A stretch of 64,000 nucleotides of DNA from Tardiphaga sp. 709 (lineage in GTDB: Bacteria > Pseudomonadota > Alphaproteobacteria > Rhizobiales > Xanthobacteraceae): contig NZ_CP135529.1 in NCBI RefSeq assembly GCF_032401055.1, forward strand, positions 4,276,501-4,340,500, written 5' to 3'. A model generated the notes under the pieces. That model saw only the letters and a list, made by a program, of their open reading frames with translations, made no database searches and was not told the DNA's origin. Shown in pieces: positions 1-64,000 of the stretch (the first letter of the stretch is position 1; each line of letters begins with the position of its first letter). The position numbers and the translations under genes were made by a program.

Positions 1-452
1 ATATCGGCATCAAGCCCGACCTGATGACTGGCATGACCTGTGATCATCGGCCCGCCGCGGGGCTGAGACATGTCGCCGACGAGGATGCCTGGCCAGCCAG
101 CATTCTTGTTGGCCTTAGCCGACAGCCGCTCCAGCAGCTCGACCAGTTGGGGATGCGCCCAGTTGCGATTGCGCGACAGCCGCATCACCTGCCAGGTCGG
201 TCCGTTGATCGGCAGGGCTTCGGCGCCTGCGATGCAGCCCTTGGCGTAGAAGCCGACCACGCGCACCGGCGATTTCGTTGGCAGTACCTTGCGGCCAAAC
301 AATTCCTTGGCGCCGATGGTCGGGTCGTTCGGATTGGTTAGCGGCGGCAGCGGTTTTGGATCGACGCTGCCTATGGTTTGCGCCAACGCCAGCGACGTTG
401 AAGCAATGACGGCCGGCAGGGATATGAGGCTGAGAATCAGACGAAGGCTCAT
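1..452 (-). CDS. mepA: Penicillin-insensitive murein endopeptidase MepA (partial, 3' end outside window)
   Basis: Periplasmic peptidase of the M74/LAS metallopeptidase family, which cuts peptide cross-links in peptidoglycan. Only the first 150 residues are present; the rest runs off the left edge. The ATG at 452-450 is followed by a hydrophobic signal peptide ending near ALAQ (about residue 25). The family strings GWPGILVGDMSQPRGGPM and GHASHQVGLDAD are present, and H142 and D149 fit the zinc-binding HxxxxxxD pattern. It is transcribed away from the GGDEF-EAL gene to its right. The identity is secure from the motifs; the second half cannot be checked. Confidence 0.93.
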   Translation of the reverse strand, partial: MSLRLILSLISLPAVIASTSLALAQTIGSVDPKPLPPLTNPNDPTIGAKELFGRKVLPTKSPVRVVGFYAKGCIAGAEALPINGPTWQVMRLSRNRNWAHPQLVELLERLSAKANKNAGWPGILVGDMSQPRGGPMITGHASHQVGLDAD

Positions 453-830
453 CTTGCGACTATAGCTGAAGCTGTCGATGAGGTGAGTGACCTGCGGGAC
501 GCGTGATTTTAACGCGCGGATAACCATGTCTGACGCTGGCGCTTTTTTTTGCGTCTGGGTTTGCCAGTCCTACTGTTGCCACCAGTTCAGTCGTTTTATC
601 AGCATTTCGAGCCGCTTGCGGCTCTCACTTGGCGGGGATGATCGCGCGTGACCCGCTGCTGTCCAGACATGAGTAACCATAGGTCCACGGCTTTTGCCTG
701 TTGTGAAGGCACGGGATGTGTACAGGCGCGCAATTCTGACGGTAATCGGTTGCTATGAACGGGCATTGATACCGTTTTTTCAGACACTTCTTGCACAGAT
801 TGTCACACGCGCGTTGCGAGTGGATCATTG
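453..830. other. Intergenic region, divergent mepA / GGDEF-EAL
   Basis: About 380 bases with no credible gene. The short open frames here have no family-like sequence. It must hold the promoters of both divergent genes, but no convincing -35/-10 pair stands out. The one clear structure is a hairpin at 609-624 (GAGCCG/CGGCTC around a CTTG loop), in the leader of the GGDEF-EAL gene or upstream of it. A T8 run lies near 545. Confidence 0.5.
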
Positions 831-3065
831 ATGCCGAAGTTCCGGCCCGAAGCGAAAAAGAAAGCGAAAGCCGGACTGGCGTCTCGGATCACCCGGCCGA
901 GCCGGGCGATGGCGGCTGAGCCGAAATTGGCGCCCAAAAAGGGTCTTGTCAGCGGTCCCATCCGCGAGATCGTGCGCCAGCGTGCCCAGGCCGAGGCGGC
1001 GATCGCGGAAGCCCGCAAATCTCATGAGCGTCTGCGCGAGGCGATCGACATCCTGCCGCAAGGCATCGTGTTTCTCGATTCCGATGGGCGCTACATCCTC
1101 TGGAACAAGAAGTACGCGGAAATCTACAACCGCAGCTCGGATCAGTTCGTGCCCGGCGCGCGTTTGCAGGACACGATCCGCGTCGGTGTCGAGCGCGGCG
1201 ACTATCCTGAAGCCATCGGTCGCGAGGACGAATGGATCGCGGAACGCGTCGCCAAACTGTTCCATCCAGGTGAACGTCACGAACAGGTTCTGGCCGACGG
1301 CCGCGTCGTTCTGATCGAAGAGCGGCTCACCGAAGACGGCGGTGTCGTTGGTCTGCGCGTCGACATCACCGAGCTGAAACAGCGCGAGGCGTCGTTCCGC
1401 CTGCTGTTCGAGAGCAATCCGGTGCCGATGATCGTGTGCGCACTCGATGACGAACGCATCCTCAGCGTCAACGACGCCGCGATCGAGCATTACGGTTACA
1501 CGCGTCCGGAGTTCGAGAAGCTCACCATCCGCCAGTTGCAGGCCTTCGAGGCCGCCCCGCCATGGGTCGGCGATCATGCCAATGACGAGCAGGCCGCGCG
1601 GACCTGGAAACACGTCAAGGCCGACGGCTCGCTGATTGATCTGGCGATCTATTCGCGGCACCTCGTCTACAACGAGGAGCCAGCCGTGATGCTGGCGCTG
1701 ATGGATATCACGGAGCGCAAGCGTGCCGAGATGCGGCTGGCTTTCATGTCGCATCATGATGGCCTCACCGGCCTGCCAAATCGCAACCTGCTGCGTCAGC
1801 GTCTCGACGAGGTCCTCGCACATACGCGGCGCACCGGCGAGAAGGTCGCGGTGCTGTTTCTCGGCCTCGACAACTTCAAGGGCGTCAACGACACGCTCGG
1901 CCATGGTATCGGCGACAAGCTGTTGCGCGGCGTGGCGCGGCGGCTGCGGTCGTCGTTGCGTGAGGAAGATGCGCTGGCGCGGCTGAACTCCGACGAATTC
2001 GCCATTATCCAGACCGGCATCAATCGTCCCGAGGATGTGGTGCTGCTGGCGCGGCGGCTGCTCGACGCCGTCGGTGAAACCTATCTGCTCGACGGTCATT
2101 CGGTGGTCATCGGCGCCAGCATCGGCATCGCGATGGCGCCGAGCGACGGCGACGAATCCGAGCGGTTGCTCAAGAACGCCGACATGGCGTTGTCGCGCGC
2201 CAAGAACGACTCGCGCGGCACCTTCAGCTTCTTCGAGTCCGGCATGGACGCTCGCGCGCAAGCGCGGCGCAAGATCGAAATCGATCTGCGTGCTGCGATT
2301 CAGGACGATCAATTGCGGCCATTCTACCAGCCGCTGATCGATCTTAAGACCGGCCGCATCACCGGCTGCGAGGCGCTGGTGCGCTGGCCGCATGCGGAGC
2401 GCGGCATGATTTCGCCGGCGGATTTCATCCCGGTCGCAGAAGATACCGGCCTGATCAATGCGCTCGGCACGCAGATACTGCGCCGTGCCTGCAACGAGGC
2501 TGCGCGCTGGCCCGATGAAGTGCGCGTCGCAGTCAATCTGTCGCCGCTGCAGTTCCGCGTCGGCAATCTGCTCTCGGTGGTGATGGATGCGCTGAAGCAT
2601 TCCGGATTGCCGCCACGGCGGCTTGAACTGGAGATCACCGAGACGCTGCTGCTGGAAAAGAGCAATCAGGTACTGGCGACCCTGCACGCGTTGCGCGCGC
2701 TCGGCGTTCGCATATCCATGGATGATTTCGGCACCGGCTATTCGTCGCTGAGCTATCTCAGAAGCTTTCCGTTCGACAAGATCAAGATCGACCAGTCCTT
2801 CGTGCGCGATCTCGGCTCCAATCGTGATGCGCAGGCGATTGTGCGCTCGATCATCAGCCTCGGCATGGGCCTCGGTGTCACCATCACGGCGGAAGGCGTC
2901 GAGACCGAATCCGAACTCGCCTGCCTGCGCAGCGAAGGCTGCCATGAAGGGCAGGGCTTCCTCTTCAGCCGCGCGCGACCGAACGAGGAGATCATCGAGC
3001 TGCTGCGCGCTCAGGCCATTGCTGCGCCGGACGCGGAACTGTCCGTCCGCGCGCAGGTCGCATAA
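831..3065 (+). CDS. PAS-PAS-GGDEF-EAL protein, probable c-di-GMP phosphodiesterase
   Basis: Cytoplasmic c-di-GMP signalling protein of 744 residues. The order is: basic N-terminus (1-45), short helix, PAS1 (about 65-180), PAS2 (about 185-300), GGDEF (about 305-470), EAL (about 485-735). No membrane segment is visible. The cyclase signature reads LNSDEF instead of GGDEF, so synthase activity is probably lost, but the upstream inhibitory-site motif RxxD (REED) is kept. The EAL domain looks intact: EALVRW, NLSPLQFR, EITETLL, MDDFGTGYSS, KIDQSFV, AEGVETE and QGFLFSR. A phosphodiesterase regulated by its PAS and GGDEF domains is the best reading. ATG 831 is preferred over the TTG one codon upstream. 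A long open frame on the opposite strand is a composition shadow. Confidence 0.93.
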   Translation: MPKFRPEAKKKAKAGLASRITRPSRAMAAEPKLAPKKGLVSGPIREIVRQRAQAEAAIAEARKSHERLREAIDILPQGIVFLDSDGRYILWNKKYAEIYNRSSDQFVPGARLQDTIRVGVERGDYPEAIGREDEWIAERVAKLFHPGERHEQVLADGRVVLIEERLTEDGGVVGLRVDITELKQREASFRLLFESNPVPMIVCALDDERILSVNDAAIEHYGYTRPEFEKLTIRQLQAFEAAPPWVGDHANDEQAARTWKHVKADGSLIDLAIYSRHLVYNEEPAVMLALMDITERKRAEMRLAFMSHHDGLTGLPNRNLLRQRLDEVLAHTRRTGEKVAVLFLGLDNFKGVNDTLGHGIGDKLLRGVARRLRSSLREEDALARLNSDEFAIIQTGINRPEDVVLLARRLLDAVGETYLLDGHSVVIGASIGIAMAPSDGDESERLLKNADMALSRAKNDSRGTFSFFESGMDARAQARRKIEIDLRAAIQDDQLRPFYQPLIDLKTGRITGCEALVRWPHAERGMISPADFIPVAEDTGLINALGTQILRRACNEAARWPDEVRVAVNLSPLQFRVGNLLSVVMDALKHSGLPPRRLELEITETLLLEKSNQVLATLHALRALGVRISMDDFGTGYSSLSYLRSFPFDKIKIDQSFVRDLGSNRDAQAIVRSIISLGMGLGVTITAEGVETESELACLRSEGCHEGQGFLFSRARPNEEIIELLRAQAIAAPDAELSVRAQVA

Positions 3066-3120
3066 GGCACGCGCCGGTCTCCGCTTCGGCGAGGGTGCGG
3101 ACAACCCTTCATCCCGTTTC

Positions 3121-3306
3121 CCATTGCGAGAATGGAGCGCCGGGAGGCGCCAGGGGTTTGCGAGACCCCTTGAGGCTGGCCTTGCGAGGGCCGGCCCGCA
3201 CGTCAGCACCGGCGGGATTGCGAATCCCGCAGGAGAGACGCACGCGTTACGACATCGGTGGGGGTGCGAAGCCCGCCGAGCGAACGCTGCGCCTCCCGGC
3301 GCTCCA
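3121..3306. repeat. Array of five TGCGA-loop hairpins bounded by an 18-bp inverted repeat
   Basis: Five short hairpins follow one another, each with TGCGA in or across the loop: 3121-3135 (CCATT/AATGG), 3153-3169 (GGGGT/ACCCC), 3178-3192 (GGCC/GGCC), 3212-3230 (GCGGGATT/AATCCCGC) and about 3258-3276 (GGTGGG/CCCGCC with one G-T pair). Perfect 18-bp arms at 3133-3150 and 3289-3306 pair with each other; each arm can also fold on itself. The + strand frame through it encodes a string (APAGLRIPQERRTRYD) that I remember seeing in many small hypothetical proteins of Bradyrhizobium-like genomes, which suggests a dispersed non-coding element. It lies 3' of the GGDEF-EAL gene. Confidence 0.8.
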
Positions 3307-3399
3307 CCAGCAACTGCCCGGATGACCGGGGCCGCCGCTGCAGTCTGATCGATGCTGTGTGTCATGAGCACGCAGCAATCGATCAGGCTTCAGCGACAG

Positions 3400-3417
3400 T
3401 AATCCAATATAGGATTA
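3400..3417. promoter_or_regulatory. Spaced palindrome TAATCC-N6-GGATTA
   Basis: A perfect 6-bp inverted repeat in an otherwise featureless stretch (3307-3539) between the hairpin array and the 3' end of the siderophore-interacting protein gene. It could be a protein-binding site or a weak hairpin; there is no T-run. Nothing else is visible in this stretch. Confidence 0.25.
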
Positions 3418-3539
3418 AAGTCAATGGATAGTTTGAAGCTCTGCAGGGAGCGATCCAGGCAACGGGCTCATTCGGCCACCAAACGTCGGCTCTCCGCCCA
3501 GAGGCAAATATCGGCGACGTCCGCGTGCGATGGCGACAC

Positions 3540-4262
3540 TCAGTCGAGGCCCACCCTGCCGGGTGCCCAATAGGCCTTGGTCGTGATGCGTGGAGTTGTG
3601 ACATCCAGCTGTTTGAGGCTCTGTCGCAGCCGTTGCACGGTCGCGGCCTTTCCGGCGAACACGAACGATGCCCCGGCAGCCACGAGCGATGGAAGGGCTG
3701 CCGCCATCTGCTCGACATGCGCATCGTCCGTACGTTTCTCGAACAGAGCGACGCCCGAAAGATCAAGATGCTTCAGCACGTGCTTGCCGGCTTCTGTGTC
3801 GTCGAGTTCGAAATGAAGCGCGGCGGATCGGGTGGGATACCGACCGGATAGCGCATAGCCGAGGCCGATCGATGTTTCGTCGCCAAACACAGCGAGCGGT
3901 CCCGATGCAGGATGCGGGTCGATCGAACTCCGCGGGCCAAAGACGTCGCATTCGTGGCCGGGCTTGACGTCCCGAGCCCAGGCGCTCCCGGGACCTTCGC
4001 CGTGTACGTAACAAAGAATGCGGGTCCGTCCGGTCAACGCGTCCCATTCGATCGGCGTATAGGTCCGTGTGACGAATGGGGCGGCCATCGCGATCTGCAC
4101 CTTCTGGCCAGGCGCCCAGGACACGCCTTGAAGCGCTGGACCTTCAAGTGTGATCAGGTGAAACCGTTCGGCGATCGGTCTGCATGCGGAGATGGTCGCG
4201 CGTCGCATGAGCATACGGCGCAGCACACCATCGAGACGTCCCTTAACGCTCTCCGCCGGCAT
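3540..4262 (-). CDS. Siderophore-interacting protein (FAD/NAD(P)H ferric-siderophore reductase family)
   Basis: A 240-residue protein of the ViuB/SIP flavoreductase family, which reduces ferric siderophores in the cytoplasm to release iron. An N-terminal FAD barrel carries TRTYTPIEWD (the R-x-Y-T/S flavin motif, about residues 65-75), then GDETSIGLGYAL at the start of the NAD(P)H domain (about 128), and the typical C-terminal string KAYWAPGRVGLD. Its ATG (4262-4260) overlaps the TGA of the upstream methyltransferase as ATGA, so the two are translationally coupled. The actual substrate is unknown; no siderophore receptor or biosynthesis gene lies nearby. Confidence 0.85.
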   Translation of the reverse strand: MPAESVKGRLDGVLRRMLMRRATISACRPIAERFHLITLEGPALQGVSWAPGQKVQIAMAAPFVTRTYTPIEWDALTGRTRILCYVHGEGPGSAWARDVKPGHECDVFGPRSSIDPHPASGPLAVFGDETSIGLGYALSGRYPTRSAALHFELDDTEAGKHVLKHLDLSGVALFEKRTDDAHVEQMAAALPSLVAAGASFVFAGKAATVQRLRQSLKQLDVTTPRITTKAYWAPGRVGLD

Positions 4263-4957
4263 CAGGCGACCCGCACGGTGAATTCGTTGCCGCGACCTTC
4301 GTCGACGGCAAGCGGCTGGGACAGATAGCCGTTGGCGGAATTGCGGACGTAGTCGAGATAATCCTGCGCGAACGCATTCTCCCCGAGGATCGCGGCTCCG
4401 GACGCCAAGCGCGGCTCGATCAGCTTGAGCACCGGCAGGTAAAGCGAGAATGCGCCGTCGATCAGCAGGACATCCACCTCGCCGCCGACCTCTTTGAGCG
4501 TCTCCAGCGCATCGCCTTCGCGGATCTCCGCCAGATCGGCGAGGCCCGCCGCGTCAAGGTTGGCCCGCGCCCTTGCCACCTTCGTGGGCTCAAGCTCGGA
4601 GCCGATCAGCTTTCCGCCGCCGTTGTCGCGAAGTGCAGCCGCGAGGTAGATCGTCGAGATCCCCATCGACGTACCGAACTCGACGATCCGGGTCGCCCGC
4701 CGGGCGCGAGCGATGGCGTAGAGGAAGCGGCCATAGGCAGATGAAATGGCCAGGAAATGATCGGCGTGACCGCGATACGTCGTTCGGTAGTCCGCCCGTT
4801 CCTCAGCAATCAGCTTGCCGACCGCATCTTCCACCGTCTCGCCCGATGCCTCGAACCGCGCCATCATCCTGGCCATGAAGTCGCAATCCGTCGCATCGGC
4901 GTCGGCATGGAGTTGGTCGAGGGTTTCTGAAACCCGCACGCTGTCCAGTGAAGTCAT
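4262..4957 (-). CDS. SAM-dependent O-methyltransferase (class I, family 3-like)
   Basis: A 231-residue cytosolic methyltransferase. Motif I is VEFGTSMGISTIYLA (about residues 90-105), followed by the acidic SAM-ribose position (GSELEP) and the DVLLIDGAF strand typical of caffeoyl-CoA/catechol-type O-methyltransferases. It is the first gene of a two-gene unit with the siderophore-interacting reductase, joined by an ATGA overlap, and is divergent from an AraC regulator 123-140 bp away. The acceptor is unknown; a catechol-type iron ligand would fit the neighbour, but that is inference. Confidence 0.85.
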   Translation of the reverse strand: MTSLDSVRVSETLDQLHADADATDCDFMARMMARFEASGETVEDAVGKLIAEERADYRTTYRGHADHFLAISSAYGRFLYAIARARRATRIVEFGTSMGISTIYLAAALRDNGGGKLIGSELEPTKVARARANLDAAGLADLAEIREGDALETLKEVGGEVDVLLIDGAFSLYLPVLKLIEPRLASGAAILGENAFAQDYLDYVRNSANGYLSQPLAVDEGRGNEFTVRVA

Positions 4958-5080
4958 GAGTGCCTCTTTCGGTGGTCGTCGCGGCCGGGTCGGCCTCGAC
5001 CGGTCCGTGCGGGATAGAGCGCGGCGGCTCTGGCGTCATTACCAAGTCTGGACAAGTTCTTATCCATTCGCGCCAAACGC

Positions 5081-5920
5081 ATGCTAGGTCGAACCATGCC
5101 CATTCTCACAGACAGCTCCGTTGCGTCCGACTGGATCGAGCCCGACGACGTTGCGCGCCCGGTGGTCACCTATGGCGTGGCGTCGAACAAGGTCGGCACG
5201 ATCGAGCTCGACATGCACTGCCATGCCAAGGGTCAGATCATGCTCGTGCAGCGCGGTGCACTGAGCTGCCGGGTCGAAGGCGGATTGTGGATCGTACCTC
5301 CGCGCAGCGCGGTCTGGATACCAAGTGGCGCGCTCCACGCCATCAAGGCGACGGGCTCGCTCGAAGGCTACAGCGCGTTCGTCGCGGCCGACATCGACTC
5401 GCGCCTGCCGCAACGCTGCTGCTCGGTTTCCGTGACGCCGCTGCTGCGCGAATTGCTGTTCCGTGCCGCCAGCCTGCCGCTGTTCTACGACGAGGACGGT
5501 GCGAATTCACGGTTGATGGCGGTGCTGCTCGACGAGCTCGCGGCTGCCACGGTCGAAGACTTGCATCTGCCGATGCCGGCCGACCCGCGGCTGCGCGCCT
5601 TGGTTGACCTGATGATGGCCGCTCCGGCGGAGCGCAGCTCGCTCGAGGGCTGGGCGAGGCGAGCGGGCCTGAGCGAGCGGACGCTTGTGCGGCTGATCGG
5701 CCGCGAGACGGGAATGAGCTTCGGACGTTGGCGCCAGCAACTTGGCGTCATGTTGGCTGTACAATGGCTGGCCGGCGGCGCTTCGATTCAACAGGTGGCT
5801 GCCGACCTCGGCTATGAGAGCGTACCGAGCTTCGTGACGATGTTCCGCAAGACGCTCGGCACCTCACCGGGCAGGTACATGGCGGAGCGATATTCCGGCC
5901 GAGGTGCGACAGCGAGATAA
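5081..5920 (+). CDS. AraC family transcriptional regulator with N-terminal cupin
   Basis: A 279-residue regulator. The N-terminal half (about 30-130) is a cupin-like sensor (HCHAKGQIMLV, then WIPSGALHAI). The C-terminal half (about 180-275) is a double helix-turn-helix AraC domain (LSERTLVRLIGRE; VAADLGYESVPSFVTMFRK; GTSPGRYM). Start choice is uncertain: ATG 5081 or ATG 5096 (MPILTD), neither with a strong ribosome site. It lies divergently from the methyltransferase/reductase pair, so it most likely controls that pair from the shared gap. The ligand is unknown. Confidence 0.88.
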   Translation: MLGRTMPILTDSSVASDWIEPDDVARPVVTYGVASNKVGTIELDMHCHAKGQIMLVQRGALSCRVEGGLWIVPPRSAVWIPSGALHAIKATGSLEGYSAFVAADIDSRLPQRCCSVSVTPLLRELLFRAASLPLFYDEDGANSRLMAVLLDELAAATVEDLHLPMPADPRLRALVDLMMAAPAERSSLEGWARRAGLSERTLVRLIGRETGMSFGRWRQQLGVMLAVQWLAGGASIQQVAADLGYESVPSFVTMFRKTLGTSPGRYMAERYSGRGATAR

Positions 5921-5989
5921 TCAAGAGAAGGTTCCGCGCCGGCACGCTGATATTGCCTCGTCTGTGCCCCTCTGCACGCGGAAGATTCC

Positions 5990-6988
5990 CTAGTTGGAAA
6001 TCTTCGCTTTCGAGCGCTTCACGATGTTTTCCATCCGCGCAGAATCCTTGGCGATAGCCGCTCCGAACTGATCGGGCTTGTCCGCGATCACGGTCAAACC
6101 AAGGCCTTCCAGGCGAGCCGAAACGGTTGAATCTCGCAAAGCCTCCACGATCGATGTGTTGAGCTTCTCGATCACGTCCTTGGGGGTCGCCGATGGAGCG
6201 ACAAAACCGTACCAGTTGCCTGCGAGGAGATCGGGATAGCCTGCCTGCGGTGACGTCGGCACATTGGGCAACTGCTTGCTTGGTTCAGCGGCGGTCACGA
6301 CGATGGGCTTCAATGCTCCGCTTTGCACCTGCTGGACCGTATTCGACAGGTTGTCGCACATCATGGATACCTGACCACCGATGACGTCCTGAAGTGCCGG
6401 AGCCGCGCCCTGATACGGGATGTGGACGGCATCGATGCCTTCGAGCACCTTCAGTGTCTCGCCGCACAGATGGCTCGTGCTGCCGATACCTGCTGACGCA
6501 AATGTCAGCTTGCCCGGCTCGGCCTTGGCCAGCGCCACCAGTTCCTTCAGCGAGTTCGCCTTGACCGACGGATTGACGACCAGGATGTTCGGCGTCGAGG
6601 CGCCATTGGTGATGGGCGCGAAATCCTTTTCGGAATTATAGGCGGGCTTTTCATAGATCCACGGATTGATCGCCATCATGCCGGTTGTCGCGAGCAGAAT
6701 CGTATAGCCATCCGCTGGCGAAGCGGCGACGCGAGCCGCCCCGATCGAGCCGTTGGCGCCGCCGCGGTTCTCGATGATCACGGTGACGCCGAGCGACTTC
6801 GACATCAGCGGAGCCACCAGTCGTGGAATCGCGTCCGCCGTGCTTCCAGCCGGATAAGGGACCACGATTGTGATCATTTTTTCCGGAAAGCCGGCCGCTG
6901 CCGCGCCGGGCACGCCCAAGGCGACAGGCGCTACCAGCGCCGCCAAAAGAAACGTCGTCCACTTCATCCGTAAATCCTTGCTTGGCAT
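5990..6988 (-). CDS. Tripartite tricarboxylate transporter substrate-binding protein (Bug/TctC family)
   Basis: Periplasmic receptor of about 332 residues. The signal peptide (WTTFLLAALVAPVALG to AAAA) is followed by FPEKMITIVVPYPAGSTAD, the family's N-terminal ligand-binding strand; later come ENRGGANGSIGA, HIPYQGAAPALQD and the usual C-terminal region. Bug proteins bind carboxylates or aromatic acids for TctAB-type transporters. No tctA or tctB lies nearby, as for most Bug genes. Two starts have good ribosome sites: ATG 6988 (AGGAG) and ATG 6967 (AAGGA); the longer is given. It is the last gene of a three-gene unit with a flavin monooxygenase and a cupin, so it may capture their substrate. 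Confidence 0.88.
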   Translation of the reverse strand: MPSKDLRMKWTTFLLAALVAPVALGVPGAAAAGFPEKMITIVVPYPAGSTADAIPRLVAPLMSKSLGVTVIIENRGGANGSIGAARVAASPADGYTILLATTGMMAINPWIYEKPAYNSEKDFAPITNGASTPNILVVNPSVKANSLKELVALAKAEPGKLTFASAGIGSTSHLCGETLKVLEGIDAVHIPYQGAAPALQDVIGGQVSMMCDNLSNTVQQVQSGALKPIVVTAAEPSKQLPNVPTSPQAGYPDLLAGNWYGFVAPSATPKDVIEKLNTSIVEALRDSTVSARLEGLGLTVIADKPDQFGAAIAKDSARMENIVKRSKAKISN

Positions 6989-7121
6989 TCTGAAACTCCT
7001 GCATGACATCTTGGGAACCATGGTGTTGGCTCCTCCAGGCTTACTGGCGCTTCCACTGCCGCGGTTCTTATCCAGCCGAGTGACCGGTTGCCGTCGACAT
7101 CGTCTCAGAGAGAGTTGCTGA

Positions 7122-8345
7122 TCACCCCGGGCGGTGCTCAGCCACATGCAACGCACCGGCCCGCTCAAGCGAGTCGAGCATCGCGATCCGGCGCAATAGC
7201 GCTCGTGCCTTTTCCGGATCGGCGGCTGCTGCGCGAATGTCGTCGCGGAAACGCGCGCGATCGGCTTCGTCTTTCGCTTCGAGGTTTTTCTTGTTGCGGA
7301 TGGTGTCGCCCTGAATAGCCTGCATCGTGACCGTGCGGCGCTGCAGATCGTAATCGGCGAGAATGCGCTCATCGGCCGTACCATTGATGACCGGACCCAG
7401 CTTCGCGGTCAGGTTCAAGGCATCATGAATGCCGCCATTCATGCCCATGCCGCCGAGGGGATTGTTGATATGAGCGGCGTCACCGGCCAGAAACGTGCGG
7501 CCTTTCTGGAAATTCGCGGCGACGCGCTGGTGCACACGATAGAGCGTCGTATGGAGGATGGGGGCGTCCAGCTCTGCGGGAACGATCCGCCGGATCGACT
7601 CCGTCACATAGGCTTCGGACAGTGCTTCCTCATCGGATGTTTCCGCGGCCACCGGCATCATTACGCGCCATGCGCCGAGGATACGCAGAAGGAAGTACCA
7701 GCGTTCGGGATCGGCGACATAGCTGACCGACGAGACGCCCGGGCGAAGCGCGGTGAAATCGACCGGTGTCGTCATCACGAGGAAGCGCTCGGGCCAGGTG
7801 AAACCCTCGAATTCCATGTCCTGGCTGCGGCGAACGATGCTGTTCGCGCCATCGGCGCCGATCAGCCAGGCGCATTCATGTGTCGTGTCGTGGCCGTTGG
7901 CCGTGACCACCACCTTGACGGCATCGCTGGTCTGCTCGACCGATTTGACCTCGCTGCCGAAGGCGATCGAGAACAATGGATTGCCGGACAGGGCGTCCAG
8001 AATGATGCGCGTGAGCTTGAACTGTTCGGCCTGCAGGCGGAACGGATGCCGCACCAGATCGGAAATCGCCGCGAAATCGAATGTGCCGAGCACACCGTCC
8101 TCGGACGAGCTGTACTGCACCGTCGGCGCTTTCAGTCCCTGTGCAATCAACGTGCTGGCGAAACCGAGATCGTCGAGCATGTCCAGTGTGGGCGGATGGA
8201 ATGTCGATGCGCGCGACTCGCTGCTCAGCGCGTCGTTCTTCTCGAGCACCAGAACCGGAATGTTCTGTCGCACCAGATCTGCGGCAGCCACCATGCCGAC
8301 CGGCCCTGCACCAGCGATGATGACGGGAAGCTTCGCATTACTCAT
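7122..8345 (-). CDS. FAD-dependent aromatic-ring monooxygenase (PHBH fold)
   Basis: A 407-residue class A flavoprotein hydroxylase. The FAD dinucleotide motif GAGPVGMVAAADL is near residue 11, the DG motif is GADGANSIVRR (about 160), and the GD motif GRTFLAGDAAHINNPLGGMG is near 280. Such enzymes hydroxylate phenolic or N-heteroaromatic acids with NAD(P)H and O2. ATG 8345 follows GAGGT. It sits 87 bp after the cupin gene and 133 bp before the Bug receptor. The substrate cannot be read from sequence; the neighbours suggest a small catabolic operon, induced through the divergent LysR protein. Confidence 0.85.
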   Translation of the reverse strand: MSNAKLPVIIAGAGPVGMVAAADLVRQNIPVLVLEKNDALSSESRASTFHPPTLDMLDDLGFASTLIAQGLKAPTVQYSSSEDGVLGTFDFAAISDLVRHPFRLQAEQFKLTRIILDALSGNPLFSIAFGSEVKSVEQTSDAVKVVVTANGHDTTHECAWLIGADGANSIVRRSQDMEFEGFTWPERFLVMTTPVDFTALRPGVSSVSYVADPERWYFLLRILGAWRVMMPVAAETSDEEALSEAYVTESIRRIVPAELDAPILHTTLYRVHQRVAANFQKGRTFLAGDAAHINNPLGGMGMNGGIHDALNLTAKLGPVINGTADERILADYDLQRRTVTMQAIQGDTIRNKKNLEAKDEADRARFRDDIRAAAADPEKARALLRRIAMLDSLERAGALHVAEHRPG

Positions 8346-8432
8346 TCTATCAAGACCTCTTGCGGGGATTTCAGGGAGCATCGGCGCTGATCGGCTGCCC
8401 CCGAAAGGGGCTGCCGTCATCGTCTCTCGCTC

Positions 8433-8819
8433 TCAGGCGGGATCGTAGTAGTGCATTTCGAGAAGCAGGCAGCCGCCCTCGGATTTGAACGGACCATGCC
8501 AGGCACCTGGCGGTCTGACGGCGTAGGTGTAGCCAGCGAACGGCGTGCCGCCTTGCCCGTTCTCGTCGTTGCCAACGATCAGGTCGCCGGAGACGAGAAA
8601 GACTTCTTCCCAGTGGTCGTGAACGATCTGCTGTTTGGTGAAGAGACCCGGAGGGAACTTCAGCAGGCGCGTCCGGCTGCCGCGCTTGTTCGCGGTATCG
8701 AGCGATCCGGACAGGATCTTCTCCAGCGCGCCCGAGGCGGGATCGTAGCCCTCGGGCAATTGCCAGCCGCTCTCCATGTCGAGCGTATGGAATTCATCGT
8801 GCAATTTGTTGACGGCCAC
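8433..8819 (-). CDS. Cupin-domain protein
   Basis: A 128-residue single-domain cupin. The metal-binding region is HDHWEEVFLVSGDL, and the second motif is RPPGAWHGPFKSEGG. A GTG start (8819-8817) is chosen because AAGGAG lies 7 bases upstream; an ATG further upstream lacks a site. It is first in an operon with an FAD monooxygenase and a Bug receptor. It could be a small dioxygenase or isomerase acting on the hydroxylated product, or a sensor; the sequence does not decide. Confidence 0.8.
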   Translation of the reverse strand: MAVNKLHDEFHTLDMESGWQLPEGYDPASGALEKILSGSLDTANKRGSRTRLLKFPPGLFTKQQIVHDHWEEVFLVSGDLIVGNDENGQGGTPFAGYTYAVRPPGAWHGPFKSEGGCLLLEMHYYDPA

Positions 8820-8926
8820 TGATGTGCTCCTTGAAGTTGTTGACCGAAGCGCCTGCACGGGGCACCGCGCTGCAGTCTGCATGTCTTGAGGTGCTGCCCA
8901 CCACGACTTTTGTCATCTGCGGGGAG

Positions 8927-8958
8927 ATTGTTGCCTTGTGCTTAGGCGTGCAAACAAT
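8927..8958. promoter_or_regulatory. Inverted repeat ATTGTT-N20-AACAAT between cupin operon and lysR
   Basis: This imperfectly palindromic AT-rich site lies in the 175-bp divergent gap, just before the LysR start at 8995. Position and symmetry fit a LysR-type regulatory site for autoregulation and activation of the cupin operon. This is inference; no consensus can be tested by eye. Confidence 0.35.
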
Positions 8959-8994
8959 TTAATCTGCGGACATCTTGCGTTTTTGGAATGAACT

Positions 8995-10002
8995 ATGCGC
9001 CGCAGAATACCGAGCCTCGGCGCGCTGATGGCGTTCAGCGCGGCTGCCAAGCACCTCAGCGTCACGCGCGCCGCCAGCGAACTCGCGCTGACCGAAAGCG
9101 CGGTGTCGCGCCAGATTGCGCAGCTGGAGACGCAGCTCGGCGTGAAGCTCTTTCATCGCATCAAGAAGCGGATCACGTTAACGCGGGCAGGGGCGGCCTA
9201 CAGCACCCGCGTGGCGCAGACGATCGAGCGGATCGAGCGCGATGCGCTCGAGATCATGGGCTATGAGGCCGACGGCATGGTTCTGGACGTCGCGGCGCTG
9301 CCCACCGTCGGCGCCCAATGGCTCATTCCGCGCCTGCCGGACTTCTATGCGCGCCATCCGGGCGTCGCCGTCAATATCAGTGCGCGCAACACGCGCTTCT
9401 TCTTCAGCGAAACCGCGCTCGATGGCGCGCTGTACTTCGGCGAGTCGGACTGGCCCGGCACGCAGGCGGACTATCTGTTCGACGAAATTCTGCTGCCGGT
9501 CGGATCTCCGGCGCTAATCGGCAGGCGCGGCGAATTGCCGCCGGGCGAGGTCGCCGAACTGCGGCTTCTGCATCTGGTCACACGCGCCGATGCATGGCGT
9601 CGGTGGTTCGATGCCGCGGAGCTTGGCGGCACGAATGTGATCCGCGGGCCGCGTTTCGATATCCAGTCCACGCTGATCAGTGCGGCAAGCTCCGGTCTTG
9701 GCGTCGCTCTGCTTCCCGAATTCCTGATCTCCGATCAACTCAGATCGGGCAAGCTGAAGGTGTTGTCGAGCCTGACGCTGAAAAGCGTCGGTTCGTACTA
9801 TTTCGCCTGTCCGGAGGAGAAAGCCGGGAATCCTGCAAGCATTCCGGGCATGGTTGCTGTCGCAAGCCCAGGCGTCAGCGCATTCCGGTTCCTCGCCAGG
9901 AGCTTTGCCAAAAGAGACTGGTCGCCTCGCGGATCGACGCAGCACAACGACCGAAGGCGGCAAAGGATGATGATCGCGGGCTCTACCGTGCGCGATCGTT
10001 GA
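8995..10002 (+). CDS. LysR family transcriptional regulator (GcvA-like)
   Basis: A 335-residue regulator. The winged helix-turn-helix (about residues 8-65) contains LSVTRAASELALTESAVSRQ and LGVKLFHRIKKRITLT; the effector-binding domain follows from about 90 to 300 (AQWLIPRLPDFYARHPGV; GLGVALLPEFLI). It is divergent from the cupin/monooxygenase/Bug operon, the classical arrangement for a LysR activator. The C-terminal 40 residues are basic and less family-like than the rest, so the original end may have been altered. Confidence 0.9.
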   Translation: MRRRIPSLGALMAFSAAAKHLSVTRAASELALTESAVSRQIAQLETQLGVKLFHRIKKRITLTRAGAAYSTRVAQTIERIERDALEIMGYEADGMVLDVAALPTVGAQWLIPRLPDFYARHPGVAVNISARNTRFFFSETALDGALYFGESDWPGTQADYLFDEILLPVGSPALIGRRGELPPGEVAELRLLHLVTRADAWRRWFDAAELGGTNVIRGPRFDIQSTLISAASSGLGVALLPEFLISDQLRSGKLKVLSSLTLKSVGSYYFACPEEKAGNPASIPGMVAVASPGVSAFRFLARSFAKRDWSPRGSTQHNDRRRQRMMIAGSTVRDR

Positions 10003-10039
10003 GAGCCCGGTCGCAGGCCTCCGGTCTGAACGGCGGCGT

Positions 10040-10579
10040 CTACGGGCAGCACGTGTTTTTGGACGATACCGGCGCGCAGCATGCGCTGGCTTTGTTCTGC
10101 GCCTCCAGCCAGCGGTCGCGCGGCTTGCAACTCGCCGGACGCGGGGCAAGCGCCACCGTGAGATTGTCGCCCTCCAAGCGCGGTGTATCCGCGCAGTGTA
10201 GTTGCATCGGCGCGACGCCATCGCTCACTTCGAAGGTCAGTCGCGCATTGGCATCGAGAGCGACATGGTCGGAGACTTTCCGGATGATGGCCGCGAACTT
10301 TCCGGCGGTCATATGGGTCCGGTCGCTTTCGACGATATCCCACAACTGCACGAAGATCTCCGACCACGCTTCGGGATTGCCGCCGCAATCAAGCGCGGAA
10401 AAGGCGCCCGCCTTGACTTCGGTGACGTGGTAGCCCGGCCGAATGCTGTGTCCGCCATAGGTGAACACCAAAGGCAATGCCGGTGCCGCGTCGCAGGCGG
10501 TGAGGAGCGCTCCGATGCTGATGTCGTCGGTGGTGATCTGTGGCGAAGGCGGAATTTCCGGCTTGGCAAGGTCCAGCAT
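10040..10579 (-). CDS. DUF6428-like protein linked to arsenic resistance
   Basis: A 179-residue protein I do not recognise by function. The string VFTYGGHSIRPGYHVTEVKA and the segment around QLWDIVESDRTHMTAGKF resemble small proteins annotated DUF6428 that often accompany ars genes (from memory). It ends in a cysteine-rich tail (ASACCAPVSSKNTCCP), giving five Cys in 16 residues, which could bind trivalent arsenic or a metal; that is inference. ATG 10579 lies 42 bp from the divergent arsR start, so the two share one control region. Confidence 0.6.
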   Translation of the reverse strand: MLDLAKPEIPPSPQITTDDISIGALLTACDAAPALPLVFTYGGHSIRPGYHVTEVKAGAFSALDCGGNPEAWSEIFVQLWDIVESDRTHMTAGKFAAIIRKVSDHVALDANARLTFEVSDGVAPMQLHCADTPRLEGDNLTVALAPRPASCKPRDRWLEAQNKASACCAPVSSKNTCCP

Positions 10580-10595
10580 CGATGTTACTCCATGA

Positions 10596-10619
10596 TTCGA
10601 TATTTTTAGGATTATTGAA
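10596..10619. promoter_or_regulatory. Candidate ArsR operator
   Basis: TTCGATA and TATTGAA form an imperfect inverted repeat (one mismatch in seven) separated by 10 bases. It fills the 42-bp gap between the DUF6428-like gene and arsR. The AT-rich composition, symmetry and position match what ArsR repressors bind; it could shut down both directions. Confidence 0.5.
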
Positions 10620-10621
10620 AT

Positions 10622-10975
10622 ATGGAAGAACGTCAAGCCCTGTCGGCTTTCGCAGCTCTGTCCCAGGAGACACGGCTTCGCATCGTGCGCCTGCTCGTGC
10701 AGGCCGGTCCTGTCGGGATGCCGGCCGGCGCTGTCGCGGAGGCTGCAGGCGTGTCGGCCTCGAATGTGTCCTTCCATCTGAAGGAGCTGACCCAGGCCGG
10801 CCTTGCCAGCGCGAAGCGGGAGGCCCGCTCGATTGTCTACACCGCCGATTACGACGCGCTGTCGGGCCTCATCCAGTTCCTGATGCGGGATTGCTGCGCG
10901 GGTCATCCCGACATCTGTATGCCGGCCACGGCGTCCGCATGCACGTCGGATGGCAAGGAGCTGTCACGTGCCTGA
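10622..10975 (+). CDS. arsR: ArsR family metalloregulatory repressor
   Basis: A 117-residue winged-helix repressor. Helix-turn-helix region: VAEAAGVSASNVSFHLKELT (about residues 38-57); the wing follows with REARSIVYTAD. Cysteines are C91, C92 and C99 in DCCAGHPDIC, plus C107. A C-terminal Cys cluster after the DNA-binding domain is known for one class of As(III) sensors, unlike the CxC in the recognition helix of plasmid R773 ArsR, so arsenite sensing here is plausible. It starts the arsR-arsC-acr3-MFS operon; its 3' end overlaps the arsC GTG by 8 bases. Confidence 0.92.
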   Translation: MEERQALSAFAALSQETRLRIVRLLVQAGPVGMPAGAVAEAAGVSASNVSFHLKELTQAGLASAKREARSIVYTADYDALSGLIQFLMRDCCAGHPDICMPATASACTSDGKELSRA

Positions 10976-11420
10976 TAGCGTCGACGTCATCATCTATCAC
11001 AACCCGGATTGCGGCACCTCGCGCAACACGCTGGCGATGATTCGTAATGCCGGCATCGAGCCGCACGTCATCGAGTATCTGAAAACCCCTCCGTCGCGGG
11101 TCATGATCGTTCAATTGCTCGCGCGCGCCGGCATGTCGGTGCGCGACGTCCTGCGCGAGAAGGGAACGCCCTATGCCGAGCTGGGCCTCTCCGGCACCAG
11201 TCTGACCGACGCGCAACTGCTCGACGCCATCGAAGCCCATCCGGTTCTGATGAACCGCCCGATCGTGGTCTCCGCGCTGGGCGTAAGACTCTGCCGGCCA
11301 TCCGAAGCGGTTCTGGACATCATGCCCACTCCGCAGCTTGGAGCGTTCTCGAAAGAGGATGGCGACCGGGTCGTGGATGCGAGCGGTCAGCGGATCACAG
11401 GACAACGTCATGACCAGTGA
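10968..11420 (+). CDS. arsC: Arsenate reductase ArsC (glutaredoxin-dependent type)
   Basis: A 150-residue cytosolic enzyme that reduces arsenate to arsenite with glutathione and glutaredoxin. The active-site Cys is C15 in YHNPDCGTSRNTL, and the anion-binding arginines lie in NRPIVVS and in the following RLCRPSE. A GTG start (10968) is chosen because AAGGAG ends 7 bases upstream and it gives the usual N-terminus. It overlaps arsR at its start and acr3 by 11 bases at its end, so the operon is tightly coupled. Arsenite made here is the substrate of the next gene product. Confidence 0.95.
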   Translation: MPDSVDVIIYHNPDCGTSRNTLAMIRNAGIEPHVIEYLKTPPSRVMIVQLLARAGMSVRDVLREKGTPYAELGLSGTSLTDAQLLDAIEAHPVLMNRPIVVSALGVRLCRPSEAVLDIMPTPQLGAFSKEDGDRVVDASGQRITGQRHDQ

Positions 11421-12483
11421 GGCCATCGGCAGGCCGGTTTCCGTTCCGGTCATGGGCTTGTTCGAGCGCTATCTCACGATCTGGGTGGGCCTGTGCATCG
11501 TCGTCGGCATTCTGCTGGGCCGATGGGTGCCGGCCGTTTTCCATGCGCTCGGCGCGGCGGAGATTGCACAGGTCAATCTGCCGGTGGCTGTTCTCGTCTG
11601 GCTGATGATCATTCCCATGCTGCTCAAGGTGGACCTCGGAGCGCTCGGTCACGTTGGCGCGCACTGGCGCGGCATCGCCGCGACCGTCGGGATCAACTGG
11701 CTGGTGAAGCCGTTCTCGATGGCGCTGCTCGCCTGGCTGTTCATCGGCCATCTGTTCAGGCCGTATCTGCCCGCGGACCAGATCGATAGCTATACGGCTG
11801 GTCTGATTTTGCTTGCTGCGGCGCCTTGTACGGCGATGGTGTTTGTCTGGTCGAATCTGGTCGATGGCGAGCCGAACTTCACGCTCGGACAGGTCGCGCT
11901 CAACGACGCCATCATGGTGGTCGCCTTCGCGCCGATCGTCGGCCTTCTGCTCGGACTGTCATCCATCACCGTGCCTTGGGGGACGTTGCTGTTGTCCGTT
12001 CTGCTGTACATCATCGTACCCGTGGCGATCGCGCAGCTCTGGCGGCGCGCATTGCTGGGGAGGGGAGGTGAGGCGGCGCTATCGCAGGCGCTGTCGCTAC
12101 TCGGTCCGGTATCGCTGGTCGCGCTCCTGCTGACCCTGGTGCTGTTGTTTGGTCTGCAAGGAGAACAGATCACACGGCAGCCGATGGTTATTGCACTGCT
12201 CGCCGTCCCTATCCTGATCCAGGTCTATTTCAATGCCGGTCTCGCCTACTGGCTCAACCGCCGCCTTGGTGTCGCCTGGTGTGTGGCCGGCCCTTCCGCC
12301 CTGATCGGCGCATCGAATTTCTTCGAGCTCGCGGTGGCCGCCGCGATCGCGCTGTTCGGTTTCCAATCGGGCGCGGCACTGGCAACGGTCGTCGGCGTTC
12401 TGATCGAGGTGCCGGTGATGCTCTCCGTGGTTCACATCGTGAAGGCGACACGGGGCTGGTACGAGCGGGGAGCAGTGAACTGA
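11410..12483 (+). CDS. acr3: Arsenite efflux transporter Acr3
   Basis: A 357-residue inner-membrane protein with about ten hydrophobic segments; the length is typical of Acr3. The conserved permease cysteine lies in LLAAAPCTAMVFVWS (about residue 139). The N-terminal FERYLTIWVGLCIVVGILLG and the segment FTLGQVALNDAIMVV also match the family. It exports arsenite using the proton gradient. ATG 11410 lies inside the end of arsC. Also called ArsB in many annotations, but not of the ArsB fold. Confidence 0.95.
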   Translation: MTSEAIGRPVSVPVMGLFERYLTIWVGLCIVVGILLGRWVPAVFHALGAAEIAQVNLPVAVLVWLMIIPMLLKVDLGALGHVGAHWRGIAATVGINWLVKPFSMALLAWLFIGHLFRPYLPADQIDSYTAGLILLAAAPCTAMVFVWSNLVDGEPNFTLGQVALNDAIMVVAFAPIVGLLLGLSSITVPWGTLLLSVLLYIIVPVAIAQLWRRALLGRGGEAALSQALSLLGPVSLVALLLTLVLLFGLQGEQITRQPMVIALLAVPILIQVYFNAGLAYWLNRRLGVAWCVAGPSALIGASNFFELAVAAAIALFGFQSGAALATVVGVLIEVPVMLSVVHIVKATRGWYERGAVN

Positions 12484-12484
12484 G

Positions 12485-13660
12485 GTGGCAGTCGTTCGTT
12501 GGCAAGTCGTATCCGCGCTCGGTACGACGCAGACACTGGCATGGGCTTCCAGCTACTACGTCCCGGCGGTGTTCGCGGATCCCATTTGCGACGACCTGCA
12601 TCTGTCCAGGACGTGGTTCTTCGCCATGTTCTCCGTGGCGCTGCTGGTGTCGGGTTTGCTCGGCCCGCTCGCCGGCCGCATGATCGACCGCAGCGGTGGC
12701 CGGGACGTCCTTGTCGCCACCAATCTGATGTTTGCGGCGGGGCTGGCCTTGCTTGCAGTCGCAACGGGACCGATCTCGCTGGCCCTGGCCTGGCTGGTCA
12801 TCGGCGCCGGCATGGGTTTCGGCCTGTATGAGGCTGCGTTTGCGACGGTTGCGGGATTGTGGGGGCGACAGGCCCGCAGTGCGATCACCGGCATCACCCT
12901 GTTCGCCGGTTTTGCGAGCACCATCGGCTGGCCGCTCAGTGCTGCGATGATCGATGCCTTCGGCTGGCGCGGCGCCTGCTTCGCATGGGCCGCGTTGCAC
13001 ATCGTCATCGGTCTGCCGCTCAACCGCTTTCTCGTTCCGAAGGCGCCGCCGCATGCGCATCTGGATGAGCCTGCCGTCCCGACATCAGGCATTCCATGGG
13101 CGATGATCGTTCTGGCGGGCGTCTTCGGTGCGACCTGGTTTGTCACCACCGCCTTTGCCGCGCATATGCCGCGCCTGCTGGAAGCGCTCGGGGCCACGCC
13201 GGCCCAGGCCGTGCTCGCCGGGGCTTTGATGGGGCCTGCGCAAGTCGCGGCCCGGATCGGAGAATTCGGTCTGCTACGACATGCGTCGGCGATGATATCC
13301 GCGCGCCTGGCCGCGGGCCTGCATCCCGTCGGCGCCGGATTGCTGATCCTGTTCGGAGCGCCCGTGGCGCTTCCATTCGCCCTTCTGCACGGTGCCGGAA
13401 ATGGCCTGTTCACGATCGCGCGCGGAACGCTTCCGTTGGCCATGTTCGGCGCCGTCGGATACGGCATGCGAACCGGCTGGCTGGCCGCGCCGGCGCGCAT
13501 CCTGCAGGGTGCAGCGCCGCTGCTGTTCGGCCTTGTGCTGGATCACGGTGGCCCGCGCGTCGCGCTGGCGCTCACAGGCGGGCTGACGTCGCTCGCGTTT
13601 CTGGCGCTGTTTTGGCTAAGGACCCCGGCTGCGAAGCCGGCAACGAGTGCCATTGTCTAA
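12485..13660 (+). CDS. MFS transporter of the ars operon
   Basis: A 391-residue major-facilitator protein with about twelve hydrophobic segments; the loop GRMIDRSGGRDVLV matches the MFS cytoplasmic 2-3 loop. A GTG start directly follows the acr3 stop (one base between). MFS members within ars operons include ArsK (efflux of arsenite, antimonite and methylarsenite) and ArsJ (arsenylated 3-phosphoglycerate). No GAPDH-like partner is present, which argues against ArsJ. An ArsK-like role is possible but not shown. It is the last gene of the operon, with a terminator-like hairpin about 50 bp downstream. Confidence 0.8.
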   Translation: MAVVRWQVVSALGTTQTLAWASSYYVPAVFADPICDDLHLSRTWFFAMFSVALLVSGLLGPLAGRMIDRSGGRDVLVATNLMFAAGLALLAVATGPISLALAWLVIGAGMGFGLYEAAFATVAGLWGRQARSAITGITLFAGFASTIGWPLSAAMIDAFGWRGACFAWAALHIVIGLPLNRFLVPKAPPHAHLDEPAVPTSGIPWAMIVLAGVFGATWFVTTAFAAHMPRLLEALGATPAQAVLAGALMGPAQVAARIGEFGLLRHASAMISARLAAGLHPVGAGLLILFGAPVALPFALLHGAGNGLFTIARGTLPLAMFGAVGYGMRTGWLAAPARILQGAAPLLFGLVLDHGGPRVALALTGGLTSLAFLALFWLRTPAAKPATSAIV

Positions 13661-13709
13661 ATGCGATGAAAACTAGCGTGCCACCCGGCCAGACGTGCAA
13701 TTGCGCGCC

Positions 13710-13730
13710 AGGCCGGGCGACGGCCTTTGT
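13710..13730 (+). terminator. Probable terminator of the ars operon
   Basis: Stem AGGCCG/CGGCCT with loop GGCGA, followed by TTGTTG. It lies between the converging ars MFS gene and the solute-binding protein gene. The stem is only 6 bp, so strength is uncertain. Confidence 0.45.
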
Positions 13731-13748
13731 TGCTGATGCGAAAGACCC

Positions 13749-14969
13749 TCAGTCCTTCTTCACATACTGGCAGCCGCCGTCCTTCATCGGACGGAACACC
13801 TGATCGCCGGGGACTTCCGCGAGCACCTTGTAGTAATCCCACGGCGCCTTGGATTCTTCCGGCTTCTTGACCTCGAGCAGGAACATGCTGTGCACCATGC
13901 GGCCATCCTCGCGCAGGACGCCGTTATCGGTGAAGGCGTCGCGCACCGGCATCTCGCGCATCTTCGCCAGCACCGGCTTGGTGGCACGGGTACCTGCGGC
14001 CTGCACGGATTTGAGATAATGCAGCGTGGCGCTGTAGGTCGCCGCCTGGTTCATGGTCGGCATCCGCTTCATCTTGTCGAAGAACTTCTTGCCGAAGGCG
14101 CGGGTGCGATCGTTGAGATCCCAGTAATAGGCCTCGGTGATGATCAACCCCTGCGCCATCTTCAGGCCGAGCGAGTGGATGTCGGAGATGAACATCACGA
14201 TGCCCGCGAGCTTCTGGCCGCCCGCGACGATGCCGAATTCCGACGCCTGCTTGATGGTGTTGATGGTGTCGCCACCGCCATTGGCCATGCCGATGATCTT
14301 GGCCTTGGACGATTGCGCCTGCAGCAGGAAGGACGAGAAGTCCGCCGTGTTCAGCGGATGCTTGGAGCTGCCGACCACCTTGCCGCCCGCGGCGCGCACC
14401 ACGTCGCCGGTGTCACGTTCGATGGAATGGCCGAACAGATAGTCCGCTGTGATGAAATACCAGGAATCGCCACCCTGCTTGACGATGGCGCTGCCGACTG
14501 TGTGAGCGTTGCCATAGGTGTCGTAGGTCCAGTGCGCGGTATAGGGCGAGCACGACTTGCCAGTGATGTCCGACGACGCAGCGTCGGTGACGATCATGAT
14601 CTTCTCGAACTGCTTCGACATTTCCATGCCGGCCAGCGCGGTGGCCGATGTCGGCATGTCGATGATCATGTCGACATTCTCGGCCTCGTACCACTTGCGC
14701 GAGATCGTGGCGGCGACGTCGGCCTTGTTCAGCGCATCTGCGGTGACCAGCTCGATCGGCTTGTCGAACATCTTGCCGCCGAATTCCTCGATGGCGATCT
14801 TGGCCGCCTCGACATTGCCCTGGCCGCCGATGTCGGCATAGACCGAGGCGAAGTCGGCGAGCACGCCGATCTTGAGCGGAAGCGTGTTGGCCTGCTGGGC
14901 CAGTGCGGAAGCGCCGAAAAGCAGCGAAACAGCAAACGTCGTAGCCGCAACCGTGCGGTGCGCGATCAT
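13749..14969 (-). CDS. ABC transporter substrate-binding protein (branched-chain amino acid/amide type)
   Basis: A 406-residue periplasmic binding protein of the LivK-like type I fold. Signal peptide to SALAQ (about residue 25), then LKIGVLADFASVYADIGG, the family's first strand; later DIIGM-like strands (KIIGMANGGGDTINTIKQA) and GLIITEAYYWD. ATG 14969 is preceded by GGGGAGGA. No permease or ATPase gene is adjacent, so it is an orphan receptor; such orphans are common in this group and use permeases encoded elsewhere. The ligand is unknown. Confidence 0.9.
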   Translation of the reverse strand: MIAHRTVAATTFAVSLLFGASALAQQANTLPLKIGVLADFASVYADIGGQGNVEAAKIAIEEFGGKMFDKPIELVTADALNKADVAATISRKWYEAENVDMIIDMPTSATALAGMEMSKQFEKIMIVTDAASSDITGKSCSPYTAHWTYDTYGNAHTVGSAIVKQGGDSWYFITADYLFGHSIERDTGDVVRAAGGKVVGSSKHPLNTADFSSFLLQAQSSKAKIIGMANGGGDTINTIKQASEFGIVAGGQKLAGIVMFISDIHSLGLKMAQGLIITEAYYWDLNDRTRAFGKKFFDKMKRMPTMNQAATYSATLHYLKSVQAAGTRATKPVLAKMREMPVRDAFTDNGVLREDGRMVHSMFLLEVKKPEESKAPWDYYKVLAEVPGDQVFRPMKDGGCQYVKKD

Positions 14970-15246
14970 TCAATCCTCCCCAAATTTTCATACGCGCCGT
15001 TTTCGGCGTCGTGGGACGCAGCATGAGGGGAGGCGAGCGGGGAGGCAAGAGGACAATTTGTGCCGCGTGCCGCAGTCGCCATTGCGCTCTTCGTGATGAG
15101 GGTAGCTTCGACGTCGCGATTGCGCCTCGCGCGACTCATCGAGGTTAAAGCAGGTTTAATCCGGATCGGCGAGATGCAGCCACCTCTCTCACTCCCTATT
15201 GAAGCTTGTTTGCGACTGTAGGGGCGGTCGTGGGGAGCGTGGTGCG

Positions 15247-16827
15247 ATGAACTGGAAGGCCGTTATCGTCAGTGTGTTCGGCGTTGCGTTGGTGGCAGCA
15301 GGAGCAGCTGCATATGACAAGCTTGGTCCGGAGCAACTCCCGTTTCATCAATCCGTGCCGCCGCCGCTGCCGCCATTCGCTGCCTTCGGGCCGGATTGCG
15401 AAATTGCGCCCGTCAATGGCGAGCACCAGTTTCTCGCAGTCAGAGTCTATCAGGGCGATACGCTGGCGAATGTTCAACTGGGTGATCCGAACGGTCGGGC
15501 GACCATCGTCCGTGTTTTCGTCGACCGTGGTGCGAAGCCGATTACCGTCTTGCTGCAGGCCAATGACTCGGTGATCTGGGACTTCGAAGGCGATGTGGCC
15601 CGCATTGCGCGTGCTATCGTGATACCGGCGTCGCGCGACCGCACCGCCGTGCGTGGTCTGCCGGCAGCCAATGTTGATCTTCTCAAGCTCACGCGTTGCC
15701 CGGGCCTGGACATGCCGACCGGCGACGTCGGCGATCCCAAAGTTGCGGTCGCCCTGCAGCGTTACTTCGGTCGTGCGCCGGAGCGTTTTGCCTATCAGTA
15801 CGGTGCGAATGCGGTCGCGCTTCCAGCAGTCTCCTTCACCAACGCGCCGAAAGAAGGTGCATCGCGCCGGACCGAGACAAAAGCGGAAGAGGATCTGCTG
15901 ACCTATTATGCCGGCGGGTTCCGCCTCCTCGACCCGGCGTCGCTGGTGACGCGTGCCGAGGTGTTGGTGCCGGAGACCTATCCGGACATGGCCGGGCTGG
16001 TCCAGCTTGAACGTGAGGGCGCGATCCGCGTGGCGAAGCGAGCCGAGGTCGATGCGTTTGCCGACGGATTCAGCAAGCCTTACCGCAGCAAGATCAGCCC
16101 CAACTTTCGCCTAAGCGTCAATTTCGCTTATGTGATCACGCGCGATCTGATGCTGCCCGCGGGACTGCACGGTGCGCATTTGAAGAACTTCCTCGTGCTC
16201 GCCAATGTACCGCCGCCGCGTGGCGCGATCGGGCACGGGTGTCTCGCCTTCATGGATGGATTCAGGATGGCCGATGACGGGTCGAGCTGTTTCGGCAGTT
16301 CCGCTGCGAGCGCGCTTCGTGAACTTGCAAAGCTGCCTGCGGCCGATGCCATCCAGGCTTGCCGGACGATGGAAGTTCCTGCTGAAGCCGCCATGGAGGC
16401 CGTGTCGATCTACGAGCCCAAGGGCGCCAGGCATTCCGCCGGGAGCAAACGTAACCCCGAACCCGTCGATCTGCGAGTGAGCAAACCCGGTGCAGTAGTT
16501 CTGGTGCTAAACGCCTATGAGCCTGCGATCTGGCGCATCTCTGTTGCCGAAGGGACGCGAATTTCAGGCGTTATTCTCACTGGATACTACACCAGTCGGG
16601 TCGAGGGACTTGCGCCCGATGTGCCGATGACCGTGATCGATTATGAAGGCCGCAAAAAGCGGCTGGCGCCTGACACGGCCTGCGCGCCGTTCTGGACCTA
16701 TCTGGGAACGGCCTACAATGGTGGTCCAGAGGCGATGGTGCTGGATCGTCAGGTGATGGCGCTCACGGGCAAACAGCTGGATGGGCTGCGTGGGGCCTAC
16801 GCGTTGAACAGCGCGGAGATCCGCTGA
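15247..16827 (+). CDS. Exported protein of unknown function with an internal duplication
   Basis: A 526-residue protein I do not recognise. The N-terminus is a signal peptide or anchor (VIVSVFGVALVAAGAAAY). Two related segments are visible: ITVLLQANDSVIWDF, then VARIARAIVI and RTAVRGLPANV-like text (about residues 98-150), and VVLVLNAYEPAIWRI, then TRISGVILTGYYTSRVEGLAP (about 415-460). Both share the pattern LxxNx..IW....RI..I..S/RxV.GL, which suggests a duplicated beta-rich domain. Between them lies a segment with few hydrophobic stretches. It faces lepA with a 5-bp gap, so it is probably a single-gene unit in the periplasm. Confidence 0.75.
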   Translation: MNWKAVIVSVFGVALVAAGAAAYDKLGPEQLPFHQSVPPPLPPFAAFGPDCEIAPVNGEHQFLAVRVYQGDTLANVQLGDPNGRATIVRVFVDRGAKPITVLLQANDSVIWDFEGDVARIARAIVIPASRDRTAVRGLPAANVDLLKLTRCPGLDMPTGDVGDPKVAVALQRYFGRAPERFAYQYGANAVALPAVSFTNAPKEGASRRTETKAEEDLLTYYAGGFRLLDPASLVTRAEVLVPETYPDMAGLVQLEREGAIRVAKRAEVDAFADGFSKPYRSKISPNFRLSVNFAYVITRDLMLPAGLHGAHLKNFLVLANVPPPRGAIGHGCLAFMDGFRMADDGSSCFGSSAASALRELAKLPAADAIQACRTMEVPAEAAMEAVSIYEPKGARHSAGSKRNPEPVDLRVSKPGAVVLVLNAYEPAIWRISVAEGTRISGVILTGYYTSRVEGLAPDVPMTVIDYEGRKKRLAPDTACAPFWTYLGTAYNGGPEAMVLDRQVMALTGKQLDGLRGAYALNSAEIR

Positions 16828-16832
16828 CGGCT

Positions 16833-18638
16833 CTAGCTATCCACCTTCAGCGCCGCGATAAACGCTTCCTGCGGGATGTCGACCTTGCCGAACTGCCGCA
16901 TCTTCTTCTTGCCTTCCTTCTGCTTCTCCAGAAGTTTGCGTTTGCGGCTGATGTCGCCGCCATAGCACTTCGCGGTGACGTCCTTGCGCAGCGCGCGGAC
17001 GGTTTCGCGGGCAATCACCTTGCCGCCGATCGCTGCCTGGATCGGAATGACGAACATGTGCGGCGGAATCAGCTCTTTCATCTTCTCGACCATGGCGCGG
17101 CCGCGGCCTTCGGCGCGGGTGCGATGGACCAGCATCGACAGCGCGTCGACGGGCTCGGCATTGACCAGGATCTGCATCTTGACGAGATCGGCGGCCTTGT
17201 AGTCGGTCAGATGATAGTCGAACGAGGCGTAGCCCTTCGAGATCGATTTCAGGCGATCGTAGAAATCGAACACCACTTCGTTGAGCGGTAGCTCGTATTT
17301 CACCATTGCTCGGGCGCCGACGTAAGTCAGTTCTTTCTGATTGCCGCGGCGTTCCTGGCAGAGCTTCAGCACGCTGCCGAGATATTCGTCGGGCGTCAGG
17401 ATCGTGGCTTCGATCCACGGCTCCTGGATCTCGGCGATCTTCACCACATCCGGCATGTCGATCGGATTATGGATCTCGATCTCCTCGCCATCGGTGAGAT
17501 GCATCTTGTAGATCACGCTCGGCGCGGTCGCGATCAGGTTGAGATCGAACTCGCGGCTCAGGCGCTCCTGGATGATTTCCAGATGCAGCAGACCGAGAAA
17601 GCCGCAACGGAAGCCGAAGCCGAGCGCGGCCGAGGTCTCCATTTCGAACGAGAAGCTCGCATCGTTCAGGCGCAGCTTGCCCATCGCGGCGCGCAACGTT
17701 TCGAAGTCGTCGGCATCGACCGGGAACAGGCCGCAGAACACCACAGGGATCGCGGGCTTGAAGCCCGGCAGCATCTCGGTGACCGGCTTGCGATCGTCGG
17801 TGATGGTGTCTCCGACGCGGGTGTCCGCGACTTCCTTGATGGCGGCCGTAATGAAGCCGATCTCGCCGGGACCGAGTTCGTCCACATTGACCATCTTCGG
17901 CGTGAAGTAGCCGACGCGCTCGACATCATAGGCGGCGTTGGTGCCCATCATGCGGACGCGCTGGCCCTTCTTCATGACGCCGTCGACGACGCGGATGAGG
18001 ACGACGACGCCGAGATAGACGTCGTACCAGCTATCGACCAGCAGCGCCTTCAGCGTGGCCTCGCGGTCGCCCTGCGGTGGAGGCAGCCGGTGCACGATGG
18101 CTTCCAGAACGTCAGGCACGCCCAGACCCGTTTTTGCCGAGATCATCAACGCGTCAGAGGCGTCGATGCCGATGACGTCCTCGATTTGCTTCTTCACCTG
18201 CTCGGGTTCTGCCGCGGGCAGATCGACCTTGTTCAGGATCGGCACAATTTCGAGATTGGCGTCGAGTGCGTGATAGACGTTGGCGAGCGTCTGCGCTTCC
18301 ACGCCTTGCGAGGCGTCGACCACCAGCAGCGCGCCTTCGCAGGCGGCCAGCGACCGCGAGACCTCGTAGGCGAAGTCGACGTGGCCGGGCGTGTCCATCA
18401 GGTTGAAGATGTAATCCTTGCCGTCCTTGGCCTTGTAATGCAGGCGAACGGTCTGCGCCTTGATGGTGATGCCGCGTTCGCGCTCGATATCCATTGAATC
18501 GAGCACCTGCTCCTTCATTTCGCGCGCCTGCAACCCGCCGGTGATCTGGATCAGGCGGTCGGCCAGCGTCGATTTGCCATGGTCGATATGGGCGACGATG
18601 GAGAAGTTGCGGACGTTCGAAATCGGGGAGGTTGTCAT
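16833..18638 (-). CDS. lepA: Elongation factor 4 (LepA) GTPase
   Basis: A 601-residue ribosome-binding GTPase, full length for the family. G1 is [15 protein letters not shown]3 is [13 protein letters not shown], and G4 is [11 protein letters not shown]; domains II, III, V and the LepA-specific C-terminal domain ([17 protein letters not shown]) follow. It acts on stalled or mis-translocated ribosomes and on initiation. ATG 18638 begins [20 protein letters not shown], the expected N-terminus; an upstream in-frame extension has no family resemblance and runs into the divergent gene. Confidence 0.98.
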
Positions 18639-18764
18639 GCGCGCGGGATAGCATTCAGGCCCCGATGCGGCAACCTTAATGCGGGTTTCGGCCTGATTCC
18701 CGGCCCTGTTTCCGTCACGGCATCCTGATTTTACTCCGGCCCGAAACACGCTAGGCAGGGCCCC

Positions 18765-20396
18765 ATGAGTACAATCGCTTCCTCCACCCCCGCCAAACGC
18801 CGGGGCTTGCTGTCGATCGGCCGCCGCGGCGCTGCGCGGCTCGTTGCCTGGGCGTGTGATCCGCAATTGAGCGTCCTGCTGGTGCTCGGCTTCACGATCG
18901 CCCATGTGGTGCTGTGGACCGCGATCCTGACCCAGGTGAAGGCGGCGCAGGACATCCATTTCGACGTTTCCGAGGGTTACGCTTGGGGGCAGAAGTTCCT
19001 GATGGGCTACGGCAAGCATCCGCCGCTGTCGGGCTGGATTTCGGGTGTCTGGTTCAAATTTTTCCCGCCGGTGGACTGGGCGACCTATCTGCTCGCCATG
19101 GTCACGGTCGGCATTGGCATGGTCCTTTGCTGGGTGATCGCGCTGCGCGTGGTCGATCGCCGCCGCGCCTTTTTCGTGCTGCTGATGGTCGCGATCTATC
19201 CGATCTTCAATTTCAAGGGCTTCAAGTACAATCCGGACCTGCTGCAACTGGTAACTTTGCCGCTGGTAGTGCTGGCCTATTTGCATGCGTTCGAGAAGCG
19301 CTCGATTCGCTCGGGCTTCCTGCTTGGCCTCGCCGCTGCGCTGGCGCTGATGACGAAATACTGGGTGGTGACGATGATTGGCGCCATCGGTCTGGCCGCG
19401 CTGATCCATCCCCAGCGGATGCTGTTCCTGCGCTCGCCGGCACCATGGATCGCCATCGCGACGATGGCGGCGGCGATGATCCCGCATTTCGACTGGGTGC
19501 GGCAGGTGGAATACGCGCCATTTCGCTACGCCGGCGATACCTACAAGATCTCGTCACGCTGGGAGAGTCTGCAGCTGGCATGGGGTTATGTCGGCCACAA
19601 TATCGCGCTGCTGCTGTTGCCGCTGGGTCTGGCCGCTGCGGTGCTGGCCTGGGGCCCACGCTGGTGGGCGTCGCTGGCGCGCGATTCCGGCGCATTCGTC
19701 AAGCGGCCGTGGTCACTGACGACTAATCCCGGTGTGCGCAAGGATCGGGCCCTGAATATCTGGCTGATCCAGGCCATCGTCGCTGTCGGCCCGCCGATCG
19801 GCGCGCTGTTGTTTGACATCTACATTAAGACGGATTGGGGGATCTCGCTGTTCTTCCTGGTGCCGCTGGCCGTGATCGCGATTCCATCGCTGAAGGTGCC
19901 GCGGGTCGCGCTGGTACGGCTCGCCGCGATCTGGCTCGTCCTGTCGCTGGTCACGCTCGCCGCCGCGCCGCAGATCGCCATCGCCTCACTGCCGCGCGAT
20001 GCCAACGGCAATTTCGCTCATATCTCCTACTCACAGCTTGCGCGTGAACTCACCGAGGTTTGGCACAAGCGCTTCCATACGCGCTGGAGTAACGTGGTGG
20101 GCTTCGTCGATGTCGCCGAGCAGATGACGTTCTACAGTCCCGATCATCCGCTGCCGCTGACGCCTTATGAGCCGTGGCCGTCAGGCGTGACGTCAATGGA
20201 GGAAGCGAAGCGCAACGGCTTCATCGGAATCTGCCTGGTGGGTGACTGGAAATTCGAGCGCTGCGAAGCGTGGATGAAGGACAATCTGCCGAATGCCGAA
20301 CGCATCGTGATGTCGACGCGGCGCTTCTTCAAGGGCAATGTCGGCACGACCACGCGGTGGAATGTCTATGTGGTGGCGCCTGTTGCGATGAAATAG
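18765..20396 (+). CDS. Membrane glycosyltransferase (GT39/PMT-ArnT-like)
   Basis: A 543-residue polytopic protein. After a short basic N-terminus, about ten membrane segments begin near residue 37. The segment around [20 protein letters not shown], with an acidic residue in the first periplasmic loop, and the later KHPPLSGWI match the dolichyl-/undecaprenyl-phosphate-sugar transferase superfamily. A soluble domain of about 120 residues closes the protein. It would transfer a sugar from a lipid carrier to an envelope acceptor; neither donor nor acceptor can be told. Its start is 126 bp from the divergent lepA start. Confidence 0.8.
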
Positions 20397-20429
20397 CCGT
20401 TCGCTGACGAAGCAGCTTTCGGCGAACCG

Positions 20430-20732
20430 CTACTCTTCGCCGAACTTGTTGGTCACAAGCTCGGTGATCGCATCCAGCGCCGCCTGAGCCTCGGCGCCTT
20501 TGGCGGTGACCATGATGCTGGTTCCGGGACCGGCGGACAGCATCATCAGGCCCATGATGGATGTACCGCCAACGGTCTCGCCATTGCGTGTCACCGTGAC
20601 GTCGGCATTGAAGCGTTCGACCATCTGCACGAATTTGGCAGAGGCGCGCGCATGAAGGCCACGCTTGTTGGTAATCGGAATCTCGCGGGAGACGCCGCCG
20701 GACACCGTCGTATCGTCTGGGCTTTCGCTCAT
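20430..20732 (-). CDS. ptsH: HPr phosphocarrier protein
   Basis: A 100-residue PTS phosphocarrier. The catalytic histidine is H27 in NKRGLHARASAKF, and the HprK-target serine is S58 in GGTSIMGLMML. An N-terminal extension of about 15 residues precedes the usual fold. ATG 20732 overlaps the stop of the EIIA gene (ATGA). With EIIA, HprK and the ChvGI pair upstream it forms the incomplete PTS typical of rhizobia, which regulates rather than transports sugars (known for the family). Confidence 0.96.
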   Translation of the reverse strand: MSESPDDTTVSGGVSREIPITNKRGLHARASAKFVQMVERFNADVTVTRNGETVGGTSIMGLMMLSAGPGTSIMVTAKGAEAQAALDAITELVTNKFGEE

Positions 20733-21130
20733 TTGCCGGCGAGAACGCGGCTGGCGATGGTGACGTATTTGCGGCCGGCTTCCTGTGCCATGGCGATCGC
20801 ATCGGGCAGTGTGCGCTCTTCGCGCACCTTTGCGAGCTTCACCAGCATGGGCAGGTTGATACCGGCAAGAACCTCGACCTTCGGACGGCTCATGCAGGAG
20901 ATCGCCAGATTCGATGGCGTGCCGCCGAACATATCAGTGAGGATGGCAACGCCATCGCCACTGTCGACGCGATTGACCGCTTCGATAATGTCGCTGCGAC
21001 ACAAATCGGAATCGTCTTCGGCGCCGATCGTCACGGCTTCAATTTGTTTTTGCGGACCCATTACGTGTTCAAGCGCCGCCTTAAACTCGTCGGCAAGGCG
21101 CCCATGGGTCACAAGTACTAGACCAATCAT
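20729..21130 (-). CDS. PTS EIIA component, mannose type
   Basis: A 133-residue EIIA-Man-like protein. The phosphorylated histidine is H9 in MIGLVLVTHGRLADEF, followed by the LTDMFGGTPSNLA motif of the family (about 70-82). ATG 21130 follows GAGGAG with a 6-base gap; a longer upstream reading is unlikely. No EIIB or EIIC mannose permease is present, so it is a regulatory output of the phosphorelay. It is the gene before ptsH, with a 4-base overlap. Confidence 0.95.
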   Translation of the reverse strand: MIGLVLVTHGRLADEFKAALEHVMGPQKQIEAVTIGAEDDSDLCRSDIIEAVNRVDSGDGVAILTDMFGGTPSNLAISCMSRPKVEVLAGINLPMLVKLAKVREERTLPDAIAMAQEAGRKYVTIASRVLAGK

Positions 21131-21188
21131 CGGAAACTCCTCGTGGGTGCTTTTGGTGCACCGCACGAAAGGGCCACTTTGACCATCC

Positions 21189-21212
21189 AGAGCCCCTATG
21201 CAAGAGGGCTCT
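21189..21212 (-). other. Hairpin between hprK and the EIIA gene
   Basis: AGAGCCC and GGGCTCT form a perfect 7-bp stem with a 10-base loop, in the 131-bp gap between hprK and EIIA. There is no T-run after it on the transcribed strand, so it may be an RNA processing or partial attenuation site rather than a full terminator. Confidence 0.4.
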
Positions 21213-21261
21213 TCGCGAATCTCCCTTAAATTGCACGGATGCGGCGGGAAGTAGCGCGGGT

Positions 21262-21786
21262 CTATTCGGTGGCGATAGTGGGACTAATATGGTTACCAAT
21301 TCCCTTCGAGCAATCGTCCAAAGGTCGCACTGCGGCTAAACCATCGATTGTCGTAAGTGTAGCTACGACCAATGGTAGTGGCGAAAAGCCCGCCCCCACC
21401 GGGATTCGGGGCAATTCGACGCCCTCCAGTGTGATTCTGAGCGCTTCCGGCTCTGGCAGGCGCGCGGCGTCGGTGGCGTCGAGATCGACCACCAACCCGA
21501 CAATGGCGCCGGTAGCGCAGTCCAGACGCCGGATTCCGAGCCCCCTGATCTCAAGCAGCCCGACCAGTTCGGGTGTCGGCCGTACCCACAGTTTTCCGTC
21601 CCTGACATCCAGATGCACCCGGTCGTCGCCGACCAGCATGGCCTCGGGAACCTGCCCGCTCTGAGCGGCGAGGATCAGATCGAAGACCAGCCGCGATTTT
21701 CCGGAGCCGGACGGCCCCCTGATCAGGACGGCGCGGTCATCGACCAGTACGGCGGAGGCATGGATGCTTTTGCCATCCGCGCTCAT
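21262..21786 (-). CDS. hprK: HPr kinase/phosphorylase (short alphaproteobacterial form)
   Basis: A 174-residue enzyme that phosphorylates HPr on serine and removes it again. Walker A is GPSGSGKS at residues 24-31; GDDRVHLD follows, in the position of the family's HxxxD/acidic loop. The Firmicute enzyme is about 310 residues with an extra N-terminal domain; only the catalytic domain is present here, as usual in Alphaproteobacteria. ATG 21786 overlaps the chvG stop (ATGA), coupling it to the two-component system. Confidence 0.94.
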   Translation of the reverse strand: MSADGKSIHASAVLVDDRAVLIRGPSGSGKSRLVFDLILAAQSGQVPEAMLVGDDRVHLDVRDGKLWVRPTPELVGLLEIRGLGIRRLDCATGAIVGLVVDLDATDAARLPEPEALRITLEGVELPRIPVGAGFSPLPLVVATLTTIDGLAAVRPLDDCSKGIGNHISPTIATE

Positions 21787-23663
21787 GTGGCCGGTAACCG
21801 TACCACGAAGCGCGCACCCAGCACCGGGATCTCGCCGTCGGCGTTGGCCGGGCCGATGCGGTTCTCGGCCCAGATCGTACCGCTATGGGCTTCGACGATC
21901 TGCTTGGAAATCGACAGGCCCAGACCCGAATTCTGGCCAAAGCCCTGATGCGGGCGGTCGGTGTAAAAGCGTTCGAAGATCCGTTCGAGTGCATCCAGTC
22001 CGATGCCGGGGCCATCGTCATCGACGACGATCTCGATCTTGCCTTTCAGGCGACGGCAGACGATCCGCACCTTGCCACCGGGCGTCGAGAACGACTGCGC
22101 ATTGGTGACGAGATTGGTGATGACCTGACCGAGGCGGGAGTCGTGGCCGGGCACCGAAAACGCATCACCAGCAGCGCCTTCGAAGCGGACTTCAACGCCG
22201 ACGTCATGACCGAGCTTGGTTTCGTTGGCGACCGAGGTCAGCGTGGTCAGCAACCGTCGGACATCGACGGGCGCAGTGTCGTTGCGCTGCAGTTCGGCGT
22301 CGAGACGGCTGGCGTCGGAAATATCCGAGATCAACCGGTCAAGCCGCCGCACGTCGTGTTCGATCACCGCGAGCAGGCGACCGCGGCTGTTGTCGTTCTT
22401 CGCCAGTGGCAGCGTTTCCACCGCAGAGCGCAGCGAGGTCAGCGGATTTTTCAGCTCGTGCGAGACATCGGCCGCGAACATCTCAATCGCCTCGATGCGG
22501 TTATAAAGCGCGTCGGTCATGTCGCGCAGCGCTCCGGAGAGATGGCCGATTTCGTCGCGGCGGCGCGTAAAATCCGGGATCTCGACACGGGTGCGGATAC
22601 GGCGGCGAACGCGCTCGGCGCTGTCGGCAAGACGTCGCACCGGACCGGCGATGGTTGATGCCAGCAGCAGCGACAGCACGATCATCACCACGGCGGCGAC
22701 CGCAAAGACTTTCAGAATCGCCAGACGTTCGGCAGTCACCATCTGATCGATGTCATCGCCCTGGGTCGACAGCATCAGCGAACCGTGCACGGCGCGGAAA
22801 CGTTGCACCGGCACGGCGACCGAGACGATGACTTCGCCCCGTTCGTTGATGCGCACCATGCTGCTCTTCAGACCGTCGAGCGACTGCTGCACTTCCTGAT
22901 AGCCATTGCCGTTTTCCGGGCCGAGTTCGCGGTACAGCGGAAGGTCGCCGCGATTGAGCCAGGTTCGGACTGCGATCATTGTGCGTTCGGCAAAGCCGGG
23001 CTTTTCGGTGGTCGGCGGCGGCAGTTCGAAACGCAGCACATCACCGCGGCCATAAAGGCTGCGGCTGTCGAGGATCAGCACGCCATCGCGGTCGTAGATG
23101 CGCGCGCGAGTCTTGGTCGGGGAGATCAGCCGTCGAAGCACCGGCGCGACGCGCTCGGGATTGATCGGGAAATCGAGGCCGGAGAGTTCGTCCGGCACGC
23201 CATAGGTTTCGCCGGGCTTGAGATCGAGCAAGCGATCGGGATCGATCGTGATCGTATTGGTTTCGACGGTGGCCGAAGCGGCGATGGCGCTGGCGATGAT
23301 TTCGGCCTGCACCAGCAGGCTCTGCGCACGCGCGTCGATCAGGCCGGCGCGAAATTGCGAGAGATAGAGAATGCTGGCGACGAGGGCACAGAGGCCGGCG
23401 AGGTTCAGCGAAACGATGCGACGCGTCAGACTCGAAAAGGTCAGCGCAACGAAGAACTGCCGGGCGCGGCGCAGCCAGTCGAGCGGGCGCTGCCAGCCGC
23501 GACGCGTGCGATCGGCATCGCCGCCTGTCGCATGCGGCGACGTGCCGTCGGCGTCCAGGCTTTCATCAGGCTGCGTACGATCCAGCAATGCGAAACTGCC
23601 CGGTTGTTGTCGATATCTGCGATGCGCCACGCCGCGCTCATTGTTGCGTGTGCGTATGCGCAT
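21783..23663 (-). CDS. chvG: Sensor histidine kinase ChvG/ExoS
   Basis: A 626-residue inner-membrane sensor kinase. Membrane segments: about 83-102 (NLAGLCALVASILYL) and about 307-330 (FAVAAVVMIVLSLLLAS), enclosing a periplasmic sensor domain; then HAMP (about 330-385), the HisKA box with the phosphorylated His in AADVSHELKNPLTSL, and the ATPase domain (N box LVTNAQ, G boxes DDDGPGIG and GLGLSISK). It pairs with ChvI, which precedes it by 58 bp. In rhizobia and Brucella (BvrS) this system senses acidity or envelope state through the periplasmic repressor ExoR. The N-terminal 60 residues are poorly conserved and the start has no clear ribosome site. Confidence 0.95.
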   Translation of the reverse strand: MRIRTRNNERGVAHRRYRQQPGSFALLDRTQPDESLDADGTSPHATGGDADRTRRGWQRPLDWLRRARQFFVALTFSSLTRRIVSLNLAGLCALVASILYLSQFRAGLIDARAQSLLVQAEIIASAIAASATVETNTITIDPDRLLDLKPGETYGVPDELSGLDFPINPERVAPVLRRLISPTKTRARIYDRDGVLILDSRSLYGRGDVLRFELPPPTTEKPGFAERTMIAVRTWLNRGDLPLYRELGPENGNGYQEVQQSLDGLKSSMVRINERGEVIVSVAVPVQRFRAVHGSLMLSTQGDDIDQMVTAERLAILKVFAVAAVVMIVLSLLLASTIAGPVRRLADSAERVRRRIRTRVEIPDFTRRRDEIGHLSGALRDMTDALYNRIEAIEMFAADVSHELKNPLTSLRSAVETLPLAKNDNSRGRLLAVIEHDVRRLDRLISDISDASRLDAELQRNDTAPVDVRRLLTTLTSVANETKLGHDVGVEVRFEGAAGDAFSVPGHDSRLGQVITNLVTNAQSFSTPGGKVRIVCRRLKGKIEIVVDDDGPGIGLDALERIFERFYTDRPHQGFGQNSGLGLSISKQIVEAHSGTIWAENRIGPANADGEIPVLGARFVVRLPAT

Positions 23664-23721
23664 TCTAGCGCAGCACGGCTGAGCCGTCAGGCCCCAACCG
23701 TGCCGCGGGAACCTCTACGGA

Positions 23722-24423
23722 TCAGGTTTCCTTGAAGCGATAACCGACGCCATACAGCGTCTCGATCATCTCGAAGTCGTCGTCGACGACCTTGAACTTC
23801 TTGCGCAGCCGCTTGATGTGGCTGTCGATGGTGCGATCGTCCACATAGACCTGATCGTCATAGGCGGCATCCATCAGCGCGTTGCGGCTCTTCACGACGC
23901 CGGGGCGCGTCGCCAGCGCCTGCAGGATCAGGAACTCGGTGACGGTCAGCGTGACCGGCTCGTTCTTCCAGGTGCAGGTGTGACGTTCCGGATCCATCCG
24001 CAGCAAACCGCGATCGAGCGCTTTGGCGTCGGTCTCCTTCGGAGCGGCAGTCGGGTCCTTCGGCGCGGCGCGGCGCAGCACGGCCTTGACGCGCTCGACC
24101 AGCAGACGCTGCGAAAACGGTTTGCGGATGAAATCGTCGGCACCCATCTTGAGGCCGAACAGCTCGTCGATCTCCTCGTCCTTCGACGTCAGGAAGATCA
24201 CCGGCAGATCGGACTTCTGGCGCAGACGGCGCAGTGTCTCCATGCCGTCCATGCGGGGCATCTTGATATCGAGGATTGCGAGGTCCGGCTGGCTCGTGCG
24301 GAAGCCATCGAGTGCGGAAGCACCATCCGTATAGGTCATGATGCGGTAGCCCTCGGCTTCCAGCGCGATCGATACGGATGTGAGAATGTTACGGTCGTCG
24401 TCGACCAGGGCGATAGTTGGCAT
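23722..24423 (-). CDS. chvI: Response regulator ChvI (OmpR family)
   Basis: A 233-residue regulator. The receiver domain has acidic pocket VDDD, phospho-acceptor D52 in [10 protein letters not shown], and lysine in FIRKPF. The winged-helix DNA-binding domain spans about 135-230 ([35 protein letters not shown]). It is the first gene of the chvI-chvG-hprK-EIIA-ptsH run. In relatives ChvI controls acid response, exopolysaccharide, motility and central carbon genes including pckA (known); pckA lies 1.1 kb away on the opposite strand. Confidence 0.97.
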
Positions 24424-24638
24424 GAGCCTACTTTCCGAAGCGGGATGGGCTATCCGGCAGAATTCGACAATCCGCCGTATGAGGTGGCCTTAAGAACACA
24501 GTCAACGAGCAATGCAAGCTGGGCTGAAGTGTGGCCGAGTTCCCTGAACGCTTGAATGACGCGTGGGTTCCATAGATGTATAGACCTCCCGCCAAAGAAG
24601 AAGAAGCTACTTTTTGCAATGAAATACGGGATTTACCG

Positions 24639-25375
24639 ATGCAACCGACCCCTGATTTCGACCCCTCGCGCGTCACCCGGTCGCTGTTGCGGCGCAGTCG
24701 GCAGGGGGCGTTGGCCACCCTGGCTGTCGGTTCCGGCGATCCTTATTGTGCGCTGGCCAATGTCGCCAGCCACCCGGACGGGTCGCCGATTCTCCTGATT
24801 TCCCGGCTGGCGCTCCATACCCGCAATATCCTGGCCGATGCCCGCGTCTCGCTGATGCTGGATGAGCGGGCGCCGGGGGACCCCTGGAGGGCTCGCGCGT
24901 CATGCTCGGAGGTATCGCGCAGGAGGCCAGCGACAGTGAAAAATCGCTGCTGCGCCGGCGCTATCTCAGCGTCCATCCATCCGCGCAAGTCTTTGTGGAT
25001 TTTAAGGATTTTTCGTTCTTCCGGATCAAGCCGAAGAGTGCCCATCTGGTGGCCGGCTTTGGCCGTATCAACGACCTGAAGCCGGAGCAATTCCTGACCG
25101 ATCTTACCGATGCTGAAGGAATGCTAGAGGCCGAGGAGGGCGCTGTTGCTCATATGAACGCCGATCATCTCGATGCGCTCAATCTCTATGCAACGAAGCT
25201 TCTCCATGCGGACGCAGGCGACTGGCGGTGCACCGGATGCGATCCGGATGGCATGGACCTGCAGAACGGCGCGACGGTGATCCGGCTGGACTTTCCGCGG
25301 CGGATTGTCACTCCGGGTGCATTGCGGCAAATCCTGAAGGAACTCGCAGAGCAGGCCCGCGCTTTGAGTAATTGA
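24639..25375 (+). pseudogene. HugZ-like pyridoxamine-phosphate-oxidase-fold protein, frameshifted
   Basis: Two frames together encode one recognisable protein of about 245 residues. The first (24639 to about 24884) encodes the FMN-binding split barrel (GALATLAVGSGDPYCALANV; RVSLMLDERAPGDP); the second (about 24884 to 25375) continues with MLGGIAQEAS and FVDFKDFSFFRI, and ends in a DUF2470 domain (AVAHMNADHLDAL; CDPDGMDLQ). One base is missing at the CCCC run 24881-24884: adding one C restores an unbroken frame. Related HugZ proteins bind and may degrade haem. The downstream part is intact, so this is a recent change or a sequence error. Confidence 0.82.
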
Positions 25376-25558
25376 GCGGTATCAAGTGCCGTGCTGGAAT
25401 AAACCAAATATGCGGACAGCAGCTTGGCATTTCACATCTTCGTCACTATTAGATCGCCGGGTTACGGCCTCGGTGGTTATAATGACGGCTACCGCTGCTG
25501 ACGTGCGATTGAAGACAGTTGCACAGGTCGGATATGCGGACTCAAGGAGGAATATTCC

Positions 25559-27172
25559 GTGCAAGAGACGGGCGTACACAACGGTGCCTATGGCGCCGAC
25601 AAATTCGGACTGAAAAATCTCAAAGCGGTGAACTGGAATCTCGGCGCGCCGCAGCTTTACGAATATTCGCTGCGTAATGGCGAAGCCGAATTGTCGTCCG
25701 ATGGCGCGCTCTGTGCTGACACGGGTGAATTCACTGGCCGCAGCCCGAAGGACAAGTTCACCGTCAAGGACGCTTCCACCGAACAGATGTGGTGGGCTGG
25801 CAATCAGGCGATCACGCCAGAGCAGTTCGAAGCGCTCTATATCGATTTCAAGAAGCACGCCGAAGGCATGACCCTGTTCGCGCAGGACCTTTATGGCGGC
25901 GCCGATCCGAGTTTCCAGATCAAGACCCGCGTGTTCACCGAACTCGCATGGCACTCGCTGTTCATCCGCACGCTGCTGATCCGCCCGGAAGCCGCTGCGT
26001 TGAAGGACTTCGTGCCTGAACTCACCATCATCGACCTGCCGAGCTTCAAGGCCGATCCCAAACGTCACGGCAGCCGCTCGGAAAACGTCGTGGCCATCGA
26101 TTTTTCCCGCAAGATCGTCCTGATCGGCGGGTCTTATTATGCCGGCGAGATGAAGAAGTCGGTCTTCACCACGCTGAACTACTATCTGCCTGCCAAGGGC
26201 GTGCTGCCGATGCATTGCTCGGCCAATGTCGGCCCTGATGGCGACAGCGCGATCTTCTTCGGCCTGTCCGGCACCGGCAAGACCACGCTCTCGGCAGATC
26301 CAAAGCGCACGCTGATCGGCGATGACGAGCACGGCTGGGGCAAGGACGGCATCTTCAATTTTGAAGGCGGCTGCTACGCCAAGACCATCAAACTCTCCGA
26401 AGAAGCCGAGCCCGCGATCTATGCGGCATCGAAGCGCTTCGGCGCGGTGCTGGAAAACGTCGTGCTCGACGCCAATACCCGCCTGCCGGATTTCGACGAT
26501 GGTTCGAAGACCGAGAACACCCGCTCGGCCTATCCGCTCGACTTCATCCCGAATGCCTCGCGCACCGGCCGCGCGCCGCAGCCGAAGAACGTCGTGATGC
26601 TCGCCGCCGACGCCTTCGGCGTGCTGCCGCCGATCGCCAAGCTGACGCCGGCGCAGGCGATGTATCACTTCCTGTCCGGCTACACCGCCAAGGTCGCAGG
26701 CACTGAACGTGGCCTCGGCAACGATCCGGAGCCGGAATTCTCGACCTGCTTCGGCTCGCCCTTCCTGCCGCTCGATCCCTCGGTCTATGGCAACATGCTG
26801 CGTGACCTGATCGCCAAGCACAATGTCGACTGCTGGCTGGTGAACACCGGCTGGACCGGTGGCAAGTACGGCGTCGGTTCGCGCATGCCTATCAAGGTGA
26901 CCCGCGCGCTGCTGACCGCCGCACTGAACGGTTCGCTCCGCAATGTGGAATTCCGCACCGACAAGTATTTCGGCTTCGCGGTCCCGACCGCGCTGGATGG
27001 CGTGCCGTCGGAAATCCTCAATCCAGTGAACACCTGGAAGGACAAGGCCGAGTTCGATGCCACTGCGCGCAAGCTCGTCGGTATGTTCCAGAAGAACTTC
27101 GCCAAGTTCGAAGCGCAGGTCGATGCGGACGTCCGCGCCGCCGCGCCTGATGTGAAGCTGGCAGCTGAGTAA
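25559..27172 (+). CDS. pckA: Phosphoenolpyruvate carboxykinase (ATP)
   Basis: A 537-residue cytosolic enzyme converting oxaloacetate and ATP to phosphoenolpyruvate, the entry step of gluconeogenesis when growing on organic acids. The kinase loop [14 protein letters not shown] lies near residue 236, followed by the metal-binding IGDDEHGWG and [10 protein letters not shown]; the substrate-binding [10 protein letters not shown] lies near 60. GTG 25559 is chosen because CAAGGAGG ends 9 bases before it. Its neighbours chvI-chvG control pckA in relatives. A factor-independent terminator follows. Confidence 0.98.
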
Positions 27173-27200
27173 TTCGCTGTAGCGATTATGAATGCGAAAG

Positions 27201-27223
27201 GGCGGCCGTAAGGCCGCCTTTTT
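27201..27223 (+). terminator. Rho-independent terminator of pckA
   Basis: Perfect 7-bp GC-rich stem GGCGGCC/GGCCGCC with a GTAA tetraloop, followed directly by TTTTT, 28 bp after the pckA stop. This is the clearest intrinsic terminator in the window. Confidence 0.9.
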
Positions 27224-27246
27224 CATGTCACGCGGAACCTGTCAGT

Positions 27247-27276
27247 CGTCATGGCCGGGACAAGCCCGGCATGACG
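27247..27276. repeat. CATGGCCGGG palindrome, copy 1
   Basis: Arms CGTCATG-(G)-CCGGG and CCCGG-CATGACG pair over 12 bp with one bulged G and an ACAAG loop. The same core, ATGGCCGGG or ATGCCCGGG with its complement, recurs at 45682-45760 and 57928-58026, always between genes. I recall such elements as common in rhizobial genomes. Confidence 0.75.
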
Positions 27277-27349
27277 AAACCGTTAGTCGGAATGCGATGT
27301 ACGACCAGCTAGAACGCGAAGACTGGATTGCTTCGTCGCAAGGGCTAAG

Positions 27350-27375
27350 AGGAAAGCTGGCTAGCCAGCTTTCCT
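27350..27375. repeat. Perfect 26-bp palindrome
   Basis: Every base from 27350 to 27375 pairs with its mirror partner (half-site AGGAAAGCTGGCT), with no spacer. It lies 40 bp upstream of the EamA gene, inside a region that contains GGATTGCTTCGTCGCA and TCGCAACGACGG, parts of another repeat I associate with this bacterial group. As RNA it would form a long hairpin. Confidence 0.8.
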
Positions 27376-27414
27376 TGACCTCGCAACGACGGCTGACAGG
27401 CAAGGACACTTCAA

Positions 27415-27852
27415 ATGAAAAACGTCATGCTCTCCTGGCCGTTCTGGGCGCTGCTGTCCGCGGCCTTTGCGGCGCTCACGGCGATCTTCGCCAAGATCGG
27501 CATCGAGAACGTCAATTCGGACTTCGCGACGTTCATCCGTACCATCGTGATTCTCTTTGCCGCCGGCATGATGGTTTATGTCACCGGCAACTGGCAATCG
27601 CCGTCAGCGGTCTCGCCGAAGACGTGGTTGTTCCTCGTGCTGTCGGGCTTCGCCACCGGTGCCTCGTGGATTTGCTATTTCCGCGCGCTCAAGCTTGGCA
27701 ATGCCGCACAGGTGGCGCCGATCGACAAGCTCAGCGTCGTGTTCGTGGCAGTGTTTGCCGTGTTGTTTCTCGGCGAGAAATTGTCGCTGCCGAACTGGCT
27801 GGGCGTCATCCTGATCGCCTGCGGCGCGGTGCTCGTTGCGTATCGCGCGTGA
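27415..27852 (+). CDS. EamA/DMT-family small transporter (single domain)
   Basis: A 145-residue inner-membrane protein with five hydrophobic segments, equal to one EamA repeat; full-size DMT exporters carry two. It starts WPFWALLSAAFAALTAIFAK and ends with LGEKLSLPNWLGVILIACGA, both typical of the family. It would have to dimerise. No substrate can be inferred. It stands alone after a repeat-rich gap and converges on glgP, with a 12-bp gap. Confidence 0.85.
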   Translation: MKNVMLSWPFWALLSAAFAALTAIFAKIGIENVNSDFATFIRTIVILFAAGMMVYVTGNWQSPSAVSPKTWLFLVLSGFATGASWICYFRALKLGNAAQVAPIDKLSVVFVAVFAVLFLGEKLSLPNWLGVILIACGAVLVAYRA

Positions 27853-27864
27853 GCACCGTCGCGC

Positions 27865-30396
27865 TTACGTTGCCTTTCGCGCCTGCAGACTCGGTGTGCC
27901 TGGCAGATCGCCAGCAACCGGCACGCCCCAGATATCGTCGGCATATTCGCGGATGGTGCGATCCGACGAGAACCAGCCCATCCGCGCGGTGTTGAGAATC
28001 GCGGCGCGACTCCAGGCTGAGCCGGCCCTCCACCGCGTGTCGATGCCGCGCTGGGCTTCGTAATAGGAGTCGAAGTCGGCGGAGACCACATAGTGATCGA
28101 GGTGGCGCAGCGCGTGGCCGACCGAGGCGTAGCGGCCGGGATCATCCGGCGAGAACGCGCCGGTCTCGATCGCCTGGATCGCGCGGCCGAGATTGGGCGA
28201 CTTGTTGATGACGTCGGAGGCGTCCAGGCCCTTGGCGCGGCGCTCGACCACTTCGGCAGCAGTCATGCCGAAGATCGCGATATTCTCCGGGCCGACATTG
28301 TCGCGGATTTCAATATTGGCGCCGTCCAGCGTGCCGATGGTCAGCGCGCCGTTCAGCGAGAGCTTCATGTTGCCGGTGCCGGAGGCTTCCATGCCTGCGG
28401 TCGAAATCTGTTCGGACAGATCAGCTGCGGGAATGATGACTTCCGCCAGGCTGACATTGTAGTCCGGCAGGAACGCGACCTTCAGCTTGCCGCCGATCGT
28501 GGTGTCGTTGTTCACGACCTCGGCGACGTCATTGATAAGGCGGATGATCAGTTTGGCGTAACGATAGCTCGCCGCCGCCTTGCCGGCGAAAATCTTGACG
28601 CGCGGCACCCAGTCCTTGCCCGGCTCGTCCTTGATCGCCTGATACAGCGCAACGGTCTCGACCAGGTTGAGTAGCTGCCGCTTGTATTCGTGGATGCGCT
28701 TGATCTGCACGTCGAACAGCGCCGAGGGATCGGCCTGTACGCCGAGCTTCTCTCCGATCACGCGCGCGAGTGCGAGCTTGTTGTGATGTTTAACCTTGCG
28801 GAATTCCTGCTGGAACGCGGCGTCGCCGGCAAAGGCCTCGAGCTTGATGAGCCGGGTGGGATCGTCGAGCACGGCTTCGCCGCAGGTTGCGCGCAACAGG
28901 TCGGTGAGTTTCGGATTGGCCAGCATCAGCCATCGGCGGAAAGTAATGCCGTTGGTCTTGTTGGTGATACGGCCAGGATAAAGCTGGTTGAGGTCGTGGA
29001 ACACGGTCTCTTTCATCAGCTCCGAATGCATTGCCGAGACGCCGTTGATGCGGTGCGAGCCGATGAAAGCGAGATTGCCCATGCGCACGCGGCGGCCGGA
29101 GGTCTCGTCGATGATCGAGACCGAAGCGCGATAGGCGGTGTCGCCGGGACGCGTCGCATCGGCGCGGTCGAGATGCGCTTCATTGATGCGGTAGATGATT
29201 TCGAGATGCCGCGGCAGCAGACGCTGGAACAGTTCGACCGGCCAGGTCTCCAGCGCTTCGGGCAGCAGCGTGTGGTTGGTGTAGGACAAGGTCGCGTTGG
29301 TGATCTGCCAGGCGGCATCCCAGCGCATATTGTGCTGATCGACCAGAATGCGCATCAGCTCGGCGATGGCGAGGCTCGGATGCGTGTCATTCATCTGCAC
29401 CGCCGCCTTGTTGGCGAGGCCACGCAGATTGCCGTCGGAATGGAGGTGACGCTTCACCAGATCCTGCAGCGAGGCGGAGACGAAGAAGTATTCCTGGCGC
29501 AGACGCAATTCGCGGCCGGCGGCACTCTCATCGTTAGGATAGAGAAACTTGCAGATGGCCTCGGCGCGCGATTGCTCGGCGCTGGCGCTGACATAGTCGC
29601 CGGTGTTGAACACGTCGAGCCGCAGCGGATCCGGCGCGCGCGCCGACCACAGTCGCAGCGCGTTCACATGTTGACCGCGCCAGCCGACGATGGGCGTGTC
29701 ATAGGCAACGGCCTCGACGGTCTCGCCGGGATGCCAGATGAGCTGCTTGCGGCCCCTGCCGTCCTCGACGGTTTCGATGCTGCCACCGAAATAGACGTTA
29801 TACGTGACTTCCCGCCGCGGAAGCTCCCACGGATTGCCGAAGCCGAGCCACTCGTCGGGATATTCTTGCTGCACGCCGTGAGAGATGACCTGACGGAACA
29901 GGCCGAAGTCGTAGCGGATGCCGTAACCGAAAGCCGGAATGCCGAGCGTTGCCATGCTCTCCATGAAACAGGCGGCGAGGCGGCCGAGGCCGCCATTGCC
30001 GAGCGCTGCATCGGGCTCGCATTTTCTGAGTTCGTCGAGGCCGACACCGAGATCGCCGAGCGCGGCTTCGAACAGCGGCAGCAGGCCCATATTGTTCAGC
30101 GCGTCGGTGAACAGGCGGCCGATCAGGAATTCCAGCGAGAGGTAATAGACCCGCTTGCGGCCGGCATCGTAGCTCTCTTTGTCCGAGGTCAGCCAGCGAT
30201 GCACCATGCGGTCGCGCAGTGTCAGTGCGGCAGCCTTGTACCAGTCGTGCTTGGTGGCGAAGGCGGCTTCCTTGCCGATTGCCAGCCGCAGCTTGACGAG
30301 AATGGCGCTCTTGATGTCGGCAAGCGCCAGTTCATCGACAGGCATGTTCTCCGGCTGGAATTTTGCTGGGACTGATTGATCTGACAAACCGGCCAT
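27865..30396 (-). CDS. glgP: Glycogen/starch phosphorylase
   Basis: An 843-residue cytosolic enzyme that releases glucose-1-phosphate from alpha-1,4-glucans. Recognisable strings are YLSLEFLIGRLF (N-terminal region), RMGNLAFIGSHRINGVS, YNVSLAEVIIPAADLSEQIS and the cofactor region EASGTGNMKLSLNGA with IGTLDGANIEI, where the pyridoxal-phosphate lysine is expected. Length is normal. ATG 30396 is chosen over a GTG five codons upstream. No other glg genes are adjacent. A candidate LexA site lies 132 bp upstream and overlaps a possible promoter reading this way. Confidence 0.97.
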   Translation of the reverse strand: MAGLSDQSVPAKFQPENMPVDELALADIKSAILVKLRLAIGKEAAFATKHDWYKAAALTLRDRMVHRWLTSDKESYDAGRKRVYYLSLEFLIGRLFTDALNNMGLLPLFEAALGDLGVGLDELRKCEPDAALGNGGLGRLAACFMESMATLGIPAFGYGIRYDFGLFRQVISHGVQQEYPDEWLGFGNPWELPRREVTYNVYFGGSIETVEDGRGRKQLIWHPGETVEAVAYDTPIVGWRGQHVNALRLWSARAPDPLRLDVFNTGDYVSASAEQSRAEAICKFLYPNDESAAGRELRLRQEYFFVSASLQDLVKRHLHSDGNLRGLANKAAVQMNDTHPSLAIAELMRILVDQHNMRWDAAWQITNATLSYTNHTLLPEALETWPVELFQRLLPRHLEIIYRINEAHLDRADATRPGDTAYRASVSIIDETSGRRVRMGNLAFIGSHRINGVSAMHSELMKETVFHDLNQLYPGRITNKTNGITFRRWLMLANPKLTDLLRATCGEAVLDDPTRLIKLEAFAGDAAFQQEFRKVKHHNKLALARVIGEKLGVQADPSALFDVQIKRIHEYKRQLLNLVETVALYQAIKDEPGKDWVPRVKIFAGKAAASYRYAKLIIRLINDVAEVVNNDTTIGGKLKVAFLPDYNVSLAEVIIPAADLSEQISTAGMEASGTGNMKLSLNGALTIGTLDGANIEIRDNVGPENIAIFGMTAAEVVERRAKGLDASDVINKSPNLGRAIQAIETGAFSPDDPGRYASVGHALRHLDHYVVSADFDSYYEAQRGIDTRWRAGSAWSRAAILNTARMGWFSSDRTIREYADDIWGVPVAGDLPGTPSLQARKAT

Positions 30397-30479
30397 CCTG
30401 AGCTGTGTCACTGACCAAAATCATACGCGCATTTGGCTGCTCCCGGAACCCGTGAGGGTGGCGAGCTTTTGCCATGGAA

Positions 30480-30498
30480 CTGCCCGGGATTTGGGCAG
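30480..30498. other. Hairpin CTGCCC/GGGCAG upstream of glgP
   Basis: A perfect 6-bp stem with a 7-base loop, within the probable glgP leader between the candidate LexA box and the start codon. Function unknown; it could affect leader folding. Confidence 0.3.
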
Positions 30499-30527
30499 GC
30501 ACGCGAGAACCGGATCTATAAAAACTG

Positions 30528-30542
30528 GAACAAATTAAGAAC
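30528..30542. promoter_or_regulatory. LexA (SOS) box GAAC-N7-GAAC, glgP / acidic protein gap
   Basis: GAAC at 30528-30531, seven bases (AAATTAA), then GAAC at 30539-30542: the exact alphaproteobacterial LexA pattern (GTTC-N7-GTTC read on the other strand). It is part of a longer direct repeat, GAACAAATTA twice at 11-bp spacing. On the minus strand TTGTTC and TATAGA, 18 bp apart, could be -35/-10 elements overlapping the box and reading toward glgP; on the plus strand TACAAT at 30589 lies before the 143-residue gene. Confidence 0.65.
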
Positions 30543-30626
30543 AAATTAGTAAGCTATTGATATTCCGAGGTGATTCGTTGCCTTCGCCTACAATATCTAT
30601 GGTCTGTTCAAGCTCGCGAGGACTAG

Positions 30627-31058
30627 ATGTCCACCATTGCCTTCGATCAGTTTGCTCTCACCCGCATAGCCGACTTCGCGCGGTCGCTGTCGCGGCTGCA
30701 TTTGATGGCGCGCCGGCATCCCATCGATGACGATCAGATCGATCGCGAGTTCAACACCGTTTGCCTCTCGGTCTGGGGCTATACGACGGACGACATCAGC
30801 GATGACCTGTTCTCGCTGGAAGATCACGCCTGGCTCGACCAGCTCGACGAGGCGCATGCGCGGATTTTCGCCGCGGAACAGGGCTACGACCTTGTCGACG
30901 ACCACGGCATGCTCACCGACTGGTGGGGCTATTGCTGGATGATCCTCGCCGAGAAGCGCGGACTGCTGACGCCGGAGAATCGCGCGGCGGCGCGTGCCGA
31001 GATCGAGGAGAAGTATCTCTCGGCGCCGAACGTGATCGGCGTCATCGTCGGGCGATGA
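30627..31058 (+). CDS. Conserved-looking acidic protein of unknown function, possible SOS gene
   Basis: A 143-residue protein I do not recognise. It is soluble, without signal peptide or membrane segment, mostly helical in appearance and acidic (many D/E around residues 45-90). Trp-rich segments are VWGYTTDD, DHAWLDQL and TDWWGYCWMI. ATG 30627 has GAGGA six bases upstream. An exact LexA-type box lies 85 bp before the start, so it may be induced by DNA damage. It converges on the DUF2865 gene with a single base between the stop codons. Confidence 0.8.
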   Translation: MSTIAFDQFALTRIADFARSLSRLHLMARRHPIDDDQIDREFNTVCLSVWGYTTDDISDDLFSLEDHAWLDQLDEAHARIFAAEQGYDLVDDHGMLTDWWGYCWMILAEKRGLLTPENRAAARAEIEEKYLSAPNVIGVIVGR

Positions 31059-31059
31059 T

Positions 31060-31875
31060 CTATTGAAGCTCGGCGCGCTTGGCGCGGGCAGCCGGCGCGC
31101 TCTTCGGTACGACGGTCGTTGCTGGCGCTGCATCACGCGCGGCTTCCGACATGGGCGCTTCGTCGGTGATCATTTCGGCGGAGACTGGTGCGACCTTCAT
31201 CTCGCCGAGGCGTGCGCGGACGTCCGAGGTCAGGCCGGGATAATTCGCAACCGGCGTGAATTCCGCAGTCTGGGTGTTGCCGGTGCGGACGCCGGAGAAA
31301 GCGACGAGGCCGTTGGTGGTGGCGATGACATCGCCGGGACGCAAAGAAGTGTCCAGCGTGACATCGACCGGCGCGAGGCCGGAGGGATCGCGGCCGTTGC
31401 AGGTGCAGTCGGCCTTCAGTGCCTTGCGATAGGCGAAGGCGTTTTCCAGATCGTTGTAGCGCTCGCCAGTGCTCGACGAGGCGCTTTCGATGCTGCTGCC
31501 GAACAGGACCTTGGTGGTCGCCGCCGGGCAGAATGCCTGGCACATCTGCGCCGGGCTCATGCCGCGACCGAGCGGAAAATATTTGCCGTCGCAGGTGCGC
31601 ACGCAGAAGGCGGGACCGGAGCCGCCGATAGATGCGCTGCGCTGGGGTGGCAGTGCTTCGGCCGGCGTGTTGAGGCCGAACGGATCCGAGAAGAAATTGC
31701 TCTCGGCCGGTGGCGCGCCACGACGCTGTTGCTGTTTCTGCGGCTGGTTGCCGCCGAACAGGAAGTCGAAGAAATTTTGCGCAGATGCCATCTGCGGGGT
31801 CAGTGCGACGAGGCTCATCGCCGCCAGCAGCACCAGGGGACGCACGACACGCGAGGATGTTCGATTGTGACGCAA
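31060..31875 (-). CDS. DUF2865 exported protein
   Basis: A 271-residue secreted or periplasmic protein: signal peptide to about residue 32 (SLVALTPQMASAQ), a low-complexity Q/P/R stretch, then the cysteine-bearing core FCVRTCDGKYFPLGRGMS with MCQAFCPAAT, characteristic of DUF2865, and CTCNGRDP further on. The six cysteines probably form disulfides. The C-terminus is rich in Ala/Pro. Function is unknown; the family is found in Rhizobiales (from memory). Monocistronic. Confidence 0.82.
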   Translation of the reverse strand: MRHNRTSSRVVRPLVLLAAMSLVALTPQMASAQNFFDFLFGGNQPQKQQQRRGAPPAESNFFSDPFGLNTPAEALPPQRSASIGGSGPAFCVRTCDGKYFPLGRGMSPAQMCQAFCPAATTKVLFGSSIESASSSTGERYNDLENAFAYRKALKADCTCNGRDPSGLAPVDVTLDTSLRPGDVIATTNGLVAFSGVRTGNTQTAEFTPVANYPGLTSDVRARLGEMKVAPVSAEMITDEAPMSEAARDAAPATTVVPKSAPAARAKRAELQ

Positions 31876-31975
31876 CGCCAGCTCCGCGACCGCATGTCAG
31901 TGCCCGAGCGAAAACGCTCCGGTGCGGTGTCATGTTAGGGCGTCATGGTAAATGAATGGTAACCAGCGCAGCGGG

Positions 31976-33412
31976 CTAGATGAAAAACACCCATGTCATC
32001 ACCAGGAAGACCGGGATCAGCACCGCACCCGACCACAGGATGTAACCGAAGAAGCTTGGCATTTTTATGCCCGCGTCGCGGGCGATGGCATAGACCATGA
32101 AGTTCGGGGCGTTGCCGATATAGGTGTTGGCGCCCATGAACACTGCACCTGCCGAAATCGCCGCCAGCGTCGCCGCCCCCGTCGTCATCAGCGTCTTGGC
32201 ATCGCCGCCGGTGAGTTCGAAGAACACCAGATAGGTTGGGGCGTTGTCGAGGAACGACGACAGGATGCCGGTGAGCCAGAAATAGGCCGCGTTGTTCGGC
32301 GTACCGTCGGCATGGCTCACCAGGGCAACCAGCGGTGCAAACGGCCCCTGCGCGCCCGCCTGCAGCATCGCCATCACAGGCACGATGCAGATGAAGATGC
32401 CGGCGAACAGCAGCGCGACTTCCTGGATCGGGCCCCATTTGAAATCGTTGGCCTTGCGGTGCTCGATCTTTGTCAGCCACAGCGACGCAAATGTCACCAG
32501 CACGAAGATCACGTCGCGCAGCAGATCCTGCAATGCGAGTGGCGTGCCGAGCACGGTGAACGTGATGCCGGGCTTCCAGCTCGCGCTCATCAGGATCGCG
32601 CCGATGATCACGAGCAGCAGCAGCAGGTTGATCTTCCCGTGCAGATGCAACGGCGAATCCGGCGTCGGATCTTTCTTCCTGGGAAAGTTGCCTTCGCGCT
32701 GATGCAAATAGACATCGAGCACCATGAAGATCGCAAGCACGATGCCGGCCGCGAACAGCGTTTCCGGAAAAATGTGCACCGTGGTCCAGAAGAAATCGAC
32801 GCCGCGGAGGAAGCCGAGAAACAACGGGGGATCGCCGAGCGGGGACAGCGAGCCGCCGATGTTCGAGACGAGGAAGATGAAGAACACCACGACGTGGACG
32901 TTCGTGCGACGATCGTCATTGGCGCGGATCAGCGGCCGGATCAGGATCATCGACGCGCCGGTGGTACCGACCACGCTGGCGATCAGCGTGCCGAATCCCA
33001 GCAGCGCCGTATTGGTGAAGACGCTGTCATGCAGGTTGCCTTCAACATAAATTCCGCCGGCCACGGTGAACAGCGCCAGCAGCAGCAGAATGAAGGGCAT
33101 GTATTCGAGCAGCACGGTGTGGGAGAGCGTGTGCACTACGGTCGTTGCATCAGTCACGAAGAACAGCGGCACGATCACCAGCGCAGCCCAGAAGGCAGCG
33201 AACTTGCCGTAATGATGCTCCCACAGATGATGATAGAGCACCGGTCCGGTGGCGATGCACAGCAGGATGCCGGCAAATGGTAATGCCCACAGCAGCGACA
33301 GCCTGGTGCCATCGAGGCCGCCCTCGGCTGCATGTGCCATATCGGGCGCAAGCGTGACAACAAGGGGCAAAGCGGCGAGGGCGATGAAGCGAAGCAAAAC
33401 GTGACCTCTCAC
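31976..33412 (-). CDS. NhaD-like sodium:proton antiporter (ion transporter superfamily)
   Basis: A 478-residue inner-membrane protein with about twelve hydrophobic segments after a cleavable-looking N-terminus (ALAALPLVVTLAPDMAHA). The signature SNIGGSLSPLGDPPLFLGF, and the symmetry-related FLDNAPTYLVFFELTGG in the second half, are the paired discontinuous helices of NhaD/citrate-transporter-type proteins. Histidines near residues 60-66 (YHHLWEHHYG) could be involved in pH sensing. Sodium/proton exchange is the usual annotation; dicarboxylate transport is not excluded. 42 bp upstream of the pyrE 3' end on the same strand. Confidence 0.8.
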   Translation of the reverse strand: MRGHVLLRFIALAALPLVVTLAPDMAHAAEGGLDGTRLSLLWALPFAGILLCIATGPVLYHHLWEHHYGKFAAFWAALVIVPLFFVTDATTVVHTLSHTVLLEYMPFILLLLALFTVAGGIYVEGNLHDSVFTNTALLGFGTLIASVVGTTGASMILIRPLIRANDDRRTNVHVVVFFIFLVSNIGGSLSPLGDPPLFLGFLRGVDFFWTTVHIFPETLFAAGIVLAIFMVLDVYLHQREGNFPRKKDPTPDSPLHLHGKINLLLLLVIIGAILMSASWKPGITFTVLGTPLALQDLLRDVIFVLVTFASLWLTKIEHRKANDFKWGPIQEVALLFAGIFICIVPVMAMLQAGAQGPFAPLVALVSHADGTPNNAAYFWLTGILSSFLDNAPTYLVFFELTGGDAKTLMTTGAATLAAISAGAVFMGANTYIGNAPNFMVYAIARDAGIKMPSFFGYILWSGAVLIPVFLVMTWVFFI

Positions 33413-33454
33413 TGCGTCCTTGCGCGCGAATGCGCGAACGGAGCCGATGAAGGG

Positions 33455-34024
33455 TCAACCCTTCAGAAATTCGCCGGCCTTGTAAAGCGAGCGAAACGCC
33501 ACGCCGGCCTTGGCAAAGGTCTCGGCGGCGCCTTCGTCGCGGTCCACCATAGTGAAGACCAGCACGACTTCGCCGCCGGCCTCGCGCACGGCGTCGAGCG
33601 CCTTCACCGCCGAGCCGCCGGTGGTGGTGACGTCCTCGACGATGACAATGCGCTTGCCTTCCAGCGTCTCGCCCTTGGCGAGACCTTCCACAGCGAGGCG
33701 CGCGCCGTGTTCCTTCGGCTTCTTGCGGACGAAGAAGGCCGCGATCGGATGGTTCTTCAGCCAGGAGAGCTGCGCCAGCGCGCCGGCCAGCGGCACGGCG
33801 CCCATCTCAAGCCCGCCAACATAATCGAGATTGTCGTCGCGCAGCGCGTCATAGGTCAGCTCGGCCAGCAGGGCCGCGCCTTCCGGGTGGCACATCGTGG
33901 GTTTCAGGTTGAAATAGAAATTGCTCTTGCGGCCCGAAGCCAGCGTGATCTCGCCGTAACCGAACGAACGGTCGCGGATGATCTCGAACAGGCGGGCGCG
34001 GGCGGCTGATTTGGTCAATGGCAT
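33455..34024 (-). CDS. pyrE: Orotate phosphoribosyltransferase
   Basis: A 189-residue cytosolic enzyme joining orotate to PRPP in pyrimidine synthesis. The PRPP loop is [18 protein letters not shown] (about residues 115-132); the substrate region [17 protein letters not shown] near the start and KPKEHGA with the flexible-loop lysines are also present. ATG 34024 (MPLTKSAAR) is chosen; the open frame continues upstream without family resemblance. The NhaD-like gene follows 42 bp downstream. Confidence 0.96.
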
Positions 34025-34193
34025 GTCTCTGTTGAAACGGTCTCTGTGTTGAACCGGGCGCAATCTATCGGCGCTTTCCGGCACATTCCAGACCAGGACG
34101 GGCGTCGTCAACACTCTCGGGCCGTTTTACCGCCTGTTGGGACGATGCTACAGACCGGGCAACAAGATCGGGCAAGACCGGAAGAGGAATCGC

Positions 34194-34820
34194 ATGACTA
34201 TCGAGTTGCACACCTGGAATACGCCGAATGGCCGCAAGATCTCCGTCGCACTGGAGGAAATGGGCCTGCCTTACAAGGTCTTCCCAGTGCATATCGGCAA
34301 GGGCGAGCAGATGAAGCCCGAATTCCTGAAAATCAGCCCGAACAACAAGATCCCGGCCATCGTCGATCCTGACGGGCCGGATGGCAAGCCGGTCAGCGTG
34401 TTCGAATCCGGCGCCATCCTGCTCTATCTCGGCGAAAAGACCGGCAAATTCCTGCCGAAGTCTCTCGGCGAGCGCATCCCGGTGCTGGAATGGCTGATGT
34501 GGCAGATGGGGGGCTTCGGCCCGATGCCGGGCCAGGTGCACCATTTCATCGCGCTGGAGGACGAAAGCCAGCGTGCCTACGGGTTGAAGCGCTATTCCGA
34601 CGAAACGCGCCGGCTCTACGGCGTGCTGGATCGTCGCCTGGCCGACCACGAATTCGTCGCCGGCGCGCTGTCAGTGGCCGATTTCGCCGTCCTCGGCTGG
34701 GCCTGGCGCCATGAGCGCCACAAGGTGTCGTTCGCCGATTTCCCGAATGTCGGCCGTTGGTACGATGCGTTGATGGCGCGGCCCGGCGTGAAGCGCGGCA
34801 TGGACGCGAAGCTGGATTGA
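34194..34820 (+). CDS. Glutathione S-transferase family protein (YfcG-like)
   Basis: A 208-residue cytosolic protein. The thioredoxin-like N-terminal domain begins IELHTWNTPNGRKISVALEE; TPNGRKI is the Asn/Thr-type active-site loop of YfcG/YghU-like disulfide reductases using glutathione. NNKIPAIVDPDG gives the cis-proline and FESGAILLYLGE the glutathione-binding Ser. The helical C-terminal domain is complete (WYDALMARPGVKRGM). Start ATG 34194. It is divergent from pyrE. Probably a stress-related thiol reductase. Confidence 0.9.
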   Translation: MTIELHTWNTPNGRKISVALEEMGLPYKVFPVHIGKGEQMKPEFLKISPNNKIPAIVDPDGPDGKPVSVFESGAILLYLGEKTGKFLPKSLGERIPVLEWLMWQMGGFGPMPGQVHHFIALEDESQRAYGLKRYSDETRRLYGVLDRRLADHEFVAGALSVADFAVLGWAWRHERHKVSFADFPNVGRWYDALMARPGVKRGMDAKLD

Positions 34821-34828
34821 GGTCGGCT

Positions 34829-35027
34829 CCCTCTCCCCGCCCTTTGCGGGGAGAGGGCTGGGGTGAGGGGCATGGCGCTGACGTCACAACGTCCGTGCTA
34901 CTCGAGGATTACTCAACGCGTGGTTCGACTTTCCGATCCGATAGACCGTGAGGCAGGCCCGGTGCCTTGCCCCTCACCCGCGCGCAAAGGTGCGCGCGAC
35001 CTCTCCCCGCAAAGGGCGGGGCGAGGT
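34829..35027. repeat. Composite intergenic element with two inverted CTCTCCCCGC palindromes
   Basis: Left palindrome 34829-34857: a perfect 12-bp stem (CCCTCTCCCCGC with its complement, loop CCTTT), continuing GGGGTGAGGGGCATG. Right palindrome 34999-35027: the same stem with one mismatch, preceded by TTGCCCCTCACCC and a GCGCGC-rich hairpin. The two ends are inverted relative to each other and enclose about 100 bp of unrelated sequence, like a small non-autonomous element. It resembles the palindromic intergenic mosaic repeats (RIME-like) of Rhizobiales, from memory. It sits between the convergent GST and LysE genes and may also end transcription. Confidence 0.8.
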
Positions 35028-35035
35028 TAGGAAGA

Positions 35036-35671
35036 TCACGCCTTCCGCGTTTCCAGCGCCATCCGCACGGCGAGGCCGGCCAGCACCGTGCCCATCAGCC
35101 AGCGCTGCAGCTTGAGCCAGGTCGGTCGCTCGCCAAGAAACAGGGCGATCGACCCGGCGCCGAGCGCGATCAGCCCGTTGACGCCGACGCTGATGATGGT
35201 CTGCGTCGATCCGAGCACCAGCGACTGCGTCAGCACGCTGCCCGCCGTGGGATCGATGAACTGCGGCAGCAGCGCCAGATACAGCATGGCGATCTTCGGA
35301 TTGAGGAGATTGGTAACGAAACCCATGACGAACAATTTGCGTGGGCTGTCGATCGCCAGCTTCTTGACCTGGAACGGCGAGCGGCCGTTCGGCTTCAATG
35401 CCTGCCAGGCCAGCCACAGCAGATAGGCCGCACCGGCAAGACGCAGCGCGTCATAGGCATAGGGCACTGCGAACAGCAGCGCGGTGATGCCGAAGGCCGC
35501 GCAGAGCATGTAGAAGATGAACCCGAGCGCCACGCCGCCAAGCGACACCATCCCGGCCGCCGGCCCCTGCGTGATCGAGCGCGAGATCAGATAGATCATG
35601 TTCGGCCCCGGCGTCAGCACCATGCCGAGCGAGACGAGGGCGAAACCGAGCAGGGATGTGAGATGGGGCAT
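35036..35671 (-). CDS. LysE/RhtB family translocator
   Basis: A 211-residue inner-membrane exporter with six hydrophobic segments, the usual size. The family start LGFALVSLGMVLTPGPNMIYL is clear, as are the GFVTNLLNPKIAMLYLALLPQF region and the C-terminal LAVRMALE. Members export amino acids such as lysine, arginine, homoserine or threonine; the substrate is not readable. It is downstream of polA on the same strand, but a strong hairpin lies between them. Confidence 0.92.
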   Translation of the reverse strand: MPHLTSLLGFALVSLGMVLTPGPNMIYLISRSITQGPAAGMVSLGGVALGFIFYMLCAAFGITALLFAVPYAYDALRLAGAAYLLWLAWQALKPNGRSPFQVKKLAIDSPRKLFVMGFVTNLLNPKIAMLYLALLPQFIDPTAGSVLTQSLVLGSTQTIISVGVNGLIALGAGSIALFLGERPTWLKLQRWLMGTVLAGLAVRMALETRKA

Positions 35672-35738
35672 GGGACCGATCGCAGGCTGGGGATGATCGT
35701 TGTGTAGCCCATGCGATGGCGTTGAACCATTCCGGATT

Positions 35739-35775
35739 CAGCATCGCAGATAGTCGAAATCCATCTGCGATGCTG
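35739..35775. terminator. 13-bp hairpin after polA
   Basis: CAGCATCGCAGAT and ATCTGCGATGCTG form a perfect 13-bp stem with an 11-base loop, starting 16 bp after the polA stop on the transcribed strand. There is no T-run on the minus strand, so it may stabilise the polA 3' end or terminate with Rho rather than act as a classical intrinsic terminator. Confidence 0.5.
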
Positions 35776-35790
35776 TTTCTGGCGGTAAAA

Positions 35791-38700
35791 CTAATGCGCC
35801 TCTTCCCAGTTGTCCGCCGCGCGGGCGTCGACGTGCAGCGGCACCGACAGCAGCACCGCAGGGAATGGCGCGTCCTGCATGGTGTGCTGCACGATCGGCA
35901 GCGTCGCCGCGACTTCGTTGTCGGGCACCTCAAAAATCAGTTCGTCATGCACCTGCAGCAGCATCTTCGCTGACAGCTTCTTCTCTGCCAGCGCATCCTC
36001 CATTCGCGTCATGGCACGGCGGATGATGTCGGCAGCGGTGCCCTGCAGGCGCGCATTGATGGCGGCGCGTTCGTTGAAGGCGCGGATCGAGGCGTTGCTC
36101 GCCTTGATGTCCGGATAGTGGCATTTGCGGCCGAACAGGGTCTGCACATAGCCGTGCTCCCTGCAGAAGTCGCGCGTCTGGTCCATATACGCGCGGATAC
36201 CGGGGAAACGTTCGAAGTACTTCTTGATATAGGCGCCGGCTTCCTCGCGGGGGATGCTGAGCTGGTTGGCGAGGCCGAAGGCCGAAATGCCGTAGATGAT
36301 GCCGAAATTGATCGCCTTGGCGCGGCGGCGGATTTCCGCGGGCATGTCCTTCACCGGCACGCCGAACATTTCCGACGCCGTCATCGCGTGAATGTCGAGC
36401 CCGTCCTGGAAGGCCTGTTTCAGCACGGGGATATCGGCGATCTCCGCCAGCAGGCGCAATTCGATCTGCGAGTAGTCGGCGGACACCAGTTTGTGGCCGG
36501 GCGCGGCGATGAAGGCGCGCCTGATCTTGCGGCCGTCCTCGGTACGAACAGGAATGTTCTGCAGATTCGGTTCGTTGGACGAGAGGCGGCCCGTGGTGGT
36601 CGCCGCCAGCGCATAGGTCGTATGGACGCGATGGGTCTGCGGATGCACATAATTCGGCAGCGCGTCGGTATAGGTCGAGCGCAGTTTCGACACCTGGCGC
36701 CAGTCGAGGATTTTCCGCGGGAATTCGTGGCCCTGTTCGGCGAGGTCATCGAGCACCTGCGCAGAGGTCGACCACGCGCCGGTCTTGGTCTTGCTGCCAC
36801 CCGGCAGGCCCATCTTGCCGAACAGGATGTCGCCGAGCTGCTTCGGGCTGCCGATATTGACCTCTTCGCCGGCGATCTCGCGGATTTCGGCTTCGATGCG
36901 CGCAGCGGTCTGCGCGAAGTCGGCCGAGAGTTTTGACAGCACCTGACGGTCGATGGAAATGCCGCGACGTTCCATGCGCGCCAGCACCGAGATCAGCGGT
37001 CGTTCCAGTGTCTCATAGACGGTGGTCATGTGCTCGGCCGCAAGCCGCGGCTTCAGCACATTCCACAGCCGCAGCAGCACGTCGGCGTCTTCGGCGGCAT
37101 AGGCCGTGGCGCGGTCGATCTTGACCTGCTCGAACGTCAGCTTGCCTTTGCCGGAGCCGATCAGTTCGCCAAAGGTCAGCATGGCATGGCCGAGCCAGAT
37201 CTCGGCGAGCGCATCGAGTCCATGGGCATTGCGCCCGGCATCGAGCGCATAGGACATCAGCTGCACATCGTCATGGTTGCGCAGCGTGATGCCGTGTTGT
37301 GCGAGCAGCACCGCGGTGAACTTGATGTTGAAGCCGATCTTCAGCAGGCCGGCGGATTCCAGCACCGGCTTCAGCGCTGCAAGCGCATCGGCGGGCTTGA
37401 TCTGGTCGGGCTCGAGATCGGCGGCGAACAGGCCAGCGCCGTCGCCGGATTGGCGATGGGCCAGCGGCACATAGCAGGCATCATTCGGACCGAGCGACAG
37501 CGCGATGCCGACCATGTCGGCCTGCATCGGATCGATCGACGACGCCTTGCATTCGAATGCGACATGGCCGGTATCGAGGATACGCGCGATCCACTTGTCG
37601 AGATCGGCGAGCGTGCGCACCGGCTGATACGCGTCGCGCTTGACCGGCAATTTGCGTGCGGCTTCGGCGCGGGCCTTGGCCAGCGAGATCGGGGTGAGCA
37701 CGTCCTTGCTGCCTGGACCGGTCGCATGGGCGCTACCGCTCACTGGGCCAGTTGCGCCTGTTTTGCTTTTCGCAGCGGGTGTAGCTGCAGTGGGTGTAGA
37801 TTCGGTGTTCCCGAACAGATCGCCGCCAGCCTTATGAGCGGAAGGCGCGGATCTGCTCTTCGTCGCGCTGTCGGCCTCCACATCGGCCGGATCGATCTCC
37901 GCATATTCGGCAACGCGCCGCGTCAGCGTCGAGAATTCCATCGCCTTGAGGAACGCGATCAGCTTGCGCGCGTCGGGCTCGTGCACCGCGAGGTCATCGA
38001 GCGGCACGTCGAGCGCAACCTTGTCATCGAGCAGCACAAGCTGCCGCGAGATGCGCGCCTTTTCGGCGTGCTCGATCAGCGATTCCCGGCGCTTCGGCTG
38101 CTTGATCTCGCCAGCGCGGTTCAGCAGCGTTTCGAGGTCACCATATTCGGTGATCAGTTGCGCAGCCGTCTTGATGCCAATGCCGGGGACGCCGGGCACG
38201 TTGTCGACGCTGTCGCCGGCCAGCGCTTGCACTTCGACGACCTTGTTCGGCGGCACACCGAATTTCTCGATCACTTCGGCAATGCCGAGGCGACGATCCT
38301 TCATGGTGTCGTACATGGTGACCTGCTCGGTCACGAGCTGCATCAGATCCTTGTCAGAGGACACGATGGTAGCGGTCGCGCCGCGTTCACCGGCTTCGCG
38401 GACATAGGTCGCGATCAGGTCATCGGCCTCGAAACCACCTTGCTCGATGCTCGGCAGGTCGAAGGCGCGGACGGCGTCGCGGATCAGTGCAAATTGGGGG
38501 ATCAGGTCGTCCGGCGCCGGCGGCCTGTGGGCTTTGTATTCGGGGTAGAGCTTGTTGCGAAAAGTCACTTCCGATTTGTCGAAGATGATCGCCAGATGCG
38601 TCGGCCGGTTGTCCGGCGGCATGTCGCGGATCAGTTTCCACAGCATGTTGCAGAAGCCCAGCACCGCATTGACCTGCAGTCCGTCGGATTTGCGGTTCAG

Positions 38701-38826
38701 CGGTGGCAGCGCGTGATAGGCGCGGAAAATATAGGACGAGCCGTCGACCAGAAAGACATGGTCGCCCTTCGCGAGGGCCTTGACGGTGGCGGGCTTGGCG
38801 GCGGCTGTTTCTGAGGTTTTCGGCAT
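35791..38826 (-). CDS. polA: DNA polymerase I, with degenerate 3'-5' exonuclease site
   Basis: A 1011-residue repair and replication polymerase. Domain order: 5' nuclease (about 15-300, VDGSSYIFRAYHAL, GDSVDNVPGVPGIG), Ala/Thr-rich linker (about 320-390), 3'-5' exonuclease fold (about 400-610), polymerase (about 640-1011). Polymerase motifs are intact: DYSQIELRLLAE, RRAKAINFGIIYG and LQVHDELIFE. In the exonuclease domain the usual DTE triad reads E425-C426-K427 (FECKASSIDPMQ), and the second acidic position, NxxYD in relatives, reads NIKFT (T504); only YAAED (D580) remains. Proofreading is therefore probably lost while the fold is kept. ATG 38826; length normal. Confidence 0.97.
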   Translation of the reverse strand: MPKTSETAAAKPATVKALAKGDHVFLVDGSSYIFRAYHALPPLNRKSDGLQVNAVLGFCNMLWKLIRDMPPDNRPTHLAIIFDKSEVTFRNKLYPEYKAHRPPAPDDLIPQFALIRDAVRAFDLPSIEQGGFEADDLIATYVREAGERGATATIVSSDKDLMQLVTEQVTMYDTMKDRRLGIAEVIEKFGVPPNKVVEVQALAGDSVDNVPGVPGIGIKTAAQLITEYGDLETLLNRAGEIKQPKRRESLIEHAEKARISRQLVLLDDKVALDVPLDDLAVHEPDARKLIAFLKAMEFSTLTRRVAEYAEIDPADVEADSATKSRSAPSAHKAGGDLFGNTESTPTAATPAAKSKTGATGPVSGSAHATGPGSKDVLTPISLAKARAEAARKLPVKRDAYQPVRTLADLDKWIARILDTGHVAFECKASSIDPMQADMVGIALSLGPNDACYVPLAHRQSGDGAGLFAADLEPDQIKPADALAALKPVLESAGLLKIGFNIKFTAVLLAQHGITLRNHDDVQLMSYALDAGRNAHGLDALAEIWLGHAMLTFGELIGSGKGKLTFEQVKIDRATAYAAEDADVLLRLWNVLKPRLAAEHMTTVYETLERPLISVLARMERRGISIDRQVLSKLSADFAQTAARIEAEIREIAGEEVNIGSPKQLGDILFGKMGLPGGSKTKTGAWSTSAQVLDDLAEQGHEFPRKILDWRQVSKLRSTYTDALPNYVHPQTHRVHTTYALAATTTGRLSSNEPNLQNIPVRTEDGRKIRRAFIAAPGHKLVSADYSQIELRLLAEIADIPVLKQAFQDGLDIHAMTASEMFGVPVKDMPAEIRRRAKAINFGIIYGISAFGLANQLSIPREEAGAYIKKYFERFPGIRAYMDQTRDFCREHGYVQTLFGRKCHYPDIKASNASIRAFNERAAINARLQGTAADIIRRAMTRMEDALAEKKLSAKMLLQVHDELIFEVPDNEVAATLPIVQHTMQDAPFPAVLLSVPLHVDARAADNWEEAH

Positions 38827-38965
38827 GGCCGCAACTTAAGGATTTTCGCCGGAAATGACAGTCTGTCAGCCAGTCATCCCGCCGGTTTTTGTGATGCCGC
38901 CCGGCTTGCGCCGCACCCTGTTCCATGTGTCCTTGCGCCGGTCATTGCCAATCGAAGGACCAGTC

Positions 38966-39571
38966 ATGCCCGAGTTCGCCGAACTGATGGACAAGATGAA
39001 GGGCGTGGAGGCCGAGATCGAGGCCGAGCTGACCCGCCGGCGGGAAGAGCTGCGCTTCCGTTTCGAGCGGCGCAAGATCGTGTTCGAGCAGGATATCGAG
39101 AAGCTGCAGCGCGCCATCAAGGTGGGCGCGTCGAAATACCTCTTCAGCGCCAATCCGCTGATCGTGTTGTCGGCTCCGGTGATCTATTCGCTGATCATCC
39201 CCTTCGTGCTGATCGATCTCTCGGTGATGGCCTATCAGGCAATCTGCTTTCCGATCTATGGTATCCCCAAGGTGCGGCGGCGCGACTATCTGGTGTTCGA
39301 CCGGCATCATCTCGCCTATCTCAACATCATCGAGAAGGTGAATTGCGCCTATTGCTCCTATTGCAATGGCGCCGCCGCCTTCGTGCGCGAAGTCGCCGCG
39401 CGCACTGAGGTCTATTGGTGCCCGATCAAGCATGCGCGCCGCGTGCTCGGCCCACATCCGCATTATGTCGGCTTTGCGGATTTCGGCGATGCGGAAGGTT
39501 TCCGCGCCAAAATTAAGGGCATGAAGGACGGCGTAAAGCTCAATGACGGCACGTCGCCCAAGGTGGTGTGA
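38966..39571 (+). CDS. Membrane protein of unknown function with a cysteine cluster
   Basis: A 201-residue protein I cannot name. Residues 1-55 are a charged coiled-coil-like helix (MDKMKGVEAEIEAELTRRRE). Two close hydrophobic segments follow (about 66-95, LIVLSAPVIYSLIIPFVLID). The C-terminal half carries NCAYCSYCNG and VYWCPIKHARR, a CxxCxxC plus C pattern that could bind zinc or an Fe-S cluster. ATG 38966 has GAAGGA upstream. It faces the acyltransferase gene with 3 bp between stop codons and is divergent from polA. Confidence 0.75.
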   Translation: MPEFAELMDKMKGVEAEIEAELTRRREELRFRFERRKIVFEQDIEKLQRAIKVGASKYLFSANPLIVLSAPVIYSLIIPFVLIDLSVMAYQAICFPIYGIPKVRRRDYLVFDRHHLAYLNIIEKVNCAYCSYCNGAAAFVREVAARTEVYWCPIKHARRVLGPHPHYVGFADFGDAEGFRAKIKGMKDGVKLNDGTSPKVV

Positions 39572-39574
39572 GTT

Positions 39575-40639
39575 TTACTCCGCCGCCTGCAGGGTCGCGC
39601 CTTTCTTCTTCGGTGCGATCCAGAACGCTGTCGGGCGCTCGAACAGGAAGTTCGCACGAACCATCAGTGCGAGCCTCCAGATCACCAGCGCGCCGATGAC
39701 CCCGCAGAGTGTCACCAGCAGCGAGATCGTGCCGATGTCGAACGGGCTGAATTTCAGCAGCAGCGCGCGCGATGTCGCCATCGGCAGGAAGAAGGCGAGA
39801 TAGATGACAATGGAATGCTCGCCGAAGAAGCGGATGAAGCCGAGCCACTGCATTTTCGCCAGCAGCGTGCCCATCACGATGATGGCGACCGCGCCGGCAA
39901 AGCCGAGCATCAGCGAGATCACGGGCCATTCGCTGCAGCCATCATAGACAAGCGCGGCATTGACCAGCGCCCAGGCCGCAAGGCCGATCAATGCCATCGC
40001 CGGCTTGGCGCGCGCACGATCGGACAACGCGAACACCTGCGTTGCGAACAGATAGCCGGAATAGAAATAGACGAAGCGCGCGCAGAACTCGTCGATCATC
40101 GTCCAACCGGTGCTGATATGCGCCATCTCCAGCGCGGCGGCGATGCCCCAGATCAGCAGCGGCGGCACGCGCCGCGCCAGCTTGGTGACGATGAAGAACA
40201 CCGGCAGCATATAGATGAACCACAGCGTACCGAACGGCTCGATATAGGAGGTCAGATAGAGGTTGGCGACGTAGGCCCAGCCATGTTCGGCGGCGAAGCC
40301 GGGCGCCTTGAAGCCGAACTGGATGGTCACCCACAGCACGTAGAAATACAGGAAGTGGACGACCTTGCGGTCGAGATAGGTCCGCCAGTCGCGGTCGATG
40401 ACACGGGCCAGAAAGAGCCCCGAGATCAGGAAGAAATCCGGCATCCGGAACGGTTTGGCAAAGGCCACCAGCAGATGCATGTAGCCGGTCTGGCCGGCGG
40501 CTAGTTCCACGCCCAGCACCGAATGCATCATCACCACCATGATGATGCAGATCCCCTTGGCGTAATCGACCCAGTCGATTCGCTCTGTCCCCGACTGCGC
40601 CGCGCGATCGGCGACGGCGAAGGTGCCACTGGTGGTCAT
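39575..40639 (-). CDS. Acyltransferase family 3 membrane protein
   Basis: A 354-residue polytopic inner-membrane protein, about ten hydrophobic segments. ERIDWVDYAKGICIIMVVMMH begins the first segment, with the family's conserved D..KG and the catalytic His in MMHSV; PFRMPDFFLISGLFLAR follows with the conserved R. Such enzymes acetylate or succinylate surface polysaccharides or glycans. ATG 40639 is preferred (AGGGGA upstream); a TTG start 57 bases earlier is also open. No polysaccharide genes are adjacent, so the target is unknown. Confidence 0.85.
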   Translation of the reverse strand: MTTSGTFAVADRAAQSGTERIDWVDYAKGICIIMVVMMHSVLGVELAAGQTGYMHLLVAFAKPFRMPDFFLISGLFLARVIDRDWRTYLDRKVVHFLYFYVLWVTIQFGFKAPGFAAEHGWAYVANLYLTSYIEPFGTLWFIYMLPVFFIVTKLARRVPPLLIWGIAAALEMAHISTGWTMIDEFCARFVYFYSGYLFATQVFALSDRARAKPAMALIGLAAWALVNAALVYDGCSEWPVISLMLGFAGAVAIIVMGTLLAKMQWLGFIRFFGEHSIVIYLAFFLPMATSRALLLKFSPFDIGTISLLVTLCGVIGALVIWRLALMVRANFLFERPTAFWIAPKKKGATLQAAE

Positions 40640-40811
40640 CGGTATCCCCTGTTCGGCGCTTCTTTTGGCCGGATCATGAGACGAGATCGGTTTCAATTGC
40701 CTTTCCCTAGCCGAAGAATAAGCCCCGCAAATGGTCGCGGCAGTGCGAGTTTGGTGGGGTGGTTAACGCAGGTTAAGGAATGTGGGATGGTCCGCCGCTC
40801 CGCTGCCGCGT

Positions 40812-43316
40812 ATGACAGCCGGGACCATTGCAGAGCCTGATTTGACCCGAACCTTCGATACATCCCTGCCCATCGATGCTGTGCTTGACGACCTGTCGGG
40901 CGCGCTGGAGGCCGGCAATGCCGCGGTGCTGGTGGCCCCGCCGGGCGCCGGCAAGACCACGCGCGTGCCGCTGGCGCTGCTCGATGCGCCGTGGCTGCAG
41001 GGCAAGAAGATCATCATGCTGGAGCCGCGGCGCATCGCCGCCCGGGCGAGCGCCGAGCGGATGGCGAAGACGCTGGGCGAACGCGTCGGCGAGACTGTCG
41101 GCTATCGGGTGCGCTTCGGCTCCAAGATCTCGCGCAATACCCGGATTGAGGTCGTCACCGAAGGCATCTTCTCGCGGCAGATTCTCGATGACCCCGAGCT
41201 GAAGACTATCGGGGCGGTGCTGTTCGACGAATTTCACGAGCGCTCGCTCGATGCCGATATGGGCCTCGCGCTGGCGCGAGATGCGCAGACCGGATTGCGC
41301 GAGGATCTGCGCATCCTGGTGATGTCGGCAACCATCGACGGCGCGCGCATCGCGAAACTGCTTGGCGAAGCGCCGGTCATTGCCAGCGAGGGACGCGCCT
41401 ATCCTGTGGAGACGCGCTACCTCGGCCGCAAGCCCGACATCCAGCTTGAGCGGCAGATGGCCGACGCCATCGCGACCGCCTTGCGTGCCGATCCCGGCTC
41501 GGTGCTGGCGTTCCTGCCGGGCGCCGCGGAAATCCGCCGCACGCAGAATTTTCTCGCCGAGCGCGTGCACGACGCGTCCATCGAGATCGTGCCGTTGTTC
41601 GGTGCACTTGATGCCGGCGTGCAGGACCGTGCGATCCAGCCGGCGCCCAAGGGGCAGCGCAAGGTGGTGCTGGCGACCTCGATTGCCGAGACCTCGCTGA
41701 CCATCGAAGGCGTGCGCATCGTCGTGGATTCCGGCGTCGCGCGCGTGCCGCGCTATGAGCCGGACATTGGGCTGACGCGGCTGGAAACCGTGCGGGCCTC
41801 GCGCGCCGCCGTCGATCAGCGCCGCGGCCGTGCAGGACGTACGGAGCCCGGCATCTGTTATCGGCTGTGGGACGAGCCGCAGACGGCGTCGCTGCCGGCC
41901 TACACGCAGCCGGAAATTCTCAGCGCCGATCTGTCGACGCTGGTGCTCGATCTTGCGCAATGGGGCGTCAGCGATCCCGCGCAACTGACCTTCCTGGATC
42001 CGCCGCCCGCGCCGGCGCTGAAGGAAGCGCGCGGCCTGCTCGGCGAACTCGGCGCGCTGGATGGCGATGGCCGCATCACCGAGGAAGGTCACGCGCTGCG
42101 CGCGCTGGCGCTGCCGCCGCGACTGGCGCGCATGATCGTGGATTCGGCGCGGTTCGGTTATGGCGAGGAGGCCGCCGAGATCGCTGCCATCCTCACTGAA
42201 CGTGGTCTTGGTGGCGATAGCGTCGATCTCGACCACCGCCTCGATCAATTCCGCCGCGACCGTTCGCAGCGCGTCGGTAGCGCTCGGCAGCTCGCGGAGC
42301 GCTGGGCTGATCAGGTGGAAAAATCTTCTTCAGCCCAAGAGAACGAGGAGCTTTCCACCGGCACCATGCTTGCTTTCGCTTTCCCGGACCGAGTCGCCAG
42401 GAACCGCGGCAATGGCAGTTTTGTGCTCGCCAATGGACGCGGGGCGTCGATCGAACAAAGCGCCGCACTGGCGCGCGCGCCTTACATCGCGGTGGCCGAA
42501 CTCACCGGCACCGCCGCCAATGGCCGTATCCTGCTGGCGGCGCCGATCGCGCAGGCCGATATCGAAACGCGTTTCGCCGATCAGATCGAGAATACCGACG
42601 ATGTCAGTTTCGATCGTGCGTCGATGTCGCTGCGCGGGCGCCGCAAGCGTGTGCTGCATGCGATCACGCTCTCGGAAGCGCCGTTCACACTGAAGCCGTC
42701 CGAAGACACCGCGCGTGTTTTCGCCGACGGTCTTGTGGCCGCGGGCATCGACCGCTTGCCATGGTCGAAGGCGCTGGAGCAGTGGCGGGGGCGCGTGATG
42801 TTCCTGCGCGCGTCGGAAGGCGACGCCTGGCCCGATCTGTCCGACACTGCGCTCGCCGCGGCGCGCGAGAGCTGGCTGATGCCGGCGCTATTCGACAAGA
42901 CCTCGCTGAAGGATTTTTCGGCCGGCGATCTGTCAGATGCCGTGATGGGCCTGCTGCCCTGGGATCTGCGCGCGCGGCTCGACAAGGAAGCGCCGACGCA
43001 TTTCGAGGCGCCGACGGGGACCGTGCTGGCGATCGATTATGAAGCTGAGCAGGGGCCGACCATTGCCGTCCGTCTGCAGGAATTGTTCGGGCTGAACACC
43101 CATCCCTCGGTCGCCAAGGGCAAGGTGCCGCTGGTGCTGGAATTGCTGTCGCCGGCGCAGCGGCCGGTGCAGGTGACGCGCGACCTGCCGGGCTTCTGGC
43201 GGGGCAGCTACCTCGATGTGCGCTCCGACCTGCGCGGCCGCTATCCGCGCCATCCCTGGCCGGAAGACCCCGCCAATGCACTGCCGACGCGCCGCGTAAA
43301 GCCGCGCGGGACGTGA
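40812..43316 (+). CDS. hrpB: ATP-dependent helicase HrpB
   Basis: An 834-residue DExH-box helicase, full length. Walker A is PPGAGKTTRVPLAL (about residue 43), motif Ia is EPRRIAARA, motif II is DEFHERSLDAD, motif III is MSATIDG, motif V is ATSIAETSLTIEGV and motif VI is QRRGRAGRTEPG. The C-terminal HrpB-specific domain ends near RYPRHPWPEDP. It is a putative RNA helicase; its role is poorly known in general. ATG 40812 is chosen over a GTG 30 bases upstream. A hairpin follows the gene. Confidence 0.96.
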   Translation: MTAGTIAEPDLTRTFDTSLPIDAVLDDLSGALEAGNAAVLVAPPGAGKTTRVPLALLDAPWLQGKKIIMLEPRRIAARASAERMAKTLGERVGETVGYRVRFGSKISRNTRIEVVTEGIFSRQILDDPELKTIGAVLFDEFHERSLDADMGLALARDAQTGLREDLRILVMSATIDGARIAKLLGEAPVIASEGRAYPVETRYLGRKPDIQLERQMADAIATALRADPGSVLAFLPGAAEIRRTQNFLAERVHDASIEIVPLFGALDAGVQDRAIQPAPKGQRKVVLATSIAETSLTIEGVRIVVDSGVARVPRYEPDIGLTRLETVRASRAAVDQRRGRAGRTEPGICYRLWDEPQTASLPAYTQPEILSADLSTLVLDLAQWGVSDPAQLTFLDPPPAPALKEARGLLGELGALDGDGRITEEGHALRALALPPRLARMIVDSARFGYGEEAAEIAAILTERGLGGDSVDLDHRLDQFRRDRSQRVGSARQLAERWADQVEKSSSAQENEELSTGTMLAFAFPDRVARNRGNGSFVLANGRGASIEQSAALARAPYIAVAELTGTAANGRILLAAPIAQADIETRFADQIENTDDVSFDRASMSLRGRRKRVLHAITLSEAPFTLKPSEDTARVFADGLVAAGIDRLPWSKALEQWRGRVMFLRASEGDAWPDLSDTALAAARESWLMPALFDKTSLKDFSAGDLSDAVMGLLPWDLRARLDKEAPTHFEAPTGTVLAIDYEAEQGPTIAVRLQELFGLNTHPSVAKGKVPLVLELLSPAQRPVQVTRDLPGFWRGSYLDVRSDLRGRYPRHPWPEDPANALPTRRVKPRGT

Positions 43317-43382
43317 TCATCAGGCAAAGTGCCGCTCATTAACGCTTCGCTCATCCTTTTCGCGAAAATAGCAGTCTGTAAG

Positions 43383-43401
43383 ACCGTCCTGAACGGACGG
43401 T
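43383..43401 (+). terminator. Hairpin after hrpB
   Basis: Perfect 7-bp stem ACCGTCC/GGACGGT with a TGAAC loop, 67 bp after the hrpB stop and 57 bp before the protease gene. No T-run follows, so termination is possible but not certain. Confidence 0.45.
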
Positions 43402-43457
43402 GGTGAGCCCGTGTGATGAACTCGCGGTTCCCCTGATTACGTTCAGTGAGGTTGCGT

Positions 43458-43976
43458 ATGCGTAGTATCATGTTCTTCGCGGCGATCCTGATCGGTCTGG
43501 GCACCGTGATGGCGCAGATGGCCGACAAGATGACGGCGACGACGCCGGCTATGGCGAAGGCGTCATCCCCCGCACCCACCACAGAGGGCAACGCAAAGGC
43601 CGGTGTCCGCAGCCTGTCGATTGCGCGCGATGCGCGCGGTCACTTCCAGACTGAGGGGAGTATCGAGGGCCAGCGCATCGGCTTCATGGTCGATACTGGC
43701 GCGTCCGTCATCGCATTGAATGAAAAGTCGGCGGCGCGATTTGGCCTGCGTCCCTCGCGTGCCGATTATAACGCCACGGTGACAACGGCGAACGGAACGC
43801 TGAAGGCTGCGCGCGCGCGAATCGCTGTCGTGCAGGTCGGCGAGCTGACCGTGCGTGATGTCGATGCGATGGTGCTGCCCGATGAGGCACTGTCCGAGAA
43901 TCTGCTCGGCCTGTCGTTTCTCTCGAAGTTGAAACGCTTCGAATATGCAAATGGCCGGATGGTACTCGAACAGTAG
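43458..43976 (+). CDS. Membrane-anchored retropepsin-like aspartic protease (TIGR02281 type)
   Basis: A 172-residue protein with an N-terminal hydrophobic anchor (SIMFFAAILIGLGTVMAQM), an Ala/Thr linker and one aspartic protease domain. The active site is FMVDTGASVIAL (D at about residue 79), with the later hydrophobic-hydrophobic-Gly element LLGLSFL. One domain has one catalytic Asp, so it must dimerise, as clan AA bacterial members do. ATG 43458 has GAGG upstream. The substrate is unknown; the active site faces the periplasm by topology. Confidence 0.88.
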   Translation: MRSIMFFAAILIGLGTVMAQMADKMTATTPAMAKASSPAPTTEGNAKAGVRSLSIARDARGHFQTEGSIEGQRIGFMVDTGASVIALNEKSAARFGLRPSRADYNATVTTANGTLKAARARIAVVQVGELTVRDVDAMVLPDEALSENLLGLSFLSKLKRFEYANGRMVLEQ

Positions 43977-44119
43977 TACCTCATATCCCCACGCATTCAC
44001 GCCGCAGCCCAATTCTAAACAAACTCGCATCCTTGAATGCCCATGCGTCTTCCCACAGGCGTGCGCAAAGGCTAAGCCTGCGCATTCGAGATTGATCCCA
44101 ATAGATGCGAGGTCCCGCG

Positions 44120-45619
44120 ATGTTTCCGAAGCCGAAGCCCTTGCTCGTGCCGAATACCTACGCTTACGAATCCGAGCCGATGGTAAAGGCCACGGGTTTT
44201 CGCGAATATGACGCGCGCTGGCTGTTCGGCAAGGAAATCAACCTGATGGGCATTCAGGCGCTGGGCATGGGGCTCGGTGCGTTGATTGCAGAACTCGGCC
44301 AGAAACAGGAAATCGTCACCGGGCACGATTTCCGCGGCTACTCCGCCTCGATCAAATACGCGCTGATGACGGGCCTGATGGCCGCCGGCTGCAAGGTCCA
44401 TGATATCGGCCTCGCGGTAACGCCGATGGCCTATTTCGCGCAGTTCGATCTCGATGTGCCCTGTGTCGCCATGGTGACGGCCTCGCATAACGACAATGGC
44501 TGGACCGGTGTGAAGATAGGCGCCAGCAAGCCGCTGACCTTCGGCCCGGACGAGATGACCCGGCTCAAGGAAATCGTGCTCAATGCCGAGTTCAAGAACA
44601 AGGCTGGCGGCTCCTATCAATTCCACGAGAATTATCCGGCGCGCTATATCGCCGATCTCACCAACCGCCCGAAGCTGAAGCGCAAGCTGAAGGTCGTCGT
44701 GGCCTGCGGCAACGGTACCGCCGGTGCTTTCGCGCCGCAAGTGATGGAAGCGATCGGCTGCGAGGTGATCCCGCTGGATACCGAGCTCGATCACACCTTT
44801 CCGAAATACAATCCGAATCCGGAAGACATGGAAATGCTGCACGCGATCCGCGATGCAGTGCTCGAACACAAGGCCGATGTCGGTCTCGGTTTCGACGGTG
44901 ACGGTGATCGCTGCGGCGTCGTCGACAACACCGGCGAGGAAATCTTCGCCGACAAGGTCGGCGTGATGCTCGCGCGCGATATGTCCGCGGTTCACAAGGA
45001 TGCGACCTTCGTGGTCGACGTGAAATCGACCGGATTATTCGTGACCGATCCGGTGCTGCAGAAGCAGAATGCGAAGACGACCTATTGGAAGACCGGCCAT
45101 TCCTACATGAAGCGCCGCACCAATGAGCTGAATGCGCTCGCTGGCTTCGAAAAGTCCGGTCACTTCTTCTTCAATGCGCCGGTGGGGCGCGGCTATGACG
45201 ACGGCCTCGTGTCGGCGATTGCGATCTGCGAGATGATGGACCGCGCGCCGGGTAAGACCATGGCCGATCTCAAGGACGCGCTGCCGAAGACCTGGTCGTC
45301 GCCGACCATGTCGCCGCATTGTGCCGACGAGACCAAATACGGCGTCGTCACTGCGGTGGTGAAGCATTTCGAGGATGCGCAGAAGAAAGGCGACAAGGTT
45401 GCCGGACAAGCGATCCGTGATCTCGTGACCGTCAACGGCGTGCGCGTCACCTGCGAGGACGGCAGCTGGGGTCTTGTGCGCGCATCGTCCAACAAGCCGG
45501 AACTCGTGGTCGTGGTCGAAAGCCCGGTCTCCGAAGCGCGGATGCACGACATGTTCGAGGCCATGAATGTGGTGCTGCGGACGCATCCGGAAGTCGGTGC
45601 GTATAACCAGACGATTTAG
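44120..45619 (+). CDS. Phosphomannomutase/phosphoglucomutase
   Basis: A 499-residue alpha-D-phosphohexomutase. The phosphoserine loop is VTASHNDNGWTGVK (about residues 121-134), the metal-binding loop is GFDGDGDRCGVVD (about 260), the sugar-binding loop FEKSGHFFF lies near 345, and the phosphate-binding C-terminal domain (RASSNKPELVVVVE) is present. It interconverts hexose 1- and 6-phosphates for nucleotide-sugar supply. ATG 44120 (MFPKPKPLL) with GAGG upstream is preferred over ATG 44105. It is followed by a palindromic repeat region. Confidence 0.93.
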   Translation: MFPKPKPLLVPNTYAYESEPMVKATGFREYDARWLFGKEINLMGIQALGMGLGALIAELGQKQEIVTGHDFRGYSASIKYALMTGLMAAGCKVHDIGLAVTPMAYFAQFDLDVPCVAMVTASHNDNGWTGVKIGASKPLTFGPDEMTRLKEIVLNAEFKNKAGGSYQFHENYPARYIADLTNRPKLKRKLKVVVACGNGTAGAFAPQVMEAIGCEVIPLDTELDHTFPKYNPNPEDMEMLHAIRDAVLEHKADVGLGFDGDGDRCGVVDNTGEEIFADKVGVMLARDMSAVHKDATFVVDVKSTGLFVTDPVLQKQNAKTTYWKTGHSYMKRRTNELNALAGFEKSGHFFFNAPVGRGYDDGLVSAIAICEMMDRAPGKTMADLKDALPKTWSSPTMSPHCADETKYGVVTAVVKHFEDAQKKGDKVAGQAIRDLVTVNGVRVTCEDGSWGLVRASSNKPELVVVVESPVSEARMHDMFEAMNVVLRTHPEVGAYNQTI

Positions 45620-45681
45620 CACTCTTCCTCGCGTGACAGCGCGTCCGATCTTCCCGTTGCGCGCGGACCTCTCCCCACGAC

Positions 45682-45760
45682 ATGGCCGGGCTTGACCCGG
45701 CCATTCATCTTCCGTTCGCGCTTGCTCGTAAAGATGGATGCCCGGGTCAGGCCCGGGCAT
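45682..45760. repeat. CATGGCCGGG palindromes, copy 2 (paired)
   Basis: Two perfect 9-bp hairpins: ATGGCCGGG-CTTGA-CCCGGCCAT at 45682-45704 and ATGCCCGGG-TCAGG-CCCGGGCAT at 45738-45760. The sequence between them has CATCTT and AAGATG, which could form an outer stem. It lies between the convergent phosphohexomutase and LysR genes, where it may act as a two-way transcription barrier. Confidence 0.8.
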
Positions 45761-45800
45761 GACAGCGTTCCAGGTTGATAGTCGACGTGTAACGATTTAC

Positions 45801-46682
45801 TCATCGCGCCCCCATCATCTCCGACATCTCCCTTGTCGCCTGCGTCACATAGCGCTCCTTGTGGCGCAGCTGGATGAAGCGCCGTGTCGGCAGCGAGGCC
45901 TTGATGGCGATGAGATCGCCGGTGCCGATCAAGGCGGCGGCAACCAAGCGTGAAATGATGCTTGCACCAGCGCCAGCCACGACGGCGGCGCAGACGGCTT
46001 CGTTCGACGGCAGCTCCATGGCAACGCGAATGTGGTCAGGCGCGATGTCTGATTGCTCCAGCACCGATTGTGCGATGGCGCGCGTGCCGGAGCCGGCTTC
46101 ACGCAGCACCCAGTCTGTCTCGGCGAACTGACCCGGCACGACAGTGTGTTGCTTCGCCCATGGATGCGATCGGCCGACCACTAGCACGAGGTCGTCGTCG
46201 CTCACGGGCTGGGTCGCGAGCGCCGGATCGTCAACCGCGCCTTCAACGATGCCGAGGTCGACTTCGCCATCGCGCACCCAGTCGGCCACCTGTTCGGTAT
46301 TTCCGATGCGCAGGCTGAGGTCGATGCCGGGGAAGCGCTGGCGATAGCGCGCCATGACAGGCGGCAGAAAGTAATTGCCGACGGTCTGGCTCGCGGCCAG
46401 CGCCAGGGAGCCGCGCGTCATGCCGGCCATATCGGTGAGCACGGTCGTCGCGGCGGCGGCGCGTGCCAGTACGGCCCGGGCTTCGATCAGAAAGGCGCGG
46501 CCAATCTCGGTCAATTCGATGCGGCGGCCGACACGGTGAAACAGTTGCGTCGCATAGCGCGTCTCCAGCGCCGCAATGGCGGCGCTGGTGGCGGATTGGG
46601 TGAGATGCAGACTCTCGGCAGCCCGCGTCATGTGCTCGTGTTCTGCGACGGCGACGAAGATCCGGAGCTGTTCGAGCGTCAT
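45801..46682 (-). CDS. LysR family transcriptional regulator (CbbR/YeiE-like)
   Basis: A 293-residue regulator. The DNA-binding domain begins TLEQLRIFVAVAEHEHMTRA and continues LHLTQSATSAAIAALE and RVGRRIELTEIG; the effector domain contains LALAASQTVGNYFLPPVM and REAGSGTRAIAQSVL, typical of the CbbR/CysB-like group. It begins 10 bp after the end of yeiH on the same strand, forming an operon; in enterobacteria a related regulator, yeiE, is divergent from yeiH. It probably controls yeiH and itself. Confidence 0.92.
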   Translation of the reverse strand: MTLEQLRIFVAVAEHEHMTRAAESLHLTQSATSAAIAALETRYATQLFHRVGRRIELTEIGRAFLIEARAVLARAAAATTVLTDMAGMTRGSLALAASQTVGNYFLPPVMARYRQRFPGIDLSLRIGNTEQVADWVRDGEVDLGIVEGAVDDPALATQPVSDDDLVLVVGRSHPWAKQHTVVPGQFAETDWVLREAGSGTRAIAQSVLEQSDIAPDHIRVAMELPSNEAVCAAVVAGAGASIISRLVAAALIGTGDLIAIKASLPTRRFIQLRHKERYVTQATREMSEMMGAR

Positions 46683-46692
46683 GGCATCTCCA

Positions 46693-47730
46693 TCATGTAG
46701 CTATTTTCACCAGTACAAGGCTGAAGCTGGCAATGAAGAGGAAGGCTGCGGCGCCGAGCAGCAGCGGGCGCAGGCCCTTGGCGCACAGCTTCTGGATATT
46801 GGTTTCCAGCCCCATTGCGGCGAGCGCCATAGTCAGCAGGAAGGTCGTGACCGGCACGATCACTGTCATGGCCGCATGCGGGACGTTGACGAGGCTGTTG
46901 ACGATCACCATCGCCACGAAGCCGAAGGCGAACCATGGCATCGGCACCTTGGCGCTGCCGGATTCCGCGCCGATGGCACGTGTGCGCCGTGTCGCCAGCA
47001 GGCCAAGTGTGATCACCACCGGTGCCAGCATCATCACGCGCGCGAGTTTCGCGACGGTGCCGAATTCGCCGGCGTCGCGGCTCTGCTGGAAGGTGGCCGC
47101 GACCACCTGCGCGATCTCGTGGATCGATGCGCCAGCCCAAAGTCCGAAATGATGTGGGTCGAGCTGCAGCGCGCTACCGAGTAGCGGATAGACGAACATG
47201 GCAATCGAGCCAAAGATGGTGACGCAGGCGACCGCATAGGCGACATCCTCATCGGGCGCGCGGGTCACGGTGTTGGTCGCGATCACGGCGGAGGCGCCGC
47301 AGATCGATGTGCCGGCGGCAATCAGTTCGACAAGCTGGCGGTCGATGCCCATAGTGCGGCCGAGCCAGGTGGTGAAGACGAAGGTTGCAATGAGCGTCGC
47401 TGCGATCACTGCAAAACCGACGGCGCCAACCTCGAGCAATTGCGCCGCGGTGATCTGCAGGCCGAGCAGGATGATGGCGAAGCGCAGGATGCTGCGCATG
47501 GAGAAGGTGATGCCGGCTTTGGCTGCAGCCGGCGTGCCGGATGTGTTCTGGATCGCGATACCGATGCCGATGGCCAGGATCATCGGACTGGCCAGGCCGA
47601 CATAGGGCATCTCACGCAAGGCGAATGCGGCGCCGGCGATTGCGGCGGTGAGCGCCAATCCGGGAAGAAGCGGGAGGTTGCGAGCAGCAAGCGGGCTAGT
47701 GCGGTTCGCATCTTGGGCAAGAACGGTCAT
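46693..47730 (-). CDS. yeiH: YeiH family putative sulfate/anion exporter (UPF0324)
   Basis: A 345-residue inner-membrane protein with about ten hydrophobic segments. Family strings are [49 protein letters not shown] and [17 protein letters not shown]. It is annotated as a sulfate or other sulfur-anion exporter in some bacteria; the substrate here is unproven. The Cys in GTSICGASA is conserved in the family. It is the first gene of an operon with a LysR regulator, with a prominent inverted repeat 38 bp upstream of the start. Confidence 0.9.
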
Positions 47731-47767
47731 GGGCCAAACTCCGGTTTGGCCACATCCTCATGCCGTT

Positions 47768-47821
47768 CGATCAATAAATCTAATTGATCGTTATTGTTGA
47801 TTCAATCGAAATATATGATTG
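47768..47821. promoter_or_regulatory. Inverted repeats upstream of yeiH-lysR
   Basis: CGATCAAT and ATTGATCG (47768-47775 and 47783-47790) form a perfect 8-bp inverted repeat with a 7-base spacer. A second, CAATC/GATTG, spans 47803-47821. AT-rich symmetrical sites at this position fit LysR-type autoregulation of the operon. Confidence 0.45.
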
Positions 47822-47875
47822 ATCTGTCTCGGCGCCGTCGCCCGGTCCGACTGGGCGACGACAGCACGGTATTCC

Positions 47876-48385
47876 TCAAGCAGCCGGCATCGGTGGCACC
47901 GGCAGCGCCGTGACCGACTTGATCTTCTCCATGGCGAAGCGAGAGGTGACGTTCTTCAGCGCCACGGCACTGATCAGCTTCTTGTAAAAAATGTCGTAGC
48001 TCTGCATGTCCGCGACCACCACGCGCAGCATGTAGTCGACGTCGCCGGCCATCCGGTAGAATTCCATGACTTCCGGCATGGCGCTGACGGCATCGGCGAA
48101 TTTCTTCAGCCAGGCGTCGGAATGGTCGCCGCTCTCCACCGAGACAAACACCGAGATACCGAGGCCGATCTTGTTCTGATCGACCAGCGCCACCCGGCGG
48201 AGGATCACGCCATCGGCCTCGAGGCGCTGGATGCGCTTCCAGCACGGTGTCGACGAAAGCCCCACGCGGTCGCCGATCTCGGCCACCGATAGCGAGGCGT
48301 CTTCCTGCAGCACCGTCAGGATCTTGCGATCGATCGCATCGAGGCGGCGGGTGGATTCAAGGGGCTGGTCGGCGACATCGGTCAT
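47876..48385 (-). CDS. Lrp/AsnC family transcriptional regulator
   Basis: A 169-residue regulator. The N-terminal helix-turn-helix (about residues 12-75: RLDAIDRKILTVLQEDASLS, then VAEIGDRVGLSSTPCWKRIQ) and the C-terminal ligand-binding RAM domain (KFADAVSAMPEVMEFYRMAG) are complete. The wing reads RLEADGVILRRVALVD. It is monocistronic, with a long imperfect palindrome just before its start that suggests autoregulation. The effector amino acid and targets are unknown; the nearest possible partner gene on the far side is a pfkB-like kinase on the same strand. Confidence 0.94.
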   Translation of the reverse strand: MTDVADQPLESTRRLDAIDRKILTVLQEDASLSVAEIGDRVGLSSTPCWKRIQRLEADGVILRRVALVDQNKIGLGISVFVSVESGDHSDAWLKKFADAVSAMPEVMEFYRMAGDVDYMLRVVVADMQSYDIFYKKLISAVALKNVTSRFAMEKIKSVTALPVPPMPAA

Positions 48386-48396
48386 GGGAAGAACTT

Positions 48397-48436
48397 TGTT
48401 CTAATTATGGGGTAATGTAACCTCATATATAGAACA
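48397..48436. promoter_or_regulatory. 40-bp imperfect palindrome upstream of lrp
   Basis: TGTTCTA at 48397-48403 mirrors TAGAACA at 48430-48436, and the inner bases continue the match (15 of 19 positions per half-site, read by eye). A second short palindrome, AGAAC-TTT-GTTCT, overlaps the left arm at 48390-48402. It lies 12 bp upstream of the lrp start, where an Lrp-family octamer would bind for autorepression. Confidence 0.5.
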
Positions 48437-48463
48437 TTCTTCCAAAGCAAGCCCTGCGCGGCC

Positions 48464-49396
48464 TCAGCTAAGGGCGCCGACCCTGGATTCCCTCAAAAGC
48501 TGTTCGACTTCAGCACGTTGCGGGCAGGCAAAAGCACCGCCATAGCGGGTGCATTTCAGGGCCGCGGCGGCGGACGCGAAGCGCAGCGCCTCCGGTACCG
48601 ACTTGCCGCCCGCGAATTCCAGCGCGAAGGCGCCATGGAAAATGTCGCCGGCGCCGAGGGTATCAACGGTGTGAACCGGGAAGGCCGGAGTTTCCTTCGG
48701 ATGTCCCTGCTCGTCGAGCCAAAGCGTACCGCGGGGGCCGCGGGTGACGGCGAGGAAGGACGAGGTCAGCGTTGCCATCTTCTGCAGCGCCTTGAGATTG
48801 TCGGTGATCCCAGCGGTCGATTGCAGCGCATCGTCCGAGAAGATCAGGTGCGAGGAAGCGGTCAGCAGGCCCTCGCGCTGTGACAGCGTGCTATCGATAT
48901 CGACGACGACGGGAATGCCGCGATGGCGCGCCTCGATGCAAAGCTCGGTGGCAAAGCCCGCGCAGCGGCTCTCGACCAGGATGGCGCTGCTGTCCTTCAG
49001 CAGCACGTCGTGGTCGGGCAACTTCACCTTCCAGAGTTCGGGATCGCGGAAGGTGACGATGGTGCGCTCGCCCGAAGGGTCGATCATGACGGCCGAGATC
49101 GGTGTCACCAGACCCGGCATATGCACCAGATGCGCGGAGTCGATGCCTTCCTTGGCAAGATCGTCGAACAGAAACTGGTCGGCGGTTTCGCTCTTGTCGC
49201 CCATCGGTCCGGTCATTGACGACCGGCCGCCCAGCCGGCTGACGCCGATGGCGGCGTTGAGCGCGTTGCCGCCGATGATCTGGGCGAACCGTTGGGAAGG
49301 GAATTTCTGGCCACGCCCGGGTACGGATTCGACGGCAAAGGTCAGGTCGCGAACCGGCAGGCCGATGCACAATACGTGGACAGGCTTGGCACTCAT
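48464..49396 (-). CDS. PfkB family carbohydrate kinase
   Basis: A 310-residue cytosolic sugar or nucleoside kinase. The N-terminal pfkB region contains IIGGNALNAAIGVSRLGG (about 40-57); the C-terminal signature with the catalytic Asp is VDTLGAGDIFHGAFAL (about 245-260); the anion hole GAGD is intact. ATG 49396 has GGGGAG upstream. It follows nudC by 32 bp and is the last gene of hit-nudC-pfkB. The phosphate acceptor is unknown; ribokinase-like or ketodeoxygluconate kinase activity are possibilities. Confidence 0.9.
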   Translation of the reverse strand: MSAKPVHVLCIGLPVRDLTFAVESVPGRGQKFPSQRFAQIIGGNALNAAIGVSRLGGRSSMTGPMGDKSETADQFLFDDLAKEGIDSAHLVHMPGLVTPISAVMIDPSGERTIVTFRDPELWKVKLPDHDVLLKDSSAILVESRCAGFATELCIEARHRGIPVVVDIDSTLSQREGLLTASSHLIFSDDALQSTAGITDNLKALQKMATLTSSFLAVTRGPRGTLWLDEQGHPKETPAFPVHTVDTLGAGDIFHGAFALEFAGGKSVPEALRFASAAAALKCTRYGGAFACPQRAEVEQLLRESRVGALS

Positions 49397-49428
49397 GAGA
49401 AACTCCCCCGTAAAGTCAGACTTGCAGG

Positions 49429-50367
49429 TCAGGCTTGGTCGGGATGCAGCCAGCGACCGAGCAGATGATGCGCGATGGCGAATGGATGTGGTCCCGCGAG
49501 CCCGTCGGGGTGTTCGCGTTTCCACATCAGCATCGCCTCGTCACGGTCAAACCACCGGGCGTCCTCAAGTTCCATTTTGTCGACGGTAATCTCGTCGCTG
49601 ATGGCGCGGGCCGAGCAGCCGATCATCAGGGATGACGGGTAGGGCCAGGGCTGTGTCATGTAATAGGTGACGTCCGTGCAGCGGATGCCGGCTTCCTCGA
49701 AGATCTCGCGCTTCACTGCGTCCTCGATGGTCTCGGCCGCTTCGACGAAACCGGCGAGGCACGAATACATGCCCGGCGCGAACTGCTTCTGGCGGCCGAG
49801 CAGGCACTTGTCGCCCTTCTCCACCAGCATGATGACGACAGGATCGGTGCGCGGGAAATGTTCGGTCTTGCAGCTCGGGCAGACGCGCTTCCAACCGCCT
49901 TCGGCCATCGACGACTTGGCGCCGCAATTGGCGCAGAACCCGTGGCGCTGATGCCATGAGACGAGCGACTTGGCCTGTGCAACCGCCGAAAGCTGCTCCG
50001 GCGGCACCACGCCCTGCATGGCCATGCCGCGGAGTTCGCTGACGACGACATCGTCGCGGGTCAGCAGCTTTTCCACGGCGGGTGCGCCGATGCCCATGCC
50101 GAATACGGCATCGCCATCACGCAGGCCGAGAAAGACAGTGCCGGGATTGGCGCCGAACTTCAGCGCTTCGTCGATGGTCAGCAGCGCGCGCTGGGCATCG
50201 CCATCCTTCTTCATGACCAGCGAGTCGCGATAGATCACATAAGCGCGCGAGGAGCTTTTGCCCTCCAGTGCGAACAGTTTCTCGTCGCTGAAGCGCAGAT
50301 GCGCGGCGCGATCGAGCGTGTTGGAGACGAAGGCCGGATGGCCGAGCGGAAACATGGTGCTTGTCAT
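49429..50367 (-). CDS. nudC: NAD+ diphosphatase (NudC-type Nudix hydrolase)
   Basis: A 312-residue enzyme that cleaves NAD(H) to NMN and AMP and, in E. coli, removes NAD caps from RNA (known). A zinc ribbon CANCGAK...CPSCKTEHFPRTDPV lies about residues 145-175, the Nudix box GFVEAAETIEDAVKREIFEE follows at about 205-225, and the NudC-specific string TQPWPYPSS comes after it. The N-terminal domain is full length. Its ATG 50367 lies 5 bp after the stop of the HIT gene. Confidence 0.96.
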   Translation of the reverse strand: MTSTMFPLGHPAFVSNTLDRAAHLRFSDEKLFALEGKSSSRAYVIYRDSLVMKKDGDAQRALLTIDEALKFGANPGTVFLGLRDGDAVFGMGIGAPAVEKLLTRDDVVVSELRGMAMQGVVPPEQLSAVAQAKSLVSWHQRHGFCANCGAKSSMAEGGWKRVCPSCKTEHFPRTDPVVIMLVEKGDKCLLGRQKQFAPGMYSCLAGFVEAAETIEDAVKREIFEEAGIRCTDVTYYMTQPWPYPSSLMIGCSARAISDEITVDKMELEDARWFDRDEAMLMWKREHPDGLAGPHPFAIAHHLLGRWLHPDQA

Positions 50368-50372
50368 GATGG

Positions 50373-50795
50373 TCAACCGAGCCAGATCTTGCGGCGGAGT
50401 TCTGAGATGAAGCGCTGCACTTCGGCGGCGTCATGGGCGAGTGGCGGCATCACGCCCCAGATCGGCCGCGGCCAGGCGGCATCGGTCTTGCGGCGGGCGA
50501 TGATGTGGACGTGCAACTGCGGCACCATGTTGCCGAGGGCGGCGACATTGAGCTTGTCGCATTTGGTGGTTTCTTTGAGCGCGCGGCCGACGCGGTTGAT
50601 CTCGGTCATCAACTGGCCCTGCGCGACCTCGTCGAGATCGATGATCTCGGTCGTGTCGGCGCGGCGCGGCACCAGCATCAGCCAGGGGTAGTGCGCGTCC
50701 TTCACCACCAGCACGCGGCTGAGGGGGAGGTCGCCGATGTCGATGGTGTCTTGTTGCAGCTGCTCGTGCAGCGACCAGGAGGAGGGAGCGGCCAT
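50373..50795 (-). CDS. HIT family hydrolase
   Basis: A 140-residue histidine-triad-fold protein. The region MVPQLHVHIIARRKTDAAWP gives H-V-H-I-I where classical members have three alternating histidines, so the third is replaced; this appears usual for this bacterial subfamily (from memory). The N-terminal half has LVVKDAHYPWLMLVPRR. It is first in hit-nudC-pfkB, five bases before nudC; a nucleotide-cleaning role beside NudC is plausible. Confidence 0.9.
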   Translation of the reverse strand: MAAPSSWSLHEQLQQDTIDIGDLPLSRVLVVKDAHYPWLMLVPRRADTTEIIDLDEVAQGQLMTEINRVGRALKETTKCDKLNVAALGNMVPQLHVHIIARRKTDAAWPRPIWGVMPPLAHDAAEVQRFISELRRKIWLG

Positions 50796-50975
50796 TCTGA
50801 CTCTCGATTAAGGCGCACAGCGTCGCAGGAAGCGGCTGCGCAGACAACTCCCGTCATGGCCGGTTTTGCGCGTCTGGACCACGTTTTCTTGCGACTTTCC
50901 TGCGCAAATCTTGCGGCGGACTTGCGACACGCGCCGCGCTTGCTTTCCGACCATTTTGGCCCCAAATAAGCACCG

Positions 50976-51069
50976 GGAGATTGGCGGTGGACGAGCCACT
51001 CGCCAATCGGGTCAGGTCCGGAAGGAAGCAGCCCTAACGAGATCCGGATCGGGTCGCTCGTCAGTCTCC
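50976..51069 (+). ncRNA. ffs: Signal recognition particle RNA (4.5S, small bacterial type)
   Basis: The conserved Ffh-binding apical region GGTCAGGTCCGGAAGGAAGC lies at 51009-51028, and the ends GGAGA (50976) and TCTCC (to 51069) pair to close one long hairpin. Internal arms such as CGGGTC and GATCCGG complete the rod. About 94 nt, normal for the small SRP RNA. It stands directly upstream of dnaX, the usual order in Alphaproteobacteria. Ends are estimated from pairing. Confidence 0.92.
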
Positions 51070-51242
51070 TACTTGTTTTATCGAGCAAATTCAGCGTCCT
51101 GCACATGGGTCGTTTGCTCGGTGGGCGCCTTGTTCGATGAGTGAGGCAGCATCGAAGGCCGGAACCTGTGTCCCGTTCCGCCTATGATGCGCCAGATGTT
51201 CCGCAAGCCGGCTTTACGAGACAACACATTGCGGATTCCTCG

Positions 51243-53120
51243 ATGACCGACGCTGGCACGTCCCCTCCCGATGATCACCAGACCGGTTTCGATATGGGCG
51301 CTGCCCCGGCGCCTGCTGCCGCCACGCCCTATCGCGTGCTCGCGCGCAAATACCGCCCCGGCAGTTTCGACGATCTGATCGGCCAGGAAGCACTGGTCCG
51401 CACCGTCTCCAACGCGTTCGAGACCGGCCGCATTCCGCAGGCCTGGATTCTCACCGGCGTTCGCGGGGTCGGCAAGACGACGACGGCGCGTATTCTCGCG
51501 CGCGCATTGAATTATGAAATGGCGGATGGCTCGGTCAAAGGCCCGACCATCCACATGCCGACGCCCGGCATCCATTGCCAGGCGATCATGGAAAGCCGGC
51601 ATATCGACATTCTCGAAATGGACGCCGCGTCGCATACCGGCGTCGACGATGTCCGCCAGATCAATGACAGCGTGCGCTATGCGCCCTCCAGCGCGCGCTA
51701 CAAGGTCTACATCATCGACGAAGTCCACATGCTGTCGACCGCGGCCTTCAACGCGTTCCTGAAGACGCTGGAAGAGCCGCCGGAACACGCCAAGTTCGTG
51801 TTCGCCACCACTGAAATCCGCAAGGTGCCGGTGACGGTACTGTCGCGCTGCCAGCGCTTCGACCTGCGCCGCGTCGATGCCGACGTGCTTATGTCGCATC
51901 TGTCGAACATTGCGGGCAAAGAGAATGTCGAGGTCGAGCCGGAAGCGCTGGGCATCATCGCCCGCGCCGCCGAAGGCTCGGTGCGCGATTCACTGTCGCT
52001 GTTCGATCAGGCCATTGCGCATGCCGCAGGCACCGTGCGCGCCGATGCGGTCCGGCAGATGCTCGGCCTTGCCGACCGCACCCGGGTGATCGACCTGTTC
52101 GATTCGCTGGCGCGCGGCGACATCGCCAGTGCCTTCCGCGAGTTTCGTGAACAATATGATGTCGGCGCCGATCCCATCGTGGTGCTGAGCGATCTTGCCG
52201 AATTCGTCAATTTCGTCACCCGCGTGAAGATCGTGCCGGCAACCGCCGACAATGTCGCGTTTGGCGAGACCGAACGTCTGCGCGCACGCGATTTCGCCTC
52301 GAAGCTCTCCATGCGTGTGCTGTCGCGCATGTGGCAGATGTTGCTCAAGGGCATCACGGAAGTGCAGGGAGCGACGCGTCCCGCCGCCGCCGCAGAGATG
52401 GTGCTGGTGCGCATCGCTTACGTTGCCGATTTGCCGACGCCGGATGAAGCGATCCGGATGCTCGATCAGAATGGCGGGACGTCGCCGATGATCCCAACGA
52501 ATGGTGGAGGCCGTGCCGCGCCATCGTCCGCTCCGTCGGCATCCTTGCCGTCAGCGCAGATGCCATCCGCCATGCCGACGATGTCGGCGAGTGCGTCGCG
52601 TGGTCCGACCATGCAGCGCGGCAGCGCAGAACCATCGCCGCGACCGCAAGTCGGCATGGCAGACGCGCCGCCCGCGGCCGTGCTGAAGATTTCGACTTTC
52701 GCTGAGCTCGTGGCACTGGCCGGCGAGAAACGTGACCTGATGGTGCGCGGTGCGCTTGAAGCGGATGTACGCCTGATCAGGATCGAGGACGGACGGCTTG
52801 AGCTGGCGATGGAGCGTACGGCGTCGCGCACATTGATCAACGATCTGTCGCGCAAGCTTGAACAATGGACGGGCCGACGCTGGGCCGTGATCGTGTCCAA
52901 CGAACAGGGCCAGGCGACGTTGCGTGAGCAGCAGCTCGAGCAGAAGAACGAGCGCCAGCGCGCGGCGGAGGCCGATCCGCGAGTGAAGGAAGTACTCGCA
53001 CGGTTTCCTCGTGCGAAGGTCGAAGTGCGTGTCATCGCCCCCGAGCCGCCGGAATTTAGCGGTAGTGACAGTGACCTGATCAGCGACGATGCGTCCGACG
53101 GTCTCAACGACGACGATTAA
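51243..53120 (+). CDS. dnaX: DNA polymerase III subunit gamma/tau
   Basis: A 625-residue clamp-loader subunit. The AAA+ module starts YRVLARKYRPGSFDDLIGQE (about 27), with Walker A GVRGVGKTTTAR (about 72-83), Walker B YIIDEVHMLS and the sensor/arginine-finger region TVLSRCQRFDLRR. Domains II-III follow to about 390, then an Ala/Pro/Met-rich linker and a C-terminal polymerase-binding part. The zinc module keeps only one of the usual cysteines (GIHCQAIMES). No A-rich slippery heptamer for making a short gamma form is seen. ATG 51243 is chosen at the expected distance before the fold. Confidence 0.95.
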   Translation: MTDAGTSPPDDHQTGFDMGAAPAPAAATPYRVLARKYRPGSFDDLIGQEALVRTVSNAFETGRIPQAWILTGVRGVGKTTTARILARALNYEMADGSVKGPTIHMPTPGIHCQAIMESRHIDILEMDAASHTGVDDVRQINDSVRYAPSSARYKVYIIDEVHMLSTAAFNAFLKTLEEPPEHAKFVFATTEIRKVPVTVLSRCQRFDLRRVDADVLMSHLSNIAGKENVEVEPEALGIIARAAEGSVRDSLSLFDQAIAHAAGTVRADAVRQMLGLADRTRVIDLFDSLARGDIASAFREFREQYDVGADPIVVLSDLAEFVNFVTRVKIVPATADNVAFGETERLRARDFASKLSMRVLSRMWQMLLKGITEVQGATRPAAAAEMVLVRIAYVADLPTPDEAIRMLDQNGGTSPMIPTNGGGRAAPSSAPSASLPSAQMPSAMPTMSASASRGPTMQRGSAEPSPRPQVGMADAPPAAVLKISTFAELVALAGEKRDLMVRGALEADVRLIRIEDGRLELAMERTASRTLINDLSRKLEQWTGRRWAVIVSNEQGQATLREQQLEQKNERQRAAEADPRVKEVLARFPRAKVEVRVIAPEPPEFSGSDSDLISDDASDGLNDDD

Positions 53121-53141
53121 TCGAATTGCGAAGGAAAGCTC

Positions 53142-53462
53142 ATGGCTGATTTTCTCGGCATGATGAAACAGGCAGCGCAGCTGCAATCGAAGATGAAGGC
53201 GATGCAGGACGAGCTCGACCATGTCGAGGTCGAAGGTATCTCTGGCGGCGGCCTCGTGTCAGTGCGGATGACCGCGAAGACCGAAGTGAAGGCCGTGAAG
53301 ATCGATCCGTCGCTGATGAAAGCCGATGAAGTCGAGATACTGGAAGACCTGCTGGTCACCGCGCTGGGCGATGCGCGCCGCAAGGCGGAAGCTGCGATGC
53401 AAGAGAAGATGCAGGCGCTGACCGGCGGCCTCGGTCTGCCGCCGGGGATGGGCCTTACCTGA
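53142..53462 (+). CDS. ybaB: YbaB/EbfC family nucleoid-associated protein
   Basis: A 106-residue DNA-binding protein that dimerises. [20 protein letters not shown] is the helical N-terminus; the beta region has [15 protein letters not shown] and [16 protein letters not shown], both typical. AAGGAAAG lies before the ATG. It stands between dnaX and recR, the universal arrangement, with 21 bp and 1 bp gaps, so all three are co-transcribed. Confidence 0.96.
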
Positions 53463-53463
53463 G

Positions 53464-54066
53464 ATGGCGTCCACGGCCGGTCCGGAAATCGAGCGCCTGA
53501 TTCAACTGCTGGCGCGGCTGCCCGGGCTTGGCCCGCGCTCGGCCCGGCGTGCCGCGCTGCATCTGATCAAGAAGCGCGAGGCGCTGATGACGCCGCTGGC
53601 CGGTGCCTTGCAGGTCGCGATCGACCGTATTCAGGTCTGCAAGGTCTGCAGCAATATCGACACGCAGAATCCCTGCACGATCTGCACGGACCCGCGCCGC
53701 GATCCCTCGACAATCGTCGTAGTCGCAGATGTCGCTGACCTGTGGGCGCTCGAACGCGCCCATGCGACGACGGGCAAGTATCATGTATTGGGTGCAACGC
53801 TGTCGCCGCTCGACGGCGTCGGCCCGCAGGATCTGACCATCGACGCACTGATATCACGTGCGCATGATTCAGAAGTGAGTGAAATCGTCCTGGCGCTGAA
53901 TGCGACGGTTGATGGGCAGACCACGGCACATTACATCACCGACCTCCTGCAGGAGGCCAATGTGAAGGTGACGCGGCTGGCCCATGGCGTGCCGGTTGGT
54001 GGTGAACTCGATTATCTCGACGAAGGCACGTTGTCGGCGGCGATGCGACAGCGGACGCTGTTTTAA
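53464..54066 (+). CDS. recR: Recombination mediator protein RecR
   Basis: A 200-residue protein that with RecO/RecF loads RecA at gaps. N-terminal helix-hairpin-helix [19 protein letters not shown]; zinc finger [16 protein letters not shown] (about 57-72); Toprim domain [14 protein letters not shown] with the C-terminal [19 protein letters not shown]. All family elements are intact. The start codon lies 1 base after the ybaB stop (TGAGATG). Confidence 0.97.
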
Positions 54067-54082
54067 GACTGGAAGAGCATTG

Positions 54083-54529
54083 ATGACACGATATGACTTG
54101 AAGGCTTTGCCGATCTGGGCGGCGGCGATTTGCGCGGCCGGCCTGTTTGCGACGGCTGCCAGCGGCGCGACGGAAACGCCGGCTGCGCCAACGACACCGG
54201 TGGCACCGAAGACGATGAAGATCGGCGATGTGCTGACCGGGCAACTCAATGCCATGCGCAGCCGTGACGCCAAGGGCAAGCGCACCAATGTGTATCAAGT
54301 GGTCAGTGAGCCCCGCCGGCTGCCGGCCCCCGCCGGTCTGTGCAACCTCGAGACCGGCCCCGAGACCTTCGAGATCGTCGTCGCCAATGACGCGCAAGCC
54401 ACGCAGCTGAAGAAACTTGTCGGCAAGGAAGTGGCGCTCAAGGTTGCTGAAGTCACCTGCGCCGAGCAGGCCGGGCAGATGAGTGAAGCGCTCGTGACGA
54501 AATGGAGCGTGGTGACGAAGCCGAACTGA
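54083..54529 (+). CDS. Small exported protein of unknown function
   Basis: A 148-residue protein I do not recognise. Signal peptide: WAAAICAAGLFATAASG (cleavage near residue 29). A short Ala/Pro/Thr stretch is followed by a compact domain: KIGDVLTGQLNAMRSRDAKG, VYQVVSEPRRLPAPAGLC, TFEIVVAND and LVGKEVALKVAEVTCAEQ. Two cysteines could form a disulfide. GGAAGAG precedes the ATG. It follows recR by 16 bp and may be the last gene of the dnaX operon. It converges on ampG. Confidence 0.75.
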   Translation: MTRYDLKALPIWAAAICAAGLFATAASGATETPAAPTTPVAPKTMKIGDVLTGQLNAMRSRDAKGKRTNVYQVVSEPRRLPAPAGLCNLETGPETFEIVVANDAQATQLKKLVGKEVALKVAEVTCAEQAGQMSEALVTKWSVVTKPN

Positions 54530-54540
54530 GTTCGCTTCGG

Positions 54541-55908
54541 TTAAACCCGCACCGGCCCCAGCATCTCGAAATGCGCGCGGCGCTGCAGCCGGATCAGCAG
54601 GATCAGGCTCGGTACCGCGACCACCACGCTGATGACGAAGAACATCGGCCATCCCATCGCTTGCGCAACGTAACCTGCGCCTGCTGACAGATAGGTCCGC
54701 CCGACCGCAGCGAGCGCTGTGAGTAGCGCATATTGCGTGGCCGTGTGCAGCGGATTCTTGCAGAGCGCGGAGAGATAGGCGACGAAGATCACCGTGCCGA
54801 TGGCGCTGGTGAAATTCTCGACCGAGATGGCCAGTGCCAGCGCCCATTGATTGACGCCGACGATGGCGAGCCACGAGAAGGCGAGATTGGACACCGCCTG
54901 CAACACGGCGCCGATCCACAAACTCGCCGCAAGCGAATAGCGCCGCGCGACAAAACCTCCAGCGAAACCGCCAATCAGCGTCGCGGCAAGGCCGACGCCT
55001 TTGACGATGGCCGCATAGTCATTCCGCGTGAAACCGAGATCGATCACGAAGGGCGCGGTCATGGTGCCAGAAAACGCATCGGTAAATTTGAACAGCACCA
55101 CGAACGCCAGCGCCGCCCAGGCGTCCTTGCGCGCCAGGAATTCGGAGAACGCGCCGATTGCGGCCTGCAACACGCGCGTGAAGGTGCTTTCGCCGCGCGT
55201 GGCCGCTTCGGCCTGTGCGGATTGCTCGGGCTCGGTGGCCGCAAGCGCTGTGACCGTGCCGATCAGCACCATCGCAGCCATCGCCACATAGCCCCACATC
55301 CATGCGGTGGAGCGCGCGATGCCCGTGCTCTCGAAGGCGCTGACCAGAAACAGCACGCCGGCGGTGGAGATCAGCATGCCGATGCGATAGGCCGCGACAT
55401 AGGACGCCATGCCGGCCGCCTGTTCGCTCTCCGGCAGGCTCTCCACACGAAACGCATCGACGACAATGTCTTGCGTCGATGACATGGCAGCGACCAGCAG
55501 GGCGCCAAGGGCTACGAACAGCGGCGAGCGCGCCGGATCGGTCAGCGCCAGCAGCAGGATCGCGCCGATCAGCAGCAGCTGTGAAAATACCAGCCAGCCG
55601 CGGCGGCGGCCGAACTGTCGCGTGAAGAACGGCACATGCAGCGCATCGACCAAAGGCGCCCAGAGGAATTTCAGCGTGTAGGGCGTGCCAACAAGAGCGA
55701 ACAGCCCGATGGTGCCGAGATCGACGCCGGATTCGCGCATCCACACCAGCAGCGTGGAACCGGACAATGCAAGCGGCAGACCCGACGACAGGCCAAGCAG
55801 CAGCACGATCAGCACCCGTGGCTGCAGATACACCACCATGCTCTCGCGCCAGGTGGCACGGGGCTTCAAGGCGAGGGCGGCTTCGGACGAGTCAGGCGCG
55901 CTGGTCAT
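54541..55908 (-). CDS. ampG: AmpG-like muropeptide MFS transporter
   Basis: A 455-residue inner-membrane MFS protein with about twelve to fourteen hydrophobic segments. The start LIVLLLGLSSGLPLALSGST, then GLFALVGTPYTLKFLWAPLVD and SSTQDIVVDAFRVE, are the diagnostic strings of AmpG, which imports GlcNAc-anhMurNAc peptides for cell-wall recycling. C-terminal extra segments are present. It is monocistronic, with the rmuC gene just upstream on the same strand (40 bp between). Confidence 0.93.
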   Translation of the reverse strand: MTSAPDSSEAALALKPRATWRESMVVYLQPRVLIVLLLGLSSGLPLALSGSTLLVWMRESGVDLGTIGLFALVGTPYTLKFLWAPLVDALHVPFFTRQFGRRRGWLVFSQLLLIGAILLLALTDPARSPLFVALGALLVAAMSSTQDIVVDAFRVESLPESEQAAGMASYVAAYRIGMLISTAGVLFLVSAFESTGIARSTAWMWGYVAMAAMVLIGTVTALAATEPEQSAQAEAATRGESTFTRVLQAAIGAFSEFLARKDAWAALAFVVLFKFTDAFSGTMTAPFVIDLGFTRNDYAAIVKGVGLAATLIGGFAGGFVARRYSLAASLWIGAVLQAVSNLAFSWLAIVGVNQWALALAISVENFTSAIGTVIFVAYLSALCKNPLHTATQYALLTALAAVGRTYLSAGAGYVAQAMGWPMFFVISVVVAVPSLILLIRLQRRAHFEMLGPVRV

Positions 55909-55948
55909 GGGGAAGGGTTAGCAGATTCGGGGGGAAGCGGCCTGTGGC

Positions 55949-57163
55949 CTATTCCCCCGCCTGAATCTTGCGCGGCAGCGGCGCGAACATGTCGGGGGCG
56001 GCGGTCTTGGCGATCGCCGGGGTCACTTCCGTTGCGGGTTCACTCTTGCTGAAATCCAGTTCCTCGATGCGGCCGGCGCGCTTCTCGATCTTGTCGGCGG
56101 AAATCAGGATCTGGCGGACGTCCTCATTGGCCTGCCCAAAATGGGTCTGCAGCTTCATCACGCGATCGCGCAAGCGGGTGAGGTCGTCGCCCAGATTCAG
56201 TACCTCGGTGCGGATCTGGTCGGCGGCGTCGCGCATCCGCGCGTCCTTCAGGATCTGCTGCATCACCTGAATCGCCAGCATCAGCAGCGACGGCGACACC
56301 AGCACGACGCGGGCGCGATAGGCTTTCTGGATGATGTCATCGAAACCGTCGTGGATTTCAGCATAGACGGATTCCGACGGCACGAACATCAGCGCCGTAT
56401 CCTGCGTCTCGCCGGCGACCAGATATTTCTCGGCGATATCGGTGACATGCTTCATCACGTCGGCGCGCAGGCGCTGCGCCGCGTATTTCTTCTCGTCGTC
56501 GCTGCGTGCGTCATGCAGCGCTGTGACGGCCTCCAGCGGGAATTTTGCGTCGATGCACAGTGGGCGCTGGTCCGGCAGGAAGATCACGCAATCCGGCCGC
56601 TTGCCCGACGACAGCGTGTGCTGGAACGCATAGGCACCGTTCGGCATGCCGTCCTTGACGATGCTTTCCATCCGCGCCTGACCGAAGGCGCCACGCGACT
56701 GCTTGTTGGCGAGCACGTCACGCAAGGTCGTCACCTGCGAGGTGAGGTCGGTGAGATTCTTGTGGGCGTTGTCGATGATGCCCAGCCGCTCATGCAGCGC
56801 GCTCAGGCTTTCCATGGTGTTGCGAGTGGTCTGTTCCATCGACTGGCCCACGCGATGGGTCACCGAGTCCAGCCGCTCGGACACCGCGCGTGCCATGTCG
56901 GCCTGACGGCCCGCCAGCGCCTGGCCCATGGCGTCGACGCGGCCGTTGGCCTCGTTCTGCGCCTTCAGCACTTCGCTGAGGCGTTCTTCCAGTTCGTCGG
57001 CGCGGATCGCCTGGGCCATGGCCATGGCGGCGCCGCGGCTACCGGAGCGAGCGATGATGATGGCGATGGTGAGCAGCAAACCCAGCGCCAGAGCACAGAA
57101 GCCCATCAATGCCACGCCGGCGGTGACCGGCATGTCGCCGATCATGAAAAGAATCTCGTTCAT
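55949..57163 (-). CDS. rmuC: RmuC family DNA recombination protein
   Basis: A 404-residue protein. An N-terminal membrane anchor (VALMGFCALALGLLLTIAIII) is followed by a long coiled-coil (about 35-150), then a PD-(D/E)XK nuclease-like domain: RPDCVIFLPDQRPLCIDAKF, YLVAGETQDTALMFVPSES and RVVLVSPSLLMLAI. RmuC limits recombination between inverted repeats in E. coli. ATG 57163 is preferred because an exact LexA-type box lies 33 bp upstream; a longer upstream reading would place that box inside the gene. Confidence 0.94.
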   Translation of the reverse strand: MNEILFMIGDMPVTAGVALMGFCALALGLLLTIAIIIARSGSRGAAMAMAQAIRADELEERLSEVLKAQNEANGRVDAMGQALAGRQADMARAVSERLDSVTHRVGQSMEQTTRNTMESLSALHERLGIIDNAHKNLTDLTSQVTTLRDVLANKQSRGAFGQARMESIVKDGMPNGAYAFQHTLSSGKRPDCVIFLPDQRPLCIDAKFPLEAVTALHDARSDDEKKYAAQRLRADVMKHVTDIAEKYLVAGETQDTALMFVPSESVYAEIHDGFDDIIQKAYRARVVLVSPSLLMLAIQVMQQILKDARMRDAADQIRTEVLNLGDDLTRLRDRVMKLQTHFGQANEDVRQILISADKIEKRAGRIEELDFSKSEPATEVTPAIAKTAAPDMFAPLPRKIQAGE

Positions 57164-57195
57164 CCCAACCTTGTAGCCGATTCGGTCGGTCGCGC

Positions 57196-57210
57196 GAACG
57201 AAGAGGGAAC
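57196..57210. promoter_or_regulatory. LexA (SOS) box GAAC-N7-GAAC upstream of rmuC
   Basis: GAAC at 57196-57199, seven bases (GAAGAGG), then GAAC at 57207-57210; on the minus strand this reads GTTC-N7-GTTC, the known alphaproteobacterial LexA operator. It is 33 bp before the rmuC start and 174 bp from the divergent def start, so rmuC is the likely target. Confidence 0.65.
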
Positions 57211-57383
57211 ATTTATGGTTAATGAAAGATGAATTTCCAAGCCTAAGAAATGTGGTCAAGCGGACCTTAACCGGCGTGGTTAACCTCGCCTTAATTTTCA
57301 TGGTTAGCGAGGAGTTAACGTCCTTCAAAGTCCAGCTTTTCCAGCGGATTGACCCGGACCGGCGCGCAGATTAAATCGCCGCC

Positions 57384-57905
57384 ATGGCCATTCGTGAAAT
57401 CATTATCCTGCCCGACAAACAGTTGCGGCTGATCTCCAAACCTGTCGAGAAGGTGACGTCGGAGGTGCGCAAGCTCGCCGACGACATGTTCGAGACGATG
57501 TATGACGCACCCGGGATCGGGCTGGCGGCGATCCAGATCGCGGTTCCGCTGCGGCTGATCACCATGGACATCGCCAAGAAGGACGATGAGGAGGACGGCA
57601 AGAAGCCGCGCGTCTTCATCAATCCGGAGGTCATCTCGGCTTCGGAAGAGCTTTCAGTCTATGAGGAAGGCTGCCTGTCGATTCCGGAATATTACGAGGA
57701 AGTGGAACGCCCGGCGACAGTGCGGATCCGTTACATGGACCTCGACGGCAAGACCATCGAGGAAGAGGCTTCTGGCCTGTTCGCGACCTGCATTCAGCAC
57801 GAGATCGACCATCTCAATGGCGTGCTGTTCGTCGACTACCTCTCCAAGCTGAAGCGCGACCGCGTGCTGAAGAAGTTCACCAAGTTGGCGAAGCGGGCTG
57901 AGTAA
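57384..57905 (+). CDS. def: Peptide deformylase
   Basis: A 173-residue metalloenzyme removing the formyl group from nascent proteins. Motif 1 is GIGLAAIQI (the usual GxGLAAxQ), motif 2 EGCLSIPE with the metal Cys, motif 3 QHEIDHLNG with the HExxH histidines. ATG 57384. It is divergent from rmuC and followed, after a palindromic repeat, by fmt, its functional partner (fmt adds the formyl group to initiator tRNA). Confidence 0.98.
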
Positions 57906-57927
57906 ATTCTCCGACGTTTCCTTCGTT

Positions 57928-58026
57928 ATGCCCGGCGAATGCCGGGTATCCATGTCTTGAAGCGAGCAACCGAAAGACGTGGATGGCCGGGACATCTAGC
58001 GAAGTTCGCTTCGCGCTGCCCGGCCA
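57928..58026. repeat. CATGGCCGGG palindromes, copy 3
   Basis: ATGCCCGGC-GAAT-GCCGGGTAT at 57928-57949 (one G-T pair), then CCATGTCTT (57950-57958) matching AAGACGTGG (57974-57982), then ATGGCCGGG (57983-57991) matching CCCGGCCAT (58018-58026), with AGCGAA/TTCGCT inside. Together they could form a branched structure filling the def-fmt gap. The core words are those of the copies at 27247 and 45682. Confidence 0.78.
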
Positions 58027-58063
58027 TGACGGATAGGCTGGTGCTCTTTGCTGGAAGTTCCAC

Positions 58064-58996
58064 ATGTCGCTTCGTTTGATCTTCATGGGCACGCCGGATT
58101 TCGCTGTGCCGACGTTGCTCGAACTCGTGGCCCATGGCCATGAGATCGTCGCCGTCTATACCCGCGAGGCTAAGCCGGCCGGCCGTGGCATGAAGTTGCA
58201 GCCGACGCCGGTGGCCCGCGAGGCCGAGCGACTCGGCATTCCCGTGTTCACGCCGAAGACGCTGCGCACGCCGGAAGCCGAAGCCGAATTTCGTGCACAT
58301 GAGGCTGAGGCTGCGGTCGTCGTCGCCTATGGCATGATCCTGCCGCAGAACATTCTCAATGTGCCGCCCCTAGGCTGCTTCAACCTGCACGGCTCGCTGC
58401 TGCCGCGCTGGCGCGGTGCCGCGCCGATCAATCGCGCCATCATGGAAGGCGACGCCGAGAGCGGCGTCATGGTGATGAAGATGGACGTCGGCCTCGACAC
58501 CGGCGATGTCGCCATGGCCGAGCGTCTGGCAATCACCGATGCGATGACGGCGCTGGACCTCCATGATGCGCTGGCGCCGCTCGGCGCCGACCTGATGGTG
58601 CGTGCCATGGGTGCGCTAGAAAGGGGACGGCTGAGCCTGACCCCGCAGAGTGCAGACGGCGTCACCTACGCTGCCAAGATCGACAAGGCCGAGGCCAAGA
58701 TCGACTGGTCGAAGCCGGCGCGCGACGTGCTGCGGCATATCCACGGTCTGTCGCCTTTCCCCGGCGCCTGGTGCGAGATGCCGATCGAGGGCGAAGCGGT
58801 GCGCGTGAAGGTTCTGCGCTGCGAGCTCGCAAAGGGCGCGGGCGCGCCTGGCGAGATTATCGACGATCAGCTCGCCATCGCCTGCGGCGAGGGCGCGATC
58901 CGGATCATCGATCTGCAGCGCGCCGGCAAGCAGCCAATGAAGGCCAGTGAATTTCTGCGTGGCACGCCGCTGAAACCGCCGCTGCGCCTTTCATGA
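58064..58996 (+). CDS. fmt: Methionyl-tRNA formyltransferase
   Basis: A 310-residue enzyme that formylates initiator Met-tRNA. It begins [19 protein letters not shown]; the catalytic and folate region is [20 protein letters not shown] (about 108-127), and the signature with the catalytic Asp is DVGLDTGDV (about 140). The C-terminal tRNA-binding domain ends KPPLRLS. Its TGA (58994-58996) overlaps the first bases of a palindromic element that fills the gap to truA. Confidence 0.97.
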
Positions 58997-59043
58997 GCAT
59001 GATCTTGTCCGAAAACCGGTGGCCACTTTTCGGGATCATGCTC
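58995..59043. repeat. GAGCATGATC palindromic element filling the fmt-truA gap
   Basis: Perfect 10-bp outer arms GAGCATGATC/GATCATGCTC (58995-59004 and 59034-59043), a 4-base bulge, then inner arms CCGAAAA/TTTTCGG (59009-59015 and 59027-59033) around a GGTGGCCAC-type loop. It begins within the fmt stop codon and ends 2 bases before the truA ATG. I recall this sequence as a widely dispersed repeat in Rhizobiales genomes. Confidence 0.82.
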
Positions 59044-59045
59044 TG

Positions 59046-59786
59046 ATGCCGCGCTACAAGATGATCATCGAGTATGACGGCGCGCCATTCTCCGGCTGGC
59101 AGGTGCAGGCCAACGCGACGCTGACCGTGCAGGGCGCTTTGGAAGCAGCCGCGGAAGCCATTTGCGGCGAGCCGATCCGCGTTCACGGCGCAGGGCGTAC
59201 CGATGCCGGCGTCCATGCGCTCGGTCAGGTCGCCCATTGCGATGTGCCGAAAGTGCTGGTGCCCGGTCGTTTTCGCGATGGCATGAATGCCCATCTGCGG
59301 CCGCATCCGGTCGGCGTGCTGTCCGCTGACATCGTGCCGGATGATTTCGAGGCGCGGTTCTCAGCCGTCAAACGCCACTACGTCTATCGCATCACCAATC
59401 GCCGCGCGAACCTCACCGTCGATGCCGGCCGGGTCTGGCGCGTGCCGCGTCCGCTCGATGTCGCTGCCATGAGCGAGGCCGCGAAGCACTTGCTCGGGCG
59501 ACACGACTTCACGACCTTTCGCGATACCGAATGCCAGGCCAAGTCGCCGATCCGCACGCTCGATCAGCTCGATGTGGTGCAGAACGGTGAGGCGATCACC
59601 ATCACGACCTCCGCACGTTCGTTCCTGCACAGCCAGGTGCGTTCGATGGTTGGCTCACTGGTCTGGGTCGGCAACGGCCGCTGGGCGCCGGACGACCTGG
59701 CTGCGGCGCTTGCCGCGAAGGACCGCAGCGCCTGCGGCATCGTGGCGCCGCCGGATGGGCTGTATCTGGTAAAGGTCGATTACTAG
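59046..59786 (+). CDS. truA: tRNA pseudouridine synthase A
   Basis: A 246-residue enzyme modifying U38-40 of tRNA anticodon arms. The catalytic aspartate lies in [17 protein letters not shown] (about 50-66); [16 protein letters not shown] starts the fold, and [19 protein letters not shown] is the conserved C-terminal helix. ATG 59046 is the only start giving the family N-terminus. No ordinary ribosome site precedes it: the upstream bases belong to the GAGCATGATC palindrome. Its TAG shares the tetramer CTAG with the stop codon of the opposing gene. Confidence 0.97.
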
Positions 59787-60343
59787 ACCTTCACGCCCTT
59801 CATCGCGTCCCAGAACAGATCCTGTCCATTCGCGACATTCGCCGTCCAATGCTCGTGCGCAAAATCATTGGCGTCGTCGGTGATGAACTTGAAGGCGCGC
59901 CAGGGAATGCCGTGGCGCAGGCAGACCTGTGCGATGGCAAACAGTTCCATATCGACGATATCGACATTGTTCGTCACCAGCCAAGGATCGGTGGAGGTGA
60001 CGAAACTGTCACCACTGCCGCAGATCACGCCGCGCTGGCCCGAGACCAGGCGGTCGAGATCGGGCGCAAAGGGCGTGCGGCCGCGCGGCGCCAACGGCTC
60101 AGCATTCATGTCGCGCTGGATCACGTCGCTGACCTCGACGAGGCCGTTGAGTTTGGTGTTTAGCTTGCCGGCGGTGCCGTAGTTCACGACGAGCTTGGGC
60201 TGCATGGCCTGCACCGCCTGAAGCGTCGCGATCGTGGTGTTGATCTTGCCGACGCCGGTGAAAATCACCTCGATCTCGGCAGGCGCGCGCGATTTGTCGA
60301 GCTCGCTTTCGAGCGCGGTGAGGACGAGAATCTTGCCGTTCAT
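59783..60343 (-). CDS. 5'-methylthioadenosine/S-adenosylhomocysteine nucleosidase-like protein
   Basis: A 186-residue PNP/UDP-phosphorylase-fold protein. [13 protein letters not shown] starts the fold, [13 protein letters not shown] gives the phosphate-loop-like region, [10 protein letters not shown] the next strand, and GSGDSFVTS with [12 protein letters not shown] supply the catalytic Asp and Glu positions of MTA/SAH nucleosidases. It is shorter than the usual 230 residues. Its ATG overlaps the dapE stop (ATGA), and its stop is nested with that of truA. It probably recycles adenosyl thioethers; the exact substrate is inferred. Confidence 0.82.
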
Positions 60344-61506
60344 GCGAAATACCGATCCAACACGCCACGATAGATTTGGGTGAGCTTCTCCAGATCGGCA
60401 ACCTTCGTGTGTTCGTCGATCTGATGCATGGTCTGCCCGACCAAGCCGAATTCAATCACCGGGCAGTAGTTCTTGATGAAGCGCGCATCCGAGGTTCCGC
60501 CGCCCGTGTTGAGATCCGGTGTGCGGCCGGTGACATCCTTGATCGCGGCGACGACTGTATCGGTAAATGCGCCGGGCTTTGTGACGAAGCTGTCCGAATT
60601 GCTCGGCTCCCAGATCACATGCGCGCGAATGCGATTGCCGGCGGCAGTTGCGACGCGTGCATCGATCAGGTCGCGCAATGACGCCTGCGTGTGATGGTCG
60701 TTGAAGCGGATATTGAACTTCGCTCGCGCTTGCGCGGGGATGACGTTGGTCGCCTTGTTGCCGACATCCACCGAGGTGAATTCGAGATTGGACGGCTGAA
60801 ACTGCGCATTGCCCTGATCGAGCGGATCGCTGCTCAGCGCCGTGATCAGTGCGGCGATGTCGGGCACCGGATTCGATGCACGATGCGGATAGGCCACATG
60901 ACCCTGCACGCCATCGACCACCAGCGTGCCGGATTGCGAACCGCGGCGGCCGATCTTGATGGTGTCGCCCATCTCCTCGACATTCGAGGGCTCGCCGACG
61001 ATGCAGTGATCGAATTTTTCGCCGCGTTCGGCCGCCCATTGGAGCAGCTTCACGGTGCCATTGACGGCAATGCCTTCTTCGTCGCCGGTGATCAGGAAGG
61101 AGATCGAACCGCCGCCGTCCTTTTGCGGCTTGCCTTCATTCGCCGCCAGATAGTCCAGCACGGCGGCGACTGACGCGGCGATGCCACCCTTCATGTCCAC
61201 CGCGCCGCGGCCGTAGAGCAGGCCGTTCGTCACGTCGCCGGAGAAGGCGCCATGGGTCCACGCCGCTTCATCACCGGGCGGCACCACGTCGGTATGGCCA
61301 GCAAAACAGATATGCGGCGCGGAAGTCCCGATACGCGCATAGAGGTTTTCGATGTCGGCGCTGCCTTCCTCGCTGAAGGTGACGCGATGGACTTCGAAGC
61401 CGGCCGACGTCAGCAGGCTCTCGAGCACGCCGAGGGCGCCGGCATCCGCGGGCGTGATGGACGGGCAGCGCAGCAGCGCCTGGGCGATGGACAGAACATC
61501 ATTCAT
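60340..61506 (-). CDS. dapE: Succinyl-diaminopimelate desuccinylase
   Basis: A 388-residue di-zinc M20 hydrolase of the lysine/diaminopimelate pathway. Metal ligands: [12 protein letters not shown] (His and catalytic Asp, about 68-79), [10 protein letters not shown] (bridging Asp, about 99), ITGDEEG (catalytic and metal Glu, about 135), and the C-terminal [13 protein letters not shown] 61506 overlaps the original stop codon of the DUF805 gene as ATGA. It lies in the same-strand run dapD-DUF805-DUF805-dapE-nucleosidase. Confidence 0.97.
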
Positions 61507-62121
61507 GTCCCCCGATTAACATGAGGTCCCGCCGATGGGCCAGCGCGATGCGGGACAAATTCGAGCTCACTTTGCTGGTCCCAGGCCGGCCGCGTATCGA
61601 CCGGATCGGCGGGGGCCAGCATGTCGGCGCCGAACCGGTTGTCGCCATGCGTTCCCTTGAGAACATACAGTTCGACCGCCCCCCCAGAGGGGGACGATGA
61701 ATACGACTATGGCCAGCGCGATAGCGGGGATCGAGTCGCCCAGCCAGCCACCAAGTTGGTTGTACAGGCCGGGCACGACAAAGAACGGAACCATCCACCA
61801 GCCGCTTCGGTCCCGATCATGTAGCCGTTTGATCGAGATGGCTGCATAGATCCACAGGAATAGCGGTGTTGCAGCCGCGTGGATGATCAGCAGGATCAAG
61901 TTGGTCGGTGGCATCGAACGATAGGATGCGGGATCGACGACGGCGAAGATGTCGCTAGCGCTGAAACTGTAAGAGTTGATCGGCATTCCCAACAGCTTGC
62001 CGATTCCAACCACCGCAGAGCCTAGCAACATCATACAGCCTAGCATGATCAGCGCCGCGAGCCAGACTCTGGCGCGGTTGATGCGGCCGTCAAAGCCGAA
62101 CAGAAGCCATTGATAGCCCAT
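61503..62121 (-). pseudogene. DUF805 membrane protein, frameshifted at a 7-base homopolymer
   Basis: The first 146 or so codons from ATG 62121 read as a normal DUF805 protein (FGFDGRINRARVWLAAL; ISIKRLHDRDRSGWW), four hydrophobic segments. At the C7 run 61679-61685 (G7 on the coding strand) the frame changes; uncorrected, it runs on to 61567 with an unrelated arginine-rich tail. With one G fewer it reads on as VELYVLKGTHGDNRFGADM, the usual DUF805 end, to a TGA at 61505-61503 that overlaps the dapE ATG. This exact overlap shows the restored frame is the original. Either a true slippage allele or a sequence error. Confidence 0.82.
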
Positions 62122-62222
62122 AAGCGATGTTCCGGAGCACGGCGATGGCGCGGCTCAGGATAGTTGGTCGCCTCGGGCGGACTTCGGTTCGATCGCGGAG
62201 CGGAACGCGCGGTCGATGAGGC

Positions 62223-62699
62223 TCAGACCCTCTGTGCAATCGCAGGTTCGGCAAGCGGATCGGGACCGTATTCGTTCGGCCCGGCGGTGCCGCGCAGGAA
62301 GCCAAGCTCGACAATCGCCCAAATGGTCACCGCGAAACTGGCAATATGAAAGACGAAGCTGGTGCTCGCGCTGCTGGTGCTGCCGATGCCGCTGAGGACG
62401 CTCGGCCCAAGCCAGAACACCAGGATCCACCATCCACTCTTCTCGCGGTCGTGCAGTCGCTTGATGCCGGTGGCGATGCCGGACAATGTGCCGGCGACGA
62501 TGAGGACGATGGCCGCCAGCCACAGCAGGATGGCCGCGCCGACCATGCTGAACAGCCGGTCGGTGTCGAATCCGCCGAGCCACATCACGGCAGCGGCGAT
62601 GAAGGCGATCCAGATGACCAGGTAGATCAGGATGGCTAGCCAGTATTTGCCGCGATTGATCCGTCCCGTGAAGCTGAAAAGCAGCGTGGTCCATTCCAT
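62223..62699 (-). CDS. DUF805 membrane protein
   Basis: A 158-residue inner-membrane protein. LLFSFTGRINRGKYWLAIL is the family start, TGIKRLHDREKSGWWILVF the middle signature, and GPNEYGPDPL the typical end; about four hydrophobic segments lie between. Function of the family is unknown. It is a paralogue of the next, frameshifted gene, 101 bp downstream, and follows dapD by 67 bp. ATG 62699 is used; a TTG 12 bases earlier is less likely. Confidence 0.9.
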   Translation of the reverse strand: MEWTTLLFSFTGRINRGKYWLAILIYLVIWIAFIAAAVMWLGGFDTDRLFSMVGAAILLWLAAIVLIVAGTLSGIATGIKRLHDREKSGWWILVFWLGPSVLSGIGSTSSASTSFVFHIASFAVTIWAIVELGFLRGTAGPNEYGPDPLAEPAIAQRV

Positions 62700-62766
62700 G
62701 GCAGCCCCCAAGTTGTCGATCGGTCCGGTCTGCGCGATGCTACGCGCAAACCGGCCCGAACGACAA

Positions 62767-63612
62767 TCAGTCGCGCAGCAGCTCGTTGATGCTGGTCTTG
62801 GACCGGGTGCGCTCGTCGACGCGCTTCACGATCACGGCGCAGGCTGTGGAGGGGCCGATCTGGCCGTTCTTCATCGGCTTGCCGGGCAGGTTGCCGGGGA
62901 CCAGCACCGCATATTCCGGCACTTCGCCGACGAACACTTCGCCAGTTTCGCGATCGACGATCTTGGTCGATGCGCCCAGGAACACGCCCATGGCCAGTAC
63001 CGCGCCCTTGCGCACGATCACGCCTTCAGCGACTTCCGAGCGGGCGCCGATGAAGCAGTCGTCCTCAATGATCACCGGACCGGCCTGCAGCGGCTCCAGC
63101 ACGCCGCCGATGCCGACGCCGCCCGAAATGTGCACGCGCTTGCCGATCTGGGCGCAGGAGCCGACAGTCGACCAGGTGTCGACCATGGAGCTCTCATCGA
63201 CATAGGCGCCGAGATTGACGAAGGACGGCATCAGAACGACGTTCTTGGCGATGAAGGCCGACTTGCGCACGATAGCGCCCGGTACGGAGCGGAAGCCGGC
63301 GTCGCGGAAGCTGTTGTCGCCCCATCCCTCGAACTTCGAGGGCACCTTGTCCCACCAGGCCGCGCCGCCGGGACCACCAGAGATCTGCGCCATGTCATTG
63401 AGGCGGAACGACAGCAGCACGGCTTTCTTCAGCCACTGATTGACGGTCCACTTGCCGTCGTCGGCGCGGACGGCGACGCGGGCCTCGCCCTTGTCGAGCA
63501 GGTTCAGCGCCTGATCGACGGCGTCGCGGACTTCACCTTTGGTCGAGGCGTTGACGTTATCGCGCGCGTCGAAGGCGGCATTGATGGTGGACTCGAGGGC
63601 GGTCAGCGACAT
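62767..63612 (-). CDS. dapD: Tetrahydrodipicolinate N-succinyltransferase
   Basis: A 281-residue left-handed beta-helix enzyme, the succinylation step before DapC and DapE in the lysine pathway. The N-terminal helical domain ([14 protein letters not shown]) is followed by hexapeptide turns: [38 protein letters not shown] and [18 protein letters not shown], and a C-terminal strand region. ATG 63612. Same-strand neighbour of the DUF805 pair and dapE. Confidence 0.97.
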
Positions 63613-63712
63613 CGCAATTTCCTTGGGCAGATCGTGGGTAAAGGGTGATTTCTTGAAGCTTTTGTCGGGATTTGGCCGGGGAGAGTCAAGACGCGCGGGC
63701 GGCCATCCCGCC

Positions 63713-64000
63713 CTACCGCGCCGCATTCAGCGCCGCCAGAAAACCTGTCAGATCGTCGGTGACGTGGTCGACATGGTCGTCGTCGCGGCCTTCCAGCTCC
63801 CAGTCCTCGCGCACCACCTCCTTGGCGCCGTCGGGCACGATCAGCACGGTGGTCATGCCGAGTTGGTGCGGCACTACGAGGTTGCGCGACAGGTCCTCGA
63901 ACATGGCGGCCTTGGACGGATCGACGCCGTGCAGGCGAAGAAACTTGTCATAGGTCGGCTGCGCGGGCTTCGGCTCCAGATCGGCGGCGATGATGTCGAA
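63713..64000 (-). CDS. HAD family pyrimidine 5'-nucleotidase (partial, 5' end outside window)
   Basis: The last 95 residues of a HAD-superfamily phosphatase. [19 protein letters not shown] contains the conserved Lys (KP) of HAD motif III, and [20 protein letters not shown] carries the acidic motif IV (FEDLxxNL). This wording is typical of the alphaproteobacterial pyrimidine 5'-nucleotidase group, which removes phosphate from UMP/CMP or dUMP-like nucleotides. The frame is open to the right edge. It lies 100 bp upstream of dapD on the same strand. Confidence 0.85.

Follow-up and report, generated by a model that had tools for sequence, protein, structure and literature searches.

LexA operators have been described in the alphaproteobacteria as GTTC-N7-GTTC (PMC3323433) and in Caulobacter as (T/A)TGTTC(N6)TGTTC (PMC13384398). 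The same papers characterize the shared alphaproteobacterial SOS core as small (PMC3323433, section 7) and state that many damage-induced genes have no assigned function and that Caulobacter and its relatives carry SOS genes of unknown function (PMC13384398). In a 64-kb window of the Tardiphaga genome (the whole stretch of DNA analyzed here), a first-pass annotation had reported an exact LexA box in the gap between glgP and an open reading frame (ORF) of 143 codons. We found this box, GAACAAATTAAGAAC, at positions 30528-30542 of the plus strand and followed by A, which yields the predicted operator GAACA-AATTAA-GAACA at 30528-30543, with half-sites at 30528-30532 and 30539-30543. On the minus strand, glgP (PF00343 and TIGR02093 matches) starts at 30411. 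The 143-codon ORF occupies 30627-31058 on the plus strand; 84 bp separate the end of the box from its ATG, and a Shine-Dalgarno-like GAGGA at 30618-30622 is also present in the consensus of relatives. To our knowledge, the gene downstream of the box is not among the known SOS genes. The predicted box resembles described alphaproteobacterial LexA operators in its half-sites, spacing, trailing A, and position upstream of a gene start, as well as in its recurrence at Tardiphaga lexA and recA. On the comparisons given below, the box at 30528-30542 is almost certainly a LexA operator, and we put at about 0.9 the probability that 30528-30543 serves the promoter of the 143-residue gene as a LexA operator and that this gene is LexA repressed and damage induced.

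The short form of the motif is uninformative by itself. GAAC-N7-GAAC was seen twice in the window against 1.58 expected, so the earlier estimate of one or two chance matches was right, and genome-wide it gave 159 matches versus 143 for the reversed control, near background. Given these counts, GAAC-N7-GAAC alone carries no weight. The second match in the window lies at 57196-57210 and does not fit the extended consensus. In contrast, the extended pattern GAACA-N6-GAACA, which corresponds to the Caulobacter TGTTC-N6-TGTTC read on the opposite strand, was seen once in the window against 0.07 expected and at 21 sites genome-wide versus 2 for the reversed control. It was also detected in each of 198 sampled genomes of the Bradyrhizobium-containing family, where the reversed control also gave a few sites, usually fewer.

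We listed mechanically the ORFs flanking the 21 extended sites in Tardiphaga and scanned 30 of them with Pfam. Extended boxes lie 179 bp upstream of lexA (TIGR00498), 109 bp upstream of recA (TIGR02012), 177 bp upstream of ssb, 102 bp upstream of Ku, and 65 bp upstream of a radical-SAM protein (TIGR03916, named by NCBIfam as a putative DNA modification/repair protein). An opposed pair of boxes 17 bp apart (L146/L147, around 1501) lies 379 bp from the first-listed start of a DNA polymerase III alpha subunit. This link is weaker because the nearest model is of the replicative rather than the error-prone type; a shorter frame lies nearer the boxes. Similarly spaced opposed pairs were present in several other family genomes among the matches listed. 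Other extended sites are within or next to ORFs that have no obvious connection to SOS (CheR, NYN, AIR carboxylase, RNase T2, and another radical-SAM ORF); given such neighbors, part of the 21 sites are probably chance matches or tied to unrecognized genes. Judged by the company it keeps, the motif appears to serve as a control element of SOS genes in this genome. Two further ORFs with extended boxes at 1501, of 273 aa (L164, 1607-2428, plus strand) and 134 aa (L165, 1528-1932, plus strand), start within ∼100 bp of the box, one of them on a second contig; neither has a match in Pfam or NCBIfam, and we regard both as candidate SOS genes. A DUF3072 protein (PF11272; L145, 1177-1464, minus strand) has its start 44 bp from an extended LexA-type box.

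Conservation of both GAAC half-sites in orthologous gaps, the comparison that the first-pass annotation had proposed as a check, was assessed in two sets: 50 of the 62 family genomes that matched the protein and 80 loci kept from 238 relatives. The two share members, and the window's own locus (L009) is among the loci counted; together the 130 loci represent 122 distinct 130-bp upstream regions, and the counts cover gene carriers, with loci L180-L190 outside them. GAAC-N7-GAAC was present upstream of the 143-aa gene in 129 of 130 loci (121 of the 122 distinct regions), compared to 34 of 12,200 first-order Markov shuffles of the same regions. The first 110 loci, including that of the window, all carried the box, as did 19 of 20 further loci encoding proteins of 47 to 81% identity; the sole exception, L129, has lost the first half-site. 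Box position relative to the start codon was also stable, ranging from -79 to -106 in the first 110 loci (-98 to -101 in 99 of them) and from -70 to -115 in the other 19 box-bearing loci. Across the 121 of 122 regions that bear the box, on which column invariance was computed, a conserved promoter block (30528-30580, plus strand, in the window) begins abruptly at the box. The DNA 5′ of this block is unconserved: the commonest base accounts for only 29 to 53% in each of the 40 columns that precede the box. In two remote relatives outside the family (L167 and L168), no box was detected in the 3.3-kb stretches read.

The most distant box-bearing orthologues separate the half-sites from the spacer. 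In L125-L128 (47 to 54% identity), spacers have changed to GAACGAATAATGAAC, GAACAAAACTCGAAC, GAACAAACATAGAAC, and GAACAAAGATAGAAC while both GAAC halves are kept, as would be anticipated for a LexA operator. Main-clade loci conserve the spacer and the downstream block along with the half-sites, the spacer being nearly fixed as AAATTAA or GAATTAA in 104 of 121 regions. A near-fixed spacer need not imply a different regulator, since the recA-box spacer of the Tardiphaga genome, GAACATATTGCGAACA, likewise recurs unchanged in at least 8 other genomes, at places not confirmed as recA. The longer direct repeat that had been noted around the box does exist in the window, where the 10-bp sequence GAACAAATTA occurs at 30528-30537 and again at 30539-30548. 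However, beyond GAAC this repeat is a local feature, as the consensus of relatives reads GAACACTTTA after the second half-site.

The region between the box and the start codon may hold part of a promoter whose -35 region would be covered by the operator. In 111 of 121 regions, the first TA...T or TATATC hexamer lies 16 to 20 nt past the second half-site of the box (14 to 24 nt searched, with a loose pattern and without a chance control). At this distance, the second half-site would overlie the -35 region. The corresponding -10-like hexamer of the window lies at 30561-30566 on the plus strand, 18 nt past the second half-site, and reads TATTCC, a degenerate form; most relatives have TATATC or TATCAT. 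A strict sigma-70 consensus scan of 30380-30660 returned no promoter on either strand. Given that result and the degenerate hexamer, the position of the promoter is a predicted one. Within the box-to-start region, 30559-30580 is a conserved block and likely includes the -10 region; in relatives, its consensus contains the palindrome TGATATATCA and GATTCGG. With the promoter so placed, LexA bound over the -35 region would repress the 143-residue gene in undamaged cells. Upon DNA damage, RecA filaments would form and LexA would cleave itself, allowing transcription of the gene, probably as a single-gene unit.

Other explanations of the box can be weighed against the same comparisons. A chance occurrence between genes might be argued from the near-background frequency of the short pattern in both window and genome, but the 21-to-2 enrichment of the extended pattern and the presence of the box in register in 129 of 130 loci, next to upstream DNA that has diverged, make coincidence extremely improbable. 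A more specific alternative concerns CtrA, whose consensus is TTAA-N7-TTAA. The sequence TTAAGAACAAATTAG overlaps the box, where the CtrA-like reading is TTAA-N7-TTAG, and TTAA-N7-TTA[AG] is found in 92 of 122 distinct upstream regions. However, the full TTAA-N7-TTAA is found in none of the 122, and distant orthologues drop TTAA while keeping GAAC-N7-GAAC, so that a CtrA-type site is a very unlikely identity for the conserved element. Conservation that continues downstream of the box could also mean that the 50-bp block as a whole serves as a promoter for some other regulator, with the GAAC halves forming part of its site. We give this possibility similarly little credence: what the most distant orthologues retain is the halves and the next A, and lexA, recA, and ssb are preceded by the motif as well.

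The remaining alternative is that LexA bound at this box controls glgP, alone or together with the small gene, and so ties DNA damage to glycogen breakdown. The first-pass annotation had raised this link from a minus-strand -35/-10 pair, and the arrangement in Tardiphaga is suggestive: the box lies about 117 bp from the glgP start, and the pair, TTGTTC-18-TATAGA, is present in the window and directed at glgP. Comparison of relatives argues against it. TTGTTC-N16..18-TATA[AG]A was found in just 2 of 122 upstream regions, those of the window and of one member of its genus. A glgP gene was identified in 97 of the 110 loci, divergent each time, at 215 to 1,993 bp from the small gene (median, 870 bp); its absence from the other 13 cannot be concluded, since at most 1.5 to 4 kb of upstream flank was searched. 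L125-L128 keep the box with no glgP in the 3 kb read. The box thus holds its distance to the small gene but not to glgP, and because of this difference and the unconserved promoter pair, we assign the site to the small gene. Damage control of glgP is left unsupported and is a very slim prospect; glgP is probably not involved in the SOS control that the box would exert. The preferred reading is still a LexA operator serving the 143-residue gene.

Distribution of the protein points to a gene of long standing in one lineage. It was detected in 62 of 198 family genomes and in 11 of 47 genera, and the 80 loci kept from 238 relatives in the named genome collection bear titles that are mostly Bradyrhizobium and Tardiphaga. 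At the level of the order, profile searches that scored up to 10 candidates per genome were positive in 17 of 397 genomes, every one of them from the same family; at the level of the class, such searches were positive in 5 of 385 genomes: two in the family, two remote members of another family, and one weak partial match. The remote homologues, in another alphaproteobacterial family, lie at 3232-3693 of L178 and 3837-4256 of L179; the stretches read for a box at these genes are L167 and L168. A mobile or phage origin was considered and rejected, with no tblastn match in 72,556 plasmid records (E value, 1e-5) or 50,697 phage records (E value, 0.01). The best reading of these searches is that the gene is old within the Bradyrhizobium-containing family. 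In that the gene would be LexA linked with a role yet to be assigned, it resembles by description the functionally uncharacterized SOS genes of Caulobacter and its relatives; in contrast to these, the 143-aa protein is nearly confined to one family in the samples searched.

Purifying selection acts on the predicted protein: all 108 ungapped copies, the window's own included, have an ATG start and no internal stop, and the median pN/pS was 0.134 by a simple uncorrected count over the 107 copies with enough change. The first-pass annotation had recognized no family for the protein. The window protein had no match in Pfam, NCBIfam, or PHROGs; 12 orthologues compared to Pfam gave nothing convincing (best E value, 0.029); a sequence-profile search of PDB reached only 0.88. 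AlphaFold2 modeling from 12 sequences predicted a mostly helical protein (pLDDT, 88.3; pTM, 0.80), with four of five models at confidence 86 to 88 and the fifth at 54. At an E-value cutoff of 0.001, Foldseek searches of the model returned nothing from PDB or from viral models, and no match in either was better than 0.3 (best PDB E value, 0.32). A defense function was rejected as well, with a best PADLOC E value of 0.019 that came from a single member of the 12. Inspection by eye of a length-greedy ORF listing of ten loci, a listing that contains spurious frames in GC-rich DNA, revealed no neighbor common to the most divergent orthologues.

The protein is acidic (pI 4.55; charge, about -13; GRAVY, -0.22). 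DinI is likewise a small acidic SOS protein, but the likeness to the putatively SOS-induced 143-aa protein is one of size and charge only; the latter is longer and has no DinI match in Pfam. Since the product is small, acidic, and mostly helical with no recognizable enzyme family, we favor, tentatively, a protein-binding modulator that may act during damage, for example on recombination, replication, or division, over a repair enzyme; of the possible roles, this seems the likeliest. The gene is unnamed in the literature searched, which included the available parts of PMC13384398, PMC1839093, and PMC3323433, with lists from regulon surveys outside that scope; an earlier prediction of a LexA site before it is possible.

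Together, the consensus match, the genomic enrichment, the company of the motif, and its conservation strongly support, at the level of sequence, the proposal that the box is a LexA operator controlling a new SOS gene. Since almost every relative examined keeps the site in front of this gene, the gene very probably forms an uncharacterized part of a Bradyrhizobium-type damage response. At somewhat less than even odds, it would found an uncharacterized family of DNA damage effectors that have an unrecognized, mostly helical fold, are kept under LexA control across Bradyrhizobium, Tardiphaga, and their kin, and act in repair, replication, or division at a step outside the known SOS genes. The result counts against an appealing connection of DNA damage to glycogen breakdown. 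With its predicted operator kept in nearly every carrier examined and no described family in the libraries searched, the 143-residue gene is a strong SOS-gene candidate in soil bacteria, among them nodulating and photosynthetic species.
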